From assembly GCA_017432285.1 (NCBI GenBank), contig JAFRJM010000012.1, positions 1 to 64,000 of the forward strand: a DNA stretch of 64,000 bases. The letters are read 5' to 3'. The notes below the pieces were generated by a model that did not search any database, was not told the origin of the DNA, and saw nothing but the letters and a program-made list of their open reading frames with translations. The position numbers and the translations under genes were made by a program. Positions within the stretch are counted from its first letter, which is position 1; each line of letters opens with the position of its first letter. Origin of the DNA: Oscillospiraceae bacterium (GTDB taxonomy: Bacteria > Bacillota > Clostridia > Oscillospirales > Ruminococcaceae). This document shows positions 1 through 64,000 of the stretch, in pieces.

Positions 1-80
1 TAAACGGTGTCTGCCTTAAAGATGGAATCAGCTACAAGAAACTAAAACTACTAGAGAAACGAAGAACAATATTAACTGAA

Positions 81-97
81 AGGAGAGCGCGTCTCCT
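81..97. repeat. short inverted repeat upstream of dipeptidase
   Basis: AGGAGA and TCTCCT form a perfect 6-bp inverted repeat around a 5-base loop. It would hide the Shine-Dalgarno-like sequence of the upstream in-frame ATG at 101, which favours the ATG at 152 as the real start. A regulatory role is only a guess. Confidence 0.3.
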
Positions 98-151
98 CTC
101 ATGACTGAAGTCACGAGTGCCCGACGCCAAGCTTTCATGGAGGAAAACAAC

Positions 152-1615
152 ATGTCATGTACAACAGTCCTTGTCGGCAAAAAAGCCAGCAATGACAATT
201 CAACGATGATCGCAAGGACAGACGATGGGTTCTTCGATGAGAAGAAACTCGTTGTCGTGGACCCCAAGAAACAGCGCAAGAAATACAAATCTGTTATCTC
301 TCATCTGGAGATAGAGCTTCCGGACGACCCTCTGAGATATACTGCCTGCCCAAGCGTAAGCGGCAAGCACGGTATATGGGCTGCAACCGGGATCAATGAA
401 GCAAATGTCGGTATGACCGCGACAGAGACCATAACGTCCAATCCCCGTGTTCTCGCGGCAGATCCGCTGGTTGAGTACAAAAAGGCAAAGAAAAGGGGAG
501 AGAAGGACGTTCCCGGCGGCATCGGGGAGGAAGACCTCGTAGTCCTCGTGCTTCCGTATATCCGCAGCGCAAGGGAAGGCGCTCTCCGTCTCGGGTCCCT
601 GCTTGAGAAATATGGTACATATGAGACCAACGGAATAGCGTTCAATGATGAGAACGAAGTCTGGTGGCTTGAGTCCATCGGAGGACATCACTGGATGGCA
701 AGAAGACTGCCTGACGATATGGTAGCCATCATTCCCAACCAGTTCGCAATGGACGGTTTCGATCTTGATGATGCTTTCGGAAAGCAGGAAGCCAACCTCT
801 GCTCTGCAGACCTGAGAGAATTCATCGAGGAGAACCATCTTGATCTCAACACGGATGGGAAGTTCAATCCGAGATATGTATTCGGTTCAAGAACAGATCA
901 GGACCACATCTACAACACTCCGAGAGCATGGTTCATGGGACGCTACCTCACTCCAGATTCACATGTATGGGACGGCGAAAACGCAGAGTTCACACCTCAG
1001 AGCGACAATATCCCTTGGTGTCTCGTTCCTGACCGCAAGGTCACAGCTGAAGATGTTCACTATATGCTTGCCGGACACTATCAGGGGACAGATTATGATC
1101 CGTATACCAGCCAGGAGACAGGAAAAAGAGGTATCTACCGCTCAATCGGCATAAACAGGACCGGCGTCACATCAATCTGCCAGATACGCAGCGATGTGCC
1201 TGATGCGGTAAAAGGCGTCGAATGGATCTGCTTCGGCTCCACAGCATTCGGAGGCATGCTCCCGATGTTCGCTAATGTAAGCAGGGTGCCGGATTACCTG
1301 AGCAAAGTAACTATGGACGTATCCACAGAGAACTATTACTGGGGTATCCGTCTCATTGGCGCTCTGGCTGATCCGAATTATTCAAGCACCGTGCAGATGA
1401 TCGACAGATATCAGGAAGCTATAGCTACAAGAGGCCGTCAGATAGTTCTGGAGTACACAAAGAAAGTAGCTGAGAACGGAGACGCATCCGTGCTCGAGGA
1501 AGCCAACCAGAAGCTTGCCGACATGGCAAAGGAGGAGACTACCAAGACGCTGAACAATGTGCTGCGTGAAGCGAGCATCCATATGAAGAACGGTTTTAAC
1601 AGGGCAGACCACTGA
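152..1615 (+). CDS. C69 family dipeptidase
   Basis: A 487-residue protein of peptidase family C69 (PepD/DipA dipeptidases of lactobacilli and clostridia), which cleave dipeptides with an N-terminal cysteine nucleophile. It opens MSCTTVLVGKKAS, so Cys3 is the expected nucleophile, followed by the family's STMIARTDDG segment. I place the start at the ATG at 152, not at the in-frame ATG at 101, because GGAGG at 139-143 lies 8 bases before it and because the family has the Cys within a few residues of the N terminus. There is no signal peptide, so it is probably cytoplasmic. A strong terminator follows, so it looks monocistronic. Confidence 0.88.
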   Translation: MSCTTVLVGKKASNDNSTMIARTDDGFFDEKKLVVVDPKKQRKKYKSVISHLEIELPDDPLRYTACPSVSGKHGIWAATGINEANVGMTATETITSNPRVLAADPLVEYKKAKKRGEKDVPGGIGEEDLVVLVLPYIRSAREGALRLGSLLEKYGTYETNGIAFNDENEVWWLESIGGHHWMARRLPDDMVAIIPNQFAMDGFDLDDAFGKQEANLCSADLREFIEENHLDLNTDGKFNPRYVFGSRTDQDHIYNTPRAWFMGRYLTPDSHVWDGENAEFTPQSDNIPWCLVPDRKVTAEDVHYMLAGHYQGTDYDPYTSQETGKRGIYRSIGINRTGVTSICQIRSDVPDAVKGVEWICFGSTAFGGMLPMFANVSRVPDYLSKVTMDVSTENYYWGIRLIGALADPNYSSTVQMIDRYQEAIATRGRQIVLEYTKKVAENGDASVLEEANQKLADMAKEETTKTLNNVLREASIHMKNGFNRADH

Positions 1616-1632
1616 TCCCTAACATAACAGAT

Positions 1633-1671
1633 GACCGCCATTGCAGAGTCAGGCTCTGATGGCGGTCTTTT
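1633..1671 (+). terminator. rho-independent terminator after the C69 dipeptidase
   Basis: A 9-bp stem (GACCGCCAT with ATGGCGGTC) encloses a second 5-bp stem (CAGAG with CTCTG) and is followed by TTTT. It lies directly downstream of the dipeptidase stop. Confidence 0.85.
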
Positions 1672-1720
1672 GCACTGTAAAAAAGTTTGTTAATATACTT
1701 TTCAGTGCTTTAAAGCGTGA

Positions 1721-1726
1721 TATAAT
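1721..1726 (+). promoter_or_regulatory. possible -10 element for the GPH transporter
   Basis: A consensus TATAAT sits about 70 bases before the transporter start in an AT-rich stretch. The -35 region 17 bases upstream (CTTTTC) is poor, so only the -10 is supported. Confidence 0.35.
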
Positions 1727-1797
1727 TAGGTATATTTTATATCAACGCGGGTACGGATGTATAAAACAAGTACCTGCTTATCGGGAGGGATATCTCT

Positions 1798-3303
1798 ATG
1801 GGTCTATTTAAGAAAAAGGAGAAAAAGTCACGTGAAGGTTGGAGACTAAGCGGTATAGAGCGTTTCCGTTACTACTTGGGTGACTTGGGAGTTACAGCCG
1901 GTGTTACAGTCTTCGCCGGATGTATGACGAATTTCTTGGCTTTCCGCGGCCTGAACCTCACTGCGCTTGCAGGCGCAATACTCGTGCTGAAACTGATTGA
2001 TGCCGTAGATGATGTTATCTTCGGATACCTTGTAGACAAGGTGAAGATCAATGAATGGAAAATCTTCCGCAAGATAACCGCTGAAGGCAAATATCTTCCG
2101 TGGTACCGCATGACATTTGCGCTGTTCCCAATCTTCACGATCATATTCTATCTGATGCCAAACGACATCTCCAAGACTGCCAAGATGATCTGGTTCATTG
2201 TGACCTATCTGCTCTATGACCTCTCATGCACATTGTGCGAGGTCCCGAAAGGTTCTCTGGAGATCACGATAACCGATAATGTGGATGAGAGGAACCACCT
2301 CATAACGGTCAAGGGGCTCCTCGCTATTATCACCGCAGTAGTGGTCAATGCTGTTTCCAGTATTTTGTGGGATCCTGTTGCCGGGCCCGGACTGAGTTTC
2401 TCAAGTGTCACTATTACAATGGTGACCATTTTCCTGGTCATGATGATCCCGTTGGCATTTAAGGGCAAAGAGTACAATACTGAGCTTAAGAATGTTGATA
2501 AGGAAGTTACCACAGGCTATAGCCTTAAAGATATGTGGAACTGTGTAAAAACGAACAGATTCATGGCCATTTTCCTTCTTTCCTGTCTTTGTGCCAGTAT
2601 AACAGGCACCGCAAGTGCAGGAGGTAACCTGGTCGCTTTCTATCTGTTTGAAGGAAAGACACTTGTCAACTCTCTTCCGTACATCTTCGGCTTCCTTCCG
2701 GCAATGCTGCTCAATACACAAGCTGATAAACTAGCTAAGCGCTTCGGCCGCCGCAATTCCATGATCATGCTCGGTCTGCTGTACGGCATTATGCATATCT
2801 GCATGTATTTTGTCGGATATCATAATCTGACGATGGTAGTGATCTTCAGCTCCCTCGCTGCCGTAGGCGCAAGCATGAGATACATCTTTGTGAATTTTAT
2901 CGCGCCGGATACTATTGAATTTACACGGTATAAAACAGGCAAGGACTGTGCCGGAATCTTCTATGCTCTCAATACTTTCATTTCAAAAGCTACGAATGCT
3001 TTCTCTGCCAGCATCGGTCTACTGATCCTGGGTCTTTATGGATGGAGAGAAGTACAGGCTGAAAGCTATGAGCAGCTCCTTGAGATGGGTATCGGAATCG
3101 GCCAGGCGGCATACCAGACACCGTCGGCGCTCAAAGGCATGTGGATCACATATGCCCTGATACCTGGTATCGGCCATGCGCTCGCTGCGCTGGTACTGTT
3201 CCTGTACAAGCTTAAGGACCGTGATGCGGAACTTATGGCAAGCTGCAACGCAGGTGAGATCACCCGTGAGGAGTGCGAAGCACAGCTCAGCCGGAAATAT
3301 TAA
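1798..3303 (+). CDS. GPH-family (MelB-like) MFS symporter
   Basis: A 501-residue polytopic membrane protein resembling the glycoside-pentoside-hexuronide:cation symporters. The N-terminal part contains a DLGVTAG helix and the segment LKLIDAVDDVIFGYLVDK, which matches the conserved aspartate-rich helix 2 and loop 2-3 of MelB-like transporters. About 12 hydrophobic segments are visible and the tail is charged. A GGGAGG ribosome binding site precedes the ATG. The substrate cannot be told. It lies between its own terminator and that of the dipeptidase, so it is probably transcribed alone; uptake of something processed by the neighbouring dipeptidase is possible but unproven. Confidence 0.85.
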   Translation: MGLFKKKEKKSREGWRLSGIERFRYYLGDLGVTAGVTVFAGCMTNFLAFRGLNLTALAGAILVLKLIDAVDDVIFGYLVDKVKINEWKIFRKITAEGKYLPWYRMTFALFPIFTIIFYLMPNDISKTAKMIWFIVTYLLYDLSCTLCEVPKGSLEITITDNVDERNHLITVKGLLAIITAVVVNAVSSILWDPVAGPGLSFSSVTITMVTIFLVMMIPLAFKGKEYNTELKNVDKEVTTGYSLKDMWNCVKTNRFMAIFLLSCLCASITGTASAGGNLVAFYLFEGKTLVNSLPYIFGFLPAMLLNTQADKLAKRFGRRNSMIMLGLLYGIMHICMYFVGYHNLTMVVIFSSLAAVGASMRYIFVNFIAPDTIEFTRYKTGKDCAGIFYALNTFISKATNAFSASIGLLILGLYGWREVQAESYEQLLEMGIGIGQAAYQTPSALKGMWITYALIPGIGHALAALVLFLYKLKDRDAELMASCNAGEITREECEAQLSRKY

Positions 3304-3324
3304 AATATAATACAGATAAATAGC

Positions 3325-3356
3325 AAAACCTGCTGCGGTACGCCGCAGCAGGTTTT
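3325..3356 (+). terminator. terminator after the GPH symporter
   Basis: The stem AACCTGCTGCGG/CCGCAGCAGGTT with a TACG tetraloop is followed by a run of T. It is preceded by A residues, so it could also work on the other strand. Confidence 0.88.
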
Positions 3357-3385
3357 TATGTGTAATTGTAAACAAAATATTAATT

Positions 3386-3448
3386 TGGTACCAAACTAAT
3401 TGACATGTTGTAGGGCATAGAATATTATTATGGTACCGAACTAAATGA
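3386..3448 (+). promoter_or_regulatory. promoter with two operator-like repeats upstream of marR
   Basis: A near-consensus sigma-A promoter is visible: TTGACA at 3400-3405, a 17-base spacer and TATTAT at 3423-3428. Two direct copies of TGGTACCRAACTAAWTGA flank it, at 3386-3403 (overlapping the -35) and 3431-3448 (just after the -10), 45 bases apart. Each copy has the palindromic core GGTACC. This is the layout of an autorepressed promoter, with the MarR gene as the obvious regulator. The sequences are seen directly; repressor identity is inferred. Confidence 0.72.
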
Positions 3449-3497
3449 TAGTATAAATAATATATACATATATAGATACAGAAGGAGAGATAAGCAA

Positions 3498-4133
3498 TTG
3501 ACAGAAAATATCAACTTTGAATTAATGAAAGAACTGCGTATCGCAGGAAGCAAAATGATGCATCCGGGAAAACCTTTCCCCGGACGCGGACCGATGGAAG
3601 GACATCATGGACCGATGCCTGGCCCGCAGCGCGGACCTATGGGCGAATGCCGTCCTATGCCGGGACAGTTCCCGGAGAAGAAAGGATTCAGAAATCTTCC
3701 AGCTATCATGCCCGAAGGTCCTTTCGGAAATAAGGACATGCATGGTTTTGAAAGCCGTCCCGGTATGATGAAAGAAGGGCATGACTTCAGGAAACCGCTG
3801 CCGAGAGAATTCATTCTTTCCATTCTTTTGGAGAACGGCAACGCAGGCATGCGTCAGAAGGATCTTGCCGACAAGCTCGGTATCCGTTCTGCAGCGATGT
3901 CCGAAGCCATAGATAAACTTGAAGACAACGGTTACATCGAGCGCAAAGTGGACGAAACAGACCGCAGAGCCACACTTATCTTCCTGACAGAGAAGGGGGA
4001 GGCAAGAGCAAATGAAGTCCACGATCAGAGAGAGCACCGTTTCGACAGGATCTTTGGAGACCTTACTGAAGATGAAAAAAAGCAGCTCCTGACGCTTCTC
4101 AGGAAGATGAACAGCAGTCCAGTGCAGGTATAG
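3498..4133 (+). CDS. MarR-family regulator with Met/Pro/Gly/His-rich insert
   Basis: A 211-residue winged-helix regulator. Residues about 100-205 hold the MarR fold: the recognition region MRQKDLADKLGIRSAAMSEA, then the wing with DRRATLIFLTEKG, and a C-terminal dimerisation helix. Between the first helix and the HTH lies an insert of about 75 residues very rich in Met, Pro, Gly and His. The start is a TTG at 3498, preceded at good distance by AAGGAGA, and no better ATG is present. The promoter upstream carries two operator-like repeats, suggesting autoregulation. The ligand is unknown; the insert could be a flexible or metal-contacting segment. A terminator follows at once. Confidence 0.85.
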   Translation: MTENINFELMKELRIAGSKMMHPGKPFPGRGPMEGHHGPMPGPQRGPMGECRPMPGQFPEKKGFRNLPAIMPEGPFGNKDMHGFESRPGMMKEGHDFRKPLPREFILSILLENGNAGMRQKDLADKLGIRSAAMSEAIDKLEDNGYIERKVDETDRRATLIFLTEKGEARANEVHDQREHRFDRIFGDLTEDEKKQLLTLLRKMNSSPVQV

Positions 4134-4179
4134 CATAAAACAACTTGGGCAGGTTCCTCCCAATCGTTGATTGCCATAG

Positions 4180-4224
4180 AAAAAGAAAGCTGAGGCGTAC
4201 CTAGTACGCTTCAGCTTTCTTTTT
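4180..4224. terminator. bidirectional terminator between marR and fmdE-like gene
   Basis: A long stem (AAAGCTGAGGCGTAC with GTACGCTTCAGCTTT, one G-T wobble) around a CTA loop, with A-rich sequence on the left and T-rich sequence on the right. It serves the two convergent genes. Confidence 0.88.
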
Positions 4225-4241
4225 GTACGTAAATAATTTGA

Positions 4242-4763
4242 TCAGACATTGAAACGGTCGTATTTCTCTATGCAGTCCAGACAGCGGTATTCTCCGTTCA
4301 CGAGGCGGATCCAGTTCTCGCCGGTCTTCTCTCCGCAGCAGGCGCAGCGGTATGAGCGGAACAGCTCTGCAGGTTTCGGGAAGGGTCTGGCTTCCTTGAC
4401 CGTGAACAGGTCTTTTGGCTCGCTGGAGAGGAAATACTCCATGGTATCCTTGATGCCTTCCGGCGTGTCATTCAGCACAAGGCGCACGGACTTTCCGCTG
4501 GTGCGGTCATAGAAGGAGAACGCCTGTTTTCCGCGCATGTGGAAGAGCAGATTGCCTTTTCCGACGCTGCATCCGAGCATTACCTGGATAGCGTCGACAC
4601 CACACGCATCGTTCTCTGCGATGCAGACGATCTCCTCGTCTTTTGAGAATCCGATGTTCAGTAATTCTGCAGCATACCGGGCGGCCTGGTAGCCTATCGC
4701 CAGTCCTCCGCATACATGTCCATGAAACTCTGCGCATCTCTGCCATGATCTTTCATCTATCAT
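4242..4763 (-). CDS. FmdE-like metal-binding protein with C-terminal zinc ribbon
   Basis: A 173-residue protein related to subunit E of formylmethanofuran dehydrogenase (FmdE family). Near the N terminus it has the signature C10-AEFHGHVCGG, whose Cys and His residues bind metal in the family, then a middle domain with AENDACGVDAIQVMLGC. At the C terminus two CxxC-type knuckles (CACCGE and CLDC) form a short zinc ribbon. I choose the ATG at 4763, preceded by AGGAGG at 8 bases, over the upstream TTG at 4790. FmdE proteins are widespread in anaerobes without methanogenesis and their role there is unclear; a link to molybdenum or tungsten enzymes is often suggested. Confidence 0.85.
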   Translation of the reverse strand: MIDERSWQRCAEFHGHVCGGLAIGYQAARYAAELLNIGFSKDEEIVCIAENDACGVDAIQVMLGCSVGKGNLLFHMRGKQAFSFYDRTSGKSVRLVLNDTPEGIKDTMEYFLSSEPKDLFTVKEARPFPKPAELFRSYRCACCGEKTGENWIRLVNGEYRCLDCIEKYDRFNV

Positions 4764-4853
4764 CTGGGCGTCCTCCTGAGTATTGATCAATAGAATCAGT
4801 ATATAGTCCGTTTAGCTGCCTTGCAACCAACGGTTCTTTCAGAAAAAGAAGAA

Positions 4854-4878
4854 GCTGAAGCAAAAGGCGTGCTTCAGC
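4854..4878 (-). terminator. probable minus-strand terminator
   Basis: GCTGAAGC pairs with GCTTCAGC across a 9-base loop. Read on the minus strand the stem is followed by a pyrimidine run rich in T (complement of AGAAAAAGAAGAA). It would back up the terminator of the LysR gene. Confidence 0.5.
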
Positions 4879-4967
4879 GGTCTTCTCAAGAGAGGAAAAG
4901 ATATTGATCAGTGCGTCTTCTGATCTAATCTAACAAATTTAAGCGGATACATCAGACTCAGTATCCA

Positions 4968-5009
4968 AAAAAACAAGCACATAGCTTTTCTTGGAAAAGC
5001 CGTGTGCTT
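4968..5009 (-). terminator. terminator of the LysR gene
   Basis: A two-part hairpin: AAGCACA with TGTGCTT outside, GCTTTTC with GAAAAGC inside, separated by a 2x2 internal loop. On the minus strand it is followed by a GTTTTTTT run. It lies about 120 bases downstream of the LysR stop. Confidence 0.8.
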
Positions 5010-5129
5010 ACGTAGTACACAAAATAAATGAATTAAATAAACAGTAAAGACATTCCGATGTCTCTTCATGACTTCATGTCATGTTCTGCTGCATAAAATT
5101 ATACTATATTCCGGTCAGGTTAGCAACCA

Positions 5130-6017
5130 CTAATTATTATTTGACGAATGTTCTTTCACGAAATCTATGAATTCCTCCTCGACGGTGGGCAGGGGGTGTC
5201 CCTTGAGCCATACGAACAGGTACTCTATGTTGCGTTTTCCGGCATCTATCTTCTTGGAGCAGAGCGAAGCATTGGGTACATATGCAGTCTGGGGGAATAT
5301 GCTTATACCCATGCCGTTGCCGGCCAGAGCGGCGGCGTCCAGATAGCTGTCCATCTCGCATATGATGTTAGGCTCGCTCTTTATCTCCCTGAACCATCTG
5401 TATATGTCCTCTATCAGGGCGCGTCTGCTGGGAACTATAAGGGGCTCGCCCACAAGCTGATCTATGCTGACGCTGTCGCCCTCGATCCCGGCCAGAGGAT
5501 GCTCTTTGTTCATAAGGGCGACCATGGGTTCTCTTCCTACAGGGAAACTGTTGAGCAGGGAATGATCGCAGGGGAACGTTATGACAGCGAGGGAGATAAG
5601 TCCGCTCCTCATCTTCTCTATGAGGTCATCGGAGCTTCCGTCCAGGATCCGGAACCGCACGTTCGGATGAGCGCGGTAGAACTCGGAGAACCACTCCCCG
5701 GCGATATCCGGAGCGGTGCCTTCGACCAGTCCGAGAGAGATAGTTCCGGATAGGCCGTGTTTCATCGACCTGATCTCCTCTTCAGCCTTTGACGTCAGGC
5801 TGAGGATCTCTTTTGCACGTCTGTACAGTAGACGTCCGGATTCAGTGAGTTCCAGCTTCCTCTTTCCGCGTATGAAAAGGACTGTATCCAGCTCTATCTC
5901 GAGATTCCTGATCTGAATGCTGAGAGGGGGTTGGCTTATGTTAAGTTTTTCTGCCGCTTTGGTGATGTTGAGCTCCTCGGCGACTGTTACGAAATATGAA
6001 AGACTCTTAATATCCAT
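5130..6017 (-). CDS. LysR-family transcriptional regulator
   Basis: A 295-residue, full-length LysR regulator. Residues 1-60 form the winged HTH (LSYFVTVAEELNITKAAEKL, then SQPPLSIQIRNLE), and residues about 90-290 form the two-lobed effector domain beginning GTISLGLVEGTAPD. It is transcribed divergently from the glutamine synthetase operon, the usual arrangement for a LysR protein and its target. A 25-bp inverted repeat lies just before its ATG, overlapping its translation start region, which fits negative autoregulation. The effector is unknown; 2-oxoglutarate, glutamine or another nitrogen-status signal is a reasonable guess from the operon content. Confidence 0.9.
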   Translation of the reverse strand: MDIKSLSYFVTVAEELNITKAAEKLNISQPPLSIQIRNLEIELDTVLFIRGKRKLELTESGRLLYRRAKEILSLTSKAEEEIRSMKHGLSGTISLGLVEGTAPDIAGEWFSEFYRAHPNVRFRILDGSSDDLIEKMRSGLISLAVITFPCDHSLLNSFPVGREPMVALMNKEHPLAGIEGDSVSIDQLVGEPLIVPSRRALIEDIYRWFREIKSEPNIICEMDSYLDAAALAGNGMGISIFPQTAYVPNASLCSKKIDAGKRNIEYLFVWLKGHPLPTVEEEFIDFVKEHSSNNN

Positions 6018-6023
6018 ATCACT

Positions 6024-6048
6024 TTACCATATATATTTTATATGGTAA
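6024..6048. promoter_or_regulatory. inverted repeat, likely LysR operator
   Basis: TTACCATATA and TATATGGTAA form a perfect 10-bp inverted repeat with a 5-base spacer, seven bases before the LysR start and about 85 bases before glnN. The right arm overlaps a second, shorter palindrome (ATGGT-A-ACCAT). The core CATATATATTTTA recurs once more at about 6059-6071. The symmetry and site fit a LysR binding region controlling both directions; the binding itself is inferred. Confidence 0.65.
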
Positions 6049-6132
6049 CCATATTAACATATATATTTTACATTGTCACCTCCGTACTTTAAAATGATGA
6101 AGATATTTATTTTTTCGTACAGGAGAACAGCA

Positions 6133-8223
6133 ATGACTACCGTATCAGACTTTTTTGGATGTAATGTGTTCGATGACCGAAAGATGAAATCGTACCTGTC
6201 TGATGAGACGTACGATGATCTGCGAAAGACGATCGATGAAGGTAAGAGTCTTGACCTTCCAACGGCAAACGCTGTTGCAAAAGCAATGAAAAAATGGGCA
6301 GTAGAGAATGGGGCGACGCACTTCACTCACTGGTTCCAGCCGATGACAGGCATAACCGCCGAAAAACATGACAGCTTCATCGAAGTGTCCCCTGACGGCG
6401 GCGTAATCATGGACTTCTCGGGCAAGGAACTGATCAAGGGTGAACCGGACGCCTCATCTTTTCCTTCAGGGGGACTGAGAGCTACATTCGAGGCCCGCGG
6501 ATATACAGCATGGGATCCGACTTCCTATGCATTCATCAAGGGCAAGACGCTCCATATTCCGACAGCTTTCTGTTCATACAAGGGAGAAGCTCTGGACAAA
6601 AAGACACCTCTTCTGCGCTCTATGGATGCGCTGAACAGGGAGGCTCTGAGAGTGTTCCGCGCTCTTGGCGACAATGACGTCAAGAGAGTCAGCGCAGTGG
6701 TAGGCGCAGAGCAGGAATACTTCCTCATTCCGGAAGAACTGTATGAGAAACGCATGGACATCAAGTATGCCGGAAGAACTCTTTTCGGAGCAGAGGCACC
6801 GAAGGGACAGGAGCTGGACGACCATTATTTCGGAACCATCAAACCGGGCGTTGCTGCATTCATGGAGGATCTCAATGAGACTCTGTGGAAACTTGGCATT
6901 GCTGCCAAGACAGAGCACAACGAAGTTGCTCCTTCTCAGCACGAGCTCGCATGCATCTATACCACAGTGAACGTGGCAACAGACCAGAACCAGCTCGTCA
7001 TGGAAGTGATGAAAGAGACAGCCCGCAGACACGGAATGATGTGCCTGCTCCATGAGAAGCCGTTTGCAGGAGTGAACGGAAGCGGCAAGCATAACAACTG
7101 GTCCCTCACCACTGATACGGGACGCAACCTCATGTCACCCGGCAGCAAACCTCATACGAACAGTACGTTCCTTCTTTTCCTGTGCGCAGTCATAAAAGCG
7201 GTAGATGATTATCAGGATCTCCTGAGACTTTCCGTGGCATCTGCGAGCAACGATCACCGTCTCGGAGCCAACGAAGCTCCTCCGGCAGTCATCTCCATGT
7301 TCCTGGGCGATGAGCTCACAGCTGTTCTTGATTCCATCGAGAAGGGCGTACCCTATGACGCGACATATGCAGAAGAGATGAACTTCGGATCCGAAGTGAT
7401 CCCGGAGATCAGGAAAGACCACACAGACCGCAACAGGACATCCCCGTTCGCGTTCACAGGAAACAAATTCGAGTTCCGTATGGTCGGCTCCTCTGCCAGC
7501 ATCGCAGCTCCCAACATCATGCTGAACAGCGCTGTTGCTGAATCCCTGAGGATCTTCGCAGATGAACTCGAAGGCGCAGAAGATGTTGAAAAGACAGTTA
7601 TGGAACTGGTCCGCAAGACATACACCGAGCACAAGAGGATAGTATTCAACGGAAATGGGTACGACGACGAGTGGATCGCAGAAGCGGAAAAGAGAGGACT
7701 CCTCAATGACCGCACCACACCTGACTGCCTGCCGAGAGTAATGGACGAGAAGAATGTCACCATGCTGACGAACCTCGGAGTATATACAGCAACTGAGCTC
7801 GCATCCCGCTGCATGATCATGCTTGAGAACTACTGCAAGGAAGTGCGCATCGAAGCCAAGACAATGGCGAGGATGGCTGTAGCCCTAATAGCACCGGCAG
7901 TGGAAAAGTATGCCTCAGTGCTTGCAGAGCGCGCAAACGGCAAGAAGACCCTCGGTTCCGATATGCCATGCAAATACGAGGAGAGACTGGTCAAGAAACT
8001 GTCCGCCCTTACGGATGAGATCCTTGAGGATACGGATGCCCTGAAGGCAGTCCTGGACGGAGAGACCGGTGAGGATTGGGCATCGATCTCCGAAGACGTG
8101 CGCGACCGCCTTATCCCGGCGATGGATGCGCTGCGCAGTGACTGCGATGAAGCTGAGAGATGGACAGCCAAAGAGTATTGGCCGATGCCGACATACGGCG
8201 AACTGATGTTCGGAACAAAATAA
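6133..8223 (+). CDS. glnN: glutamine synthetase type III
   Basis: A 696-residue GSIII enzyme, which makes glutamine from glutamate, ammonia and ATP. The length is typical for the type (about 700 residues against about 450 for GSI). Characteristic motifs are GAEQEYFLI, NEVAPSQHELA, the ATP-binding KPFAGVNGSGKHNNWS, and NRTSPFAFTGNKFEFR followed by MVGSSAS. I take the ATG at 6133 because AGGAGA lies 6 bases upstream; an in-frame GTG 60 bases earlier would add an unlikely tail. It heads the eleven-gene operon and supplies the amide donor used by most downstream enzymes. Regulation probably involves the divergent LysR protein. Confidence 0.96.
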   Translation: MTTVSDFFGCNVFDDRKMKSYLSDETYDDLRKTIDEGKSLDLPTANAVAKAMKKWAVENGATHFTHWFQPMTGITAEKHDSFIEVSPDGGVIMDFSGKELIKGEPDASSFPSGGLRATFEARGYTAWDPTSYAFIKGKTLHIPTAFCSYKGEALDKKTPLLRSMDALNREALRVFRALGDNDVKRVSAVVGAEQEYFLIPEELYEKRMDIKYAGRTLFGAEAPKGQELDDHYFGTIKPGVAAFMEDLNETLWKLGIAAKTEHNEVAPSQHELACIYTTVNVATDQNQLVMEVMKETARRHGMMCLLHEKPFAGVNGSGKHNNWSLTTDTGRNLMSPGSKPHTNSTFLLFLCAVIKAVDDYQDLLRLSVASASNDHRLGANEAPPAVISMFLGDELTAVLDSIEKGVPYDATYAEEMNFGSEVIPEIRKDHTDRNRTSPFAFTGNKFEFRMVGSSASIAAPNIMLNSAVAESLRIFADELEGAEDVEKTVMELVRKTYTEHKRIVFNGNGYDDEWIAEAEKRGLLNDRTTPDCLPRVMDEKNVTMLTNLGVYTATELASRCMIMLENYCKEVRIEAKTMARMAVALIAPAVEKYASVLAERANGKKTLGSDMPCKYEERLVKKLSALTDEILEDTDALKAVLDGETGEDWASISEDVRDRLIPAMDALRSDCDEAERWTAKEYWPMPTYGELMFGTK

Positions 8224-8269
8224 TATTTCAACTGTTTTTCCGCATTGATCTGCAAAAAGGAGAACGATC

Positions 8270-9265
8270 ATGAGCAAGGACAAGGCTTTCAGTTACAACC
8301 CGACACCGTACAGATTCGTGGCAAAATACCGCGACGGATCCTGGGATGAGGGAGGTCTCACAGAAGACGCCAACATAGTTCTCAACGAGAGCGCTTGTGT
8401 CCTCCAGTACGCTCAGAACGTATTTGAAGGCCTTAAGGCGAGAAGGACCGCAGACGGAAGGATTGTGATCTTCCGTCCTGACATGAATATCGCGAGGATG
8501 AAGGAGTCCTGCAGAAGGATGTACATGCCTGCATTCCCAGATGACAGATTCATGGAAGCGATAAAGGACGTCGTCCGCGCCAACAAGGAAATGATCCCAG
8601 AGTACGGGACCGGTGGAGCGCTGTACATCCGTCCGTTCATGATAGGGACGGATCCGGTGCTCGGAGTCAAGCCTGCCACAGAGTTCGAGTTCCGCATCTT
8701 CGTATCTCCCGTCGGTGCTTATTTCGACAGGATGATAAAGCTGAGGGTGTGCGACTACGACAGGGCTGCTCCGAACGGGACCGGAAAGATTAAGGCAGGG
8801 CTGAACTACGCGATGAGCCTTTTCCCGATAGCGGAAGCACATGAGCTCGGCTATGACGAGAACCTTTATCTGGATGCCGCCACCAGGACATATGTCGAGG
8901 AGACAGGCGGAGCGAACATATTCTTCATCACTGAAGACGGAAAGCTCGTAACACCAAGATCCGAAACGATACTCCCGTCCATAACAAGGAATTCCATCCT
9001 GAAAGTCGCTGAGATGTATGGTATTCCTGCTGAGGAGAGAAGGATAGCGTTCAGCGAAGTGGGCGGATTCAAGGAGTGCGGACTTTGCGGTACAGCCGCG
9101 GTGATCTCACCTGTTGAGAGCATCGATGATCACGGAACGGTGTACACATATTTCAAGGGTGAGACATTTGAAGGATCAAAGGCCATGCAACTTAAGAAGA
9201 TCCTGACGGGGATCATGGAGGGAGACATCCCGGGTCCTGAAGGATGGGTCTGCGAAGTTGAATAA
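8270..9265 (+). CDS. ilvE: branched-chain amino acid aminotransferase
   Basis: A 331-residue class IV PLP aminotransferase. The Lys in GKIKAGLNYAMSLFP is the expected PLP-binding residue, and FEGLKARRTADGRIVIFRP and EETGGANIFFI match the BCAT type II family. It transfers amino groups between glutamate and leucine, isoleucine or valine. It has a good AAGGAGAACG ribosome binding site and starts 46 bases after glnN, so it is probably the second gene of the operon. Its place beside glutamine synthetase links glutamate-derived nitrogen to branched-chain amino acids. No other ilv or leu genes are near. Confidence 0.93.
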   Translation: MSKDKAFSYNPTPYRFVAKYRDGSWDEGGLTEDANIVLNESACVLQYAQNVFEGLKARRTADGRIVIFRPDMNIARMKESCRRMYMPAFPDDRFMEAIKDVVRANKEMIPEYGTGGALYIRPFMIGTDPVLGVKPATEFEFRIFVSPVGAYFDRMIKLRVCDYDRAAPNGTGKIKAGLNYAMSLFPIAEAHELGYDENLYLDAATRTYVEETGGANIFFITEDGKLVTPRSETILPSITRNSILKVAEMYGIPAEERRIAFSEVGGFKECGLCGTAAVISPVESIDDHGTVYTYFKGETFEGSKAMQLKKILTGIMEGDIPGPEGWVCEVE

Positions 9266-9290
9266 TATTGAATATAGGAGAAGATAGATA

Positions 9291-10580
9291 ATGAGAACCT
9301 GTGCCGTTGTTGGAGTCAACTGGGGAGACGAAGGTAAGGGCAGGATGGTGGACCTCCTCACAGAGGACTACGATGTGGTAGTCCGTTACCAGGGCGGCGG
9401 AAACGCCGGCCATACTGTGGTGAACGAAAAAGGCAAATTTGCCCTTCATCTGCTTCCGTCCGGCGTGTTCCGTGACGGAGTGATAAATGTACTCGGAAAC
9501 GGTGTTGCACTGGATCCGGAAAACCTCTGGAAGGAGATGGAGGAGCTGAGGTCCAAAGGAGTCGAGATAACTCCTGAGAATCTGAAGATAAGCGACAGGG
9601 CTTCTCTTCTGTTTCCGTGGCACAGGAAGATGGACGAGCTGGAGGAGAACCGCCTCGGCGACCAGCAGTACGGTTCCACAAAGCAGGGCATCGCGCCCTT
9701 CTATTCAGATAAATATCAAAAGAAAACTATACTGGCCGGCGAACTGCTGTACCCGGAAAGACTGAAGGAGCATCTGCGCGGGATAACCGAGTGGAAGAAC
9801 CTCACCCTTCAGGGAGTGTACGGAGCAGAGCCGTACGGCCTCGAACAGATAGAGGAATGGGTCGATCTGTACGGAGGAGCGATCCGTCCTTTTCTGTGTG
9901 ATACGGGAGAATTCCTGAAGGACGAATGGGAGAAAGGAAAGAGGATCCTCTTTGAAGCCCAGCTTGGCGCGCTGAGGGATCTGGACTACGGTATCTATCC
10001 GTTCACCACTTCGTCCAACACCACAGCTTCCTATGCCCCGATAGGGTCAGGATGTCCATCCCTTCCCGTGGAGAAAGTTGTTGGGGTCGTGAAGGCATAT
10101 TCCACATGCGTCGGCGAAGGCCCGTTCGTTACTGAGATGAGCGGCAAGGAAGCGGATGATCTGAGGGAGTACGGCGCTGAGTACGGCGCGAAGACCGGCA
10201 GGGCGCGCCGCGTGGGACCGCTTGATCTGGTAGCGACCAGATACGGCGCCGAAGTACAGAACACCACAGAGATAGCGCTCACGAAGCTGGACATCCTCAG
10301 TTATATGGACCGCATTCCGGTGTGCACCGCATACCTGGTAGACGGGGAGAAAACAGAAAAGTTCCCGTTCCCGGATTCTCTGGACAGCGCGAAACCGTGC
10401 TACGAGTATCTGGACGGATGGAAATGCGACATCTCCGGCGTTCGCAGATGGGAGGATCTCCCGGCACAGGCTCAGGATTACGTGAGATTTATAGAAGACA
10501 AGGTCAAATGTCCGGTGACCTACATATCCGTGGGACCGGAAAGAGACAGTATTATACGCAGAGGTGAAAGCGATGTTTGA
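9291..10580 (+). CDS. purA: adenylosuccinate synthetase
   Basis: A 429-residue full-length PurA, which joins IMP and aspartate using GTP in the first step from IMP to AMP. The N terminus has the P-loop-like WGDEGKGRMVDLL, then GGGNAGHTVV, both family signatures; RARRVGPLDLVATRYG near the C terminus forms part of the substrate site. It starts 25 bases after ilvE behind TAGGAGAAG. Its stop overlaps the start of nadE. The partner lyase PurB follows two genes later, so the operon covers both steps of IMP to AMP. Confidence 0.96.
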   Translation: MRTCAVVGVNWGDEGKGRMVDLLTEDYDVVVRYQGGGNAGHTVVNEKGKFALHLLPSGVFRDGVINVLGNGVALDPENLWKEMEELRSKGVEITPENLKISDRASLLFPWHRKMDELEENRLGDQQYGSTKQGIAPFYSDKYQKKTILAGELLYPERLKEHLRGITEWKNLTLQGVYGAEPYGLEQIEEWVDLYGGAIRPFLCDTGEFLKDEWEKGKRILFEAQLGALRDLDYGIYPFTTSSNTTASYAPIGSGCPSLPVEKVVGVVKAYSTCVGEGPFVTEMSGKEADDLREYGAEYGAKTGRARRVGPLDLVATRYGAEVQNTTEIALTKLDILSYMDRIPVCTAYLVDGEKTEKFPFPDSLDSAKPCYEYLDGWKCDISGVRRWEDLPAQAQDYVRFIEDKVKCPVTYISVGPERDSIIRRGESDV

Positions 10581-11322
10581 TGCGGAAAAAGTGAAAGACA
10601 GCTGTGTTCAGTGGATCCGCGATTTCTTTGAGGAGAACGGAAAGGGCTGCAACGCTGTAGTTGGTATCTCTGGAGGGAAGGACAGCTCCGTAGTGGCTGC
10701 TCTATGTGTTGAAGCACTAGGAAAGGACAGGGTGATAGGCGTCCTGATGCCCAACGGCCAGCAGCACGACATAGACGTGTCCGAGGAACTGGTGGAGCAT
10801 CTAGGTATCCGCAATTACGTGGTGAACATCCATGATGCAGTGGAGGGAGTAAAAAGCGCGATCCCGTTCGAGCTTTCCGAGCAGAGCAGGGTGAATCTGC
10901 CCGCCAGGATACGCATGGCGACGCTGTATGCAGTGTCACAGAGCAACAACGGAAGAGTCGCAAATACCTGCAATCTCTCTGAGGACTGGGTGGGATACGC
11001 CACACGCTACGGTGACGGTGCAGGGGATTTCAGCCCTCTGTCCCACCTGACAGTACAGGAAGTGAAGGCAATAGGCAGATGCATCGGGCTCCCGGAGATC
11101 TTCGTGGAGAAGGTCCCGGAGGACGGACTCAGCGGAAAGACAGACGAGGACAACCTCGGATTCACATATAAGGAACTGGACAGATATATACGCGAAGGCG
11201 TCATAGAGGATCAGGATACCAAGGCGAGGATAGACAGGCTTCATGAGCTGAATCTATTCAAGCTGAAACTTATGCCGGCATTCGACCCGCAGCTGCCCCG
11301 CATGGGAGGCGAAGAGAGATGA
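10573..11322 (+). CDS. nadE: ammonia-dependent NAD synthetase
   Basis: A 249-residue protein with the PP-loop ATP pyrophosphatase motif GISGGKDSSVVAAL near residue 34, and EDGLSGKTDEDNLGFTY, typical of NadE. It amidates nicotinic acid adenine dinucleotide to NAD. There is no N-terminal nitrilase-like glutaminase domain, so it should use free ammonia. I choose the ATG at 10573, with GAGGTGA 5 bases upstream, over the GTG at 10564. It overlaps purA by 8 bases and purB by 4, so translation is coupled. Its presence in a glutamine and ammonia operon fits its need for nitrogen. Confidence 0.93.
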   Translation: MFDAEKVKDSCVQWIRDFFEENGKGCNAVVGISGGKDSSVVAALCVEALGKDRVIGVLMPNGQQHDIDVSEELVEHLGIRNYVVNIHDAVEGVKSAIPFELSEQSRVNLPARIRMATLYAVSQSNNGRVANTCNLSEDWVGYATRYGDGAGDFSPLSHLTVQEVKAIGRCIGLPEIFVEKVPEDGLSGKTDEDNLGFTYKELDRYIREGVIEDQDTKARIDRLHELNLFKLKLMPAFDPQLPRMGGEER

Positions 11323-12734
11323 CGGACCGCTATGAATCGCCTTTGTGCACCCGGTACGCGTCCGGGGAAATGATCTCGCTGTTCTCGCCGGATACCCGAT
11401 ACAGGACCTGGCGCGAACTCTGGGTCGCCCTGGCAAGAGCGGAGAGCAGGCTCGGCCTCCCGATAACACAGGAGCAGGTGGATGAGCTAGCCCGCAATAC
11501 CGGACACATAGATTACGAGTGTGTACGTGAAAGAGAAGAAAAAGTGCGGCACGATGTTATGGCGCACCTTTTTGCGTTTGGTAAGGATGCACCGTCTGCC
11601 GCAGGCATAATACATCTTGGTGCGACAAGCTGCTATGTTACTGACAATACAGACCTTATCCTGTACCGCAAGGCGCTGGAGATGGTAAAGGAAAAGATCC
11701 TCGATGAGCTTGCAAACCTCTCCGAGTTCGCGGAAAAGTACAAGAGCGTCCCGACTCTCGGGTATACCCATTACCAGCCTGCACAGCTGGTGACGGTGGG
11801 GAAGAGAGCGACACTGTGGATGCAGGATTTCCTCATGGACGTCAGTGAGATAGACGACGTCATCAGGAGCATCAAGTTTCTCGGGTGCAGGGGCACCACG
11901 GGAACGGAAGCCAGTTTCATGGATCTCTTTGACGGGGATGAACAGAAGATAGACGAGATGAACCGCATGATAGCGTCCGAGTTCGGGTTCGATGAATGCT
12001 TTGACGTGTGCGGACAGACATATCCCAGAAAACTGGACAGCAGGATAATGAGCGCGCTGTCCTCTGTGGCCCAGAGCTGCTACAGGATGGCAGATGATAT
12101 CCGCCTGCTGCAGCACGACCGTCAGATAGAAGAGCCTTTTGAGGACGACCAGGTGGGATCCTCCGCCATGGCTTACAAGAGGAACCCGATGAGATGCGAG
12201 AGGATATGCTCTCTGTCCAGATACCTGATGGTGGACAGCCTGAACGCTCCTCTGACAGCATCTTCGCAGTGGCTGGAGCGCACGCTGGATGATTCCGCAA
12301 ACAGGAGGATCTCCGTACCTGAAGGTTTCCTCTGCGCTGACGCAGTGCTGCGCCTGATCCAGAACGTGACATGCGGTCTGAGGGTGAATGAAAAGATAAT
12401 AGAGAGATCCGTAAGGGAATATCTCCCGTTCATAGCAACTGAGGATCTCATGATGGAGGCAGTCAAGAGAGGCGCGGACAGGCAGAAAGTCCATGAGCGC
12501 ATCCGTGTATGCTCCATGAAGGCTACAGAGAAGATGAAGAACGGCGAGGCAGGAGATCTCATGAAGCTCCTGTCCGAAGAGAAGGAGATAGGGATGTCGC
12601 TGGACGAACTGGAGGACGTCCTGTCACCTGAGAGATATATTGGGCGGTGCCCGGAGCAGGTGGACCGCTTCCTGGAAAAAGTAAGGCCTCTTCTTGAAGG
12701 GCACACATGTGCAAGCCCTGACATCAATGTCTGA
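11319..12734 (+). CDS. purB: adenylosuccinate lyase
   Basis: A 471-residue member of the fumarase/aspartase superfamily. The signature loop is SSAMAYKRNPMRCERI, and GYTHYQPAQLVTVGKRA and DNTDLILYRKALE match the substrate and catalytic regions. It belongs to the longer PurB type (about 475 residues). It releases fumarate from adenylosuccinate and from SAICAR. The ATG overlaps the nadE stop (ATGA), a sign of translational coupling. With purA it completes AMP synthesis from IMP inside this operon. Confidence 0.95.
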   Translation: MTDRYESPLCTRYASGEMISLFSPDTRYRTWRELWVALARAESRLGLPITQEQVDELARNTGHIDYECVREREEKVRHDVMAHLFAFGKDAPSAAGIIHLGATSCYVTDNTDLILYRKALEMVKEKILDELANLSEFAEKYKSVPTLGYTHYQPAQLVTVGKRATLWMQDFLMDVSEIDDVIRSIKFLGCRGTTGTEASFMDLFDGDEQKIDEMNRMIASEFGFDECFDVCGQTYPRKLDSRIMSALSSVAQSCYRMADDIRLLQHDRQIEEPFEDDQVGSSAMAYKRNPMRCERICSLSRYLMVDSLNAPLTASSQWLERTLDDSANRRISVPEGFLCADAVLRLIQNVTCGLRVNEKIIERSVREYLPFIATEDLMMEAVKRGADRQKVHERIRVCSMKATEKMKNGEAGDLMKLLSEEKEIGMSLDELEDVLSPERYIGRCPEQVDRFLEKVRPLLEGHTCASPDINV

Positions 12735-12750
12735 GGAAGGTATAAAACTG

Positions 12751-14277
12751 ATGGATAAGATTCTTGTGCTGGATTTCGGCGGGCAGTACAGCCAGCTGAT
12801 AGCGAGGAAAGTTAGGGAACTGAACGTATATGCGGAGATCCGCTCCTGCAGGACGACAGGGATCCCGGAAGTCCTGAGCGAAGGGTACAAGGGAATGATC
12901 TTTTCGGGCGGACCTGACAGCGTATACGCGGAAGGTTCCCCGACAACGGACGCAGGTATGCTGGATATAGGTATCCCGGTCCTCGGGATATGCTACGGAG
13001 CCCAGCTCATAGCGCATCTGTCCGGCGGGAAGGTCTCACCGGCATACGACGGAGGAGAATACGGCAGAACAGCAGTCGTGGCGGACGGAAGCGAGCTTTT
13101 TGAAGGAGTGCCAAAAAAGAGCATCTGCTGGATGAGCCACACAGACTTCATATCGGAAGTGCCTCACGGTGTCCGCACCACAGCATGTACGGACAAGTGC
13201 CCGTGCGCTGCATTCGCGGACAGCGAACGGAAGATATACGGCCTTCAGTTCCATCCCGAAGTGACACACACGGAATACGGACAGGTGATACTCTCCAATT
13301 TTGTGCACGGCATCTGCGGATGCGACAGCTCCTGGAAGATGGAGGACCACCTCAAGTCTACTGTCGCGAGATACAGTGAGGAGCTTGCGGGAAAGAAAGT
13401 CCTTCTTGGACTGTCCGGAGGAGTGGATTCCTCTGTAGTGGCGGCGCTGCTGCACAGAGCGGCGGGAGAGAATCTGTACTGCGTGTTCGTGGATCACGGT
13501 CTGCTGAGGAAGAACGAGAGAGAACTTGTTGAAAAAGCCTTCAGACCGAGGCTGGGAGACCATCTCATAGTGGCAGATGCCAGAGCCAGATTCCTTGGGA
13601 AACTGCAGGGCGTGAGGGATCCAGAGACGAAGAGAAAGATAATAGGCGAGCAGTTCATTCGCATATTTGAGGATGAAGCCCGCAGGATAGGGCATCTGGA
13701 TGTGCTTGCCCAGGGAACTATATATCCCGACGTGATTGAGAGCGGTAAAGGTGACTCCGCTGTGATAAAGAGCCACCATAACGTAGGCGGCCTGCCGAAG
13801 GATATCGGATTCACATCGATAGCTGAACCGCTTAGAGACCTCTTCAAGGATGAGGTCCGTGCGGTAGGAGAGTTGCTGGGGCTGCCGAAGGAACTTGTGT
13901 GGAGACAGCCTTTCCCGGGTCCGGGGCTCGCAGTGCGGGTCATCGGGGAGATCACGGAAGAGAAACTGGATCTGCTCAGGGATGCAGACGCGATATTCCG
14001 TGAGGAAGTGGACAAGCTGGAGAGCAGACCGAGCCAGTATTTCGCGGTCCTCACCGATACGGAGAGCGTCGGTGTAAAGGGAGACGCAAGGGCATACGGA
14101 TACACTGTTGCGCTGAGAGCTGTAGGAACTGATGATTTCATGACGGCAGACTGGTTCAGGCTCCCATATGAGACGCTGGAAACTGCCAGCGGCAGGATAA
14201 CTGCAGAGATACCGAGCGTAACAAGAGTTGTTTACGATATCTCATCCAAACCTCCGGCGACGGTGGAATGGGAATGA
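12751..14277 (+). CDS. guaA: GMP synthase (glutamine-hydrolysing)
   Basis: A 508-residue two-domain enzyme that amidates XMP to GMP. The N-terminal class I glutaminase has the nucleophile in GICYGAQLIAHL and the His/Glu in FHPEVTHTEYG. The synthetase half has the PP-loop GLSGGVDSSVVAALLH and ends with the dimerisation domain (SKPPATVEWE). I choose the ATG at 12751 (MDKILVLDFGGQYSQLIARK), behind GAGGAAGG, since the reading frame upstream of it overlaps the end of purB. It is a direct glutamine consumer within the operon. Confidence 0.96.
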   Translation: MDKILVLDFGGQYSQLIARKVRELNVYAEIRSCRTTGIPEVLSEGYKGMIFSGGPDSVYAEGSPTTDAGMLDIGIPVLGICYGAQLIAHLSGGKVSPAYDGGEYGRTAVVADGSELFEGVPKKSICWMSHTDFISEVPHGVRTTACTDKCPCAAFADSERKIYGLQFHPEVTHTEYGQVILSNFVHGICGCDSSWKMEDHLKSTVARYSEELAGKKVLLGLSGGVDSSVVAALLHRAAGENLYCVFVDHGLLRKNERELVEKAFRPRLGDHLIVADARARFLGKLQGVRDPETKRKIIGEQFIRIFEDEARRIGHLDVLAQGTIYPDVIESGKGDSAVIKSHHNVGGLPKDIGFTSIAEPLRDLFKDEVRAVGELLGLPKELVWRQPFPGPGLAVRVIGEITEEKLDLLRDADAIFREEVDKLESRPSQYFAVLTDTESVGVKGDARAYGYTVALRAVGTDDFMTADWFRLPYETLETASGRITAEIPSVTRVVYDISSKPPATVEWE

Positions 14278-14302
14278 ATAAAACTGAAAGGAACATGGGA
14301 AC

Positions 14303-17753
<3,451 letters not shown>

Positions 17754-17788
17754 CGACAGACGCACAAATACCATTGGAGGTACAAAAA

Positions 17789-19105
17789 ATGAAACCGTTA
17801 CCGAGATACGTTCCGATAGATTATTCGAAGTATGCTCCGGATGTCAAAGATCCTGAGGTGAAGTACGGACTTCCGAAAGAGGTGGTGTACTGCAAAGAAT
17901 GTGTCATGAGCAACCAGAAACCGAACTCATGCCAGGAATTTGAGCATACGAAAGACTCTGTCAAGGAGAGCATGCACATTGCTGATGACGGTGTCTGTGA
18001 CGCCTGTCTTGCCAACAGACACAAGAGAGACGGAAACATCGACTGGGCACAGAGGGAGCAGGAGCTCATAGAACTCTGCAACAGATACAGAAGGACAGAC
18101 GGAAAGTACGACTGCCTTGTCCCCGGAAGCGGCGGCAAGGACAGCTTCTATGCCAGCCATATGCTGAAGTACAAATACGGAATGCATCCGCTCACCGTGA
18201 CATGGGCTCCGCACATCTATACTGACTGGGGCTGGAAGAACTTCCAGGCATGGATCCATGCCGGATTCGACAACTATCTCTGCACACCGAACGGCCAGAC
18301 ACACCGTCTGCTGACAAGGCTTGCAACAGAGAACCTGTTCCACCCGTTCCAGCCGTTCATCCTTGGGCAGAAACAGCTTGCTCCCAAGATGGCTGCCATG
18401 TTCGATATCCCGCTCGTGTTCTACGGCGAGAATGAGGCTGAATACGGAAACCCGATCGCGGACAACGAGACGTCCCTCAGAGACAGCAGATTCTACGCCA
18501 CCAACGGAAAGAGCAAGATCTTCCTCGGCGGAGTATCCGTGCAGGAGCTCGAGGACGAGTTCGATGTGGATCCCGCAGACCTCGCGATCTATCTGCCTCC
18601 TACGGAAGAAGAGCTCGAGAGCCACAAGGTCGAGGTGCATTACCTCGGATACTATCTGAAGTGGCACCCGCAGGGAGCATACTACTACAGCGTTGAGAAC
18701 GGTGGGTTCATCCCGAGCCCCGAAAGGACTGTGGGAACATACTCCAAATACAATTCCATCGACGACAAGATCGATGACTTCTTCTACTACACGACATGGA
18801 TCAAGTTCGGCATAGGAAGAGCCACATACGATGCCGCACAGGAGATCCGCAACGACGAGATAACAAGGGAAGAGGGAGTCGCGCTCGTAAAGAAATACGA
18901 CGGCGAATTCCCGAAGCGCTTCTCTGAAGAGATTTTCCAGTATCTGTCTCTCGACCCGAAACATTTCTCCGAGAAGACGAGAAGCTGTTTCGAAGAGCCG
19001 ATGATGGATCTCGATTACTTCACGAACCTTACCGACAGGTTCCGTTCACCGCACCTCTGGATCTACGAGAACGGAGAGTGGAGGCTGCGCCACGAGGTCA
19101 AATAA
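17789..19105 (+). CDS. N-acetyl sugar amidotransferase (WbpG/PseA-like)
   Basis: A 438-residue PP-loop protein of the N-acetyl sugar amidotransferase family (Pseudomonas WbpG, Campylobacter PseA), which turns an acetamido sugar into an acetamidino sugar using ammonia supplied by HisH/HisF homologues. The PP-loop is PGSGGKDSFYASHML near residue 118. CKEC and CDAC in the first 75 residues may bind zinc. The ATG at 17789 has GGAGG at 8 bases, so I prefer it to the TTG at 17774. The hisF-like and hisH-like genes follow directly, completing the known trio. No sugar-nucleotide or nonulosonate genes are in the window. Confidence 0.88.
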   Translation: MKPLPRYVPIDYSKYAPDVKDPEVKYGLPKEVVYCKECVMSNQKPNSCQEFEHTKDSVKESMHIADDGVCDACLANRHKRDGNIDWAQREQELIELCNRYRRTDGKYDCLVPGSGGKDSFYASHMLKYKYGMHPLTVTWAPHIYTDWGWKNFQAWIHAGFDNYLCTPNGQTHRLLTRLATENLFHPFQPFILGQKQLAPKMAAMFDIPLVFYGENEAEYGNPIADNETSLRDSRFYATNGKSKIFLGGVSVQELEDEFDVDPADLAIYLPPTEEELESHKVEVHYLGYYLKWHPQGAYYYSVENGGFIPSPERTVGTYSKYNSIDDKIDDFFYYTTWIKFGIGRATYDAAQEIRNDEITREEGVALVKKYDGEFPKRFSEEIFQYLSLDPKHFSEKTRSCFEEPMMDLDYFTNLTDRFRSPHLWIYENGEWRLRHEVK

Positions 19106-19106
19106 C

Positions 19107-19862
19107 ATGCCAAAGATCCGACTTATTTCCAGACTTGATGTCAAGGACGAGAATCTGGTGAAGGGGATACAGCTGGAGGGACTGAGAAAACTCGGGAACC
19201 CCAACCTCTACGCCAAGGATTATTACGAGGACGGGATCGATGAGATCCTGTACCTGGATATCGTCGCGAGTCTGTACAACAGAAACAACCTGTCCGATAT
19301 CGTGGAGAGGACTACGGAGAACGTGTTCATCCCGATAACTGTGGCGGGAGGCATACGCAGCCTCGACAACGTCCACAAGATACTGCAGACAGGGGCGGAT
19401 AAGGTCGCGATAAACACGGCTGCCATCAAGCGACCGGAAATAATCACCGAAGTCGCTGAAGCGTACGGAAGCCAGTGCATGGTCCTGAGCATAGAGGCCA
19501 AGAAGACTCCGGGCGGCAACTACGAGTGCTATTACGACAACGGCCGCGAGCACAGCGGATTTGACGCGATAGAGTGGGCAAAGCGCGGAGAGGAGCTCGG
19601 AGCAGGAGAGATCCTGCTCACCTCTGTGGACAGGGACGGCCTTATGCGCGGGATGGATCAGGATATAATCCGCCAGATATGCTCCGAAGTACGCATACCC
19701 GTTATATGCGCGGGCGGAGCAGACAGCGCTGAAGAGATAGCTAAAGCGGCCTTCAACGGTGCGTCCGCAGTGGCTATCGGCGCGCTGCTGCACTACAAAA
19801 AGAAGACAGTCCATGAGCTGAAGGAAGAGCTCACTGCTCTCGGTGTGGAGGTGCGGAGATGA
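19107..19862 (+). CDS. HisF-like ammonia-channel subunit for sugar amidation
   Basis: A 251-residue TIM-barrel protein close to HisF. In histidine synthesis HisF uses two aspartates, Asp11 and Asp130 in Thermotoga numbering. Here the first is kept (SRLDVKDENLVKG), but at the second the usual IDAKR reads IEAKK, a Glu in place of Asp. This, plus the neighbouring WbpG-like gene and the lack of any other his gene, supports a role in passing ammonia from the HisH-like partner to the amidotransferase (WbuZ/HisF2 type). It starts one base after the previous stop and overlaps the next gene by 4 bases. A true histidine function is less likely. Confidence 0.85.
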   Translation: MPKIRLISRLDVKDENLVKGIQLEGLRKLGNPNLYAKDYYEDGIDEILYLDIVASLYNRNNLSDIVERTTENVFIPITVAGGIRSLDNVHKILQTGADKVAINTAAIKRPEIITEVAEAYGSQCMVLSIEAKKTPGGNYECYYDNGREHSGFDAIEWAKRGEELGAGEILLTSVDRDGLMRGMDQDIIRQICSEVRIPVICAGGADSAEEIAKAAFNGASAVAIGALLHYKKKTVHELKEELTALGVEVRR

Positions 19863-20503
19863 AAGTGATAATCATAGACTACGGCCTCTCAAATCTCCTC
19901 AGCGTGAAAAGGGCAGTGGAATACTGCGGATTTGATGCAGAGATCTCATATGACCCTGAAGTCATCGGAAATGCGGAATGCCTTATCCTCCCGGGAGTCG
20001 GAGCTTTCTCAAAGGGAATGGAACAGCTGAAGTCTCTTGGTCTGGACACGCTCATCCGTGAACATGTTGATGCCGGCAAACCGTTCCTGGGCATCTGCCT
20101 CGGTATGCAGATGATGTTCTCCTCCAGCGAAGAGGGAGGGATACACGCCGGCCTGGATATAATACCGGGAACAGTGGAGAAGATACCCGATATCACTACA
20201 GACGGTGAGCCTCTGAGGGTGCCTCATGTATCATGGCAGAAGGTGTCCTTTGACAGATATCCGGATCACCCGCTGTTCAGCGGAATTGAGTCCGGAAGCG
20301 AATTCTATTTCGTGCACTCCTATGAAGGGAAGCCTTCGGATACAAAGATGCTGCTGGCATCCTGCGTTTACGGAGGAAGGGATGTCACGGCGATAGTTTC
20401 CAACGCAAAAGGAAACGCCATAGGCTGTCAGTTCCACCCTGAGAAGAGCGGTCACGCCGGCCTGGCGCTCCTAAAGAATTTTCTTACGCGCAACACTGCC
20501 TGA
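19859..20503 (+). CDS. HisH-like glutaminase subunit for sugar amidation
   Basis: A 214-residue class I glutamine amidotransferase of the HisH type. The nucleophile is in LGICLGMQMMFSSSEEGG, and FHPEKSGHAGLALLKNFL holds the His and Glu. IIDYGLSNLLSVKRAVEYCG at the start is typical of HisH. It would release ammonia from glutamine for the HisF-like barrel and the WbpG-like enzyme. It overlaps the hisF-like gene by ATGA and is the last gene of the operon; a perfect terminator follows 60 bases later. Confidence 0.88.
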   Translation: MKVIIIDYGLSNLLSVKRAVEYCGFDAEISYDPEVIGNAECLILPGVGAFSKGMEQLKSLGLDTLIREHVDAGKPFLGICLGMQMMFSSSEEGGIHAGLDIIPGTVEKIPDITTDGEPLRVPHVSWQKVSFDRYPDHPLFSGIESGSEFYFVHSYEGKPSDTKMLLASCVYGGRDVTAIVSNAKGNAIGCQFHPEKSGHAGLALLKNFLTRNTA

Positions 20504-20529
20504 ATAAGGCAGGATAAAGATACCTGAAT

Positions 20530-20547
20530 TTGCGAAGCGATTCGCAA
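20530..20547. repeat. short palindrome after the operon
   Basis: TTGCGAA and TTCGCAA form a perfect 7-bp inverted repeat around GCGA, between the hisH-like stop and the terminator. It may only be an extra 3'-end hairpin protecting the transcript. Confidence 0.4.
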
Positions 20548-20565
20548 TAACTACTCTCTAAGGGC

Positions 20566-20600
20566 AGAAACACCCATGACATCGTCATGGGTGTTTCTGT
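20566..20600. terminator. terminator of the nitrogen operon
   Basis: A perfect 15-bp stem (AGAAACACCCATGAC with GTCATGGGTGTTTCT) with a 3-base loop. It separates the operon from the convergent DUF218 gene. The T-run is short, but the stem is very stable. Confidence 0.8.
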
Positions 20601-20617
20601 ATCTGTATATAAGATTT

Positions 20618-21646
20618 TTAATGGAACATGCCCCATAAAATGGGACTTATGAACAGAAGATATCCGAGTAGGGACCAGAACAGGAATCCTTTTGTAAGGA
20701 AAACTGCTATGAATTCACGGATAAGGGCGGACGGCCAGAAATATATAGCCACTTTCGCTCCTATACCGGTGCACTTGAAACCCATCTCACGGGCATATTT
20801 AAGGCATCTGTATATGTGATAGTTGCTGGAGACGAGCGCTGTCTTTTTTCTGCCGTCTCTGGAATCTATGATCTCCTTAGAGAACAGGAGATTCTCCTTT
20901 GTCGTTGTGGAGCGGTCCTCCAGTATTATGCTGTCATCCGGAATGCCGTTCTCAACGAGATAGTTCTTCATTGCCTGCGCTTCGCTGAGCTTCTCGTCTT
21001 CGCCCTGACCTCCGCTTGGGATGATGATGGGCTTGACCTTGCATTTGTTGTATATCTCAATGGCCTTGTCCACTCTGTTGGAGAGGAGCTTGGTCATCTT
21101 CTCCCCGTTAATAAGTCCGCATCCGTGGATGATTATATAATCGAAGTTCATCCGGTGTGGCATTATCTGTATGAAGATGCAGTACAGGACGAAGCACGTC
21201 ACCAGAGCGCTGAAGTAGAACACAGACATAGCCAACAGTACGACCCAGCGGTCCATCTTGCCGATATCCACAATACCGGACAGATTGAACACATACACTA
21301 TGGTTGCGATCTCACCTATGCCTATACCTATTCCCATGAGCAGGGACAGCAGGTGCGCAATGCTGACAGATTCCCTCCGTATCATCTGGATGCCGTTGGC
21401 GATGAGCAGGGCAGGGATGAGAAAGATAATGATCATTGCCAGCAGGAAACATCCCAGAAGGAAGTATGCATGCGCATCATCTTTCAGGAATCCGGAAAAA
21501 AACAGCATCGAAACACCAAGAGTAAACAGAAGAAGGATGCTGTTGAAATATCTCTGCGGTTTCCAGACAGTGAAACCGATAGTAAGAATCCAGAAAAAAG
21601 CGAATACAGGCCCGAGGAGCTGAAGATTCTCAATTATTCTGTCCAT
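20618..21646 (-). CDS. membrane-anchored DUF218/YdcF-family protein
   Basis: A 342-residue protein. Five hydrophobic segments fill roughly the first 165 residues, followed by a DUF218 (YdcF/SanA/ElyC) domain starting FDYIIIHGCGLINGEK, with IIPSGGQGEDEKLSEAQAM, the STTTKENLLFSKEI segment and SSNYHIYRCLKYAR, all family features. A final hydrophobic stretch ends the chain. Members of the family are linked to cell-envelope or peptidoglycan precursor integrity, but the biochemistry is poorly known. AAGGAT precedes the ATG. It is convergent with the nitrogen operon and probably independent. Confidence 0.85.
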   Translation of the reverse strand: MDRIIENLQLLGPVFAFFWILTIGFTVWKPQRYFNSILLLFTLGVSMLFFSGFLKDDAHAYFLLGCFLLAMIIIFLIPALLIANGIQMIRRESVSIAHLLSLLMGIGIGIGEIATIVYVFNLSGIVDIGKMDRWVVLLAMSVFYFSALVTCFVLYCIFIQIMPHRMNFDYIIIHGCGLINGEKMTKLLSNRVDKAIEIYNKCKVKPIIIPSGGQGEDEKLSEAQAMKNYLVENGIPDDSIILEDRSTTTKENLLFSKEIIDSRDGRKKTALVSSNYHIYRCLKYAREMGFKCTGIGAKVAIYFWPSALIREFIAVFLTKGFLFWSLLGYLLFISPILWGMFH

Positions 21647-21690
21647 TAATAATTATCCTTTTTAATATTTATTTGATGATTCCCTGATCA

Positions 21691-22146
21691 TCAGACTAGT
21701 AAGCATATCATATTGAGCGAGTCAGGTGTGTCAGGATCCGCATAACCTGAATCCCTGAAACCATGTTTCTCATACAGGCGAATAGCGGCAGTGTCCTCTT
21801 TTTTGACGCACACCTCAACGTGATCGAAATGGCCTTCTTCGCGAAGCTCATCCAGTATGAGTGTGAGAGCCTGGGAGCCGTACCCCTTGCCCTGATACCG
21901 TTGATCGATCATGAACTGCTGGAGATCGTATCCGAGCGGTTCCTCAGTGAACTCCCTGACCAGTGCGGCGCCGATGACTGTGCCGTCATTTTCTATGGCA
22001 TATACCCGGCCGCCACAGTTCCTGTACACGTATCCGCGTGCAAGAATGCCCACAGCAGGAGCAAGGAAGCCCTTCTGACTGTCCTTGACGGACAGGGAAG
22101 CGACTTCCATCCAGTTGGCCTCAGTAACTTCTGCGAGTCTGATCAT
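21691..22146 (-). CDS. GNAT N-acetyltransferase (second of pair)
   Basis: A 151-residue GNAT-fold acetyltransferase. The acetyl-CoA loop is IDQRYQGKGYGSQALTLIL (the family's R/QxxGxG/A), and the C-terminal part has AIRLYEKHGFRDSGY, the usual end of the fold. RLAEVTEANWMEVASLSV at the start is reminiscent of spermidine acetyltransferase-like members, but the substrate cannot be assigned. It overlaps the preceding gene by 4 bases, so it is the third gene of a carboxylesterase-GNAT-GNAT unit. Confidence 0.85.
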   Translation of the reverse strand: MIRLAEVTEANWMEVASLSVKDSQKGFLAPAVGILARGYVYRNCGGRVYAIENDGTVIGAALVREFTEEPLGYDLQQFMIDQRYQGKGYGSQALTLILDELREEGHFDHVEVCVKKEDTAAIRLYEKHGFRDSGYADPDTPDSLNMICLLV

Positions 22147-22625
22147 ACCGTTTGTCTGTACTCCATAGGGGTGAACCTGATCCCGTTCATGGACTGCTCA
22201 GTGTCAGTTTCGACGAAACCGAGCTTCTTATAGAAGGGAAGACCATAGGGCGCAGAGTTAAGGGTGATGTTTTCCCCTGGGAAGTCACGCAGCAGATATC
22301 TGAACAGTTTCGTCCCTATGCCGCGCCTCTGATATTTTTTGTCAACAAAGAAGAAGCAGATGTGATTCGTGGTCTCACGGATGGTGAGAATACCAGCTAG
22401 TTCCCCGTCTGCGAACGCACCGTAATATCTGAGATTGGCCAGGTATTCCTCGTTTTTAAGGGTAAGGCGGAATTCTTCCACCCCCTCTGGCGGATAGTCC
22501 GGTGCTTCAAACTCAAGAAAGACTTTCCAGGCCAGTTCGTGAGCATCTTCAATCTCGCTCTCTTCTAGAGGGCGTATCGTGAGCTCAAGAAGCAGATCTT
22601 TATCGTTTGTTGGATGTTTTTCCAT
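22143..22625 (-). CDS. GNAT N-acetyltransferase (first of pair)
   Basis: A 160-residue GNAT acetyltransferase: FFVDKKYQRRGIGTKLFRYL carries the RRGIG acetyl-CoA motif and APYGLPFYKKLGFVETD the C-terminal motif. Its ATG directly abuts the stop of the carboxylesterase gene, whose last codons hold an AGAGG ribosome binding site, and its own end overlaps the next GNAT start. The substrate is unknown. Confidence 0.86.
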   Translation of the reverse strand: MEKHPTNDKDLLLELTIRPLEESEIEDAHELAWKVFLEFEAPDYPPEGVEEFRLTLKNEEYLANLRYYGAFADGELAGILTIRETTNHICFFFVDKKYQRRGIGTKLFRYLLRDFPGENITLNSAPYGLPFYKKLGFVETDTEQSMNGIRFTPMEYRQTV

Positions 22626-24209
22626 TTAAACCTCTTTGCTTAACTCTTCGAGCAGTATCCTTCCTTCGGAATGATAGTCAGATACAAGCTCGGTCTCTGC
22701 CTTGAAGACCATGGAATATCTGTGTTCACGGTCGTAAGGTTTCCATTCCGGCATTGAACGCCCTGTGGGATCGTTGCTGTTATATGCGTATGCTGCCCAC
22801 GCGGATCCGCATGTATCTGAACATGAGTAGGCGGCAGCTTTGTTGGCAGCTGTATAAAGATACGGAGCCAGCTCGGCATTGTCAAAGAAGAACGGGACAT
22901 CCGTTCCGTGAACAGCCTTCTGATACGGATCAGGGCTCTCGAAAGCGAAGACAGCGTTGTACAGCGGGGCTGCATCTTTGCCTTCCCTTACTTCGAGGTA
23001 ATGGCTGAGAGCGGTGATGTATCTTCTGTCGTTTATGAAAGCGATGTACTTGTCAAATGCGGTGGCATCATGATCGAGCATATCGGTATAGGTCTCTGCG
23101 ATCTTTTTCGCCTGTTCCTCGGTGAAGCCAAGCTTTACAAAGAACGGAGGAAGGGTCTCGTCTGTTACTTCGAAGAGACCGGGATTGAACAGAGCCTGCA
23201 TGGCGGTATCCTGTTTAGTGTAGCAGAAGATAAGCGGGATGTCTTTGCAGAACTCGGAACCTTCCGCACCGTCGAACGGATCATATTTTATTATCTCGCC
23301 GTCGAATTCTATCGGGAAATCGAGATAAGGGCCGTCGCCTCTCTCCGCATTGATCTCGCGCATGGCCTTGATGAGGTCCTCGGCAGGCATCTTCTGCAGA
23401 TCATCGAGATTGTCCTTCGTAATGCCGAGGTGCTCAAGGAACGCTTCGGTGTCTTTCCTGCACGCTTCAGGAGACGATACTCTGAAACCGCTGCTCTGTA
23501 TGATGGCTTTGTGGAAAAGCCCCTTTGCTGCAGGCATGCCCATAAGACGGGCGACCTTTCCGCCTCCGCCGGATTCTCCCCAGATGGTGACGTTGTCCGG
23601 ATCTCCTCCGAACCAGTTGATGTTGTCACGGACCCACTCCAGCGCAGCGACCATATCAAGATCTCCGAGGTTCACGGTGTGAGAATACTTCTCCACTCCG
23701 AGATATGAGAGGTCCATATATCCGAACATGCTCAGACGGTGAGATACGCTCACGACGACTACATTGTTCTTTTTCGCCATATTGAATTCGTCCTGATGAG
23801 GGCATTCCGCTGTGCCGGATGTGTTTGCGCCTCCGTGAAGCCATACCATTACCGGAAGATGCTGTCCCTTTGTGAGTGAAGGGGTCCAAACGTTGAGCGC
23901 GCAGCAATCTTCGGACTGGGGACCTTTGCCCATCTCCATATTGCCCGTGAGGATCTCCTGGTTGGCAAGGTTGAAAGGCGAATTGGCTACCTCAGGTACC
24001 TCTGTCCTTGGGGTATCTGTCTGCCAGCACTTGAGGGCATACTGCTTCGCATCCACGATGACCGGACTTACATCCGGCTTCTGCGGAAGCATGAATCTCA
24101 GTTCTCCGACAGGCGGCTTCATGTATCTCACTCCGAGGAAGCGGTAAACGCCTTCAAAGTAATCTCCGCGGATCTTCCCGTATTTGGTAAGCGCAAGTAC
24201 GTCTCTCAT
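22626..24209 (-). CDS. type-B carboxylesterase (GESGG type)
   Basis: A 527-residue alpha/beta hydrolase of the carboxylesterase type B (COesterase) family. The oxyanion HGG is at about residues 125-127, the nucleophile Ser213 sits in WGESGGGGK, preceded by FGGDPDNVTIW, and the probable catalytic His lies in VHGTDVPFFFDN. There is no signal peptide, so it is probably cytoplasmic. A strong AAAGGAG site precedes the ATG. Two GNAT genes are coupled downstream, hinting at detoxification or modification of a small ester or amine. Two related esterases occur in the window, but those have GQSGG. Confidence 0.88.
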   Translation of the reverse strand: MRDVLALTKYGKIRGDYFEGVYRFLGVRYMKPPVGELRFMLPQKPDVSPVIVDAKQYALKCWQTDTPRTEVPEVANSPFNLANQEILTGNMEMGKGPQSEDCCALNVWTPSLTKGQHLPVMVWLHGGANTSGTAECPHQDEFNMAKKNNVVVVSVSHRLSMFGYMDLSYLGVEKYSHTVNLGDLDMVAALEWVRDNINWFGGDPDNVTIWGESGGGGKVARLMGMPAAKGLFHKAIIQSSGFRVSSPEACRKDTEAFLEHLGITKDNLDDLQKMPAEDLIKAMREINAERGDGPYLDFPIEFDGEIIKYDPFDGAEGSEFCKDIPLIFCYTKQDTAMQALFNPGLFEVTDETLPPFFVKLGFTEEQAKKIAETYTDMLDHDATAFDKYIAFINDRRYITALSHYLEVREGKDAAPLYNAVFAFESPDPYQKAVHGTDVPFFFDNAELAPYLYTAANKAAAYSCSDTCGSAWAAYAYNSNDPTGRSMPEWKPYDREHRYSMVFKAETELVSDYHSEGRILLEELSKEV

Positions 24210-24300
24210 TTTTTCTCCTTTTTCGCAAAATCGGATCCTTTTTTCTTTTCAAAGACTATTATACATCGCTATATAGCAGGTAATACCTTTTTTCTTTAAC

Positions 24301-24326
24301 AAAAAGCCGGATGGCAATCGTCCGGC
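24301..24326 (-). terminator. hairpin with minus-strand T-run
   Basis: GCCGGAT pairs with GTCCGGC (one wobble) around a 7-base loop, and TTTTT follows on the minus strand. It would stop minus-strand transcripts before they enter the carboxylesterase operon. Confidence 0.55.
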
Positions 24327-24386
24327 GTGTCTGACAGTATTCAGAGGATAATGTCTGCGATCATAAGTCCCGGAGGAAGTGTAAGT

Positions 24387-24608
24387 ATGCAAAAGTCTGA
24401 TGACTCAGTTAAACCTGCTCCTGAGAAACAGGACACACCGAGTACACCTGAACCGGAACCGGAAACAGAGCCTGCTCCTTCACCGGCACCGGCGCCTAAC
24501 AACCACGATTACGGCAGATACGCTCAGATCGGATTGTGGACGGTAGCAGCTATAGCCTGCGCAGTATTCATTTTCTGGCTGATCCTGAAGAGACACAGGA
24601 ATAAATAA
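24387..24608 (+). CDS. small Pro/Glu-rich single-pass membrane protein
   Basis: A 73-residue protein if started at the ATG at 24387, which has GGAGG 10 bases upstream; an in-frame ATG at 24351 has a poorly spaced site. A hydrophilic Pro/Glu/Ala/Ser-rich segment (residues about 10-38) leads to one hydrophobic helix (LWTVAAIACAVFIFWLIL) and a basic tail, KRHRNK. This suggests a membrane anchor with a flexible stalk. I do not recognise the family. A terminator follows, so it is its own unit. Confidence 0.6.
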   Translation: MQKSDDSVKPAPEKQDTPSTPEPEPETEPAPSPAPAPNNHDYGRYAQIGLWTVAAIACAVFIFWLILKRHRNK

Positions 24609-24619
24609 TATAATTAATA

Positions 24620-24656
24620 AGGGCTGAACGGCATTGATGCCGCTCAGCTCTTTTCA
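24620..24656 (+). terminator. terminator after the small membrane protein
   Basis: GGGCTGAACGGCAT pairs with ATGCCGCTCAGCTC (one mismatch) around a 2-base loop and is followed by TTTT. Confidence 0.82.
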
Positions 24657-24742
24657 TATAGAAGTGCGATCTTCTTGCTGATGATGCACCCATATGTTAC
24701 ACTCAAATCAAGAAGATAATCAGTATATTCTGAGGTAGATAA

Positions 24743-27700
24743 ATGAGTAATAGAAATAAGAGAATAACAGTTCTTCATTTCATTGCGATACTGTGCCTTG
24801 CACTTATGGTCAGCACTCTGTTTCCTGCAGACGTGTTTGCTGCTGAAAGCGCAGCTGTGGAGATCGTTCGTGTAGGCTATTACGAGAACGAGGTGTTCCA
24901 GGAAGGCGCTCAGGAAGGAGCGGTCAAGACCGGATACGCCTACGAGTATTATCAGAAGATATCGGAATACACCGGTTGGCGTTACGAATACGTCTATGGG
25001 GATTTCGGGGATCTGTATCAGATGCTCCTTGACGGGAAGATCGATCTTCTGGCGGGACTTGCCTGGAGAGAAGACCGCGCTGAGATACTGGGCTATCCGG
25101 ACGCCGCTATGGGAAATGAGACATACAGCCTTGTCAAACACGATACCGACGATGATATCACGATAGATGTAAAGACCCTCAGCGGGCACAAGATCGGTAT
25201 CCTTGACAGCGCCATGGTGGGAGTCCTCACTGAGTTTCTGAAGAACAATGGAGTCGAAGCGGAACTCGTGCTGTTCCGGGATTATGCTCCTCTCTTCGAA
25301 GCCTTCGACAGTCACGAAGTGGATGTTATCGCGGCGGAGGGTGACGGCGCATACGGAAGAGCGCATGCGGAGACGCTCTATTCTTTCGGAGCATCCAATT
25401 ACTATCTGTGTGTAAGCAAGTCCAGAAAGGACCTGCTTGATGAACTCAACCTTGCTCAGACAGAACTTTCAATGGATGAGCCCAACTATATCAGCTTTCT
25501 GAGAAATAAGTTTTACCCGGTCAGTATTTCCAGCCGCGCCCTTTCCAAAGAAGAGAAGGAGTGGCTTGCGGATCACAGCGAGATCCGGATCGGATACCTC
25601 AAGAATTATCTGCCTTACAGCGACATGAACAATTCCGGAGAGGCCACAGGTCTTATTAAGGATCTGGTGCCCAGAATGCTGGAAGGACTTAACCTTACAA
25701 ACTTAAAAATATCTTATATAGGATATAACAGCTCAGATGCGATGACTACCGCAATGGCAGCCGGAGAGGTGGATACCATATTCCCGGTCGGCGGCGGTAC
25801 CTACTACGCTGAGGAGAACGGAATATTCCAGTCCAGCCCTGTTGTATCAGCGGCTACTGAGCTGGTGCACATGGGAGAGTTTACTGAAGATACGCTTAAG
25901 CATTTCGCTGTCAATGAAAACAACAGGATGCAGTACTTCTTTGTAAAGACGCACTATCCGGATGCGGAGATAACCTTCTATTCCTCTATTGACGAATGTC
26001 TTAAAGCTGTAAGCGAGAAGGAAGTTGGATGTACTACTCTGAACGGACTTCGTGCAAACGACATTCTGAGAAACAGCAAGTACAAAGGACTTTCACTGCT
26101 TCAGACTACTCACAATGATGACAGATGTTTCGGTGTGCAGATAGGAAACTCCGGTTTGCTGCGTATCCTCAACAGAGGCATCAACGTTTTGGGTGAGGAT
26201 TATGCCCAAAACCTGGCTTTCCAGTATGCGGAAGAACTTTATACTTATTCTCTAGGTGACATGTTACGCAATAATATGGGCTTTTTCGGAAGCATAATTC
26301 TGGCAATCGCAGCCATGATCATCTGGTTCCTTATCCGTGACAGAAGACAGACCAGGAGGCAGATCCGTGATAAGGAGATTGCAAGGGTAGCTCTGGACAA
26401 AGCCAATGAGGAACTGGCAGAAAGCCAGCGCGCCAAGCAGCAGGAATTGGAAGACAGGCTTGCGCTTCAGCAGGAATTGCTGGAGCAGCAGGAGCGCAGG
26501 GAGCAGCAGGACAAGATGATCACCGCTCTTGCGTCGGACTACCGCTGTGTATATCATGTTGACCTTGACCACAATGACGCTGTCTGTTACCGTGGGGATC
26601 CCACAGATATGGAACAGACACCTGAAGGAGAACATTTCACGTATCTGGAGCGCTTCACCTGGTACGCAGAGAACTATGTGGATGAGAACTACAGGGAAGG
26701 GTTCATGCACTTTATCGATCCCAATCATGTCCGTGAAGCATTGGCAGAGGAAGATATCATCGGCTACAGGTATCTGGTGCACCGTGACGGGAAAGACTAC
26801 TATGAGATGATCCGTATGGCGGGCGTGCGCCACGCGGAAGACAGGGATGACCATATCGTCCATGCAGTAGGGCTTGGACTTACAGTAATCGATTCCGAAA
26901 TGAAAGAAACACTGTCACGCAATCAGGCGCTGGCAGAGGCACTGGCTGCCGCGGAACAGGCCAATAGAGCTAAGACAGCATTCCTGTCGAATATGAGCCA
27001 TGAGATCCGTACACCTATGAATGCGATCATAGGTCTGGACAGCCTTGCTCTGCGGAACGAGTCACTGCCTGAAGATGCCAGAGAGAATTTGGAAAAGATC
27101 GGTGAAAGCGCGAGGCACCTTCTTGGACTTATAAACGATATTCTGGACATGAGCAGAATAGAATCAGGCCGTCTGACTCTCCGCAAAGAGGAATTCGCGT
27201 TCAGCGCGATGCTGGAGCAGATCAATACGATGGTAATGTCCCAGTGCTCAGAAAAGGGACTTACCTATGAGTGCCATCTTGTCGGAGGTGTCAGCGACTA
27301 CTACATTGGCGATGACATGAAGCTCAAGCAGGTTCTCATCAATATCCTCAGCAACGCGATCAAGTTCACGGAAGCACCGGGGAATGTCACTATGACTGTC
27401 GAGCGTACCGCAGTATTCGAGGATAAATCTACTATCAGATTCAGCATCAAGGATACCGGTATAGGTATGGATAAATCCTTCATACCTAAAATCTTTGATG
27501 CGTTTACTCAGGAAGACAGCAGCCGTAGCAACAAGTACGGAAGCACCGGACTTGGAATGGCCATCACAAAGAACATTGTGGAACTCATGAACGGCACTAT
27601 CTCCGTCGAGTCGGAAAAGGGAGTCGGCACCGAATTTACAGTGGTTGTCACTCTTACCAACTGTGACCATGTGGGATATGCCAACAGTTCAATAGATCCT

Positions 27701-28540
27701 AAAGATATGCGCATCCTTATCGTGGATGACGAAGAGATAGCAGCAGAGCACGCAAGGATCGTACTTGATGAAGTCGGCATAATGGCGGATACATGCCTCA
27801 GCGGAGAGGATGCTCTTCATATGCTGGAAGTCAGGCATGCAAAACATGAGCCTTATAATCTTGTTCTTCTCGACTGGAAGATGCCGGAGATGGACGGCAT
27901 CGAAGTTGCAAAGGAAATCAGAAACCGTTATGACAGGGAGACAACGGTCATAATCCTTACATCCTTCAACTGGGATGAGATCATGGATGAAGCACTGCAT
28001 GTCGGTGTGGACAGTTTCCTCGCGAAGCCTTTGTTTGCTTCCAATGTTATTGATGAGTTCGAGCGTATAGCGCGCAAGAACAATATGAGCCTGTACAAAG
28101 AGAAAAGAAGGGCAGATCTCAAAGGCAAACATATCCTTCTTGCGGAAGATATCTTCATCAATGCGGAGATAATGAAAGAGATCATAGGCATCAAAGAAGC
28201 AGAGATCGACCACGCGGAGAACGGAAGACTTGTGCTTGAGATGTTTGATAAGAGCGCACCGGGATATTACGATGCTATCCTCATGGACGTGAGGATGCCC
28301 GAGATGGACGGTCTTGAAGCTACTGAAGCTATCCGTGCCCTGGACAGACCGGATGCAAAGACCATACCGATCATCGCTTTGACGGCAAATGCTTTTGACG
28401 AGGACGTCCAGAGGTCTCTGCAGGTAGGCATGAACGCACACCTGACCAAACCGGTTGAACCGGAGCATTTGTATCAGACACTGGAAGAACTAATCTGGGA
28501 AAGAGAAGATAAAAAAGAACAGGAACGCTCTGATTCATAA
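24743..28540 (+). CDS. hybrid sensor histidine kinase with tandem solute-binding domains
   Basis: A 1265-residue hybrid kinase. Order: signal peptide (1-34), two periplasmic-type SBP_bac_3 domains (about 40-250 and 265-500), a membrane helix (about 508-530), a Gln/Glu-rich coiled coil (545-600), a PAS-like segment (600-725), a dimerisation domain with phospho-acceptor His753 (SNMSHEIRTPMN), an ATPase domain (TGIGMDKSFIPKIFDAF; GSTGLGMAITK), and two receiver domains with Asp1044 (LLDWKMPEMDG) and Asp1182 (LMDVRMPEMDG). Such EvgS/BvgS-like architecture senses small ligands outside the cell. No DNA-binding domain is fused, so the output is unknown. It is followed by a terminator. Confidence 0.92.
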   Translation: MSNRNKRITVLHFIAILCLALMVSTLFPADVFAAESAAVEIVRVGYYENEVFQEGAQEGAVKTGYAYEYYQKISEYTGWRYEYVYGDFGDLYQMLLDGKIDLLAGLAWREDRAEILGYPDAAMGNETYSLVKHDTDDDITIDVKTLSGHKIGILDSAMVGVLTEFLKNNGVEAELVLFRDYAPLFEAFDSHEVDVIAAEGDGAYGRAHAETLYSFGASNYYLCVSKSRKDLLDELNLAQTELSMDEPNYISFLRNKFYPVSISSRALSKEEKEWLADHSEIRIGYLKNYLPYSDMNNSGEATGLIKDLVPRMLEGLNLTNLKISYIGYNSSDAMTTAMAAGEVDTIFPVGGGTYYAEENGIFQSSPVVSAATELVHMGEFTEDTLKHFAVNENNRMQYFFVKTHYPDAEITFYSSIDECLKAVSEKEVGCTTLNGLRANDILRNSKYKGLSLLQTTHNDDRCFGVQIGNSGLLRILNRGINVLGEDYAQNLAFQYAEELYTYSLGDMLRNNMGFFGSIILAIAAMIIWFLIRDRRQTRRQIRDKEIARVALDKANEELAESQRAKQQELEDRLALQQELLEQQERREQQDKMITALASDYRCVYHVDLDHNDAVCYRGDPTDMEQTPEGEHFTYLERFTWYAENYVDENYREGFMHFIDPNHVREALAEEDIIGYRYLVHRDGKDYYEMIRMAGVRHAEDRDDHIVHAVGLGLTVIDSEMKETLSRNQALAEALAAAEQANRAKTAFLSNMSHEIRTPMNAIIGLDSLALRNESLPEDARENLEKIGESARHLLGLINDILDMSRIESGRLTLRKEEFAFSAMLEQINTMVMSQCSEKGLTYECHLVGGVSDYYIGDDMKLKQVLINILSNAIKFTEAPGNVTMTVERTAVFEDKSTIRFSIKDTGIGMDKSFIPKIFDAFTQEDSSRSNKYGSTGLGMAITKNIVELMNGTISVESEKGVGTEFTVVVTLTNCDHVGYANSSIDPKDMRILIVDDEEIAAEHARIVLDEVGIMADTCLSGEDALHMLEVRHAKHEPYNLVLLDWKMPEMDGIEVAKEIRNRYDRETTVIILTSFNWDEIMDEALHVGVDSFLAKPLFASNVIDEFERIARKNNMSLYKEKRRADLKGKHILLAEDIFINAEIMKEIIGIKEAEIDHAENGRLVLEMFDKSAPGYYDAILMDVRMPEMDGLEATEAIRALDRPDAKTIPIIALTANAFDEDVQRSLQVGMNAHLTKPVEPEHLYQTLEELIWEREDKKEQERSDS

Positions 28541-28617
28541 GAGAGCATGTTATATGCCACATTGCACCATATTCTAAAATGTGTTGATCAGTGCGGTCGA
28601 TTTTTACAAAAAAATAA

Positions 28618-28647
28618 GGCGGCATGACTGAGGTTATGCCGCTTTTT
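28618..28647 (+). terminator. terminator after the first hybrid kinase
   Basis: GCGGCAT pairs with ATGCCGC around a 10-base loop and TTTTT follows. Confidence 0.82.
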
Positions 28648-28750
28648 CTTGTGATAATAAGCTGTAAATGTTATTGTTATTATAGGGCTAATCTACGCTT
28701 ACAGATTTGCTGAATCGTTTATGAAATAATGCTGAGGAACGGAAAGTACC

Positions 28751-31279
28751 ATGAAAAAATCTTGGATCATAATTGTAAACGTGATCATCATGATTGCCAT
28801 GCTGGCATTCGTGGTTCTTTATGCTAACTTGGATAACAAAAATACGACTCAAAGACAGATAGAGCATTTTGAAAACACCACGATAACTATGGAGCATGTC
28901 ACTGAGAATTATCTTGAGGGTGAGCAGCGTATCTGTGACGTGTGGGCACAATATATCAACAATAATGATATGACTATCGAGGAAGCTATTTCCTTTATCA
29001 GGAATTCTCATGTGCTGGAGAACACCTCAGCGCATATAGTGTATTCTGATACTCTTGATGGTCTTTCCACTAGGGCTAGCTCCAACAACTATAGCGTTTC
29101 TTATCAGCGCGTCGGTCTTCTGAGTGATGTTAGCTGGATCAATGATATAGGGAAATCCATCAATATCTCCCGTGCCTATACGAACCCGGTAAATGGAGAA
29201 CAGTCCTTAGCTTTCTGTAATAAAGTGATGCTTCGTGATCCGGAGACCAGAAAAACAAGAGAAGCGATATTGCTGCGCGTGATGCCAATCTCGGAACTGG
29301 GGCAGAAGTGGGTATTCCCGCAGGAAGTGTTCGAAAGTGCCGAGCTTTCTATGATCGACAATGACGGTGACTATATAATCAAAGGTCACTCATTTAAAAA
29401 TTCAAGTTTCTTTGAATTTTACAGATCTTACAATTCCACAGATTCTGCTTCTGCGCAGGAACTATTTGGAAAGATCACTTCAACGACTGGCTCCTTCACA
29501 ATGCTCAATTCCAAAGGTGAAGAGTGCATAGTCGCCCATACTCCGATCTCTGCGACCGAGGGATGGACACTTCTATGCTTCATGCCTATGAAGGATCTGA
29601 ATGTAAAGAACCATAACTGGCAGCTGATAGGCTTTATATCAGCGGGACTGCTGGTCCTGTTCGTTTTTGACCTGTTAGCCATGCTTCATTTCAACAAGCA
29701 GCTCAAGGCGGCAGCCAAAGAAGCGGCATCCGCAAGCAGAGCGAAAACCGACTTCCTCTCAACAATGTCGCATGATATCCGTACTCCGATGAATGCTATC
29801 ATCGGACTTACTGCGATCGCGGAAAACAATCTCGGAGATACTGAAGCGGTAGGAGATAACCTGCGTAAGATCACGCTGGCCAGCAACCACTTGCTTACTC
29901 TTATCAATGATATTCTGGATATATCTAAGGTAGAGAGCGGAAAACTGAATCTCAGCCCGCAGACCTTCTCTATAGTTGAGACTGTGGAAAATCTCGTGAA
30001 CCTGTCTCAGCCTATGATCAAGGAGAAGAATATCGATTTCAATTTCCGTGTCGGCAGACTGGAGACTGAATATCTTTACGCAGACCAGCTTCGCCTGAAT
30101 CAGATATATATAAACATTCTTTCCAACGCTATTAAGTATACAGAACCCGGTGGCCGTGTCAGTGTGGACCTGCGTGAAGAGGAAAGCGAGATACCGGGGT
30201 GCATGAGGCTGACTTACATAGTGGATGATACTGGCATCGGTATGAGTCCGGAGTTTATGGCTAACATGTATGAGCCGTTCTCACGTCAGACAGACAGCAG
30301 GGTTAACAGCGTTCAGGGAACGGGACTTGGACTTGCTATCACAAAGCAGATGGTCGATCTTATGGGAGGTACCATCGACTGCCAGAGTGAGCAGGGAAAA
30401 GGAACGACATTTACTATAATACTGGATCTTCCAATTGCAGACAGGCAAAGAGAAGATATGGTGCTCGATCCGATGGATGTCCTGATAGTCGACGACGATG
30501 AGATCCTTCTGGAGACAGCAGTTTACACATTGGAGTCACTTGGCGTAACAGTCGACAGCGCAAAAAGCGGATTGGAAGCGATCGACATGATCTCGCGCCG
30601 GCATGAATCAGGGCAGGATTACAGTGTAGTGATCCTTGACTGGAAGATGCCGGATATCGACGGTATCGAGACGATCAAACGGATTCGCACAGAAGTGGGT
30701 TCAGACATTCCTATCCTGCTGACTTCTGCTTATGACTGGTCAGATATTGAGGATAGAGCAAAAGAGACCGGAGCGAACGGTTTCCTAAGCAAACCTCTGT
30801 TCCGATCCACTCTTTACGATAAGATCAATGAAGTCCTAGGAACTGAATCAAAATCCGTTGAGCCGGAGAATGATTATTCAGATCTGAACGGAATGAGTAT
30901 CCTCATTGCAGAGGATAATGATATCAACTGGGAGATCATATCCACCATGCTCGGTATGTTCGGAATCGATACAGACCGCGCTGAAAACGGACGAATCTGT
31001 GTAGAAAAAGTGAAAGAAGCAGCAGAAGGAAGATACGACCTTGTCTTTATGGATATACAGATGCCGGAAATGAACGGACTTGATGCTACAAGGGCTATCC
31101 GTAAGCTGGATGACCCGTGGGCTTCTTCCATCCCGATCATCGCCATGACGGCAGACGCATTTGCCGAGAATGTTGCAGAGTGTCTGAACGCAGGTATGAA
31201 CGGACATATCGCTAAACCTATAGACATGAAACTTGTTATTAAAGAAATCCGCAGAATCAAGGAGGAAAAGAAGTTATGA
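28751..31279 (+). CDS. hybrid sensor histidine kinase, coupled to a binding protein
   Basis: An 842-residue hybrid kinase. A membrane helix (about 5-25) and a second (about 295-318) enclose an extracellular sensor region of about 270 residues that could be a Cache-type domain. Then come the dimerisation domain with His341 ([12 protein letters not shown]), the ATPase domain ([36 protein letters not shown]), and two receivers with Asp630 ([11 protein letters not shown]) and Asp768 ([11 protein letters not shown]). Its stop overlaps the ATG of a lipoprotein solute-binding protein (ATGA), which suggests the binding protein delivers a ligand to this sensor. The phosphotransfer partner is not in the window. 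Confidence 0.92.
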
Positions 31280-32562
31280 GAAAGCTTATCTGCATCATTT
31301 TGACTCTCTGCATGGTAATGTCGATGACAGCTTGCGGCGAGAAAAAACAGGAAGAGCCCGCCGGGTTCAAGCCGGCTCTCGATACAGACACAAGCTGCAG
31401 CATTACTATAGTCGGAAGTTATGATAACTTCGAAGCTTTGGAAGCAGAGTTTGACAGATTCAATGAGATGTATCCGAATGTGGAGCTCAGCTATGTGAAA
31501 CTGGATGACTACAACAACATTCTGGGCACAGTGCTTAACAGCAATGACAAACCAAACATCTTTTTCTCCTATACCTGGATGATGGGAAACGAAAAATATG
31601 ATTCGGTTGTTGCTCATATGGAAGATCTTTCGGACTCAGCACTTGCATTGAATTTGGACTGCATCCGTCCGGGTCTTATCAACCACGATGCGCAAGGCAA
31701 TGTGCTGATGGTCCCGGTCTTCTCTAGATCATATGGCATGATGATAAACAATGACCTGTTTGAGAAAGAAGGAATCAGCGTCCCTTCAACATTGTCAGAG
31801 TTGTTAGCCGTATGCGAAGAGTTCAAGAGCAAGGGATATTCGAACCCAATGATGGGATACAGTCTCAAATCGTCCAGCTGTTTCATGAACACGATCGCTT
31901 ATCCGATGTTTGTTGCCACTCTTGCTGACAATCCGGAAGCGCTTAAGCTTGCCAATGATCTGGATCCCGCTGCCGGAGAATATATGCGTCCGGCATTGGA
32001 AATAGTAGAGCAACTGATCCAGAATGGCTGTTTTGATATAACGGAATGCGATAAGATCGAGGACAACTATACCCAGGTTATCCTGCGCTTCTTTGAAGGC
32101 GATGTGCCTATGATGGTCTGTGCCGGTGATACAGTGTCAGGAACGAAGAAGAGGGAAAGCCAGTCAGAGGCATTTACAAAAACTCCTTTCAGTTACTCAT
32201 TCGCGCCGATCCCGTTGACTGAAGACGGAGGATATTTCATAGACAGTCCTTCTATACAATTCTCAGTCAATAAGAACTGCGATAATCTGGATATGACAAA
32301 CGAATTCATGAGGTTCCTGATATCGAAGGATGAGCTGAACGAGATGGCTTCAATAAAGCGCCTCGTAACACCGACCAATGATTTGTCATTCGACTCTGTC
32401 TATGCTCCCTTCGGTCAGGTACCTTCAGACCGTACCTTCTCTCCGGAAGTGCTCGGCATCAAGGATGCACTCACGGTTCAGATACGTGTTGCAGCGTTCC
32501 AGGTCGGAAAAGGGGAGATCACTATTGATGAAGCTGTCAAAATGTATGGTAGCTTTGAGTGA
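31276..32562 (+). CDS. extracellular solute-binding lipoprotein (family 1-like)
   Basis: A 428-residue lipoprotein with a lipobox (SMTAC, Cys at about 20) and the fold signs of ABC-type sugar or oligosaccharide binding proteins: [26 protein letters not shown] at the mature N terminus, [22 protein letters not shown], and FINSPSIQF-like [14 protein letters not shown]. No ABC permease or ATPase gene lies nearby; instead the gene overlaps the hybrid kinase by 4 bases. I infer it works as a ligand receptor for that kinase rather than for uptake, though it might serve a permease elsewhere. Confidence 0.85.
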
Positions 32563-32847
32563 ATTACAGTTTATCGGCACTAAAAAATTAGGAACGATTA
32601 TTGTATTTTTAAAATATTGATTGACAGAGATAGCTAAGGGTGTTTCTCATATCATGCTCCATATTTATTCTATTTATTTATGAACATTAAGCGTCATCTC
32701 CATCCGGCTCTTTGCAGATATATATTAGAGGAACAATGTCTCCGCTGTCTTTTGCCTGACAAGACAAGATGACAAGTATACTTTAGTATCCTGCCGGTCC
32801 GCGTTTTCCGATGATTTAAATAAGAAAAAAAGAAAGGACATAATACA
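32563..32847. other. 285-bp AT-rich gap
   Basis: No gene, terminator or clear promoter was found. The stretch is AT-rich and precedes a 50-codon ORF that looks like the start of a truncated sensor protein. Confidence 0.5.
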
Positions 32848-33000
32848 ATGTTTGAGAATATGCTGAAAAAGAACAGCCTGATCCTTAAGCTGGTGATGTT
32901 TTTTGTGACAGCGTTGTTCCTGTCTTGGTGCACGTTCCTTTCACTCCAGGCTCTGGACGAAGCGAACCGGGAAGCAGCCGAGCGCGTAAAGGAAGCTTAG
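32848..33000 (+). CDS. 50-residue membrane ORF, possible truncated sensor protein
   Basis: An ATG at 32848 with AAAGGA 9 bases upstream opens a 50-codon frame: a short basic start (MFENMLKKN), one hydrophobic helix (ILKLVMFFVTALFLSWCTFL), then the start of a charged helix (LDEANREAAERVKEA) and a TAG stop. This is exactly how transmembrane sensor kinases and chemoreceptors begin. Downstream DNA does not continue the frame, and a terminator hairpin follows almost at once. It is either a real small membrane protein or the 5' stump of a deleted sensor gene. The good ribosome binding site means it is probably still translated. Confidence 0.45.
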   Translation: MFENMLKKNSLILKLVMFFVTALFLSWCTFLSLQALDEANREAAERVKEA

Positions 33001-33006
33001 AATTCG

Positions 33007-33054
33007 CTGCCGTATCTCATCTGGCAACTGCAGGTGACTTGCGGCAGTTTTTTT
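33007..33054 (+). terminator. terminator after the 50-residue ORF
   Basis: CTGCCG can pair with CGGCAG, or AACTGC with GCAGTT just inside, directly before a run of seven T. Confidence 0.6.
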
Positions 33055-33214
33055 GCTGGCAAAAGTCATGGAAGAGTATGCAATCTGCAGCATGTGTGAT
33101 ATCTTAATATGTGTTGTGTGTACCTAATTGCAAGGTACAGTTGCTGATTCCGAAAGCCTTATAGAAAGGATGCGGGATCCCGGCAAAGTAAAGAGGAAAG
33201 AAGGAAAAGAGAAG

Positions 33215-33616
33215 ATGTTTTTCGAAAAAGCAAAGAAATTGCTGACGTATCTCACGAACGAATTCATGATTTTCTTGGAGTATCCGCTGGATTATATTGA
33301 AGAGTTCGGAGATGAGATGAAAAAACTCGATACCACGGATAAGATCATCAAGATCGGTAAGCTTCTTATTGGTATATTCCTGCTTACGCAGCTTGTGTTC
33401 GGGATGATATTTGCTGTCATCCTCTGCCTGTCGCTGAGTGATAACGGGAGCGGCAGGTCAGTCGCAGAAGATCTGTACACCAGAGAGCTGAAATCAGCAA
33501 AAGCAGATGCCGAGAGCAGAGCCAGATCCGGGCAGGGATCCTGGTCTGAGGTGGCGGACATCGAACAGGAGATCCGTAACAATACACTGGTGAAGGAGGA
33601 TCATTTCGATGATTGA
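33215..33616 (+). CDS. unknown membrane protein with coiled tail
   Basis: A 133-residue protein if started at the ATG at 33215 (MFFEKAKKLLTYL), which follows an AAGGAA-type site; an upstream in-frame start at 33128 would add an unlikely basic leader. An amphipathic N-terminal part precedes one long hydrophobic segment (IGIFLLTQLVFGMIFAVILCLSL), then a charged tail of about 50 residues. The family is not recognised. It overlaps the next small membrane gene by 8 bases, so the two probably act together. Confidence 0.6.
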   Translation: MFFEKAKKLLTYLTNEFMIFLEYPLDYIEEFGDEMKKLDTTDKIIKIGKLLIGIFLLTQLVFGMIFAVILCLSLSDNGSGRSVAEDLYTRELKSAKADAESRARSGQGSWSEVADIEQEIRNNTLVKEDHFDD

Positions 33617-33866
33617 CAGGAATATTAGAGATACACGTTCTGAAGAAGAAGCCAAAAGAGCCAAGAAACAGGGATGGATCACTGTAGGCATATTTATCGT
33701 GATCTGGATCATCATCAACAGGATACAGAGCTTTATCATCAAATTGCTGACACCTGTCGGACTTCCCATAGCGTTGTTTTTTGCCAGGGTGATAGGGATT
33801 GGACTGGCGGTATTTATTCTGCTTGTACTGTACAGGTATTCAAAAAAGAGACACGAGATCGAGTGA
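33609..33866 (+). CDS. small two-helix membrane protein
   Basis: An 85-residue protein: charged start (NIRDTRSEEEAKRAKKQ), two hydrophobic helices (WITVGIFIVIWIIINRI; IALFFARVIGIGLAVFILLVLY) and a basic end. An AAGGAGG site sits within the end of the previous gene, which it overlaps. Function unknown; the coupling suggests a two-component membrane unit. Confidence 0.65.
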   Translation: MIDRNIRDTRSEEEAKRAKKQGWITVGIFIVIWIIINRIQSFIIKLLTPVGLPIALFFARVIGIGLAVFILLVLYRYSKKRHEIE

Positions 33867-33932
33867 TAAGGTACCGAAAGACAGAGGCTCACGATCAAGT
33901 AACATCACTGAGATGTCTGGGAAAATGCTGCC

Positions 33933-34838
33933 ATGCAAACTATAAAAGACAACTACATATATAAATTCTCAGGAGGCAATGAACCTGTAGCTCATGCTTC
34001 AAACGGAGAGACACTGAGGTTCCTCACCAGAGACTGCTTCAACTGCCAGATAACGTCGGAAGAGCAGACTATGGAGACCATAGACTACGAGGCATGCAAT
34101 CCGGCAACCGGTCCTGTCTATGTAGACGGTGCAGAACCGGGGGATGTTCTCGCGGTAGATATACTGGAGATAACAGTGGCAGATCACGGCGTTGTAGCTA
34201 CGGTGAAAGGCTTCGGCATCCTTTCCGAACTGGGTGTAAGCAGGACCAGGATCGTTGAGGTTAAAGACGGTCAAGTCTTTTTCAACGAAGTCACATTTCC
34301 TGCCGTCCCTATGATAGGTGTCATCGGAACAGCTCCATCAGACAGATCTGTCATCACCGGCTATTCATTTGAGTGCGGCGGAAACATGGACAGCAGGAAG
34401 ATAACGAAAGGTACAACGGTGTACCTCCCGGTGCGTGTTCCCGGAGGCCTTCTCTCCATGGGGGATGTCCATGCAGTTATGGGCGACGGCGAAGTGTGCG
34501 AGACAGGAGTCGAGATAAATGCTGATATTCAGGTCCGCGTGCGTATCATCAAGGACTTTGAGCTCAATTGGCCCGTTACCGAAAATGAAGACGCGTGGTT
34601 CGTAAACACGAACGGGGTGGACTGCAATCAGGCGATAGAGAGAGGATACAGAGAACTGCTGAGGCTCATATCCGATGCATACGGATGGGACAACACGGAC
34701 AGCACGATGTACATGTCGCTTCAGGCGCTGGTCGAGGCAAACCAGGCGGTGCTTGGACTCAATTATCTGGATGAAAAAGGGCCTACGTTCCGTGTCGGTG
34801 TTCCGAAACTTGCTTCCAAACCTAGGCTTATACCTTAA
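33933..34838 (+). CDS. acetamidase/formamidase family protein
   Basis: A 301-residue member of the FmdA/AmdA family, which hydrolyses formamide or acetamide to ammonia and the acid. Typical segments are FDCFNCQ-like RDCFNCQITSEE, ATGPVYVDGAEPGDVLAVDILEI, the PAVPMIGVIGTAP and GGNMDSRKI stretches, and GGLLSMGDVHAVMGDGEVCETGVEI. It is cytoplasmic and stands alone with its own terminator. It could release ammonia for the glutamine synthetase operon, but the substrate is unproven. Confidence 0.9.
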   Translation: MQTIKDNYIYKFSGGNEPVAHASNGETLRFLTRDCFNCQITSEEQTMETIDYEACNPATGPVYVDGAEPGDVLAVDILEITVADHGVVATVKGFGILSELGVSRTRIVEVKDGQVFFNEVTFPAVPMIGVIGTAPSDRSVITGYSFECGGNMDSRKITKGTTVYLPVRVPGGLLSMGDVHAVMGDGEVCETGVEINADIQVRVRIIKDFELNWPVTENEDAWFVNTNGVDCNQAIERGYRELLRLISDAYGWDNTDSTMYMSLQALVEANQAVLGLNYLDEKGPTFRVGVPKLASKPRLIP

Positions 34839-34853
34839 TGCAACTACAAATCA

Positions 34854-34880
34854 ACGGAGATCCTGGATCTCCGTTTTTTG
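34854..34880 (+). terminator. terminator after the formamidase-family gene
   Basis: A perfect 9-bp stem (ACGGAGATC with GATCTCCGT), CTG loop, and six T. Confidence 0.88.
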
Positions 34881-34974
34881 TTTTGTCTGTGCGGAACCAA
34901 CTGGCGTGAAACAGGATATCGATTTATAATTAAATAAGTTTCAACAGACTGTGTACAGAAAGGATCAGAAGGAC

Positions 34975-35736
34975 ATGGAATTCAGAAAAGTGTTTGATCT
35001 GATCCCGGAGCAGTTCGACAGATACAGACCGAGATACAGTCAGGAGCTGTTCGATTATCTTATTCAGTATACGGATCTCGGCCCGGACAAGAGCGTGCTG
35101 GAGATGGGGCCAGGGACCGGACAGGCAACCGATCCCATACTGCAGACAGGTTGCGACTACAACGCGATAGAGCTCGGCGAGCATCTCTACGCAAAGATGC
35201 TGGAGAAGTATGGAGGGTTCTCCAATTTCCACATCGTAAACGATGATTTCATCACACATGATTTCGGACAGCAGAGATTCGATCTGATTTATTCAGCGGC
35301 GACAATTCAGTGGATACCTGAGGATATCGCTTTCTCCAAGACGTTCGAGCTGCTTAACCCGGGCGGGACTCTGGCCATGATGCTGACAGTAGGGGATTAC
35401 AAGTCTCCTAATGAGGCCTTGTACGCAAAGATTCAGAACATCTATGATCTGTATTTCAAACCGGATACCCCGTATACACACGGGAAGTTCAGATATGATA
35501 GTGCTCCGGAATACGGCTATGTGGATCTCGAGAGACACGATTTCCATGGAAGACGCGTGATGGGGACAGATGAGTATATAGCTTTCTGCGGGACACACTG
35601 TGATCATCTTGTCATACCTGAGCCGTACAAGACACTGTTCTTTGATGGACTCAGGACTGTTGTTGAAGAGAACGGTGGGGAAGTCGTATTTGATGACACC
35701 TATGTCCTGTACCTGACAAGAAAGCCTGTTAACTAG
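34975..35736 (+). CDS. class I SAM-dependent methyltransferase
   Basis: A 253-residue methyltransferase. Motif I is VLEMGPGTGQATDPIL, followed by an acidic residue in AIELGEHLY, and motif IV-like FDLIYSAATIQWIPEDIAF. The start FDLIPEQFDRYRPRYSQELFD is common in UbiE-like or Tam-like small-molecule methyltransferases. I choose the ATG at 34975 with AAAGGA 10 bases upstream; a GTG at 34951 is also possible. The substrate is unknown. It seems to be a single gene. Confidence 0.87.
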   Translation: MEFRKVFDLIPEQFDRYRPRYSQELFDYLIQYTDLGPDKSVLEMGPGTGQATDPILQTGCDYNAIELGEHLYAKMLEKYGGFSNFHIVNDDFITHDFGQQRFDLIYSAATIQWIPEDIAFSKTFELLNPGGTLAMMLTVGDYKSPNEALYAKIQNIYDLYFKPDTPYTHGKFRYDSAPEYGYVDLERHDFHGRRVMGTDEYIAFCGTHCDHLVIPEPYKTLFFDGLRTVVEENGGEVVFDDTYVLYLTRKPVN

Positions 35737-35785
35737 TTTTTGTTTTTTTAATATATCAATCACGGATCAAAAAAGGGGAAACAAA

Positions 35786-37741
35786 ATGAAAGACAAGAAG
35801 AAGGCGAACCTTATCGTCTGTGCGCTATGCGTCCTTCTGGCTACTGTATTCATGTTCCTTGCGGACGGCATACAGAGGAACCACGGGACCATAGAGATAA
35901 TCGACGGTACTATCCCGGCGGAGGACGGATATCTTACATACAAGATGTACAAGCCGGTGACTGCGCTGGAGAGCGTAAAGGCTCCTGCCGTATTGCTGCT
36001 GCATGGCTATCAGAACGACCATGAAACATGCGCGGCATACGCCATAGAGCTGGCAAGAAGAGGAGCTGTAGTGCTGTGCCTGGACGAATACGGTCACGGC
36101 GCAAGTTCTGTCGGACTTCTCAGAAGAGGTTATGTGAACCATGTCGTCAAAGTAAACTACGGCAATGACTCTGAAGCGGAAGGAACGTACAAGAAGATCG
36201 GCGGATCCAAGAGATACAGGATACTCATGAACTTCTCCAACCTGTCATTCTTCAACGATCACTATTCAAAGGATGATGCGGGCAACGCGATCCTGGATTC
36301 ATCCTGCGGCGGATCCATCGCATATAAATATCTGTCCACGCTCCCGTATGTTGACTCGAGCCGTATGGCTGTGAGCGGACACTCTATGGGAACATGGTCC
36401 AGCTGGTCCGTAGCAGCTGACTATGCCGGAACCGATATTCAGCCCAAAGCGATAGTGCTGCAGTGCGGCGAACTGTTCACGGACGATGTCTATAATTCAG
36501 ACAAGATCAAGTTCAGCAACGTTCTCCTGCTCCAGGCGAAGTACGATGAGTTCTCCTACTTCAGGGATTACCAGAAAACAGTAGGGGACAACCTGCTCAA
36601 ATCCGACCTGAGGACCTCGTTCCTCGGAACTACTGCAGCAGAGGCTGAATGGAACAAGACCTACGGCAGTTTTGATGACGGCAGCGCCAGAAGGATGGAA
36701 CTGCTGTACACGAACCACCGTCTCACCACGCACCACCTCGGCGGTCTTGCGGTAGCTATGGACTGGTTCGACAAGGCGATAGATCTTCCTGTCAAGCTTG
36801 CCGATACTGATCTGGTGGCGAAGGGCAAGGAGTATCTGGTGCTCGGCGCCATGCTGCTCATCCTCGCGAGCCTGTTCCCGCTCATGAACCTGCTTCTTGA
36901 GACTCCGTTCTTCAGCGGCGTAAAGCAGGAGTTCCCGTCTAAAGAATCGATGACGACAAAGAAGGGCTGGACAAAGGGGGCTCTCATTACGATACTTCTG
37001 TCCGGACTGACGTTCCCGTTTATGACACAGCTCGGCCACGCGCTCCTTCCTCTTCCGGAAGGCGTATTCCGCATGACTGTGGGCAACGGATTCCTCGGCT
37101 GGTATCTGCTGCTTATAATCGTGATGCTGATCACCGGAGCTATCACAAGGAAGAATCTGAAGAAGAGCGGCCTCACTATAGAGCAGATAGACTGGAGCGT
37201 ATTCTTCAAATCACTGCTTCTAGCGCTCGTTCTTATGGTGTACATGTACATAGTGAACCTGATCTACTGCTGGCTCTTTGATCTGGATCTCAGATTCATC
37301 TGGCCGTTCTTCAGACCGTTCACTGCAAAGAGGTTCCTGCAGTTCCTGGTCTATATCCCGGTATTCATCATCTTCTATCTGCTGAACAACAGCAAGATAA
37401 TGAGAGATCTGAGGACAGACGCAACATATGAAGAAGGAACGAAAGGATTCCTTAAGAACTGGCTGAACAACTTCCTGCTAATGGCAGGCGGTGTCCTGAT
37501 AATCGTCCTTATAGAGTACATCCCGTTCTTCGCCAATATAGGACCCGGAGCGGACGTCCTGTTCGGATCCACATTTGGCGGTCCGTTCATGTCCATCCTT
37601 ATCCTGTTCGTGCCGCAGGTCATGTTCTTCTCTATCCTGTGTACATACGCGTACAGGAAGACCGGAAGGGCGTACACCGGAGCGTGCCTGGCTGCTATGC
37701 TTGCATGCTGGATAGTGACCGGAGGTTCTTCGATCCTGTAA
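35786..37741 (+). CDS. alpha/beta hydrolase fused to a polytopic membrane domain
   Basis: A 651-residue protein. An N-terminal signal anchor (about 8-27) leads to an alpha/beta hydrolase domain (about 45-335): LLLHGYQNDHETCAAYA for the oxyanion region, Ser200 in SGHSMGTWS as nucleophile, AKYDEFSYF for the acid and TNHRLTTHHL for the His. The last 300 residues hold about seven to eight hydrophobic helices. If the anchor is not cleaved the hydrolase lies outside the membrane. Substrates could be lipids or peptides, but this is not shown. A terminator follows. Confidence 0.82.
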   Translation: MKDKKKANLIVCALCVLLATVFMFLADGIQRNHGTIEIIDGTIPAEDGYLTYKMYKPVTALESVKAPAVLLLHGYQNDHETCAAYAIELARRGAVVLCLDEYGHGASSVGLLRRGYVNHVVKVNYGNDSEAEGTYKKIGGSKRYRILMNFSNLSFFNDHYSKDDAGNAILDSSCGGSIAYKYLSTLPYVDSSRMAVSGHSMGTWSSWSVAADYAGTDIQPKAIVLQCGELFTDDVYNSDKIKFSNVLLLQAKYDEFSYFRDYQKTVGDNLLKSDLRTSFLGTTAAEAEWNKTYGSFDDGSARRMELLYTNHRLTTHHLGGLAVAMDWFDKAIDLPVKLADTDLVAKGKEYLVLGAMLLILASLFPLMNLLLETPFFSGVKQEFPSKESMTTKKGWTKGALITILLSGLTFPFMTQLGHALLPLPEGVFRMTVGNGFLGWYLLLIIVMLITGAITRKNLKKSGLTIEQIDWSVFFKSLLLALVLMVYMYIVNLIYCWLFDLDLRFIWPFFRPFTAKRFLQFLVYIPVFIIFYLLNNSKIMRDLRTDATYEEGTKGFLKNWLNNFLLMAGGVLIIVLIEYIPFFANIGPGADVLFGSTFGGPFMSILILFVPQVMFFSILCTYAYRKTGRAYTGACLAAMLACWIVTGGSSIL

Positions 37742-37790
37742 GGATCTGATTTCCGGGAAAAGCTTCTTAAATATATATTTAATATTGCTT

Positions 37791-37826
37791 GCCAGAGTAT
37801 ATAATTATGATATACTCTGGCTTTTT
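37791..37826 (+). terminator. terminator after the membrane hydrolase
   Basis: A perfect 12-bp stem (GCCAGAGTATAT with ATATACTCTGGC), a 7-base loop and TTTTT. The next gene starts only 24 bases later. Confidence 0.88.
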
Positions 37827-37849
37827 ATGGCCTGCTTTCAGGAGTTCTG

Positions 37850-40654
37850 ATGAAGGAAAAGAAGAAAATCAGTTTTTTACACGCTGTTGCTGTTGAGATA
37901 CTCATCCTGACAGTGATCTGTGCTCTGCTGTTCTGGGCAGAGACGCAGGTCACTGAGCGCGCTACTGAGAAAAAGCTCAGAGAAAGAGCAGAGAGCATCT
38001 CCGAGTCGTTCATGACCAGCTACAGAGAACTCCACGGCATAACGGACAGATACAAAGAAGATATCCAGGCAAGAGCGGACAGCCTTGCGTTCCTGATAGA
38101 CCACAGCGATGAGATAGATGCAGACAACATTATGTCGCTGTGCGGTGTATATGATGTGGATGCCCTGTATCTCGTCGATTCGGAGGAGGATATCCCTGAT
38201 ACCGTTGTGAATACTGAAGCGTACGCGGCAGAAACTGCGGACGGTCGTCTGGCAGTGGTTTTCAAGAATGTTGAAGAACAGGAAGAGATACTTGCACAGT
38301 TTGAGGACAACAACGCATTCCGCGGTTACAGCAGTGCGACTTCCGATCTGTATTTTATATTCCATAACAAGAACCATTACATCATGGTATGGCCTGAGGA
38401 GTATGGAGACTATGTCTTCACCAAGGTGGAGGATGTTGGGATAGATGCCGATGAGCTGAACTACGAAAAAGGAAAATGGATCAGGATACTCGGAGAGAGA
38501 TATTATGCTGTCAGTGTTCTGGATGAGGAAAACTCGCTGACCACGGTATGTACGGTATCTTACTCAGATATAACGAAGAACAGCCGCATCGCAGTGGGAA
38601 TACTGTTTGCGGTCATAGCACTTATATTCACGACTCTGGTTACTTTCAGCTATTTCGCCAGACAGGAAGAGCAGCACGCAGAAGGAGACGGTGCGGGAGC
38701 ATACTCAAGAGATATCGTCAAGCGCAAAATGAAGATATATGTCATGACAGGGCTTGCGCTGATTGCGATGTTGGCTTATTATGTCCAGTCTCTCTATGCA
38801 CTGTCTCTCAACTCATTGGAGACTTCAGAGGCCAAGATCAACGTCCAGTCGACCCTGGAGAGCTCAGATTCCAAAAAAGAGGCTATTGAGAAGGTCTATG
38901 ACCGTCAATATCTGGCTGTTGCGCGGATAGTTTCACATATTCTGTCCAGACAGCCCGAACTCCGGACACAGGAGGACCTCGCCGCTCTTTCCGGGATATT
39001 CGGAACAGACTACATAATGCTGTTTGATGCAGAAGGCAAGGAAACGGTGTCCGATTCGGTGATCTTCGGATTTGAGATATCTGACGACCCCGAAGCTCAG
39101 TCATATGCTTTCAATGCTCTGAAGTACGGCGTTCAGTACATAATACAGGAAGCTCAGGAGAACGAGCTCACCGGTGAACACAGCAAGTATATCGGCGTTT
39201 CTATGCAGAACAGGGAAGGCGAGTATGACGGCTTCCTTCAGGTGTGCATTTCCCCGGATGACCTGGAAAAGGTGCTGGAGGAAGTGGATCTTGAAAACAT
39301 CCTGAACAGCAGGGTCTCCGGATCTGAAAACGAGCTCCTTGCGATAGATAAGGATACCGGAAACATAATCTGCTATACAAAGGACAGTTCTCTGGAAGGC
39401 CAGTCCGTATATGATCTCGGTATGACATCGGAACAGATCACAAGCAATTATCTCGGATATATCAGGCTGGGCGATGAAAAGCTCTTCGCGGACTCCTTCG
39501 AAGCAGCCGGATACTATATGTACATGGTGATAAGCAGGGCCGTCCTTTACAGCGGCCGTCCAACTATGACGGTGTTCACGGTCCTTGTCTGTTTCTTTGG
39601 CATAGGCCTCTATACATACTGGTTCAGAAACAAGAGCGTCAGGGACAAAGTGACAGATCCGGAAAATGATCCGTATCTTGAGGTCACTACCGCTGACGGC
39701 ACACAGAAGAAGGCCCTGAACATTGTGTCCCGCGTATACCATATCCGGGTAGAATGGGATAACCTGACGCCTGAGGAGAAGACTCTCGGAATGATCCGGC
39801 TCGTATTCCTGCTCATAGGGATGTCGATGGCCGTTGCGTACATGATGAGAAATGTGCTTTACACGGAAGATACCATCTTCGGCTTTATCACGGGCAACAG
39901 GTGGAACAAGGGATTCAACGTGTTCGCCATCACCAATGTGCTGATATTCCTATCCATGTTCATCCTCGTGATGTCGGTAGTGGGAGCTTTGATGGATATG
40001 CTGGTGTCGGTGTCCAGTCCCAAAACGGAAACGGTGATGCGCCTCACGCGCAGTTTCATAAAATATATCGGAGTTATCGGCGCCATTTATTACTGCCTGA
40101 GTCTGTTCGGCTTCGATTCCAGATCGCTTCTGGCATCTGCCGGTATCATGACGCTTATCATAGGTCTCGGTGCGCAGGATCTCATAACGGATATCCTTGC
40201 AGGCCTGTTTATCATCTTTGAGAATGAGTTCCAGGTAGGAGACATAATCGAAGTCGCAGGGTTCAAAGGCAGGGTGATAGAGATAGGCATCCGCACTACT
40301 AGACTCGTGAACACCAAGCAGGACGTAAAGTCGGTGAACAACAGGAACCTCACCAGAATAGTCAACAAGACAAGAAGAAACTCCAACTGTGACGTTCTTA
40401 TCTCTGTCGGCTTCGATCAGGATATAAACGCAATTGAGGCGATGCTGAAAGAAGAGCTCCCAAAGGTAGCAGAAAAATGCCCGTACATCATTTCAGGGCC
40501 GACATACGGCGGTGTTGATGACATCTCCGGCGGCGATATGGTGCTTTCCATACGGGCGGAATGTCTTGAGAGCAGAAAGTTTGAAGTTCGCACTGCCATC
40601 AACAAGGAGATAAAGGAACTGTTCGATCAATACGGATTTAAATTAGGCGGCTGA
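37850..40654 (+). CDS. large MscS-family channel with two predicted extracellular regions
   Basis: A 934-residue protein. A first helix (about 8-28) and a second (about 240-268) flank an extracellular region of about 210 residues; a third helix (about 300-322) and a fourth (about 562-585) flank another of about 240. Further helices lead to the MscS core at the C terminus: pore helix SAGIMTLIIGLGAQDLITDI, then the beta domain FIIFENEFQVGDIIEVAGFKG and IGIRTTRLVN. MscS-like channels release solutes on membrane tension. The tandem outer domains suggest ligand-modulated gating. It is followed within 20 bases by a CDF transporter gene. Confidence 0.85.
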   Translation: MKEKKKISFLHAVAVEILILTVICALLFWAETQVTERATEKKLRERAESISESFMTSYRELHGITDRYKEDIQARADSLAFLIDHSDEIDADNIMSLCGVYDVDALYLVDSEEDIPDTVVNTEAYAAETADGRLAVVFKNVEEQEEILAQFEDNNAFRGYSSATSDLYFIFHNKNHYIMVWPEEYGDYVFTKVEDVGIDADELNYEKGKWIRILGERYYAVSVLDEENSLTTVCTVSYSDITKNSRIAVGILFAVIALIFTTLVTFSYFARQEEQHAEGDGAGAYSRDIVKRKMKIYVMTGLALIAMLAYYVQSLYALSLNSLETSEAKINVQSTLESSDSKKEAIEKVYDRQYLAVARIVSHILSRQPELRTQEDLAALSGIFGTDYIMLFDAEGKETVSDSVIFGFEISDDPEAQSYAFNALKYGVQYIIQEAQENELTGEHSKYIGVSMQNREGEYDGFLQVCISPDDLEKVLEEVDLENILNSRVSGSENELLAIDKDTGNIICYTKDSSLEGQSVYDLGMTSEQITSNYLGYIRLGDEKLFADSFEAAGYYMYMVISRAVLYSGRPTMTVFTVLVCFFGIGLYTYWFRNKSVRDKVTDPENDPYLEVTTADGTQKKALNIVSRVYHIRVEWDNLTPEEKTLGMIRLVFLLIGMSMAVAYMMRNVLYTEDTIFGFITGNRWNKGFNVFAITNVLIFLSMFILVMSVVGALMDMLVSVSSPKTETVMRLTRSFIKYIGVIGAIYYCLSLFGFDSRSLLASAGIMTLIIGLGAQDLITDILAGLFIIFENEFQVGDIIEVAGFKGRVIEIGIRTTRLVNTKQDVKSVNNRNLTRIVNKTRRNSNCDVLISVGFDQDINAIEAMLKEELPKVAEKCPYIISGPTYGGVDDISGGDMVLSIRAECLESRKFEVRTAINKEIKELFDQYGFKLGG

Positions 40655-40673
40655 TCCGCAAAAAGGAGAATCG

Positions 40674-41837
40674 ATGAATATTGCGCAGATCAAAAAATCA
40701 AATGAAAACCAAGCGGAAGGGAATGAGCTCTCCCGCGAGAAGATTATAGTAAGGACGAGCATCATAGGTATCATCGTCAATGTGTTCCTTGCAGGATTCA
40801 AGGCTGTGGTAGGGCTGTTGGCAAACTCCATAGCCATCGTTCTCGATGCCGTAAACAACCTCTCGGATGCCGGCAGTTCCCTGATCACGATCGTAGGAAC
40901 GAAACTTGCAGCGAAAGAGCCGGACAAGAAGCATCCCTTCGGTTACGGGCGTGTGGAGTATCTCAGCGCCATGATCATCTCTGTGATCATCCTGTATGCC
41001 GGTATCACTTCTTTTGTGGAATCTGTAAAACAGATCATCCATCCGGAGACGCCTGACTACAGCGTGGCATCTCTGGTGATAGTTGCCGTTGCTCTCGTTA
41101 TCAAGATCGTGCTCGGGAGATACGTCAAAAATGTCGGTGAGAAAGTCAACTCGGATTCGCTCATAAATTCCGGCGAAGAAGCGACGCTGGATGCTGTCAT
41201 CTCGACAGCCACACTCGTTGCGGCCGGAGTTTTCATGCTCTTCCACGTTTCTCTGGAGGCATGGCTTGGTGCCATCATCTCCGCTATCATAATCAAATCC
41301 GGTGTTGAGATGCTTCTGGATACCGTCTCGCAGATCCTCGGAGAGAAGAACGATCCGGAACTGGTAAAGAGTATCAAGCACACGGTTGCCGGTTTCGAAG
41401 GTGTCAACGGTGCGTATGACCTTGTTCTTAACAACTATGGTCCGGAAGCATGGAACGGCTCCATACACATAGATGTCCCTGACACATACACTGCAGATCA
41501 GCTGGATGAGCTTACACGTGAGATCCAGGTCGAGGTATATAAACAGCATAATGTCGTTTTGACTGCCGTAGGCGTATATTCGCTCAACTCAAAGGACGAA
41601 ACTGTGATCGAGACACAGAGGAAAGTCGGTGACATCGTCCTTTCTCATGAGCATGTGAAACAGATGCACGGTTTTTACATGAACCCAAAGAACAAAGCCA
41701 TGCGTTTCGATGTAGTTATAAGTTTCAATGCTGAAAACAGGGAAGCAGTTTATGAAGAAGTGGTTGCAGATGTGCAGAAAGCTTTTCCGGACTACACTCT
41801 TCAGGTAGCTATGGACACCGATTTCGCCGAGTTATAA
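40674..41837 (+). CDS. cation diffusion facilitator transporter
   Basis: A 387-residue CDF-family metal exporter (zinc, iron, manganese or cadmium). After a hydrophilic N terminus come six helices; the metal site is expected around AIVLDAVNNLSDAGSSL (helix 2) and in INSGEEATLDAVIST (helix 5), with KKHPFGYGRVEYLSAMI between. The C-terminal cytoplasmic domain is longer than usual, about 170 residues. AAAAGGAG precedes the ATG, and the MscS-like gene ends 19 bases before, so they may be one operon. Confidence 0.9.
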   Translation: MNIAQIKKSNENQAEGNELSREKIIVRTSIIGIIVNVFLAGFKAVVGLLANSIAIVLDAVNNLSDAGSSLITIVGTKLAAKEPDKKHPFGYGRVEYLSAMIISVIILYAGITSFVESVKQIIHPETPDYSVASLVIVAVALVIKIVLGRYVKNVGEKVNSDSLINSGEEATLDAVISTATLVAAGVFMLFHVSLEAWLGAIISAIIIKSGVEMLLDTVSQILGEKNDPELVKSIKHTVAGFEGVNGAYDLVLNNYGPEAWNGSIHIDVPDTYTADQLDELTREIQVEVYKQHNVVLTAVGVYSLNSKDETVIETQRKVGDIVLSHEHVKQMHGFYMNPKNKAMRFDVVISFNAENREAVYEEVVADVQKAFPDYTLQVAMDTDFAEL

Positions 41838-41913
41838 TGTTTCTTTTTATCAATTTCATATAACTGAAAGGGGGAAGGCAGGGCAGCATATGTCTGCGCC
41901 TTGCTGAAAAACG

Positions 41914-43479
41914 ATGAACCGGAGATTCTATTGTGATGACCGCACAGTCGTTGAGACCGCAGCCGGAAAAGTACGCGGCTGTTTTCTGAACGATCATTAC
42001 TATTTCCGCGGCATTCCGTATGCGGAGGCCAAACGCTGGCAGATGCCCGAGCCAGTTGAACACTGGGACGGAGTCCTGGATGCCGTGACATACGGACCTG
42101 TTGCCCCTACCATCCAGAAACCAGATGTTACCAGCATGAACGCCCTCTCCCAGCAGCCTCTCTTCGGATACAGGTTCTGGCCTGAGGATGAGAAGTGCCA
42201 GTACATCAATGTGTGGACGCAGAAGCCGGATCCGAGCCGCAAGCGTCCGGTAATGGTGTGGATACACGGAGGCGGAGTGCACACCGGTTCTTCTGTGGAG
42301 CAGATGAGTTATGACGGTGCGAACCTCTGCCGTGACGGGGATTTGGTAGTAGTTTCCATGAACCACCGTCTCAATATCCTCGGATACTTCGATGTATCAG
42401 ACTTCGGCGAGGAGTACGCTAACTCTGCGAACGTAGGGCAGGCGGATCTCGTTGAAGCCCTCAGATGGGTAAAAAAGAATATAGTTCAGTTCGGCGGCGA
42501 TCCGGACAACGTGACGCTGTTCGGCCAGTCCGGAGGCGGGAGCAAGATCCTCTCCCTTATGCAGACACCGTCTGCAGACGGTCTCTTCCATCGGGTGATC
42601 TTCCAGAGCGGACTCAGAGACGCAGCAGGAAGACCGGAGGACGGTTCAGACGGAAGACTGGTAGCATCAGCTCTTGTTGAAAAGCTAGGATATTCCAAAG
42701 AGACGTTCGATAAGGTCACTGAAGTTCCTTTTGAGAAACTGCGTGAAGCATATCTTGAGACGCTTGATGATCTTGCCGCAAAAGGCGTACGCACAGGCGG
42801 GGGAATAGGCGGAAAGCGCAACGACTGGTACCTCGGAAACCCGCAGCTGTCGGGACTGTCCGAACATGCGAAGACCATCCCGGTCCTCGCCGGTTCAGTA
42901 GCAGCCGAGTCCGTACTGTATGCACCTGAGTTCTATCCGTACACGGTCTCCCAGGAGAAGAGACTTGAGCTCCTTGAAGAACTGTTCGGAGACAAGAAAG
43001 ATGAGCTGATAGCCTTGTACGAGAAAGCATATCCGGGTGGGGACCTCATGGACCTCTACAACTATGACTGGATCATGAGGCAGGGAACGCTCGACTTCCT
43101 GGATACCAAGACGGATTACGATGCTCCTCTGTACTGCTACCTCATGACATACAGATTCGCATATTTCGGCGGTATGCCGTCCTTCCACGGAGCCTGTCTG
43201 CCGATGGTGTTCGGAAATACAGAATACGTTGACGTGTGCAATGAGCCTGACGCAGTAGCGCTCAGCCAGAAGATGCACCAGGCCTGGATGAACTTTGCCA
43301 CATGCGGAGACCCCAACGGAGGAGATGTTCCGGAGTGGAAGCCCTACACCAAGGACTATAAGGGAACCATGATCTTTGACAGGCAGTGCGGAATGAAAGA
43401 CAATTTCGACCGCGAGCTGGTGGACAAGATCCGTGAGGCGACAGAGTTCAAGTTCAAGAACGGATTCCGCAGACAATAA
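41914..43479 (+). CDS. type-B carboxylesterase (GQSGG type)
   Basis: A 521-residue carboxylesterase-family protein. HGGGVHTGSSVEQ gives the oxyanion hole at about 119-121; the nucleophile Ser206 lies in FGQSGGGSK after FGGDPDNVT; the likely His is in FHGACLPMVFGN. Gln replaces the usual Glu before the catalytic Ser. No signal peptide is seen. A clear ribosome binding site could not be assigned, so the start is less certain than the family. It is closely similar in layout to the esterase at 49.6 kb, so the two are probably paralogues. Confidence 0.87.
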   Translation: MNRRFYCDDRTVVETAAGKVRGCFLNDHYYFRGIPYAEAKRWQMPEPVEHWDGVLDAVTYGPVAPTIQKPDVTSMNALSQQPLFGYRFWPEDEKCQYINVWTQKPDPSRKRPVMVWIHGGGVHTGSSVEQMSYDGANLCRDGDLVVVSMNHRLNILGYFDVSDFGEEYANSANVGQADLVEALRWVKKNIVQFGGDPDNVTLFGQSGGGSKILSLMQTPSADGLFHRVIFQSGLRDAAGRPEDGSDGRLVASALVEKLGYSKETFDKVTEVPFEKLREAYLETLDDLAAKGVRTGGGIGGKRNDWYLGNPQLSGLSEHAKTIPVLAGSVAAESVLYAPEFYPYTVSQEKRLELLEELFGDKKDELIALYEKAYPGGDLMDLYNYDWIMRQGTLDFLDTKTDYDAPLYCYLMTYRFAYFGGMPSFHGACLPMVFGNTEYVDVCNEPDAVALSQKMHQAWMNFATCGDPNGGDVPEWKPYTKDYKGTMIFDRQCGMKDNFDRELVDKIREATEFKFKNGFRRQ

Positions 43480-43503
43480 GACGAAACAGATCATACGAAA
43501 AGA

Positions 43504-43530
43504 GCATCCACAGATACTGTCTGTGGATGC
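43504..43530 (+). terminator. hairpin between esterase and maturase genes
   Basis: A perfect 11-bp stem (GCATCCACAGA with TCTGTGGATGC) and 5-base loop. Only TGTTT follows, so termination may be partial and the maturase could be co-transcribed. Confidence 0.6.
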
Positions 43531-43549
43531 TGTTTGAAAGGAGAGATAC

Positions 43550-44659
43550 ATGCCGGCCATCAGTTGCTTGATGAAACCGTCCTCAGGGATGTGCAATATG
43601 CGCTGCGACTACTGTTTCTACTGCGATGAGACAGAAAAGCGCAGGCAGGAGAGCTACGGCTTCATGTCAGAGGAGACACTGCGAAGCATCATACGCAGGA
43701 CTCTTCCGCTGGCGGAAGGTGTGGCTTCCTATGCGTTCCAGGGCGGGGAGCCTACACTGAGGGGCCTGGATTTCTTCAGGACTGTTGTTAAGCTGGAGAG
43801 GCAGTATAACCGCAGCGGAGTGAGGATACACAACGCGCTGCAGACCAACGGAACGCTCATAGATGAGGAGTGGTGCAGATTCCTCAAGGATTACGAGTTC
43901 CTTGTGGGCGTATCCATAGACGGTACGGAAGATGTGCACAACAGATTCCGCCACTTCAGGGCTTCAGATGAGTCCCCGTGGGAGAGGGCCGTCCACGCCA
44001 CTGAGCTTATGGACAAATATAAAGTCGAGTACAACATCCTCACTGTCGTCAACGCAGAGACGGTGAAGAACATATCGGAGATCTACCGCTTCTATGAGAA
44101 GCAGGGCTGGCACTGGCAGCAGTACATAGCCTGTCTGGATCCTCTGGATGAGGAAAAGGGGAAGGATCCATGGTCCCTCACACCGGAAATGTATGGGGAT
44201 TTCCTTATAGAGCTGTTCGGACTCTGGTATGACGATGCCAAACTGAGAAGGCAGCCGTATATACGTCAATTCGAGAACTGGCTCGGCATATTGGTGGGAT
44301 ATATTCCTGAAGCCTGCGACCAGAGAGGGGAGTGTTCTGTTCAGTATGTGTGCGAGGCGGACGGAAGCGTCTACCCCTGCGATTTCTATATGCTGGATGA
44401 ATACAGGCTTGGGAACTTCAATGAGGATAAGCTGGCAGATATAGACAGAAAGAGGGAAGAGATAGGATTCATCGAGAGATCCCGGAAACTGGATGAAGGA
44501 TGCAGGTCCTGCCCGTATCACTCGCTGTGCAGGGGAGGATGTCAGAGGAACAGGGATCTGACACAGGAGGGAATATACAGGAACTACTTCTGTGAATCCT
44601 ATAAAGAGTTCTTCTCGGAATGCCTGCCGCAGCTCAAAGAGCTGGCCAAAAGAGTATGA
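43550..44659 (+). CDS. anaerobic sulfatase-maturating enzyme (radical SAM)
   Basis: A 369-residue radical-SAM SPASM enzyme. The SAM cluster cysteines are C15, C19 and C22 (CNMRCDYCFYC). GGEPTLRG is the SAM-binding glycine motif. The C-terminal SPASM region has the Cys series CDQRGECS, YVCEADGSVYPCDFYM, CRSCPYHSLCRGGCQRNRD and FCES for two auxiliary clusters. The enzyme oxidises an active-site Cys or Ser of sulfatases to formylglycine without oxygen. The convergent neighbour encodes a Cys-type sulfatase, the likely substrate. Its ATG has AAGGAGAG upstream. Confidence 0.92.
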   Translation: MPAISCLMKPSSGMCNMRCDYCFYCDETEKRRQESYGFMSEETLRSIIRRTLPLAEGVASYAFQGGEPTLRGLDFFRTVVKLERQYNRSGVRIHNALQTNGTLIDEEWCRFLKDYEFLVGVSIDGTEDVHNRFRHFRASDESPWERAVHATELMDKYKVEYNILTVVNAETVKNISEIYRFYEKQGWHWQQYIACLDPLDEEKGKDPWSLTPEMYGDFLIELFGLWYDDAKLRRQPYIRQFENWLGILVGYIPEACDQRGECSVQYVCEADGSVYPCDFYMLDEYRLGNFNEDKLADIDRKREEIGFIERSRKLDEGCRSCPYHSLCRGGCQRNRDLTQEGIYRNYFCESYKEFFSECLPQLKELAKRV

Positions 44660-44666
44660 TATAAAG

Positions 44667-44698
44667 AAAGAACCGGAGCCGAAGCTCCGGTTCTTTTT
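44667..44698. terminator. shared terminator of maturase and sulfatase
   Basis: A perfect 13-bp stem (AAAGAACCGGAGC with GCTCCGGTTCTTT), CGAA tetraloop, then T. The symmetric A/T flanks suit both converging genes. Confidence 0.88.
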
Positions 44699-44709
44699 AT
44701 GTCTGTATA

Positions 44710-46491
44710 TCAGATGATGGAAAGGAATGCCTGCTTAAGATCCTCTGAAACAGGGAACTGCTGCACAGCTTTGACAAGGACTTCCTTGGTTATCTGTTTT
44801 GCCCCAAGAGCGTCTGCCATCTTCCCGAGTCCTTCTGCGACCTGCGGGAAGAGATCTGCGGCATATCCTTTCAGAGTTCCCAATGCAGAGTACACTTCTC
44901 TGTCCACGAAATATCCATCCAATCCGGGGAACACGAGCCTGTTCCAGTTTTCCTTTTCCTTCCGGTACTCTTCCAGAGTCATGTCGTGATCCTTGAAGAT
45001 CCTGTACCTGGTGTAAAGCTCGTCCGGAGCGTCATGGCGGAGCATGCACGCGCGGATAGCGTTAGTGAGGCGGACCTCAACTTCTTCATCCCTGACAGGC
45101 GTTAGCTCACCCGGATCAGTGGAAAGGTCGAAGAGAAGGTCTCCATATTTTTCAGGTGAGCTGCGTGAAGTGAAGCGTGCCCTCATCTTCATGGTCTTGT
45201 AGCCTTTCGTGAAGTCGAAAGGTTCTGCCAGTTCAACAGTATCCAGCTCCTGCGCGGAGAAGAAACCTGTCATGTGGGTAGGCATGAGGGTGTATTCATA
45301 CAGAGGTGTTCCGGGCATCGGGCAGCGCATGTACACATACCTTCCGTCTGTCACGTTGAACAGTTTTCCGTGCTGTCCGAAGAATGCATAGTCCCTGACT
45401 TTCTTGTCTGATGCCACTGTCTCGGCAAGATCATGACCTCTCATGTCCTTTGTGGGACTGATCCCGAAATACCCGAGCACTGTTGGTGCTATATCGATAT
45501 TCTGAACGAGGGAGGATCTGCGCTCTCCCTTTTTACCTGAGCGGGGATCCCAGATGAACATGGGGATATGGGCGACCTCGTTGTAGAAGGGGATCTGGTT
45601 CTTTCCCCACCAGCCGTGCTCCGTGAGGACGAATCCATGGTCTGTGTTGACTATGAGCATGGTGTCATCCCACAGATCATATCTGTCCATTGCGTCCAGA
45701 ACTTTCCCGAGGTAGTCATCGCACATGGATACGAGGGCTTTGTAGTTGGAGATGCAGCGCTGCTGCTCTGCTTCCGTCTGCTCCACCTTGGCATACGGAG
45801 GCCAGTCGAACTCGCGTCCGTCGTAGTCCGGGTCGTTGTACATGTTTTTGAATCTCTGGGAAGCGAAGAAAGGTTCGTGAGGGTCGTATGCTTCTATGGT
45901 AAGGAACCAGTTGTCTTCTCCGTGGTTGGTGTCTATGAACTCCAGTCCCTGACGGAAGTTCACCGCCTGAGGCATATTCTCTTCATCGTCCATGTAACTG
46001 CGGTTGACGAGATCTTGAGCTCCCATGTCCTTGAATCCCATCTTCTTCATGGTTTCCTTCATCTCAGGTTTGAACCTGGATATATAGCCAGAATCGTCCG
46101 GGGCTTTGATGTCTCCTTTCCACGGATCTCCTTCCTGGCCTCTGGCCAGTTCCCAGGTGGTGTAGCGTGTATGATATGTAGCGCCTCCGTCCTCCCAGTA
46201 ATGCTTGTGATCCGAGGTGATATGGGTGTGTACACCTGCCTTATCCAGGATAGCAGGCATCGAGTCATCAAAGGGCTCCAGCGGGCCCCAGCTCCTGTGC
46301 ATGAAGTTGTGGCGTCCTGTGTGTATCTCACGCCTTGCGGGCATGCATGGCATGGATCCCACATAGCAGTTGTCAAAGGTGACAGCGCGGGCTGCCAGCC
46401 TCTCGAAGTTCGGGGTACTGATGTTCCTGCAGCCGTATACGGACAGATATCTTCGGCACAGGGAATCGTACATTACCATTATAGCTTTCAT
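44710..46491 (-). CDS. Cys-type sulfatase
   Basis: A 593-residue alkaline-phosphatase-superfamily sulfatase. Cys49 in SMPCMPARREIHTGR is the C-x-P-x-R formylglycine site. Metal-ligand segments include MYDSLCRRY at the start, VNTDHGFVLTEHGWWGKN in the middle (Asp-His pair), and YDPHEPF. I place the start at the ATG at 46491, with AGAGGA upstream; the open frame extends about 200 bases further but that part is AT-rich and overlaps the promoter area. No signal peptide is visible, so it is likely cytoplasmic. The radical-SAM maturase gene is convergent and next to it. Substrate unknown (a sulfated sugar or mucin component is possible). Confidence 0.92.
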   Translation of the reverse strand: MKAIMVMYDSLCRRYLSVYGCRNISTPNFERLAARAVTFDNCYVGSMPCMPARREIHTGRHNFMHRSWGPLEPFDDSMPAILDKAGVHTHITSDHKHYWEDGGATYHTRYTTWELARGQEGDPWKGDIKAPDDSGYISRFKPEMKETMKKMGFKDMGAQDLVNRSYMDDEENMPQAVNFRQGLEFIDTNHGEDNWFLTIEAYDPHEPFFASQRFKNMYNDPDYDGREFDWPPYAKVEQTEAEQQRCISNYKALVSMCDDYLGKVLDAMDRYDLWDDTMLIVNTDHGFVLTEHGWWGKNQIPFYNEVAHIPMFIWDPRSGKKGERRSSLVQNIDIAPTVLGYFGISPTKDMRGHDLAETVASDKKVRDYAFFGQHGKLFNVTDGRYVYMRCPMPGTPLYEYTLMPTHMTGFFSAQELDTVELAEPFDFTKGYKTMKMRARFTSRSSPEKYGDLLFDLSTDPGELTPVRDEEVEVRLTNAIRACMLRHDAPDELYTRYRIFKDHDMTLEEYRKEKENWNRLVFPGLDGYFVDREVYSALGTLKGYAADLFPQVAEGLGKMADALGAKQITKEVLVKAVQQFPVSEDLKQAFLSII

Positions 46492-46612
46492 CTTTTTTCC
46501 TCTTTCTGAAAGCGGACGTTTCTGTTTATAAATTAATTTTAGCAAAGGCACCGAAAAAATAAAGAAGTTGAATGATATAATAACTATATATTCTATTAAT
46601 GAGGTGATCTCG

Positions 46613-47263
46613 ATGATTAAAACGATCCTTGAGTTTACGGAATATACTCTTATAAAGGCAGGTGCTAAGAAGCTTCCCGAAGACAAATATTCTCACATGA
46701 AGTATCTGTCTTTTCTTCCCTTTATGCATTTTTATGTGGATCAGTATGAACTTGAAGGTTTCGGACATGTGATGAGCATGCACACGACCACAAAGATGGG
46801 AATGGAGCTGCTCACATTATCATTCATGCCTAATTCGGGCAAGAATCTCCCTTATCTTCTCATGGACTCCATGACGATGAAGGATAAGAGATGTGTTTTC
46901 GTGGAGTATTACGGATGCGGAAACAGAGATCTCAATGATGCCGCACTGAAAAAGGTGTATGAAGAATACAGGTCGCTTCCGGATTACAACGAGAAACCTG
47001 GCTGGTATATCTCTGAGAGAGAACCGTATTCTCTGATCAAGGCCGGGACAGAGGAGGAGCTTACAGGAATGGCTGAAGCATCCCTTGATGCATATCTTTC
47101 ATCCATAGACAGCAGTGTCGTGGATCCGGGCTACACAAGGCAGCTTGAGGCTTTCCGCAAAAGGATGATCGAGGACGGCAATCCGTCCAGCAAGACACTC
47201 GAGATGCTCCTCAAGAAAGACGGGGCGGTAAGATTCATGAAAGAGGTAGTGATGCCTCTGTAG
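46613..47263 (+). CDS. unknown protein, possible ferredoxin-dependent bilin reductase fold
   Basis: A 216-residue soluble protein with an ATG at 46613 behind GAGGTGAT. I do not recognise it with certainty. Its order of features is like the ferredoxin-dependent bilin reductases (PcyA/HY2) and chlorophyll catabolite reductase: a segment like NLPYLLMDSMTMKDKRCVFV where those have a strand pair reading xPxxGxDxxx-hydrophobic, an EYYGC turn, and a C-terminal helix KTLEMLLKKDGAVRFMKEVV resembling their KTR-xLExxFGxxWxxxYMxxVLF end. The match is by eye and weak. It leads a four-gene run with a split chromate transporter and a SLATT-like gene. Confidence 0.4.
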   Translation: MIKTILEFTEYTLIKAGAKKLPEDKYSHMKYLSFLPFMHFYVDQYELEGFGHVMSMHTTTKMGMELLTLSFMPNSGKNLPYLLMDSMTMKDKRCVFVEYYGCGNRDLNDAALKKVYEEYRSLPDYNEKPGWYISEREPYSLIKAGTEEELTGMAEASLDAYLSSIDSSVVDPGYTRQLEAFRKRMIEDGNPSSKTLEMLLKKDGAVRFMKEVVMPL

Positions 47264-47279
47264 CAAAGAAAGATATTCA

Positions 47280-47846
47280 ATGGCAGAAAAGGTCAAAAGA
47301 TGGTGGATCCTATTTATTACGATGCTGACTATAAGCAGCACCGCCAATTCAGGGTACGCCATTTTAAGTGTTATGAAGAGCACTTTCGTCCAGAAGAGGA
47401 AGTGGCTCACAGAAGAGCAGATGGAGGACTATATAGCGCTGTGTCAGGGATGTCCCGGACCTCTGGCGATAAACGCCTCCATGATAATCGGCTATCACGT
47501 CGGCAGTTTGGGCGGAGCGCTCGCTGCAGTGCTGGGGTGCGCGATTCCTCCTCTTGTGATAATGCTTCTTGTATCGGTGTTCTATGCAGCTATCATCAGC
47601 AATAACTGGGTGAGAGTCTTTATGAAAGGCATGCAGGCCGGAGTCATCGCTATGCTGATTGACCTTATCTGGGGTATCTTCAAGAACGTCACCCAAAAGC
47701 AGAAGATCTATCCTTTAGCGATTATGGCCGCCGCATTCATATACACATGGTTCACTAAGTTCTCCACGCTGTATCTGGTTCTGGGATGCATAGCAGTTGC
47801 CGTTGTATCCTTCTTGCTTAATAAGAGGAAGGAGGGAGAAAAATGA
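47280..47846 (+). CDS. chromate transporter family protein, first half
   Basis: A 188-residue CHR-family membrane protein of the short-chain type, in which two half-size proteins make one transporter. The family's conserved segment is visible as EEQMEDYIALCQGCPGPLAINASMIIGYHVGS, and several helices follow. Its stop overlaps the start of the second half (ATGA). CHR proteins export chromate or other oxyanions such as sulfate; the physiological substrate in anaerobes is often unclear. Confidence 0.9.
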   Translation: MAEKVKRWWILFITMLTISSTANSGYAILSVMKSTFVQKRKWLTEEQMEDYIALCQGCPGPLAINASMIIGYHVGSLGGALAAVLGCAIPPLVIMLLVSVFYAAIISNNWVRVFMKGMQAGVIAMLIDLIWGIFKNVTQKQKIYPLAIMAAAFIYTWFTKFSTLYLVLGCIAVAVVSFLLNKRKEGEK

Positions 47847-48397
47847 CACAGCTCATCTCTATCTTCCTCGCGTTCCTTCGCATAGGGATCATGGCATTCG
47901 GAGGCGCATACGCTTCCATCCCGCTCGTAGAGAGGGAAGTGGTCGAGATAAACGGCTGGCTAACATATGAGGAGTTCGGTAATCTTCTCGCATTGGATGA
48001 GCTTACGCCAGGTCCTATCCTTATAAACAGTGCTACGTTCGTAGGATCACGGATAGCAGGGGTTCCGGGAGCGATAGCGGCAACGCTTGGAAGCATTTTC
48101 CCGGCTTGCGTCATCTCCATGATCATGCTTCATATCTACAGGAAATACCGCAAGCTGGATCTGCTTCAGACCATAATCTTCGCGGTGAAATGCATGACTG
48201 TAGGACTTATCATGGTCACTATACTTCGGGCTGCAAAAAACTCGATACTTGCTGCAGGCAGCACACTGGGATTCGATCCGCTTATGCTTGTCATGACAGT
48301 TGTTGCACTGTATATATTGAGGAAGTGGAAACCGAACCCGCTCTGGCTGATGCTTGCCGGAGGTGCTATAAACCTGATAGCTGCGCTGCTGAAGTAG
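47843..48397 (+). CDS. chromate transporter family protein, second half
   Basis: A 184-residue CHR-family protein, partner of the upstream half. It carries FGGAYASIPLVEREVVEINGWL and FGNLLALDELTPGPILINSATFVGS, the conserved first helix and loop. GGAGGGAG within the end of the previous gene is its ribosome binding site. The pair has opposite predicted topologies in well-studied members. Co-transcription with the sulfatase is not possible (opposite strand), though a sulfate-export role near a sulfatase would make sense. Confidence 0.9.
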   Translation: MTQLISIFLAFLRIGIMAFGGAYASIPLVEREVVEINGWLTYEEFGNLLALDELTPGPILINSATFVGSRIAGVPGAIAATLGSIFPACVISMIMLHIYRKYRKLDLLQTIIFAVKCMTVGLIMVTILRAAKNSILAAGSTLGFDPLMLVMTVVALYILRKWKPNPLWLMLAGGAINLIAALLK

Positions 48398-48413
48398 CAA
48401 AAAGGCGACTGCA

Positions 48414-49358
48414 ATGAACAAGATAGATGCTTTTTACCAGGACAAGGAAACATGCACTGTACCGTCTACACATGTCATAGACGGCACAGACAGTTCCCCC
48501 TTGCTGGAGATAGATGAGTTATTTGGAGCTGCGGATGTTCTCAGCATCTGCAATGCAGAAAAGCGCCGCAGGGTCCTGCTGGCTTTGTCTGTTGCAGGAA
48601 CTTTGCTTACTTTAGCTTTCCTGCTTTATGATGAGGCAGAGATACATGGGCTCATACTCGCCTGCGGAGCAATGATACTCTGCCTGTTTTTTGTCCGTCA
48701 TATATCAGAGAGGATGGACTGCCACAGAAAATATCTGGAGTACAGAGTACTGGCGGAATGCCTCAGGTGCCAGTATTTTCTGACCTATGCAGGAATAACA
48801 GCATCTGTTCTGGATATCCTGCCCTGGTCTGTAAGGAAGGGGATCCCATGGATCACGGAGATCCTTAAGGGGATTCCGGCAGCAGAAGATGCGGAGAAGC
48901 ATTCCGTTCTGTCATGCTGGATAAACGACCAGAAAAAATATCATGAAAAAGCATTAAGGAAAACAGAGATAGAGGACCGCAGGAACGGACTGGCTGCAAA
49001 AGCAGTGCTGATCGTCACTATCGTGACATATATGGCGGCGCTTGTTTTTGAACTGGCGGTATATGGCAAGGGCGGAGCAACTGCAGACCAGGATGTGATG
49101 CGCATCATCCTGAAGATAATGCTTGGGACCATGTCTGCCGTCACTCTGTTCACGGGGAATTATTATGGGAAGATGTCGCTTTCCAATGTTATAGATGACC
49201 ATAAAAGGATGATCTCCCTTTATGAAACTGCGGAGGAAGAGATCGCGAAATATGGAGAGAGCGAAGAACTGCTGCTGTCTCTCGCAAGAGAGTTCCTGAA
49301 TGAGAACAGTACCTGGTACTCATACCAGAGCAAAAACAAGCCGGAGATAATCATGTAA
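48414..49358 (+). CDS. SLATT-like membrane protein
   Basis: A 314-residue protein with two pairs of hydrophobic helices (about 57-95 and 195-255). The soluble stretch after the first pair reads YLEYRVLAECLRCQYFLTYAGI, and later SVLSCWINDQKKYHEKAL and LAREFLNENSTWYSYQSKN, which resemble the SLATT (SMODS/SLOG-associating 2TM effector) group and the related 4-TM proteins that are often fused to nucleotide-sensing SLOG domains. No SLOG or nucleotidyltransferase domain is present or next to it. It starts 16 bases after the chromate transporter. Function is unknown; membrane-disrupting effector is one hypothesis. Confidence 0.5.
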   Translation: MNKIDAFYQDKETCTVPSTHVIDGTDSSPLLEIDELFGAADVLSICNAEKRRRVLLALSVAGTLLTLAFLLYDEAEIHGLILACGAMILCLFFVRHISERMDCHRKYLEYRVLAECLRCQYFLTYAGITASVLDILPWSVRKGIPWITEILKGIPAAEDAEKHSVLSCWINDQKKYHEKALRKTEIEDRRNGLAAKAVLIVTIVTYMAALVFELAVYGKGGATADQDVMRIILKIMLGTMSAVTLFTGNYYGKMSLSNVIDDHKRMISLYETAEEEIAKYGESEELLLSLAREFLNENSTWYSYQSKNKPEIIM

Positions 49359-49427
49359 AGCAAAGCAACTGAGGTCAAGATCGCTTATGTGCCGGTCTAA
49401 AATTTTAATACTGCTTCAAAAATACAG

Positions 49428-49462
49428 CCCATCAGGGAAGGTGATCCCCTGATGGGATTTTG
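49428..49462 (+). terminator. terminator after the SLATT-like gene
   Basis: CCCATCAGGG pairs with CCCTGATGGG around a 9-base loop and is followed by ATTTTGTGTTT. The remaining gap up to the next gene shows only a TATAAT at 49563-49568 as a possible -10. Confidence 0.78.
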
Positions 49463-49629
49463 TGTTTGTGATAAATATAAGAAAACACGTCTTCCTGTTG
49501 GTTATAGTGCCGAAATCACCTTAAGCATGACAAATAGCTCACAAACATACCGGATTAAAAGTTATAATACCTTTATAGGAGACGTTTGAGAGGACGTCTT
49601 TCAGTATTTACAAAGAGAGAGGTATCACT

Positions 49630-51240
49630 ATGAGCCATCAATTTTGGTGCGATCATACAGGTCCTTTTGCGGAAACGAAATCCGGAACCGTAAGAGGTTA
49701 TAAACTGGATGATCTCTATGTCTTCCACGGGATCAAGTACGCTACAGCCAAGAGATTTGAGATGCCGGTCCCAATCCCGCACTGGGACGGATTTGTGGAT
49801 GCGATCACATATGGGCCGGTCTGCCCGACGATGCAGAAACCGTCAGTCGGTCCTATGAAGATGCATGTTCTGGATCCATGCTTCGGATACAGATTCTGGC
49901 CGGAAGATGAGGACTGCCTTTATGTAAACGTGTGGACCAAAGGTCTGCACGACGGAAAGAAACGCCCTGTCATGGTTTGGATCCACGGCGGCGGCTATGG
50001 AACAGGAAGCTCCGTAGAGCAGCACAGCTATGAACCGGGACATCTCGTATCTGAGAACGATGTGGTAGTGGTATCTCTTAATCACCGCCTGAACATCCTC
50101 GGCTTCTTCGATATGTCGGATTACGGTGAGAAATACAAGCATTCAAACAACATGGGTCTTGTAGACCTGGTAGAAGCGCTGAAATGGGTGCAGGACAACA
50201 TCGAGGAGTTCGGCGGAGATCCGGGCAATGTCACTCTGTTCGGGCAGTCGGGAGGCGGTTATAAGATCCAGGCTCTCCTGCAGATGCCTGTCGCAAAGGA
50301 TCTGTTCCACAAGGCTATCATGCAAAGCGGAATAGACTATCCGTATCCGGATGAAGAGAAGAAAACGGGAGATGTCAAGAAAGTCACTAATGCTGTGCTT
50401 GAGGAACTCGGACTTACTGCAGAAACAGCAGATGAGATACAGAACGTCCCGTTCGACGATCTGCGCAAAGCATATCTCAAAGTCAGCCGTGAGCTTTCCG
50501 CACAGGGCGTCAATACAGGATTCGGCCCGGTAAAGGATGACTATTATCTTGGCAATGCCTGCGTCTACGGATTCTCTGAGAAAGCCGTAAACACACCGGT
50601 GCTGTGCGGAACATGTCAGGCGGAGCATTATCATCTGTTGGGCGATTTCAGTGATTATCATATGCCATACGAAGAGAAGTACGAGCGTGTGAAGGAGAAA
50701 TTTGGCGACCGTACCGATGAGATGATCGAGATATTCAAGAAGGCATATCCAGATGACGATATCCTCAATCTCTTCCATATGGACTGGTTCTGGAGAAAAG
50801 GAACAACAGCCTATCTTGAGAAGAAGACTGCCGTAGGCGGACCGAAATGCTATAACTATATCATCGCTTATACATACCGCGTATTCGGCGGATCCCCGAC
50901 ATTCCACGGATCCTGCCTGCCGCTGGTATTCAACAACACATCTGAGATACTTGTGTTCAACGAGCCTGCGACAGTAAAGCTCGGTATGCAGATGTCCAGA
51001 GCGTGGGCATCCTTCGCAAGGACAGGCGACCCGAACCATGAGTTCATGCCTGAGTGGAAGAACTTCACCAACGAGCAGCGTGCGACCATGGTGTTCTCTG
51101 AGAATACTGAATGCAGGGTCAATCATGATAAGGAACTGATCGACAAGCATCTTGAGTATCTCCCGTACAAGGACACCTTTGAGATGATAATGGGTGCGCG
51201 CAGACGCCACATCGAAGCAGATCAGATAGTGAAGGTATGA
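49630..51240 (+). CDS. type-B carboxylesterase (GQSGG type), paralogue
   Basis: A 536-residue carboxylesterase-family protein much like the one at 41.9 kb: HGGGYGTGSSVEQ oxyanion loop, Ser207 in FGQSGGGYK after FGGDPGNVT, and FHGSCLPLVFNN with the probable His. Both share the opening CDxTG/CDDRTV-like and RFWPEDE segments. It is cytoplasmic by the absence of a signal peptide. The ATG has AGAGAGG upstream. The next gene, another serine hydrolase, starts 27 bases later, so the two likely form an operon. Confidence 0.88.
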   Translation: MSHQFWCDHTGPFAETKSGTVRGYKLDDLYVFHGIKYATAKRFEMPVPIPHWDGFVDAITYGPVCPTMQKPSVGPMKMHVLDPCFGYRFWPEDEDCLYVNVWTKGLHDGKKRPVMVWIHGGGYGTGSSVEQHSYEPGHLVSENDVVVVSLNHRLNILGFFDMSDYGEKYKHSNNMGLVDLVEALKWVQDNIEEFGGDPGNVTLFGQSGGGYKIQALLQMPVAKDLFHKAIMQSGIDYPYPDEEKKTGDVKKVTNAVLEELGLTAETADEIQNVPFDDLRKAYLKVSRELSAQGVNTGFGPVKDDYYLGNACVYGFSEKAVNTPVLCGTCQAEHYHLLGDFSDYHMPYEEKYERVKEKFGDRTDEMIEIFKKAYPDDDILNLFHMDWFWRKGTTAYLEKKTAVGGPKCYNYIIAYTYRVFGGSPTFHGSCLPLVFNNTSEILVFNEPATVKLGMQMSRAWASFARTGDPNHEFMPEWKNFTNEQRATMVFSENTECRVNHDKELIDKHLEYLPYKDTFEMIMGARRRHIEADQIVKV

Positions 51241-51267
51241 TGCATACAGCATAGAAGGAGAATAAAA

Positions 51268-52341
51268 ATGAAAGAAGCAGTCGTATACGCAAGGATAGGG
51301 GACTACGGCCAGGAAGTACACGCCATTGAGTTTCCGTGGAAAGGCGAGCTTGAGAAGGAGCGTGTCGGCATAACCGGAATGATCCTGGAGAAGGACGCGA
51401 AGGAACGCACACACGCTGATCTGTCAGGCATCCGCGAGAATGTCGTACAGAACGTCACATGTGATGGCAAGAAAGCCAGAGTGGAAGTCATGCCTTTCCT
51501 TTATGAGAGAGATTTCCGTCTTCTGATAGACGGCAAGGAATATGATGTCAAAAAGGGCAAAGTAAAGACAGAGACGCTTGATGATTTCGAGTTCTGCGAG
51601 ACGGAGAACGGAGTGAGCTACCGCTATTATTCTCCGAAAGACGCGACAGGACCGAGACCTCTCATCCTTTTCCTCCACGGAATGGGCGGAACAGGGACAG
51701 ACAACAGTCTACACATGACCGAGTGCTTCGGCGCAACAGCCATCGCTGAACTGTATCCCTGGTGCTATGTAATGGCACCGCAGCTCCATCCGGATCCTAA
51801 CGCCAAGTTCCCGGATATACGTAAAGTGCAGTTTAAGGGAGTAAATACCGGAGGCTGGGACCTGACGTATCTGGCAAAGATCTGCGACATCATCCGGGCA
51901 AAGATAAAGGAAGGCAACATAGACCCGAAGCGCGTCTATGTGACCGGACTCAGCATGGGCGGCGCCGGAACGATAAAGTGCATAAATGTAGCTCCTGATC
52001 TGTTTGCTGCATGTGTCCCGATCTGCCCGTCCATGGGCGAGGATACATACAACATGCTACGTACCATGACTCATACCAAGGTATGGGCTGTCTGCAGTTA
52101 TGTGGACCACGGTATCTTCCGCCACAAATACATCACTGACGCCATAATGGAACTCAAGGATGTGGGAAACAAGGATGCGAGGCTCACGATCTACGGACCG
52201 GATGAACTGGCAGACTACGGCATAGGAGATACGGTAGTGACACAGGCTGAGAGGATTGCATGGAACCACTGGTGCTGGGTGCCGGTTTATAAGGGCGACA
52301 AAGGCATCATGTACTGGATGATGAATCAGTACAAGGACTGA
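51268..52341 (+). CDS. alpha/beta hydrolase esterase
   Basis: A 357-residue serine hydrolase of the phospholipase/carboxylesterase or PHB-depolymerase-like group. LILFLHGMGGTGTDN gives the oxyanion region and Ser229 lies in VTGLSMGGAGTIKC. The likely His is near WNHWCWVPVY at the C terminus. The N-terminal 110 residues form an extra domain, probably beta-rich, as in several peptidase-like esterases. AGAAGGAG precedes the ATG. It follows the carboxylesterase, hinting at joint action on an ester substrate. A hairpin closes the unit. Confidence 0.85.
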   Translation: MKEAVVYARIGDYGQEVHAIEFPWKGELEKERVGITGMILEKDAKERTHADLSGIRENVVQNVTCDGKKARVEVMPFLYERDFRLLIDGKEYDVKKGKVKTETLDDFEFCETENGVSYRYYSPKDATGPRPLILFLHGMGGTGTDNSLHMTECFGATAIAELYPWCYVMAPQLHPDPNAKFPDIRKVQFKGVNTGGWDLTYLAKICDIIRAKIKEGNIDPKRVYVTGLSMGGAGTIKCINVAPDLFAACVPICPSMGEDTYNMLRTMTHTKVWAVCSYVDHGIFRHKYITDAIMELKDVGNKDARLTIYGPDELADYGIGDTVVTQAERIAWNHWCWVPVYKGDKGIMYWMMNQYKD

Positions 52342-52363
52342 TGGGTTTTCTATGATACTAAAA

Positions 52364-52400
52364 CAGGAGCACTTATGACGGATATCATAGGTGCTCCTGC
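52364..52400 (+). terminator. hairpin after the esterase operon
   Basis: CAGGAGCAC pairs with GTGCTCCTG, and TTATGA with TCATA inside. Only CTTAATAT follows, so it is a weak or hairpin-only terminator. Confidence 0.6.
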
Positions 52401-52490
52401 TTAATATACGAAATTTAGTTATGACAGTTATTCAATCTAAAGTACTTTGGAGGAAAACGTATAATTAAGGATATAATATAGAAAAAAGAT

Positions 52491-52955
52491 ATGTACAAGT
52501 CTGATCTGAAGCGGATCTCGGATCTGGCAAGCACATGGATGGAGAATGCGATGGTTAAAATGCAAGGATATGGCTGGACAGCATGGAAAGACGAAGAGAA
52601 AAACTCTTTTACTGCTGAGACCTCAGTTCCTGGGGCGTACAACCTGTACCAGATCGACTCAGATATCTTCGAAAGACTTGGTTCAGAAGAGCTGGACGAA
52701 ACAGAAAAATACCGGCTGATCCATGACGGCAGGCACCTGTATATGAGCGTGGATGACCGGTGCGGCCCTCCATATGACATCGTGTTTGACGAAGACTACG
52801 AAAAGATCTGTCCGTGGGCGAAAGTAGTCAGCTGCGGAATGACATGGCCTACTGAACTGACTGACGCTGCAGTGGAGATCTTTGCTTCTGAAGAAGACAA
52901 CCGTCAACAGCGCAGAGAAAAACGCAGAAAACGGGAAAAAGAGAGCAAACCGTGA
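52491..52955 (+). CDS. unknown acidic protein with basic tail
   Basis: A 154-residue soluble protein. I do not recognise it. The middle has GRHLYMSVDDRCGPPYDIVFDED and the last 20 residues are almost all Arg, Lys, Gln and Glu. No ribosome binding site stands out; a TATAAT at 52472-52477 leaves a very short leader. The frame is long, of good codon use and on the strand of its neighbours, so I take it as a real gene with an uncertain start. Confidence 0.6.
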   Translation: MYKSDLKRISDLASTWMENAMVKMQGYGWTAWKDEEKNSFTAETSVPGAYNLYQIDSDIFERLGSEELDETEKYRLIHDGRHLYMSVDDRCGPPYDIVFDEDYEKICPWAKVVSCGMTWPTELTDAAVEIFASEEDNRQQRREKRRKREKESKP

Positions 52956-52993
52956 TTGATCTGAACGGGTATATATAGGAGTTTGAATTCTTT

Positions 52994-54211
52994 ATGGCAG
53001 ACGAAAAATCTTGTGGTGCAATCGTTTTCACCTATGAAAATGGCACAAGAAAATATGTGATGGTCCGGGGAACTGGAATTTATCAGGCCTTTTATGGTTT
53101 TCCAAAGGGACACATGGAAGCCGGAGAAACGGAACAGGAAACGGCACTGAGGGAAGTCAAAGAAGAAACAGGCCTGGATGTTAAACTGATCGATGGTTTC
53201 CGGCAAGTTGATGAACATTTCTTGGCACGGGAAGGCCGATCAAGCGATAAGAAGACCAATGTTTATTTTTTGGCAGAATATCAAGATCAGGAACTTAAGG
53301 CACAGGAGTCTGAGGTTTCGGAGGCCGTTCTTATGAATTGTCAGGATGCGATGCAATGTCTTCAGTCGGAGGGATCAAAGAGAGAACTTGCAGAAGCTGA
53401 GAAGTATATAGATTCATATTATGAACAGAAACAGGATAAGACCAGTCAGCTGGGATTTGAGAAGGGGAAAATGAAATACAGGATTGAGGACCTGACAAAA
53501 GAAGACGCTGAATATATCAGCAAAAAAATAAGTGACATCGTGCCGCGCGAAGTTGATGCAGACGCAGAAGAATTTGTCCTCAAGATCGAGAACGAAAACG
53601 GAGAGATCATCGGCGGATGCGTTGCAGAAGTATATGAATACCACTGGTCAAGAATGCTTCTTGAAGATCTCTGGGTGGATGAGCGCTACCGCCATCAGGG
53701 GATAGGGTCCACGATTATCCGAGAGGCGGAGCGTATTGCAAGAGAGAAGGGCTGCCGGGTCGTGACACTCGGTACCTCCAGTTATATGGCTAGACCCTTC
53801 TATGAAAAACATGGCTACACGGTATTCTCAATTTTGCAAAAGACAAATGGATATCTCAGTTATTCCTTAGTCAAATACCTTGATAAGGATACGCCTGACT
53901 ATGTACCGACAAATAACAGCGGTGCCAGGTTCAAAGTCTCGTTTGGCAGCGATGACGATGCAGAGGTCATAGTGAATGGCCTTGACACATACTGCGATGT
54001 CTACGAACAGAAAAGTGAAAACGTCGGCTTTTACAAGAAACTTGTGGACGAAGACGGAGCATTTGTTGCGGGTATGATTGCAGACGTTTACAAAGGGGAG
54101 ATCGGCTCTGTTGATGGGCTGTTTGTTGAAGAGCCATTGAGACACCAGGGTTTAGGCACGTATTTTTTACAGGAAGTGGAAAAATTGGCCAAGAAAAACA
54201 GTGTCTCATGA
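52994..54211 (+). CDS. NUDIX-GNAT-GNAT fusion, 3' end frameshifted
   Basis: A 405-residue product as it stands. Residues about 1-140 are a NUDIX hydrolase with the full box (GHMEAGETEQETALREVKEE then TGL), residues about 155-290 a GNAT acetyltransferase (VDERYRHQGIGSTIIREAER), and residues about 300-405 the first part of a second GNAT (VEEPLRHQGLGTYFLQEVE). The frame ends at once after an A5 run (54194-54198). One more A would join it to a frame running to 54333 that reads LMILTSAGDWNVDFFKKNGY and so on, exactly a GNAT end. The gene is thus broken, phase-variable, or affected by a read error. Confidence 0.82.
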   Translation: MADEKSCGAIVFTYENGTRKYVMVRGTGIYQAFYGFPKGHMEAGETEQETALREVKEETGLDVKLIDGFRQVDEHFLAREGRSSDKKTNVYFLAEYQDQELKAQESEVSEAVLMNCQDAMQCLQSEGSKRELAEAEKYIDSYYEQKQDKTSQLGFEKGKMKYRIEDLTKEDAEYISKKISDIVPREVDADAEEFVLKIENENGEIIGGCVAEVYEYHWSRMLLEDLWVDERYRHQGIGSTIIREAERIAREKGCRVVTLGTSSYMARPFYEKHGYTVFSILQKTNGYLSYSLVKYLDKDTPDYVPTNNSGARFKVSFGSDDDAEVIVNGLDTYCDVYEQKSENVGFYKKLVDEDGAFVAGMIADVYKGEIGSVDGLFVEEPLRHQGLGTYFLQEVEKLAKKNSVS

Positions 54212-54333
54212 TCTTAACGAGTGCAGGTGACTGGAATGTCGATTTCTTCAAGAAAAACGGATATCTGGTCAGAGGCGAGCTTAAGGATGTTCCGAAGGGA
54301 TATAATTGCTATGAGCTGTACAAAAAAATGTGA
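54212..54333 (+). pseudogene. out-of-frame C-terminal end of the second GNAT domain
   Basis: This stretch, read from the frame that meets the upstream gene after a single-base insertion in the A5 run, encodes about 40 residues typical of a GNAT C terminus (DFFKKNGYLVRGELKDVPKG) and ends TGA at 54331-54333. It has no start of its own. Confidence 0.75.
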
Positions 54334-54425
54334 ACACTGGAAATAGATCATACTGATGTAACGGTTACCAAACACAATTACGTGATGAGCAGCCTGGAGA
54401 ATCAGGATCTGTGGAGGAAGCTTTT

Positions 54426-54944
54426 ATGATAAAATTTTTCGCGGTCGTGATAGAACTGCTTGTCTTTATTTGTGCTGTATGGCTTCTGTCATTTTTTTCT
54501 ATGTTTTTACATGAATTCGGGCATGCTGCAGGCTATATGATTGCGACAGGAGACAAAAACTGGCATATTCGAGTTGGATGGGGGAAACAGTTTCTGAACA
54601 CGAAACAGTTGACCGTCAATCTGCTTGTTTTCGACGGTTTCTTTACCCCTTCAGATAACAAGGTCGATACAAAAGCAAAATATATCATGACTCTGCTGGG
54701 AGGTCCGGTCTTTTCTTTACTGCTGGTCATAGTATTTGGTGCTCTGCGATTTGGAGGACAATCCTTTCATTCAGACTTTTTCGCTGACGGCACTATTGAA
54801 TTCTTTTTAAATACGGCATTATATATCAATCTGTTTATACTGTTATTCTCTGTTGCCCCTGCCCACTATTTGTACGGTGAAGTAAAGGGACTGGAAACAG
54901 ACGGGCTTCAGATAATCCATGCTATCAAAAAGCATGACGATTGA
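54426..54944 (+). CDS. M50-type membrane metalloprotease
   Basis: A 172-residue membrane protein with the zinc motif HEFGH at residues 29-33 inside the first hydrophobic region, and a later helix with NLFILLFSVAP followed by ETDG, matching the second M50 motif. Four hydrophobic segments are visible. Site-2 proteases of this type cut other membrane proteins such as anti-sigma factors. I prefer the ATG at 54426 with GGAGG 8 bases upstream. No partner is next to it, so the substrate is unknown. Confidence 0.8.
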   Translation: MIKFFAVVIELLVFICAVWLLSFFSMFLHEFGHAAGYMIATGDKNWHIRVGWGKQFLNTKQLTVNLLVFDGFFTPSDNKVDTKAKYIMTLLGGPVFSLLLVIVFGALRFGGQSFHSDFFADGTIEFFLNTALYINLFILLFSVAPAHYLYGEVKGLETDGLQIIHAIKKHDD

Positions 54945-55034
54945 GCCGCATGGCTTTTTAATTCGACAAATTCCCGTTTGCTGAGTTAAGCAGGAAAGAG
55001 TAGATTTGCAAATCGGTGTTTTAGGAGGGTTATT

Positions 55035-55781
55035 ATGGAGTACATCAAAGTCACTAAAGATAATCTGGAGAAAGAGCACATCTGTTGCGCCATCTCGAAT
55101 AACAAGGATGTCCAGGTTTCGTCGAAGAAAGCATGGATGGCAGATCGTTTTGATGATGGGCTGGTGTTTCTGAAAAGCATAGAGCGCGGAAAATGCTTCA
55201 TCGAATATATACCGGCAGAGAACGCATGGAATCCGATCGTCGCGGACGGGTATATGTGTATCGATTGCCTGTGGGTGTCCGGTTCGTTCAAGGGACACGG
55301 ATATTCAAATGATCTTTTGAGAGCGTGCATTGAAGACAGTAAAGAAAAGGGCAAAAAGGGGCTGTGTATCCTTTGCGCTGCAAAGAAAAAGCCGTTTCTT
55401 GCGGATCCGAAATACCTGAAGTATAAAGGCTTTTCCGTATGCGACGAAGCAGACAACGGAATCCAGCTCTGGTATTTACCGTTCTCTGCTGATGCAGAAC
55501 AACCGAGGTTCAGGGATCTTGCAAAGCATCCTCATGTGGACGACGAGGGGTATGTCCTGTTCTACACCAGCCAATGTCCGTTCAACGCTAAATATGTGCC
55601 GATCGTTGAAAAGACTGCGAGAGAACACAATATCCCGTTTAAAGCAATCCATATCGAAAGTAAAGAACAGGCACAGAACGTGCCTACACCGATCACGAAC
55701 TATGCACTGTTTTTTAATGGAGAATATCTGACAAATGAGCAGATGAACGATACCAAATTTTTAAAACTGGCTGGACGATGA
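55035..55781 (+). CDS. YoaP-like GNAT N-acetyltransferase
   Basis: A 248-residue protein like B. subtilis YoaP: an N-terminal GNAT domain (IDCLWVSGSFKGHGYSNDLL has the acetyl-CoA loop) and a C-terminal YoaP domain starting YVLFYTSQCPFNAKYVPIVEKTA, which has a thioredoxin-like look with one Cys. FFNGEYLTNEQMNDTKFLKL at the end is typical. AGGAGGGTT precedes the ATG. Its substrate is not known. It stands between the M50 gene and the TIR cluster with its own terminator. Confidence 0.87.
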   Translation: MEYIKVTKDNLEKEHICCAISNNKDVQVSSKKAWMADRFDDGLVFLKSIERGKCFIEYIPAENAWNPIVADGYMCIDCLWVSGSFKGHGYSNDLLRACIEDSKEKGKKGLCILCAAKKKPFLADPKYLKYKGFSVCDEADNGIQLWYLPFSADAEQPRFRDLAKHPHVDDEGYVLFYTSQCPFNAKYVPIVEKTAREHNIPFKAIHIESKEQAQNVPTPITNYALFFNGEYLTNEQMNDTKFLKLAGR

Positions 55782-55851
55782 AAGCCGGTTTATCCATCCA
55801 GATCTCTGAACCAATTTTCCCCCTTCATTTTTTCAATTCGCATACTCTGTT

Positions 55852-55896
55852 TTCCCTTGTTTTTGCCTTTGTGGTGCAGAACAAGGGAATTTTTTA
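55852..55896 (+). terminator. terminator after the YoaP-like gene
   Basis: TTCCCTTGTT pairs perfectly with AACAAGGGAA across an 18-base loop, followed by seven T. The remaining gap to 56059 shows nothing else clear. Confidence 0.78.
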
Positions 55897-56059
55897 TCGT
55901 TCGCAGCCCTACTGCCGTATCAAAAGGGATTGATAACCGCGCAGACGCATGAGGTGCCCGGAATCTGGATGCCTTTTAAGATATATGCATTGAGATGAAC
56001 TTGTGGTACAATAAATTATCTTAGGAGTTCAATTATCTTTCACTGAAGTGAGGTTTAAC

Positions 56060-56272
56060 ATGGTAAAGAACGATTTCGATATAGACGTGAAGGTCAAATG
56101 TCTGGAAGAACGTATCACCCAGGCGCAGCTTGCTGAGAAGGTCGGCACTTCCGCTTCGTACATCAGCAGGCTCATAAACAAGCAGGGCGGCATCGTGAAC
56201 AAGACCTTCGTGGAAATGCTCGAAAAGATGGGTTACGATATTCAGGTTACCTATGTAAAGAAAGACATGTGA
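56060..56272 (+). CDS. small XRE-type helix-turn-helix protein
   Basis: A 70-residue protein, nearly all HTH: ERITQAQLAEKVGTSASYIS followed by RLINKQGGIVNKTFVEML. GTGAGG lies 6 bases before the ATG at 56060. It is the first gene of the cluster that ends with the TIR-LRR protein, with a stop about 46 bases before the next ATG. It is probably the cluster's local regulator, as is common for defence loci. Confidence 0.82.
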   Translation: MVKNDFDIDVKVKCLEERITQAQLAEKVGTSASYISRLINKQGGIVNKTFVEMLEKMGYDIQVTYVKKDM

Positions 56273-56322
56273 GCTGTTATGATGAGGCACAGCATCATGA
56301 TAACGGGAGGTGTCTGATATGG

Positions 56323-57966
56323 ATGAACAGGAATTGCTGCAGAGTATGGTCTCAGAAGAGTGGGGGCATATATCGCCGTGCTGACTGGAAGGGACAGCTG
56401 GACCTTCTTCGGCACACTGTTTCAGTGTACATTGCCTATGCTGACAGAACATATGAAGACCTGTGTTTCGTTTTGGACGGCCGTACAGAACTGAGATACA
56501 TGGTCAACAAGGCGGCTGCAGTCAGCGACGACTACACTATGAGGGGGTTTGTCCGCTTTGTGTTTGCACTCAAAGAGGGCGAAACGAAAATATTCACATG
56601 GGTGACCGCGCACGGAAACAAGGAATGGATCCTGTCCAGGGATAGGGTTGCACTTTATGTGAATGCTCCCGAGTTCAAGGAAGACTTCTTTATACGGTAC
56701 GGAACATTCAGAGACGAATGCTTTGCCGCCTACGAAAAGGTTTACGGCTGGGGTTATAAGTCAGATATCCAAAAGATAGAAGTGCCCGAAAGAGATCTTG
56801 AATCCCTGACGTGGCTGGAGCCGGAGGAGGAATTTGAGCTTGTCCGGTATCTGGATGACGGCAGATCGTTCGAAACCACGGATACGGATCGGCTGCTGCG
56901 GTTTGTTGATGAACGCAGGGTGCGGGAAGAGGCTCTGGAAAACCCGGATCCGGACCGCATTCAACGCTTTAATGACCTGTATCAAGCGATAAAGTACTAT
57001 ATTGCGGAGCAGAAACCGATAAGACGGGCAAGGAAGGTTTACCCGATTATCGGGAAAAGCTTTTCCTGGATGGAAGACAACTGGGAAGAATGCGCTTTTC
57101 ATTATAGTTTCACAATGGATCCGGATGACTTGCACGACGGGGTCTACCGCCGTTACGGCGATCTGCCTGGAGGCAGGCATTTCGGCGTATCGATCTGGCC
57201 TAAGTCTGATGTTTTTCCCCCATGTTCGGCCATGATGACCGTCAATAAAAAAGGAAGGATGCAGGTGAATACGGAGATCGATGGCCGCTGGGATGTGGTG
57301 CCTCAAAGGGACCTCTGGCCGCAGGCGGCAGCGGCGTCCCCCAGTGGCAAAAGCATCGTCTGGCTCAAGGACGGCAAGATCGGGGCGTGGCAGGAGGATT
57401 GGAAAGAGAAACGTTTTCTCCAGGACGATGGCCACATGCTGACGGACCGGCTTGATAACGTCCTCGTCCAGGACGCTATTATGCGTACGGACGGGATCCT
57501 TGTGATGTTTATGAAGGACGGGAGAACAATGGGCTATCTCTGCGACGCCGATATGATCCTTTTCCGCTGGGATGACGGATGGCTCCCCAAAACGGATGAA
57601 CACGGGAATCTTTCATGGGCGATCAAACAAGGCATGCTGGACACCTGTCCTGAAGAGCTCTTCGTGATGGTCCACGAAAGGGACAGCTGGGGAGAATACG
57701 ACGGATGCGGCGTAAAACGTGTTTTCTTTAATCCGGGTGTTGAAAGGATCGAGGGTGAAATCCTGGCGAACAACCCTGGCCTTGAGAGAATCGTTATCCC
57801 GTCATATGTCGAATACGTGGAATGGTACGCTTTTTACAACTGTGTGAACCTGCGGGAGCTTGTGATCAACGGCGATCCGGCACGCGTGGCGAAATGGAAC
57901 GCGGAAGCGTTTAAAGGCTGTCCCTGTGAAGAGGAATATCTCCGCCTGCGCAGCGGCGGGTGCTGA
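56323..57966 (+). CDS. unknown protein with C-terminal BspA-like LRR, N-terminal frameshift
   Basis: A 547-residue product from the ATG at 56323. The best ribosome binding site (GGGAGG at 56305-56310) is 8 bases from another ATG, at 56319, in a frame that stops at 56384. If the G5 run at 56362-56366 had four G, that start (MDEQELLQSMVSEEWG) would run on into this frame (IYRRADWKGQLDLLRH). So the native gene probably starts at 56319 and is frameshifted here. The main part is rich in Trp, Asp and Glu and is not recognised; the last 65 residues (NPGLERIVIPSYVEYVEWYAF) are an LRR_5/BspA-type repeat. No signal peptide or anchor is seen. Confidence 0.7.
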   Translation: MNRNCCRVWSQKSGGIYRRADWKGQLDLLRHTVSVYIAYADRTYEDLCFVLDGRTELRYMVNKAAAVSDDYTMRGFVRFVFALKEGETKIFTWVTAHGNKEWILSRDRVALYVNAPEFKEDFFIRYGTFRDECFAAYEKVYGWGYKSDIQKIEVPERDLESLTWLEPEEEFELVRYLDDGRSFETTDTDRLLRFVDERRVREEALENPDPDRIQRFNDLYQAIKYYIAEQKPIRRARKVYPIIGKSFSWMEDNWEECAFHYSFTMDPDDLHDGVYRRYGDLPGGRHFGVSIWPKSDVFPPCSAMMTVNKKGRMQVNTEIDGRWDVVPQRDLWPQAAAASPSGKSIVWLKDGKIGAWQEDWKEKRFLQDDGHMLTDRLDNVLVQDAIMRTDGILVMFMKDGRTMGYLCDADMILFRWDDGWLPKTDEHGNLSWAIKQGMLDTCPEELFVMVHERDSWGEYDGCGVKRVFFNPGVERIEGEILANNPGLERIVIPSYVEYVEWYAFYNCVNLRELVINGDPARVAKWNAEAFKGCPCEEEYLRLRSGGC

Positions 57967-58003
57967 TTGTTTAGCGTAGCTTATATAGAGAAAGGAAAAA
58001 GAT

Positions 58004-60049
58004 ATGGCATATACAGCTTTGCAGCAAATGAAAAACAAAAATGAGAAGGCGTTCGGGAAAGCCATTGGTCCGATCCAGCCTGAGCGGCATTATGACTCTT
58101 TTGACCACGGACTCAAGGCTATGGCGCTACGGTTTCTCCATGTGAGGTGTGAAGGACTTTGCTTCCGCGCGGAAGAAGGGAATGACTATCTCGGAACAAG
58201 CTTGATGCCGGGACAGATCCCGTACAATATGCAGATGGACATAAACCGCCTGTGCCTGGAACGTGAGCTTGAAAAGTTCATCGATTCCGGTTCTGCAGAG
58301 GACGCCTACACCATTTACTACTGCTATCTGGAAATGTTCTTCGGACATTATGGGAAATCGAAAAAGATGGTAGAGCTGCTATCGGAATTTGAATCCAATG
58401 GAAGTTCTCTTCTGATGAAGCACCGCGACCACTACTCTCATTCGGTATACGTATTTGCTCTGGGACTGGCGATCTACGAATCCAACACCGCTTACCGTGC
58501 GGCATTCAAAAAGTATTACGGCTTTGAGACCAAAGATACTGATACCGAGGCAGAACATGCGGCGGCGTGCTGTTTTCTGGAATACTGGGGGCTGACTTCG
58601 CTTTTTCACGATATTGGTTATCCCTTTGAGCTTCCGTTTGAACAGGTGCTATCCTACTATGAAGTGACAGGCAGGAAACGAGGCAAAGGCAATCTGTTCC
58701 TCGCTTATCATGACGTAGATGCGATCACAAAACTCGGCAGTGAGGCAAAGAAACAGTTCGTAAAGATCTATGGCCGCCCCTTTGAATCCACGGAGGAGCT
58801 GTTTGCCTTCAGCATCACGGAGAAGCTCGGCGCGGCTTATGACTTCACTGAAGAATACATGCTCGGCAAGATCCATGATAAGCCGATTTCTCCGGATGAA
58901 TTCAATTACTTTATGGATCACGCGTATTTCAGTGCGACGCGGCTCTATCGTGAGATCGAAAACTCGATCGGCATCGAAAAGATCAACGAAAAACACGTGG
59001 ACGCTCTGACAGCGATCCTGCTTCACAACAGTCTGTTCAAGTTTGCTGTTTCTTTCTTTAACGGCAAAAACTATAAACGGCCACTGCGGATGGACGAACA
59101 TCCGCTGGCATTTCTCCTCATGCTCTGCGACGAGCTGCAATGCTGGGACCGTACGGCATACGGCCGCAATTCCCGCACCGAGCTGCATCCACTGGCGGCG
59201 GATTTCGATTTTAAAAACAACGCGATCCATGCGATCTATTATTATGACAAGGATGAGCAGGAAAAGATTGACGCTTTCAAGATCAGATACAGAAAATGGG
59301 AGGATGGCGGTGAAACGGGAGACGCGCCAAGGCTGAAGGCCTACAGCGACATGGCGGAGAAGGAGCAGCGTTTTGCCTCAGATATCGAAAAAATCGTCGA
59401 TCTTTCAGACATGCCCCTCGCGGTAGTTCCGAATACCCGGGAGGTGGACCGGAAGAGCAAGCACACATATCTTTCCACCAGTAATTTCCTGCACTTATAT
59501 GATTTTGCCGTAGCGCTCAATGCGCGCTATTCCTATCAGGGAAAGGAAAAAGACGTCGAAACAGAGGTGCTAGAAAAGGAATTTGAAGCACTTTCTCTGG
59601 AATACCAGCTTTCCAATATCAATCAGGCGAAAAACTTCTCCAAATACCTCGACGCGCTCAGATGCTTCTACACTGATCGCCCGGTGGATTATGAAATGAT
59701 CGCCGCTTTTACGAAAAAGCAGATGGAAGTGTTTGCTCCCATGGAGCATGAACGCTGGATCAGGGAGCACATCTCGATGGGCTGGACCAGCGGCGACCTT
59801 TATGAGAAGGTACCGCTCTCGGAAGAGATGATGAGCCGATACGGAGATGAAAAGACTGCGCGCAGAGCCCTGCGCGAGCAGCTCCGCATGCATAAGCTCG
59901 CATTGAACGGCGCTCCCACACAGGTGGAGATCTTTGCTCACTACGCTGCGCTTCCGCCGGAGGAACGGGAAAAGGATTACGAGCCCTTCAACAGCATGCT
60001 GAAGCTCATCAAAAAATTTGACGGACTACGGATCTACAGGCTGGATTAA
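58004..60049 (+). CDS. HD-like protein with C-terminal RyR-type domain
   Basis: A 681-residue soluble protein. An HD-phosphohydrolase-like core is suggested by His140-Arg-Asp-His143 with H146, His202-Asp203 in LFHDIGYPFELPFEQV, His341 in ILLHNSLFKF, and Asp376 in LLMLCDELQCWDR. The end, about 579-675, has HERWIREHISMGW and later LPPEEREKDYEPFNSML, which resemble the RyR domain found in some bacterial conflict and signalling proteins. AAAGGAAAAAG precedes the ATG at good distance. HD domains here may cut nucleotides or cyclic nucleotides. It sits 38 bases after the LRR-tailed gene, inside the TIR cluster. Confidence 0.6.
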   Translation: MAYTALQQMKNKNEKAFGKAIGPIQPERHYDSFDHGLKAMALRFLHVRCEGLCFRAEEGNDYLGTSLMPGQIPYNMQMDINRLCLERELEKFIDSGSAEDAYTIYYCYLEMFFGHYGKSKKMVELLSEFESNGSSLLMKHRDHYSHSVYVFALGLAIYESNTAYRAAFKKYYGFETKDTDTEAEHAAACCFLEYWGLTSLFHDIGYPFELPFEQVLSYYEVTGRKRGKGNLFLAYHDVDAITKLGSEAKKQFVKIYGRPFESTEELFAFSITEKLGAAYDFTEEYMLGKIHDKPISPDEFNYFMDHAYFSATRLYREIENSIGIEKINEKHVDALTAILLHNSLFKFAVSFFNGKNYKRPLRMDEHPLAFLLMLCDELQCWDRTAYGRNSRTELHPLAADFDFKNNAIHAIYYYDKDEQEKIDAFKIRYRKWEDGGETGDAPRLKAYSDMAEKEQRFASDIEKIVDLSDMPLAVVPNTREVDRKSKHTYLSTSNFLHLYDFAVALNARYSYQGKEKDVETEVLEKEFEALSLEYQLSNINQAKNFSKYLDALRCFYTDRPVDYEMIAAFTKKQMEVFAPMEHERWIREHISMGWTSGDLYEKVPLSEEMMSRYGDEKTARRALREQLRMHKLALNGAPTQVEIFAHYAALPPEEREKDYEPFNSMLKLIKKFDGLRIYRLD

Positions 60050-60074
60050 GGGAAAAGAGGAGGAGAATGACGGT

Positions 60075-60581
60075 ATGGCAGAACAGATATTTATCATCGA
60101 AGACGGCACGCTGACGAAATTTGAAGCGGATGATTATATAGAAGAAGTGTACATCCCGGATCGTGTGAAGAGTATCGGCTGCGAGGCTTTTTCCGAAGCG
60201 TTGGTAGGAAAGGTCGTTATCCCCGACAGTGTGACGAAGATCGAAGCAGATGCGTTTGTGGATTGTACTCTGAAGGAGATCGAGATACCTGACAGCGTCA
60301 CGACCATTGAAACATGGGCTTTTTCCGGCTGCGAAAATCTTCACAAGATTACGATTCCGGAAAGCGTTACATCGATAGGCCCATGGGCTATCGGATACCG
60401 AGAACTTCATTTTCTTCCGTACTGGGACCCGGTCCCGTTCGGACGTCCCGTCATCATATACGGGAAAAAGGGCAGTGAAGCCGAACGATACACAAAAGAC
60501 AATTGCTGGTGTTACAACGAACATATTACCGAGTTCCGGGAGATCGAAACGGATGCCGGAGAACAGAAAGGAGATACATAA
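60075..60581 (+). CDS. BspA-like leucine-rich repeat protein, cytoplasmic
   Basis: A 168-residue protein made of about four LRR_5 repeats of the BspA type (for example VVIPDSVTKIEADAFVDC and ITIPESVTSIGPWAIGY) ending in IIYGKKGSEAERYTKDN, the usual end of such arrays. The ATG at 60075 follows GAGGAGGAG. BspA-type repeats usually belong to large exported surface proteins, but this one has no signal peptide or anchor. Its stop overlaps by one base the ATG of the TIR gene, so they are coupled. Confidence 0.85.
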   Translation: MAEQIFIIEDGTLTKFEADDYIEEVYIPDRVKSIGCEAFSEALVGKVVIPDSVTKIEADAFVDCTLKEIEIPDSVTTIETWAFSGCENLHKITIPESVTSIGPWAIGYRELHFLPYWDPVPFGRPVIIYGKKGSEAERYTKDNCWCYNEHITEFREIETDAGEQKGDT

Positions 60582-61678
60582 TGGAAGACAGGAAAGATAT
60601 GCAGACAAGACTTGTGCCTGGCGTGGGGAGGCTGCCTTATCCGGCTTATCGCGGGAAGGAGCCTTACGTCTTTGTCAGCTATGCGCACCTGGATTCGGAG
60701 CGAGTGTTTAAAGAGATCAAACGCTTCAACGAGGCAGGTTTTCATGTCTGGTATGACGAGGGGATAGCGCCCGGCAATGAATGGTCTGATGCGATCGCTG
60801 AGGCGCTGTCAGACTGTGCTGTGTTCGTTGTCTTTCTGACGCAGACGTCCGCTCCGCGCGAGAATGTCCTCAATGAGATCGACTTTGCGCTGAACGAGCA
60901 GAAGCCGTTCCTTGCCATCCATCTTGAAGAAACGACGCTGCCTCCCGGTCTCAAACTGCGCATTTCCCGGAAACAGGCGATCCTAAAGTACGTCATGTCG
61001 GAAGAAGAATACGAGTATAAATACATAGAGGCATTCACGAGGTTCGGGCTGAAGCAGGTCAATGTGCAGCCGGCAAATGCGTCTGCATCAAAGGAGACAG
61101 AATCGGATTCCGTTGGGACGGATGAGTCCTCTTCGGTCAAAGCGAACAGCGAACCTGCTGTGAAGTCCGGTGACGGAGTGACGATCAAACAGTTGGATGA
61201 ATTGGTAAAGAATTTTCTTGAAAAAGATAAGGCTGCAGACCCGAAAAAGGCAGAAAAAACAGGAGAGGAATTCTCTGATGATTTGCCGGAAGACGCAAAA
61301 AAAAGAGCCAACGGCGATCTGGTGCGAATTGACGGCTTCGACGTTGAGCACGGGTTTTTAAGTGCATACAAAGGAACGGAGAAAGATATTGTCATACCTG
61401 ATTCCGCAAGGGTTATCGGAAGTCTTGCTTTTTCAGGTCAATCAACCATTGAGTCTGTTGATCTCAATCAGGCAGGATTGATGGTTGCCGGCCGGCTGGG
61501 AGTGTTCTGCAATTGTCCGAATCTGAAGACTGTCAAGATCCCGCCAACAGTCAAAGAGGTTACCCCGAATATGTTCCAGTATTGCCCCAATCTGACGGTT
61601 TATGTTCGCAAAAGCCAGGTCTCTTCAGATTTTGAGGAGCGTTTTACGGGGAAGGGTATCGTCTATCTCGATGAATAA
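60581..61678 (+). CDS. TIR-domain protein with C-terminal LRR_5 repeats
   Basis: A 365-residue protein. Residues about 26-155 are a TIR domain: PYVFVSYAHLDSERVF, GFHVWYDEGIAPGNEWSDAI, CAVFVVFLTQTSAPRENV, and LNEIDFALNEQKPF, in which Glu99 aligns with the catalytic Glu of NADase TIRs. A charged low-complexity linker (about 160-245) follows, then an LRR_5-type region (IVIPDSARVIGSLAFSGQS; VKIPPTVKEVTPNMFQY). The ATG at 60581 has AAAGGAG upstream. TIR domains in bacterial defence cleave NAD+ or make signal nucleotides; here an LRR is fused as in animal and plant innate immune receptors. The trigger is unknown. Confidence 0.87.
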   Translation: MEDRKDMQTRLVPGVGRLPYPAYRGKEPYVFVSYAHLDSERVFKEIKRFNEAGFHVWYDEGIAPGNEWSDAIAEALSDCAVFVVFLTQTSAPRENVLNEIDFALNEQKPFLAIHLEETTLPPGLKLRISRKQAILKYVMSEEEYEYKYIEAFTRFGLKQVNVQPANASASKETESDSVGTDESSSVKANSEPAVKSGDGVTIKQLDELVKNFLEKDKAADPKKAEKTGEEFSDDLPEDAKKRANGDLVRIDGFDVEHGFLSAYKGTEKDIVIPDSARVIGSLAFSGQSTIESVDLNQAGLMVAGRLGVFCNCPNLKTVKIPPTVKEVTPNMFQYCPNLTVYVRKSQVSSDFEERFTGKGIVYLDE

Positions 61679-61709
61679 TGTCTGAGGCAGAAATACTGAG
61701 AGGTATGAC

Positions 61710-62300
61710 ATGATCGCTGAAAAGCCCGAATTTGAGATAAGGGATATCCTGAGAGAGCATATATCTAACGGAGCGATCGATCTGCTAAGGAATATGGCAC
61801 GTTTATTTGCGGGTGAATCGGGATTTGTGGAGAAGAAGATGGATAAACTGATGACACCTTTTGGAAAAATCAAAATACTGATAGATGGGGAAACGGTCTC
61901 TTATTCTGTACAAGAGGATATAAAAAGGGACAGCATATGTTCTCATGTTTTGGGGAGATATCAAATTGTAGTTCCATATATGCCTGATGGAAAAGGGCAT
62001 TGTGTTTCATGCATATTTGAGCCCGTATGTTCGTATAAAAGAACTCCGGAAAGCGGAGAGCATTTTGAATGCCAGAGCTTCTATAATGAAAACAGATTCA
62101 AAATGTCGATTGGAATTGACGGTGAACAGGCGGACTATTTAGAAAACGGCATAGCTGTTCAGGTTCTTCCAGACACACAAAAAGAAAAATGTGTATTTGG
62201 AATTGCCTGGATAGATGGAGTTGGGTGGAATGATTCAGATGATATTAGAGGTCGAGATGCCGAAACGTGGTATGCGGCAGATCCTTCTCTATCGTTATAG
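61710..62300 (+). CDS. unknown protein following the TIR gene
   Basis: A 196-residue soluble protein I do not recognise. GAGAGG precedes the ATG and it starts 31 bases after the TIR gene. Its base composition is more AT-rich than its neighbours, suggesting a different origin. It contains several Cys (SCIFEPVCSYKR; FECQSFYNENR) and an aromatic C terminus (GIAWIDGVGWNDSDD). It may be the last gene of the cluster or a separate gene. No motif points to a function. Confidence 0.6.
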   Translation: MIAEKPEFEIRDILREHISNGAIDLLRNMARLFAGESGFVEKKMDKLMTPFGKIKILIDGETVSYSVQEDIKRDSICSHVLGRYQIVVPYMPDGKGHCVSCIFEPVCSYKRTPESGEHFECQSFYNENRFKMSIGIDGEQADYLENGIAVQVLPDTQKEKCVFGIAWIDGVGWNDSDDIRGRDAETWYAADPSLSL

Positions 62301-62364
62301 GTTCCCGTTTATCGGGAATGATTGCAGAAGCAATCGAACACACTACACTTTTTTGGAGATTTAA

Positions 62365-63192
62365 ATGAGATATATCAAAGAGTACTCACGCCCACTGATA
62401 ATATTGCTTGTTTTTGAGATCGTGGCAGTGACCCTTTGGCTGACCAAGAACAACTTGTTCTACCTGTTCAATTTCAGCTATATAGGGCTGTCGATATCCC
62501 TGGGACTCTTCCTGTTCATCAGGAAGTACAAACACGCGAGACGGATCGTTCAGCTGCTTGTGGGCTTGTACATGCTCGTTTATCTGGGACTGATCAACAG
62601 GGAAAACATGCAGATCGAAGGGTTCTGGTACTACCTTTTCACAGGCGTGTTTGAGGCTGCGACGATCCACTATGCAGTTGCGAAGATATTCGGGCCATTG
62701 ATATTCGGCCGCGGATGGTGCGGGTATGCATGCTGGACGGCGATGGTGCTCGATTTTCTGCCATACAAAGTACCTTCGGCACCAAGAAAAAATCTGGGCT
62801 GGATTAGATATATCACTTTTGCAGCATCCTTTTTGTTTGTATCAGCTTTGTTTCTTGCAAAAGTCGGAAATATAGAGAGGATAATGTTCTGGGCATTTAT
62901 CATCGGGAATATCGTCTATTACACAGTCGGGATCATGCTCGCTTTCATGTTCTGGGACAATCGGGCTTTTTGCAAATACATCTGCCCGATAACAATATTC
63001 CTGAAGCCTATGAGCTATTTTTCGTTGATCCGTGTCAAATGCAATACAGATCTATGTGTTAGCTGCGGGAAATGCAAGCGCGTGTGTCCTATGGATGTTG
63101 ACGTAACAGATAATTCAAGGAAAAGAAAAAACGGAACGGAATGCATCCTCTGCATGGAATGTGTCAGGAACTGTCCGAAGGGAGCCCTCTGA
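62365..63192 (+). CDS. membrane ferredoxin-type 4Fe-4S protein (NapH-like)
   Basis: A 275-residue protein with about five helices, a CGYACWTAMVLDFLPYK loop, a CKYICPITIF motif, and a C-terminal pair of [4Fe-4S] sites: CNTDLCVSCGKCKRVCPMDV and CILCMECVRNCPKGAL. This is the NapH/NosR/CcoG-like layout, which passes electrons across or at the membrane. Neighbouring oxidoreductase genes are absent, so the partner is unknown. GGAG lies 8 bases before the ATG. Confidence 0.85.
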   Translation: MRYIKEYSRPLIILLVFEIVAVTLWLTKNNLFYLFNFSYIGLSISLGLFLFIRKYKHARRIVQLLVGLYMLVYLGLINRENMQIEGFWYYLFTGVFEAATIHYAVAKIFGPLIFGRGWCGYACWTAMVLDFLPYKVPSAPRKNLGWIRYITFAASFLFVSALFLAKVGNIERIMFWAFIIGNIVYYTVGIMLAFMFWDNRAFCKYICPITIFLKPMSYFSLIRVKCNTDLCVSCGKCKRVCPMDVDVTDNSRKRKNGTECILCMECVRNCPKGAL

Positions 63193-63258
63193 CAGTTTCC
63201 CGCTTATCAGGATAGTCGAAAAACAAACGCATGTATCGAGAATATAAAAGGAAAGGCC

Positions 63259-63723
63259 ATGAAAAAAGCAGTATTGATTTTATTAACATTAGTTCCTGTT
63301 ATTGCTGGATGGCTGATTAATTTATCAATCACGATCACGTCCATCGGTATGGTGATGTACTATGCTCTTCCTTTTGCGGTCTTGCTCTTTTGGTTCTGGC
63401 TTGGAAAACAATATGCCGGTACCGACTGGAATCTAGGGCAGTCTCTTTTGATCGGCAATGCCACAGGACTGGTCTCGCTGGGTTTATATATCTGGCAGTT
63501 TGTGTTCAGAACAGATGAGACCCGGAATATGTTTATCGCGGCATTGTCACAGATGTTTGGTGCATCTGTGCCTGGTTTTCTATGTTCATGGCTTGCGATC
63601 ATGTTTGAGACCCAGCCCGGTCACATTGGAGCAGCATCGACCCTTGCGTATCAGGTCATTGCTGTTATTATTATGATTGTGGTTTTTGCCTGTGGATTTT
63701 TAAGTGGTAAGAGAAACGGGTAG
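63259..63723 (+). CDS. unknown membrane protein
   Basis: A 154-residue protein with about four hydrophobic helices, starting with a signal-like one (AVLILLTLVPVIAGWLI). I do not recognise the family. AAAGGAAAGG precedes the ATG. It lies 66 bases after the ferredoxin gene on the same strand. Confidence 0.7.
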   Translation: MKKAVLILLTLVPVIAGWLINLSITITSIGMVMYYALPFAVLLFWFWLGKQYAGTDWNLGQSLLIGNATGLVSLGLYIWQFVFRTDETRNMFIAALSQMFGASVPGFLCSWLAIMFETQPGHIGAASTLAYQVIAVIIMIVVFACGFLSGKRNG

Positions 63724-63732
63724 ATTCCGTAG

Positions 63733-63960
63733 GGCAGTGAAGACTTCGTACCTGAAGCGGGCGATATCGTTATTTATGACAAAGTGTTCGAAAACAGGGA
63801 ACATGATCATATGGGAATCGTCCTGGAGAAAAGAGAGGATAAGATCCTCGCCGCTGAAGGGAACCTGGATAACAGATCAGGGATAATCGAACGTCCGATT
63901 GACGGACATATACGGGCATATATCCGTATACCTGACGGATTTCAGTACAGAACCGTGTGA
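63733..63960 (+). pseudogene. remnant of a CHAP-domain hydrolase
   Basis: An open stretch of 75 codons with no start and a stop directly upstream at 63730. It encodes the C-terminal half of a CHAP amidase domain: FVPEAGDIVIYDKVFENREH, then DHMGIVLEKREDKILAAEGN and HIRAYIRIPDGFQY, with the conserved His of HMGIV. The N-terminal part with the catalytic Cys is absent and the upstream DNA belongs to the membrane protein gene. It is therefore a decayed fragment of a peptidoglycan hydrolase-like or esterase gene. Confidence 0.78.
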
Positions 63961-63992
63961 CGGATCGGTATTCACAAGAAAGGAAGGGCAAT

Positions 63993-64000
63993 ATGATAGC
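63993..64000 (+). CDS. start of a gene cut by the window edge
   Basis: An ATG at 63993 is preceded by AGGAAGGG at proper distance and lies after the CHAP remnant. Only two codons are visible, so nothing can be said of the product. Confidence 0.35.

Follow-up and report, generated by a model that had tools for sequence, protein, structure and literature searches.

A TIR gene paired with an HD-RyR gene looks like an unstudied signalling, and probably defence, system

Does a run of genes on a contig from an Oscillospiraceae bacterium form an immune-type system, and which of the genes belong to it? The window, by which we mean the whole stretch of 64,000 nucleotides analysed, is positions 1-64,000 of the forward strand of JAFRJM010000012.1 (GCA_017432285.1), with the cluster at 56060..62300. 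Comparison of its sequence with related loci gives a narrower answer than six genes acting together: what recurs is a TIR gene with an HD-RyR gene, and this pair has the look of a signalling system that has not been studied so far, probably one of defence. The features discussed below are as follows.

48414..49358, + strand: membrane protein of 314 aa, tandem 2TM (DUF4231/SLATT-like); below cut-off for DUF4231 (E 0.0022)
56048..56272, + strand: Cro/C1-type HTH protein, 74 aa; HTH_3 1.2e-6 (Pfam); accessory
56269..57966, + strand: LRR-tailed protein, open frame of 565 aa; LRR_5 1.9e-7 (Pfam); accessory
58004..60049, + strand: HD-RyR protein of 681 aa, the system's core; 47 related loci in genome contigs
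58430..59131, + strand: putative HD (phosphodiesterase-like) part, H143 to D376, within HD-RyR
59678..60046, + strand: RyR domain, residues 559-681, H582xxW585 and D658; PF02026 5.2e-5, below cut-off
60075..60581, + strand: small LRR_5 protein, 168 aa; LRR_5 4.2e-23 (Pfam, scored with a longer start)
60581..61678, + strand: TIR-LRR_5 protein, 365 aa, Glu99; TIR_2 1.6e-15, LRR_5 6.9e-10 (Pfam)
61710..62300, + strand: 196-aa ORF; no family near cut-off in Pfam, PADLOC or NCBIfam

The initial annotation had treated six same-strand genes as a set. Five of them, HTH, LRR-tailed, HD-RyR (681 aa), small LRR_5 and TIR-LRR_5, lie on one strand at 56048-61678 in the ORF list, and since the same order (HTH / LRR-tail / HD-RyR / LRR / TIR-LRR) is repeated in the related locus L001, their arrangement goes beyond chance. 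The sixth, the ORF at 61710-62300, was without a match at E 1e-3 across the 47 related loci, which rules out the six-gene set as a unit; this ORF is probably outside the system. Both the TIR joined to LRR_5 repeats and the two further LRR_5 proteins described in that annotation were recovered, with LRR_5 (PF13306) over the cut-off of 27.7 bits in all three (31.5, 82.1 and 39.3 bits) and with Glu99 at what we presume from the sequence to be the catalytic position of the TIR. The TIR-LRR_5 protein is the only TIR_2 match in its own genome, which is 54.6% complete. By hydropathy alone, none of the six cluster proteins has a hydrophobic segment, in keeping with the absence of signal peptides noted earlier. 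Several neighbouring genes in the window are metabolic.

The HTH protein, a possible regulator of the operon, has a counterpart 82% identical at the equivalent place in L001, the sole match among the 47 related loci. The LRR-tailed protein is a possible sensor. Its long frame aligns with the relatives in L001, L002 and L042 from residue 35 onward only, and comparison of starts places a frame break directly after a natural-looking ATG at 56319. This ATG is probably the natural start and sits in another frame, so the copy looks frame-broken (or misassembled). The gene copy in the genome of L002 contains one TGA, and in L006 a portion of the protein's N-terminal domain precedes a TIR in a fusion. 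Relatives of the small LRR_5 protein are found 3' of HD-RyR in L001, L002 (shortened), L003 and L004, and in L007 inside a longer frame. A likely further part lies beyond the limits first given to the cluster, at 48414-49358.

Profile searches divided the two domains that had been assigned to the 681-residue protein, upholding RyR by way of short relatives and leaving HD below the Pfam cut-off. In the window protein RyR (PF02026) reaches 23.8 bits against a cut-off of 27.4 (E 5.2e-5). It is over the cut-off in all three short members of a distant lineage (L059, 49.7 bits, E 4.5e-13; L060, 55.9 bits, E 5.2e-15; L062, 59.7 bits, E 3.4e-16), where it aligns across the same residues as in the window copy. 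Among four long-form relatives, L022 falls just at the cut-off (27.4 bits), L005 gives 24.9 bits, and L044 and L040 gave no match. Residues H582 (44/46), W585 (46/46) and D658 (45/46) are kept in the alignment and correspond to pocket residues of the phage protein RyDEP. Counting by hand, L062 has the HxxW followed by a D 39 residues beyond the W, and the place of RyDEP H100 is taken by T, Q or S in L059-L062, with no clear equivalent in the window family.

HD (PF01966) had no Pfam match in the window protein or in L060, and matches below the cut-off of 22 bits in L059 (13.6 bits, E 0.084) and L062 (15.5 bits, E 0.022). The HD assignment would instead rest on the six metal-ligand positions (H, HD, D), invariant in 46/46 aligned proteins, and on an AlphaFold2 model (pLDDT 81.6, pTM 0.87) whose likeness to HD-type phosphodiesterases falls in the range where the tool advises caution. 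The model resembles class I cyclic-nucleotide phosphodiesterases at about 8% identity, a likeness to be read with the caution due to helical folds; unlike those enzymes, the protein has no Pfam PDE match, and the HD scores, both below cut-off, come from two distant relatives. Foldseek gave no match at E <= 0.001; at rank 2 stood a repeat of human RyR3 with ATP, at probability 0.87 and E 0.41. A PDB sequence search with the window family gave only sub-significant RyR matches, the top ranks going to nuclear receptors or a dehydrogenase, all unrelated. The HD and RyR residues are retained across lineages that are about 23-33% identical.

Whether these genes are found together elsewhere was one of the checks set by the initial annotation. 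In 23 of 48 loci (the 47 related loci plus the window) HD-RyR has a TIR gene on its own strand no more than 1 kb away, against 0.07 expected. The HMM used for TIR was built from this analysis's own matches and iterated, which leaves its E-values not independent. Of the 31 TIR proteins, a part was submitted to Pfam, which confirmed TIR in every partner given to it for that purpose except the 277-aa protein of L017. In the short lineage (572-592 aa; about 23-33% identical) a TIR-LRR gene directly adjoins HD-RyR in 4/7 loci, 3 or 13 bp behind it or with a 4-bp overlap, and on a phage-like contig the HD-RyR and TIR genes overlap by 8 bp. L060 and L061 have a minimal two-gene form. Eleven loci have neither a TIR nor a 2TM neighbour, and TIR genes were found elsewhere in the genome in 14 of 17 genomes searched. 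The partners span TIR-LRR through tandem TIR-TPR proteins, those in L012, L016, L017 and L026 bearing TPR, Sel1 or LRR_4, which rules out LRR_5 as the defining feature. The core is HD-RyR plus TIR and the remaining genes are accessory.

HD-RyR occurs in 5/391 class genomes, and its tree intermixes Bacillota, Chloroflexota and Actinomycetota labels. It is carried beside phage head genes and plasmid-type genes. One IMG/VR contig (L063, L101 and L102 being the same) is called plasmid-like because it has MobA/MobL and actin-like genes; no TIR match was found in its 24 kb, and HD-RyR lies near one end. In the plasmid collection the window HD-RyR protein was unmatched and the L060 protein was matched by its RyR piece only; L103 matched weakly, in HD only, and had neither RyR nor TIR. 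L079 (MT836850.1), recorded as a bacteriophage, was not accepted as phage, since by eye it resembles a Bacteroides-type chromosome piece. Tree and neighbourhoods together indicate that HD-RyR and TIR recur as a module, patchily and horizontally spread.

Profile searches ruled out membership in a PADLOC or NCBIfam system. The best PADLOC matches of the TIR-LRR_5 protein were weak (Aga_TIR-PNTD 3.8e-5, SAVED_TIR 9.1e-5, ThsB 0.007), and its best NCBIfam match, Thoeris type III ThcB4, gave 21 bits against a cut-off of 220. HD-RyR, the putative effector, had no PADLOC match up to E 0.1 and in NCBIfam only an unrelated sub-cut-off match (holA, E 0.058), and so is of no effector type modelled in either. 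The pair is like Thoeris in having a TIR with Glu at the catalytic position beside a protein with nucleotide-binding-type and enzyme-type domains, and in its two-gene minimal form; unlike Thoeris, no SIR2, SLOG or macro effector was found here, the would-be receiver being RyR and the output HD, and the TIR bears LRR_5 or TPR tails. A SARM1 paper (PMC8295901) reportedly mentions both Thoeris and ryanodine. With BspA-type proteins the cluster shares its three LRR_5 proteins over the Pfam cut-off, but these are without a hydrophobic N-terminal or membrane segment and one is joined to a TIR. Swarozyc (DUF4062) is likewise a recently described TIR-like NADase defence, but of another TIR-like family, and RyR is nowhere mentioned in its description (PMC13174449).

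In searches of the open-access literature, PMC13232231 was the only paper to connect RyR with a TIR system of bacteria. According to that paper, phage RyR domains handle ADP-ribose signals made by TIR proteins: they bind 2'/3' cyclic ADP-ribose via H75, W78, H100 and D117, and one of them cleaves it. RyDEP from phage DyoEdafos, a glycosidase, carries an H/D dyad, and 6 of 8 homologues tested bound signals, which these did not cleave (PMC13232231). The window protein resembles RyDEP in its RyR/R12 domain with HxxW and D, the signal handling being shown for RyDEP; RyDEP, however, is small, is encoded by phages and serves to evade defence, whereas here RyR ends a bacterial HD protein encoded with a TIR. 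The immune-receptor reading first offered keeps its recurrent set of TIR-LRR and HD-RyR, and the phage RyR handling of TIR-made signals speaks for it (PMC13232231); the LRRs, replaced by TPR, Sel1 or other LRR types in relatives, are not defining.

We give an even chance to a Thoeris-like two-component circuit in which RyR receives an ADP-ribose signal produced by the TIR and the HD enzyme then acts. The LRR tail (TPR or Sel1 in relatives) or a partner protein would detect phage infection or another insult, and the TIR, as its family suggests, would convert NAD+ via Glu99 to an ADP-ribose-type signal. By analogy with RyDEP this signal may bind the C-terminal RyR of HD-RyR, in a pocket with the conserved H582, W585 and D658, and switch on HD, which with its conserved metal-ligand set would destroy a nucleotide or nucleic acid required by the invader. 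In such a circuit RyR would take the receiver role of the SLOG and macro domains in known Thoeris effectors. The tandem 2TM SLATT-like protein, where present, might add a membrane output, and the HTH protein may hold the operon in check. The circuit is supported by the excess of TIR neighbours, the near-overlapping genes of the distant lineage and the overlap on the phage-like contig, by conservation of the HD and RyR residues, and by the two-gene form, as in Thoeris, the patchy cross-phylum spread and mobile carriage. The RyDEP biochemistry (PMC13232231) and the presence of RyR on varied outputs near TIR genes support it as well.

The best surviving alternative, which we regard as unlikely, is the view of the initial annotation that HD-RyR removes the signal: the TIR would be effector or signal maker, RyR would bind or open cyclic ADP-ribose and HD would hydrolyse the product, sparing the cell from a leaky signal. 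The H/D dyad of the DyoEdafos glycosidase, set beside the conservation of H582 and D658, would suit this role, but RyDEP homologues bound signals without cleaving them, so conserved pocket residues are no proof of cleavage (PMC13232231). The modelled resemblance to class I phosphodiesterases would fit a small cyclic-nucleotide-like substrate, and RyR-only genes adjoin TIR genes in L150, L151 and L152. The 11 loci where HD-RyR has no TIR neighbour are odd for a dedicated brake, yet most genomes searched have a TIR elsewhere. Fusions of RyR to TrkA_N and AAA parts exist as well, and such parts are not known as signal degraders. Of the two readings we prefer the one with RyR as the receiver and HD as its output to the one in which HD-RyR removes the signal.

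It is quite improbable, in our judgement, that the pair serves non-immune signalling or stress, with TIR and HD-RyR adjusting NAD+ or nucleotide pools in the normal physiology of gut anaerobes. Orphan HD-RyR genes do occur in ordinary surroundings, e.g. behind Xan_ur_permease in L033 (L037 and L043 share this gene cluster), and the metabolic neighbours in the window point the same way; rarity (5/391), cross-phylum mixture, carriage beside phage head and plasmid-type genes and the TIR-NACHT of a parallel RyR operon all argue against it. Still less probable is a toxin-antitoxin pair, with TIR-LRR as NAD+-depleting toxin and HD-RyR as a binding antitoxin without any small-molecule signal: the near-overlapping or overlapping genes and the HTH gene in the window and L001 would suit one, but strictly conserved HD enzymatic residues and ligand pocket are needless for a mere binder, the partners vary, and HD-RyR also occurs without a TIR neighbour. 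Hitch-hiking of functionally unconnected neighbours in variable islands is barely credible, for although some host genomes are rich in TIR genes (22 matches in G418), the genes nearly overlap in lineages about 23-33% identical and 23 neighbours stand against 0.07 expected.

Returning to the receiver circuit, RyR is near TIR genes in other forms too. Among phylum genomes with a Pfam RyR match, 6/9 have a TIR within 2 kb (0.02 expected), and near TIR genes RyR is joined to HD, TrkA_N and AAA; in L152 it is joined to a membrane protein (RyR 25.5 bits, just below cut-off), and in a parallel RyR operon the TIR is joined to NACHT. Sensor domains such as CARF and SAVED have outputs swapped around one ligand-binding domain. 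We tentatively raise the possibility that RyR/R12 domains in bacteria serve generally to receive ADP-ribose signals made by TIRs and are mounted on outputs that can be exchanged (HD phosphodiesterase, TrkA_N channel-like, AAA), sometimes with stand-alone RyR off-switches. The HD-RyR/TIR operon would then be one branch of an unrecognised class from which phages would have borrowed RyDEP decoys, and the link between cyclic ADP-ribose and the ryanodine receptors of animals would be matched by an immune one in bacteria.

Judging by its counterparts, the 2TM protein at 48414-49358 is a likely detached partner of the system. It scores 18.8 bits for DUF4231 against 24.7 and by hydropathy has hydrophobic segments at 52-73, 74-99, 192-218 and 228-246, in two pairs. 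In the window its gene sits apart from the cluster, behind a chromate-transporter pair; counterparts 49-64% identical lie directly behind HD-RyR or its TIR in L005, L006 (partial), L008, L010, L030 and L046. The protein resembles the membrane part of longer proteins of the SLOG-SLATT / 2TM effector kind, but is without their N-terminal part. One of these, L072, overlaps a TIR gene and matches SLATT_3 below cut-off (E 0.0022); the N-terminal part is SLOG-like by eye in L072 and L074, and in L070 has a sub-cut-off YAcAr/SLOG match (4.6e-4).

Five genes on the + strand run head to tail across 56048-61678 of the window:

56048-56272, +, HTH gene (HTH_3 supported by Pfam)
56269-57966, +, LRR-tailed gene (LRR_5 supported by Pfam)
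58004-60049, +, HD-RyR gene (RyR at 5.2e-5, under the Pfam curated cut-off)
60075-60581, +, gene for a small LRR_5 protein (LRR_5 supported by Pfam)
60581-61678, +, TIR-LRR_5 gene (TIR_2 and LRR_5 supported by Pfam)

The initial annotation had described a TIR domain with a Glu at the presumed catalytic position and an LRR_5 tail, beside two further LRR_5 proteins, and Pfam bears this out, finding TIR_2 in one protein and LRR_5 in three altogether. Glu99, within NEIDFAL, lies at what we take to be the place of the catalytic Glu in TIR NADases. Consistent with the proposed absence of signal peptides, none of the six proteins of that annotation's cluster has a hydrophobic segment, as judged by hydropathy only. 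The HD-RyR assignment stood in part: the RyR match is suggestive, and HD has no Pfam match in the window protein. The window TIR is the sole TIR_2 match of its own genome (2.13 Mb, 54.6% complete), where LRR_5 has one match besides those in the operon genes.

We used a TIR HMM, iterated from the Pfam-confirmed hits of the present analysis, to examine the neighbours of HD-RyR at the window and at 47 loci with relatives (L001-L047). This neighbourhood check, suggested by the initial annotation, found a same-strand TIR gene within 1 kb in 23 of the 48 loci; a density of 120 TIR genes per 93.9 Mb, from 38 genomes with HD-RyR loci, predicts 0.07. The TIR neighbour is on the opposite strand in L014 and L027, and L044 has three TIR genes 3-7 kb away. 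No TIR is in view at the other 22 loci, where the sequence stops within 350 bp downstream of HD-RyR (eight), a SLATT-like gene is present (L005, L010 and L046) or HD-RyR is an orphan (11, with a short upstream flank in L031 and L040). Of 17 genomes that contain an HD-RyR locus lacking a same-strand TIR neighbour, 14 have a TIR_2 match somewhere; among these matches are the opposite-strand genes next to HD-RyR in L014 and L027, and one of the genomes contains L022, with its TIR, as well.

The TIR partners vary among loci (TIR with LRR_5, TPR/Sel1 or LRR_4). Two tandem TIR segments occur in 13 of the 31 TIR proteins, and the Glu is not kept in every such segment, for example in one of L003's. 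In the distant lineage of short HD-RyR proteins, HD-RyR is immediately followed by TIR-LRR_5 in L060, L061, L128 and L130 and is not in L059, L062 and L129. HD-RyR and a tandem TIR-TPR gene are followed by a Ser/Thr kinase-TPR gene in L012 and L015 (Pkinase shown); L013 has a gene of the same cluster, as does L011, where it lies on the opposite strand. A small gene also follows in L012, L015 and L020, the last copy being weakly similar to a dual-specificity phosphatase. L015's genome, G418, has 22 TIR_2 matches in 3.3 Mb, the highest among 35 genomes searched.

On the HD-RyR tree, the distribution of TIR neighbours would take about 10 gains or losses, a number as low in 2 of 500 shuffles (L014 counted as having TIR, fragment L047 left out). 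Phyla are intermixed, with the proviso that metagenome bins may carry an incorrect assembly label; the nearly identical HD-RyR proteins of L022 and L025, from assemblies labelled Chloroflexi and Ruminococcus, reflect either recent transfer or a binning error. In L100, on a contig recorded as gut bacteriophage, the HD-RyR and TIR genes have an 8-bp overlap, and a gene matched by Phage_Mu_F and Phage_min_cap2 is close by. On the plasmid-like contig L063, HD-RyR follows MobA/MobL and a gene for a 166-aa protein with weak similarity to DUF4231, and TIR was not found in the sequence in view.

The RyR domain also meets TIR in other architectures. Among 396 genomes from the phylum, PF02026 has a match in nine; it has none in the window's own genome and thus misses long-form HD-RyR members. 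TIR_2 lies within 2 kb of the match in six of the nine (G113, G531, G558, G721, G736 and G801; 0.02 expected), G721 and G801 being HD-RyR itself in the same genus, and not in G026, G642 and G758. The following loci have RyR beside TIR, L152 coming from G188, outside the 396-genome sample:

L131, TrkA_N-RyR with a DUF4231-like protein and TIR-NACHT-TPR
L132, AAA-RyR with TIR and a 535-aa RyR protein
L150, RyR-only with a beta-helix TIR
L151, RyR-only with three TIR genes
L152:1-4658, -, membrane protein with a weak sub-cut-off RyR end, 98-aa RyR-only protein and TIR-LRR

The TrkA_N-RyR of L133 has no TIR. In L079:5001-6409, on a contig filed as phage, an RyR match lies directly ahead of a gene resembling a TrkA-type channel protein.

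According to PMC13232231, the phage anti-Thoeris protein RyDEP and its homologues bind 2'cADPR and 3'cADPR, with cleavage in one case, and the RyDEP pocket comprises H75, W78, H100 and D117. L062 has HxxW with a D 39 residues further on (counted by hand), and T, Q or S takes the place of H100 in L059-L062. From RyDEP's handling of these signals, together with the HxxW and D of L062, we infer that bacterial RyR parts would meet a TIR product. The RyR part may then receive this product, with the HD part as an output acting on some phosphodiester or nucleotide substrate, a reading to which we give an even chance. The interchange of outputs (HD, TrkA_N, AAA) argues for such receiving and against the rival view, that RyR parts remove the TIR product as an off-switch. 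Removal, favoured by the RyR-only genes within TIR operons, seems to us the less likely of the two; the 98-aa gene of L152 could be a self-made off-switch, and there receiving and removing may coexist. If RyR is a receiver, HD-RyR/TIR would work like Thoeris, but HD-RyR fits no Thoeris effector model in PADLOC (2023) or NCBIfam (June 2026). Within the open-access literature searched, the RyDEP preprint alone connects RyR with a bacterial TIR system.

A further candidate component is a 314-aa protein (window 48414-49358) with two pairs of hydrophobic segments, weakly DUF4231. In L005, L006 (partial), L008, L010, L030 and L046, a relative 49-64% identical immediately follows HD-RyR or the accompanying TIR gene, and the protein is matched in 9 of the 45 genomes holding the 47 loci versus 6 of 391 class genomes (the window's own included). 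Since this partner adjoins HD-RyR elsewhere and is detached in the window, the window operon may have lost contact with it. Three of the nine matches sit inside longer frames of 538-577 aa (L069, L070 and L072); L070 has a weak SLOG-family match, and coordinates would place L069 about 6.7 kb behind L012's HD-RyR. At L072:796-3833, in L004's genome, the protein has a SLOG-like front by eye and a weak SLATT_3 match, and its gene overlaps a TIR gene, possibly forming another TIR-membrane-effector pair. The HD-RyR of L046:8001-9110 is without its middle (residues 1-203 and 494-678 matched), and the SLATT-like gene still follows.

The LRR-tailed gene adjoins HD-RyR in the window and 3 of the 47 loci, two of these four copies appearing damaged, and has relatives away from HD-RyR too. 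The copy in L002's genome contains a stop. Relatives in L001, L002 and L042 align to the window frame only from residue 35 onward, and a frame resembling their start, from ATG 56319 (preceded by GGGAGG), stops after 21 codons; the window copy thus appears frame-broken or misassembled, and comparison of 56269-56420 with L001 and L042 would fit either real decay or an assembly error near the start. In L006:10367-12820, an 817-aa protein carries part of the LRR-tailed N-terminal domain in front of its TIR and LRR_5, a fusion which links the LRR-tailed protein to TIR function. Elsewhere in the window, 52994-54211 joins a Nudix-like part to acetyltransferase-like parts, and its front is matched by PADLOC candidate PDC-S07 (2.4e-7).
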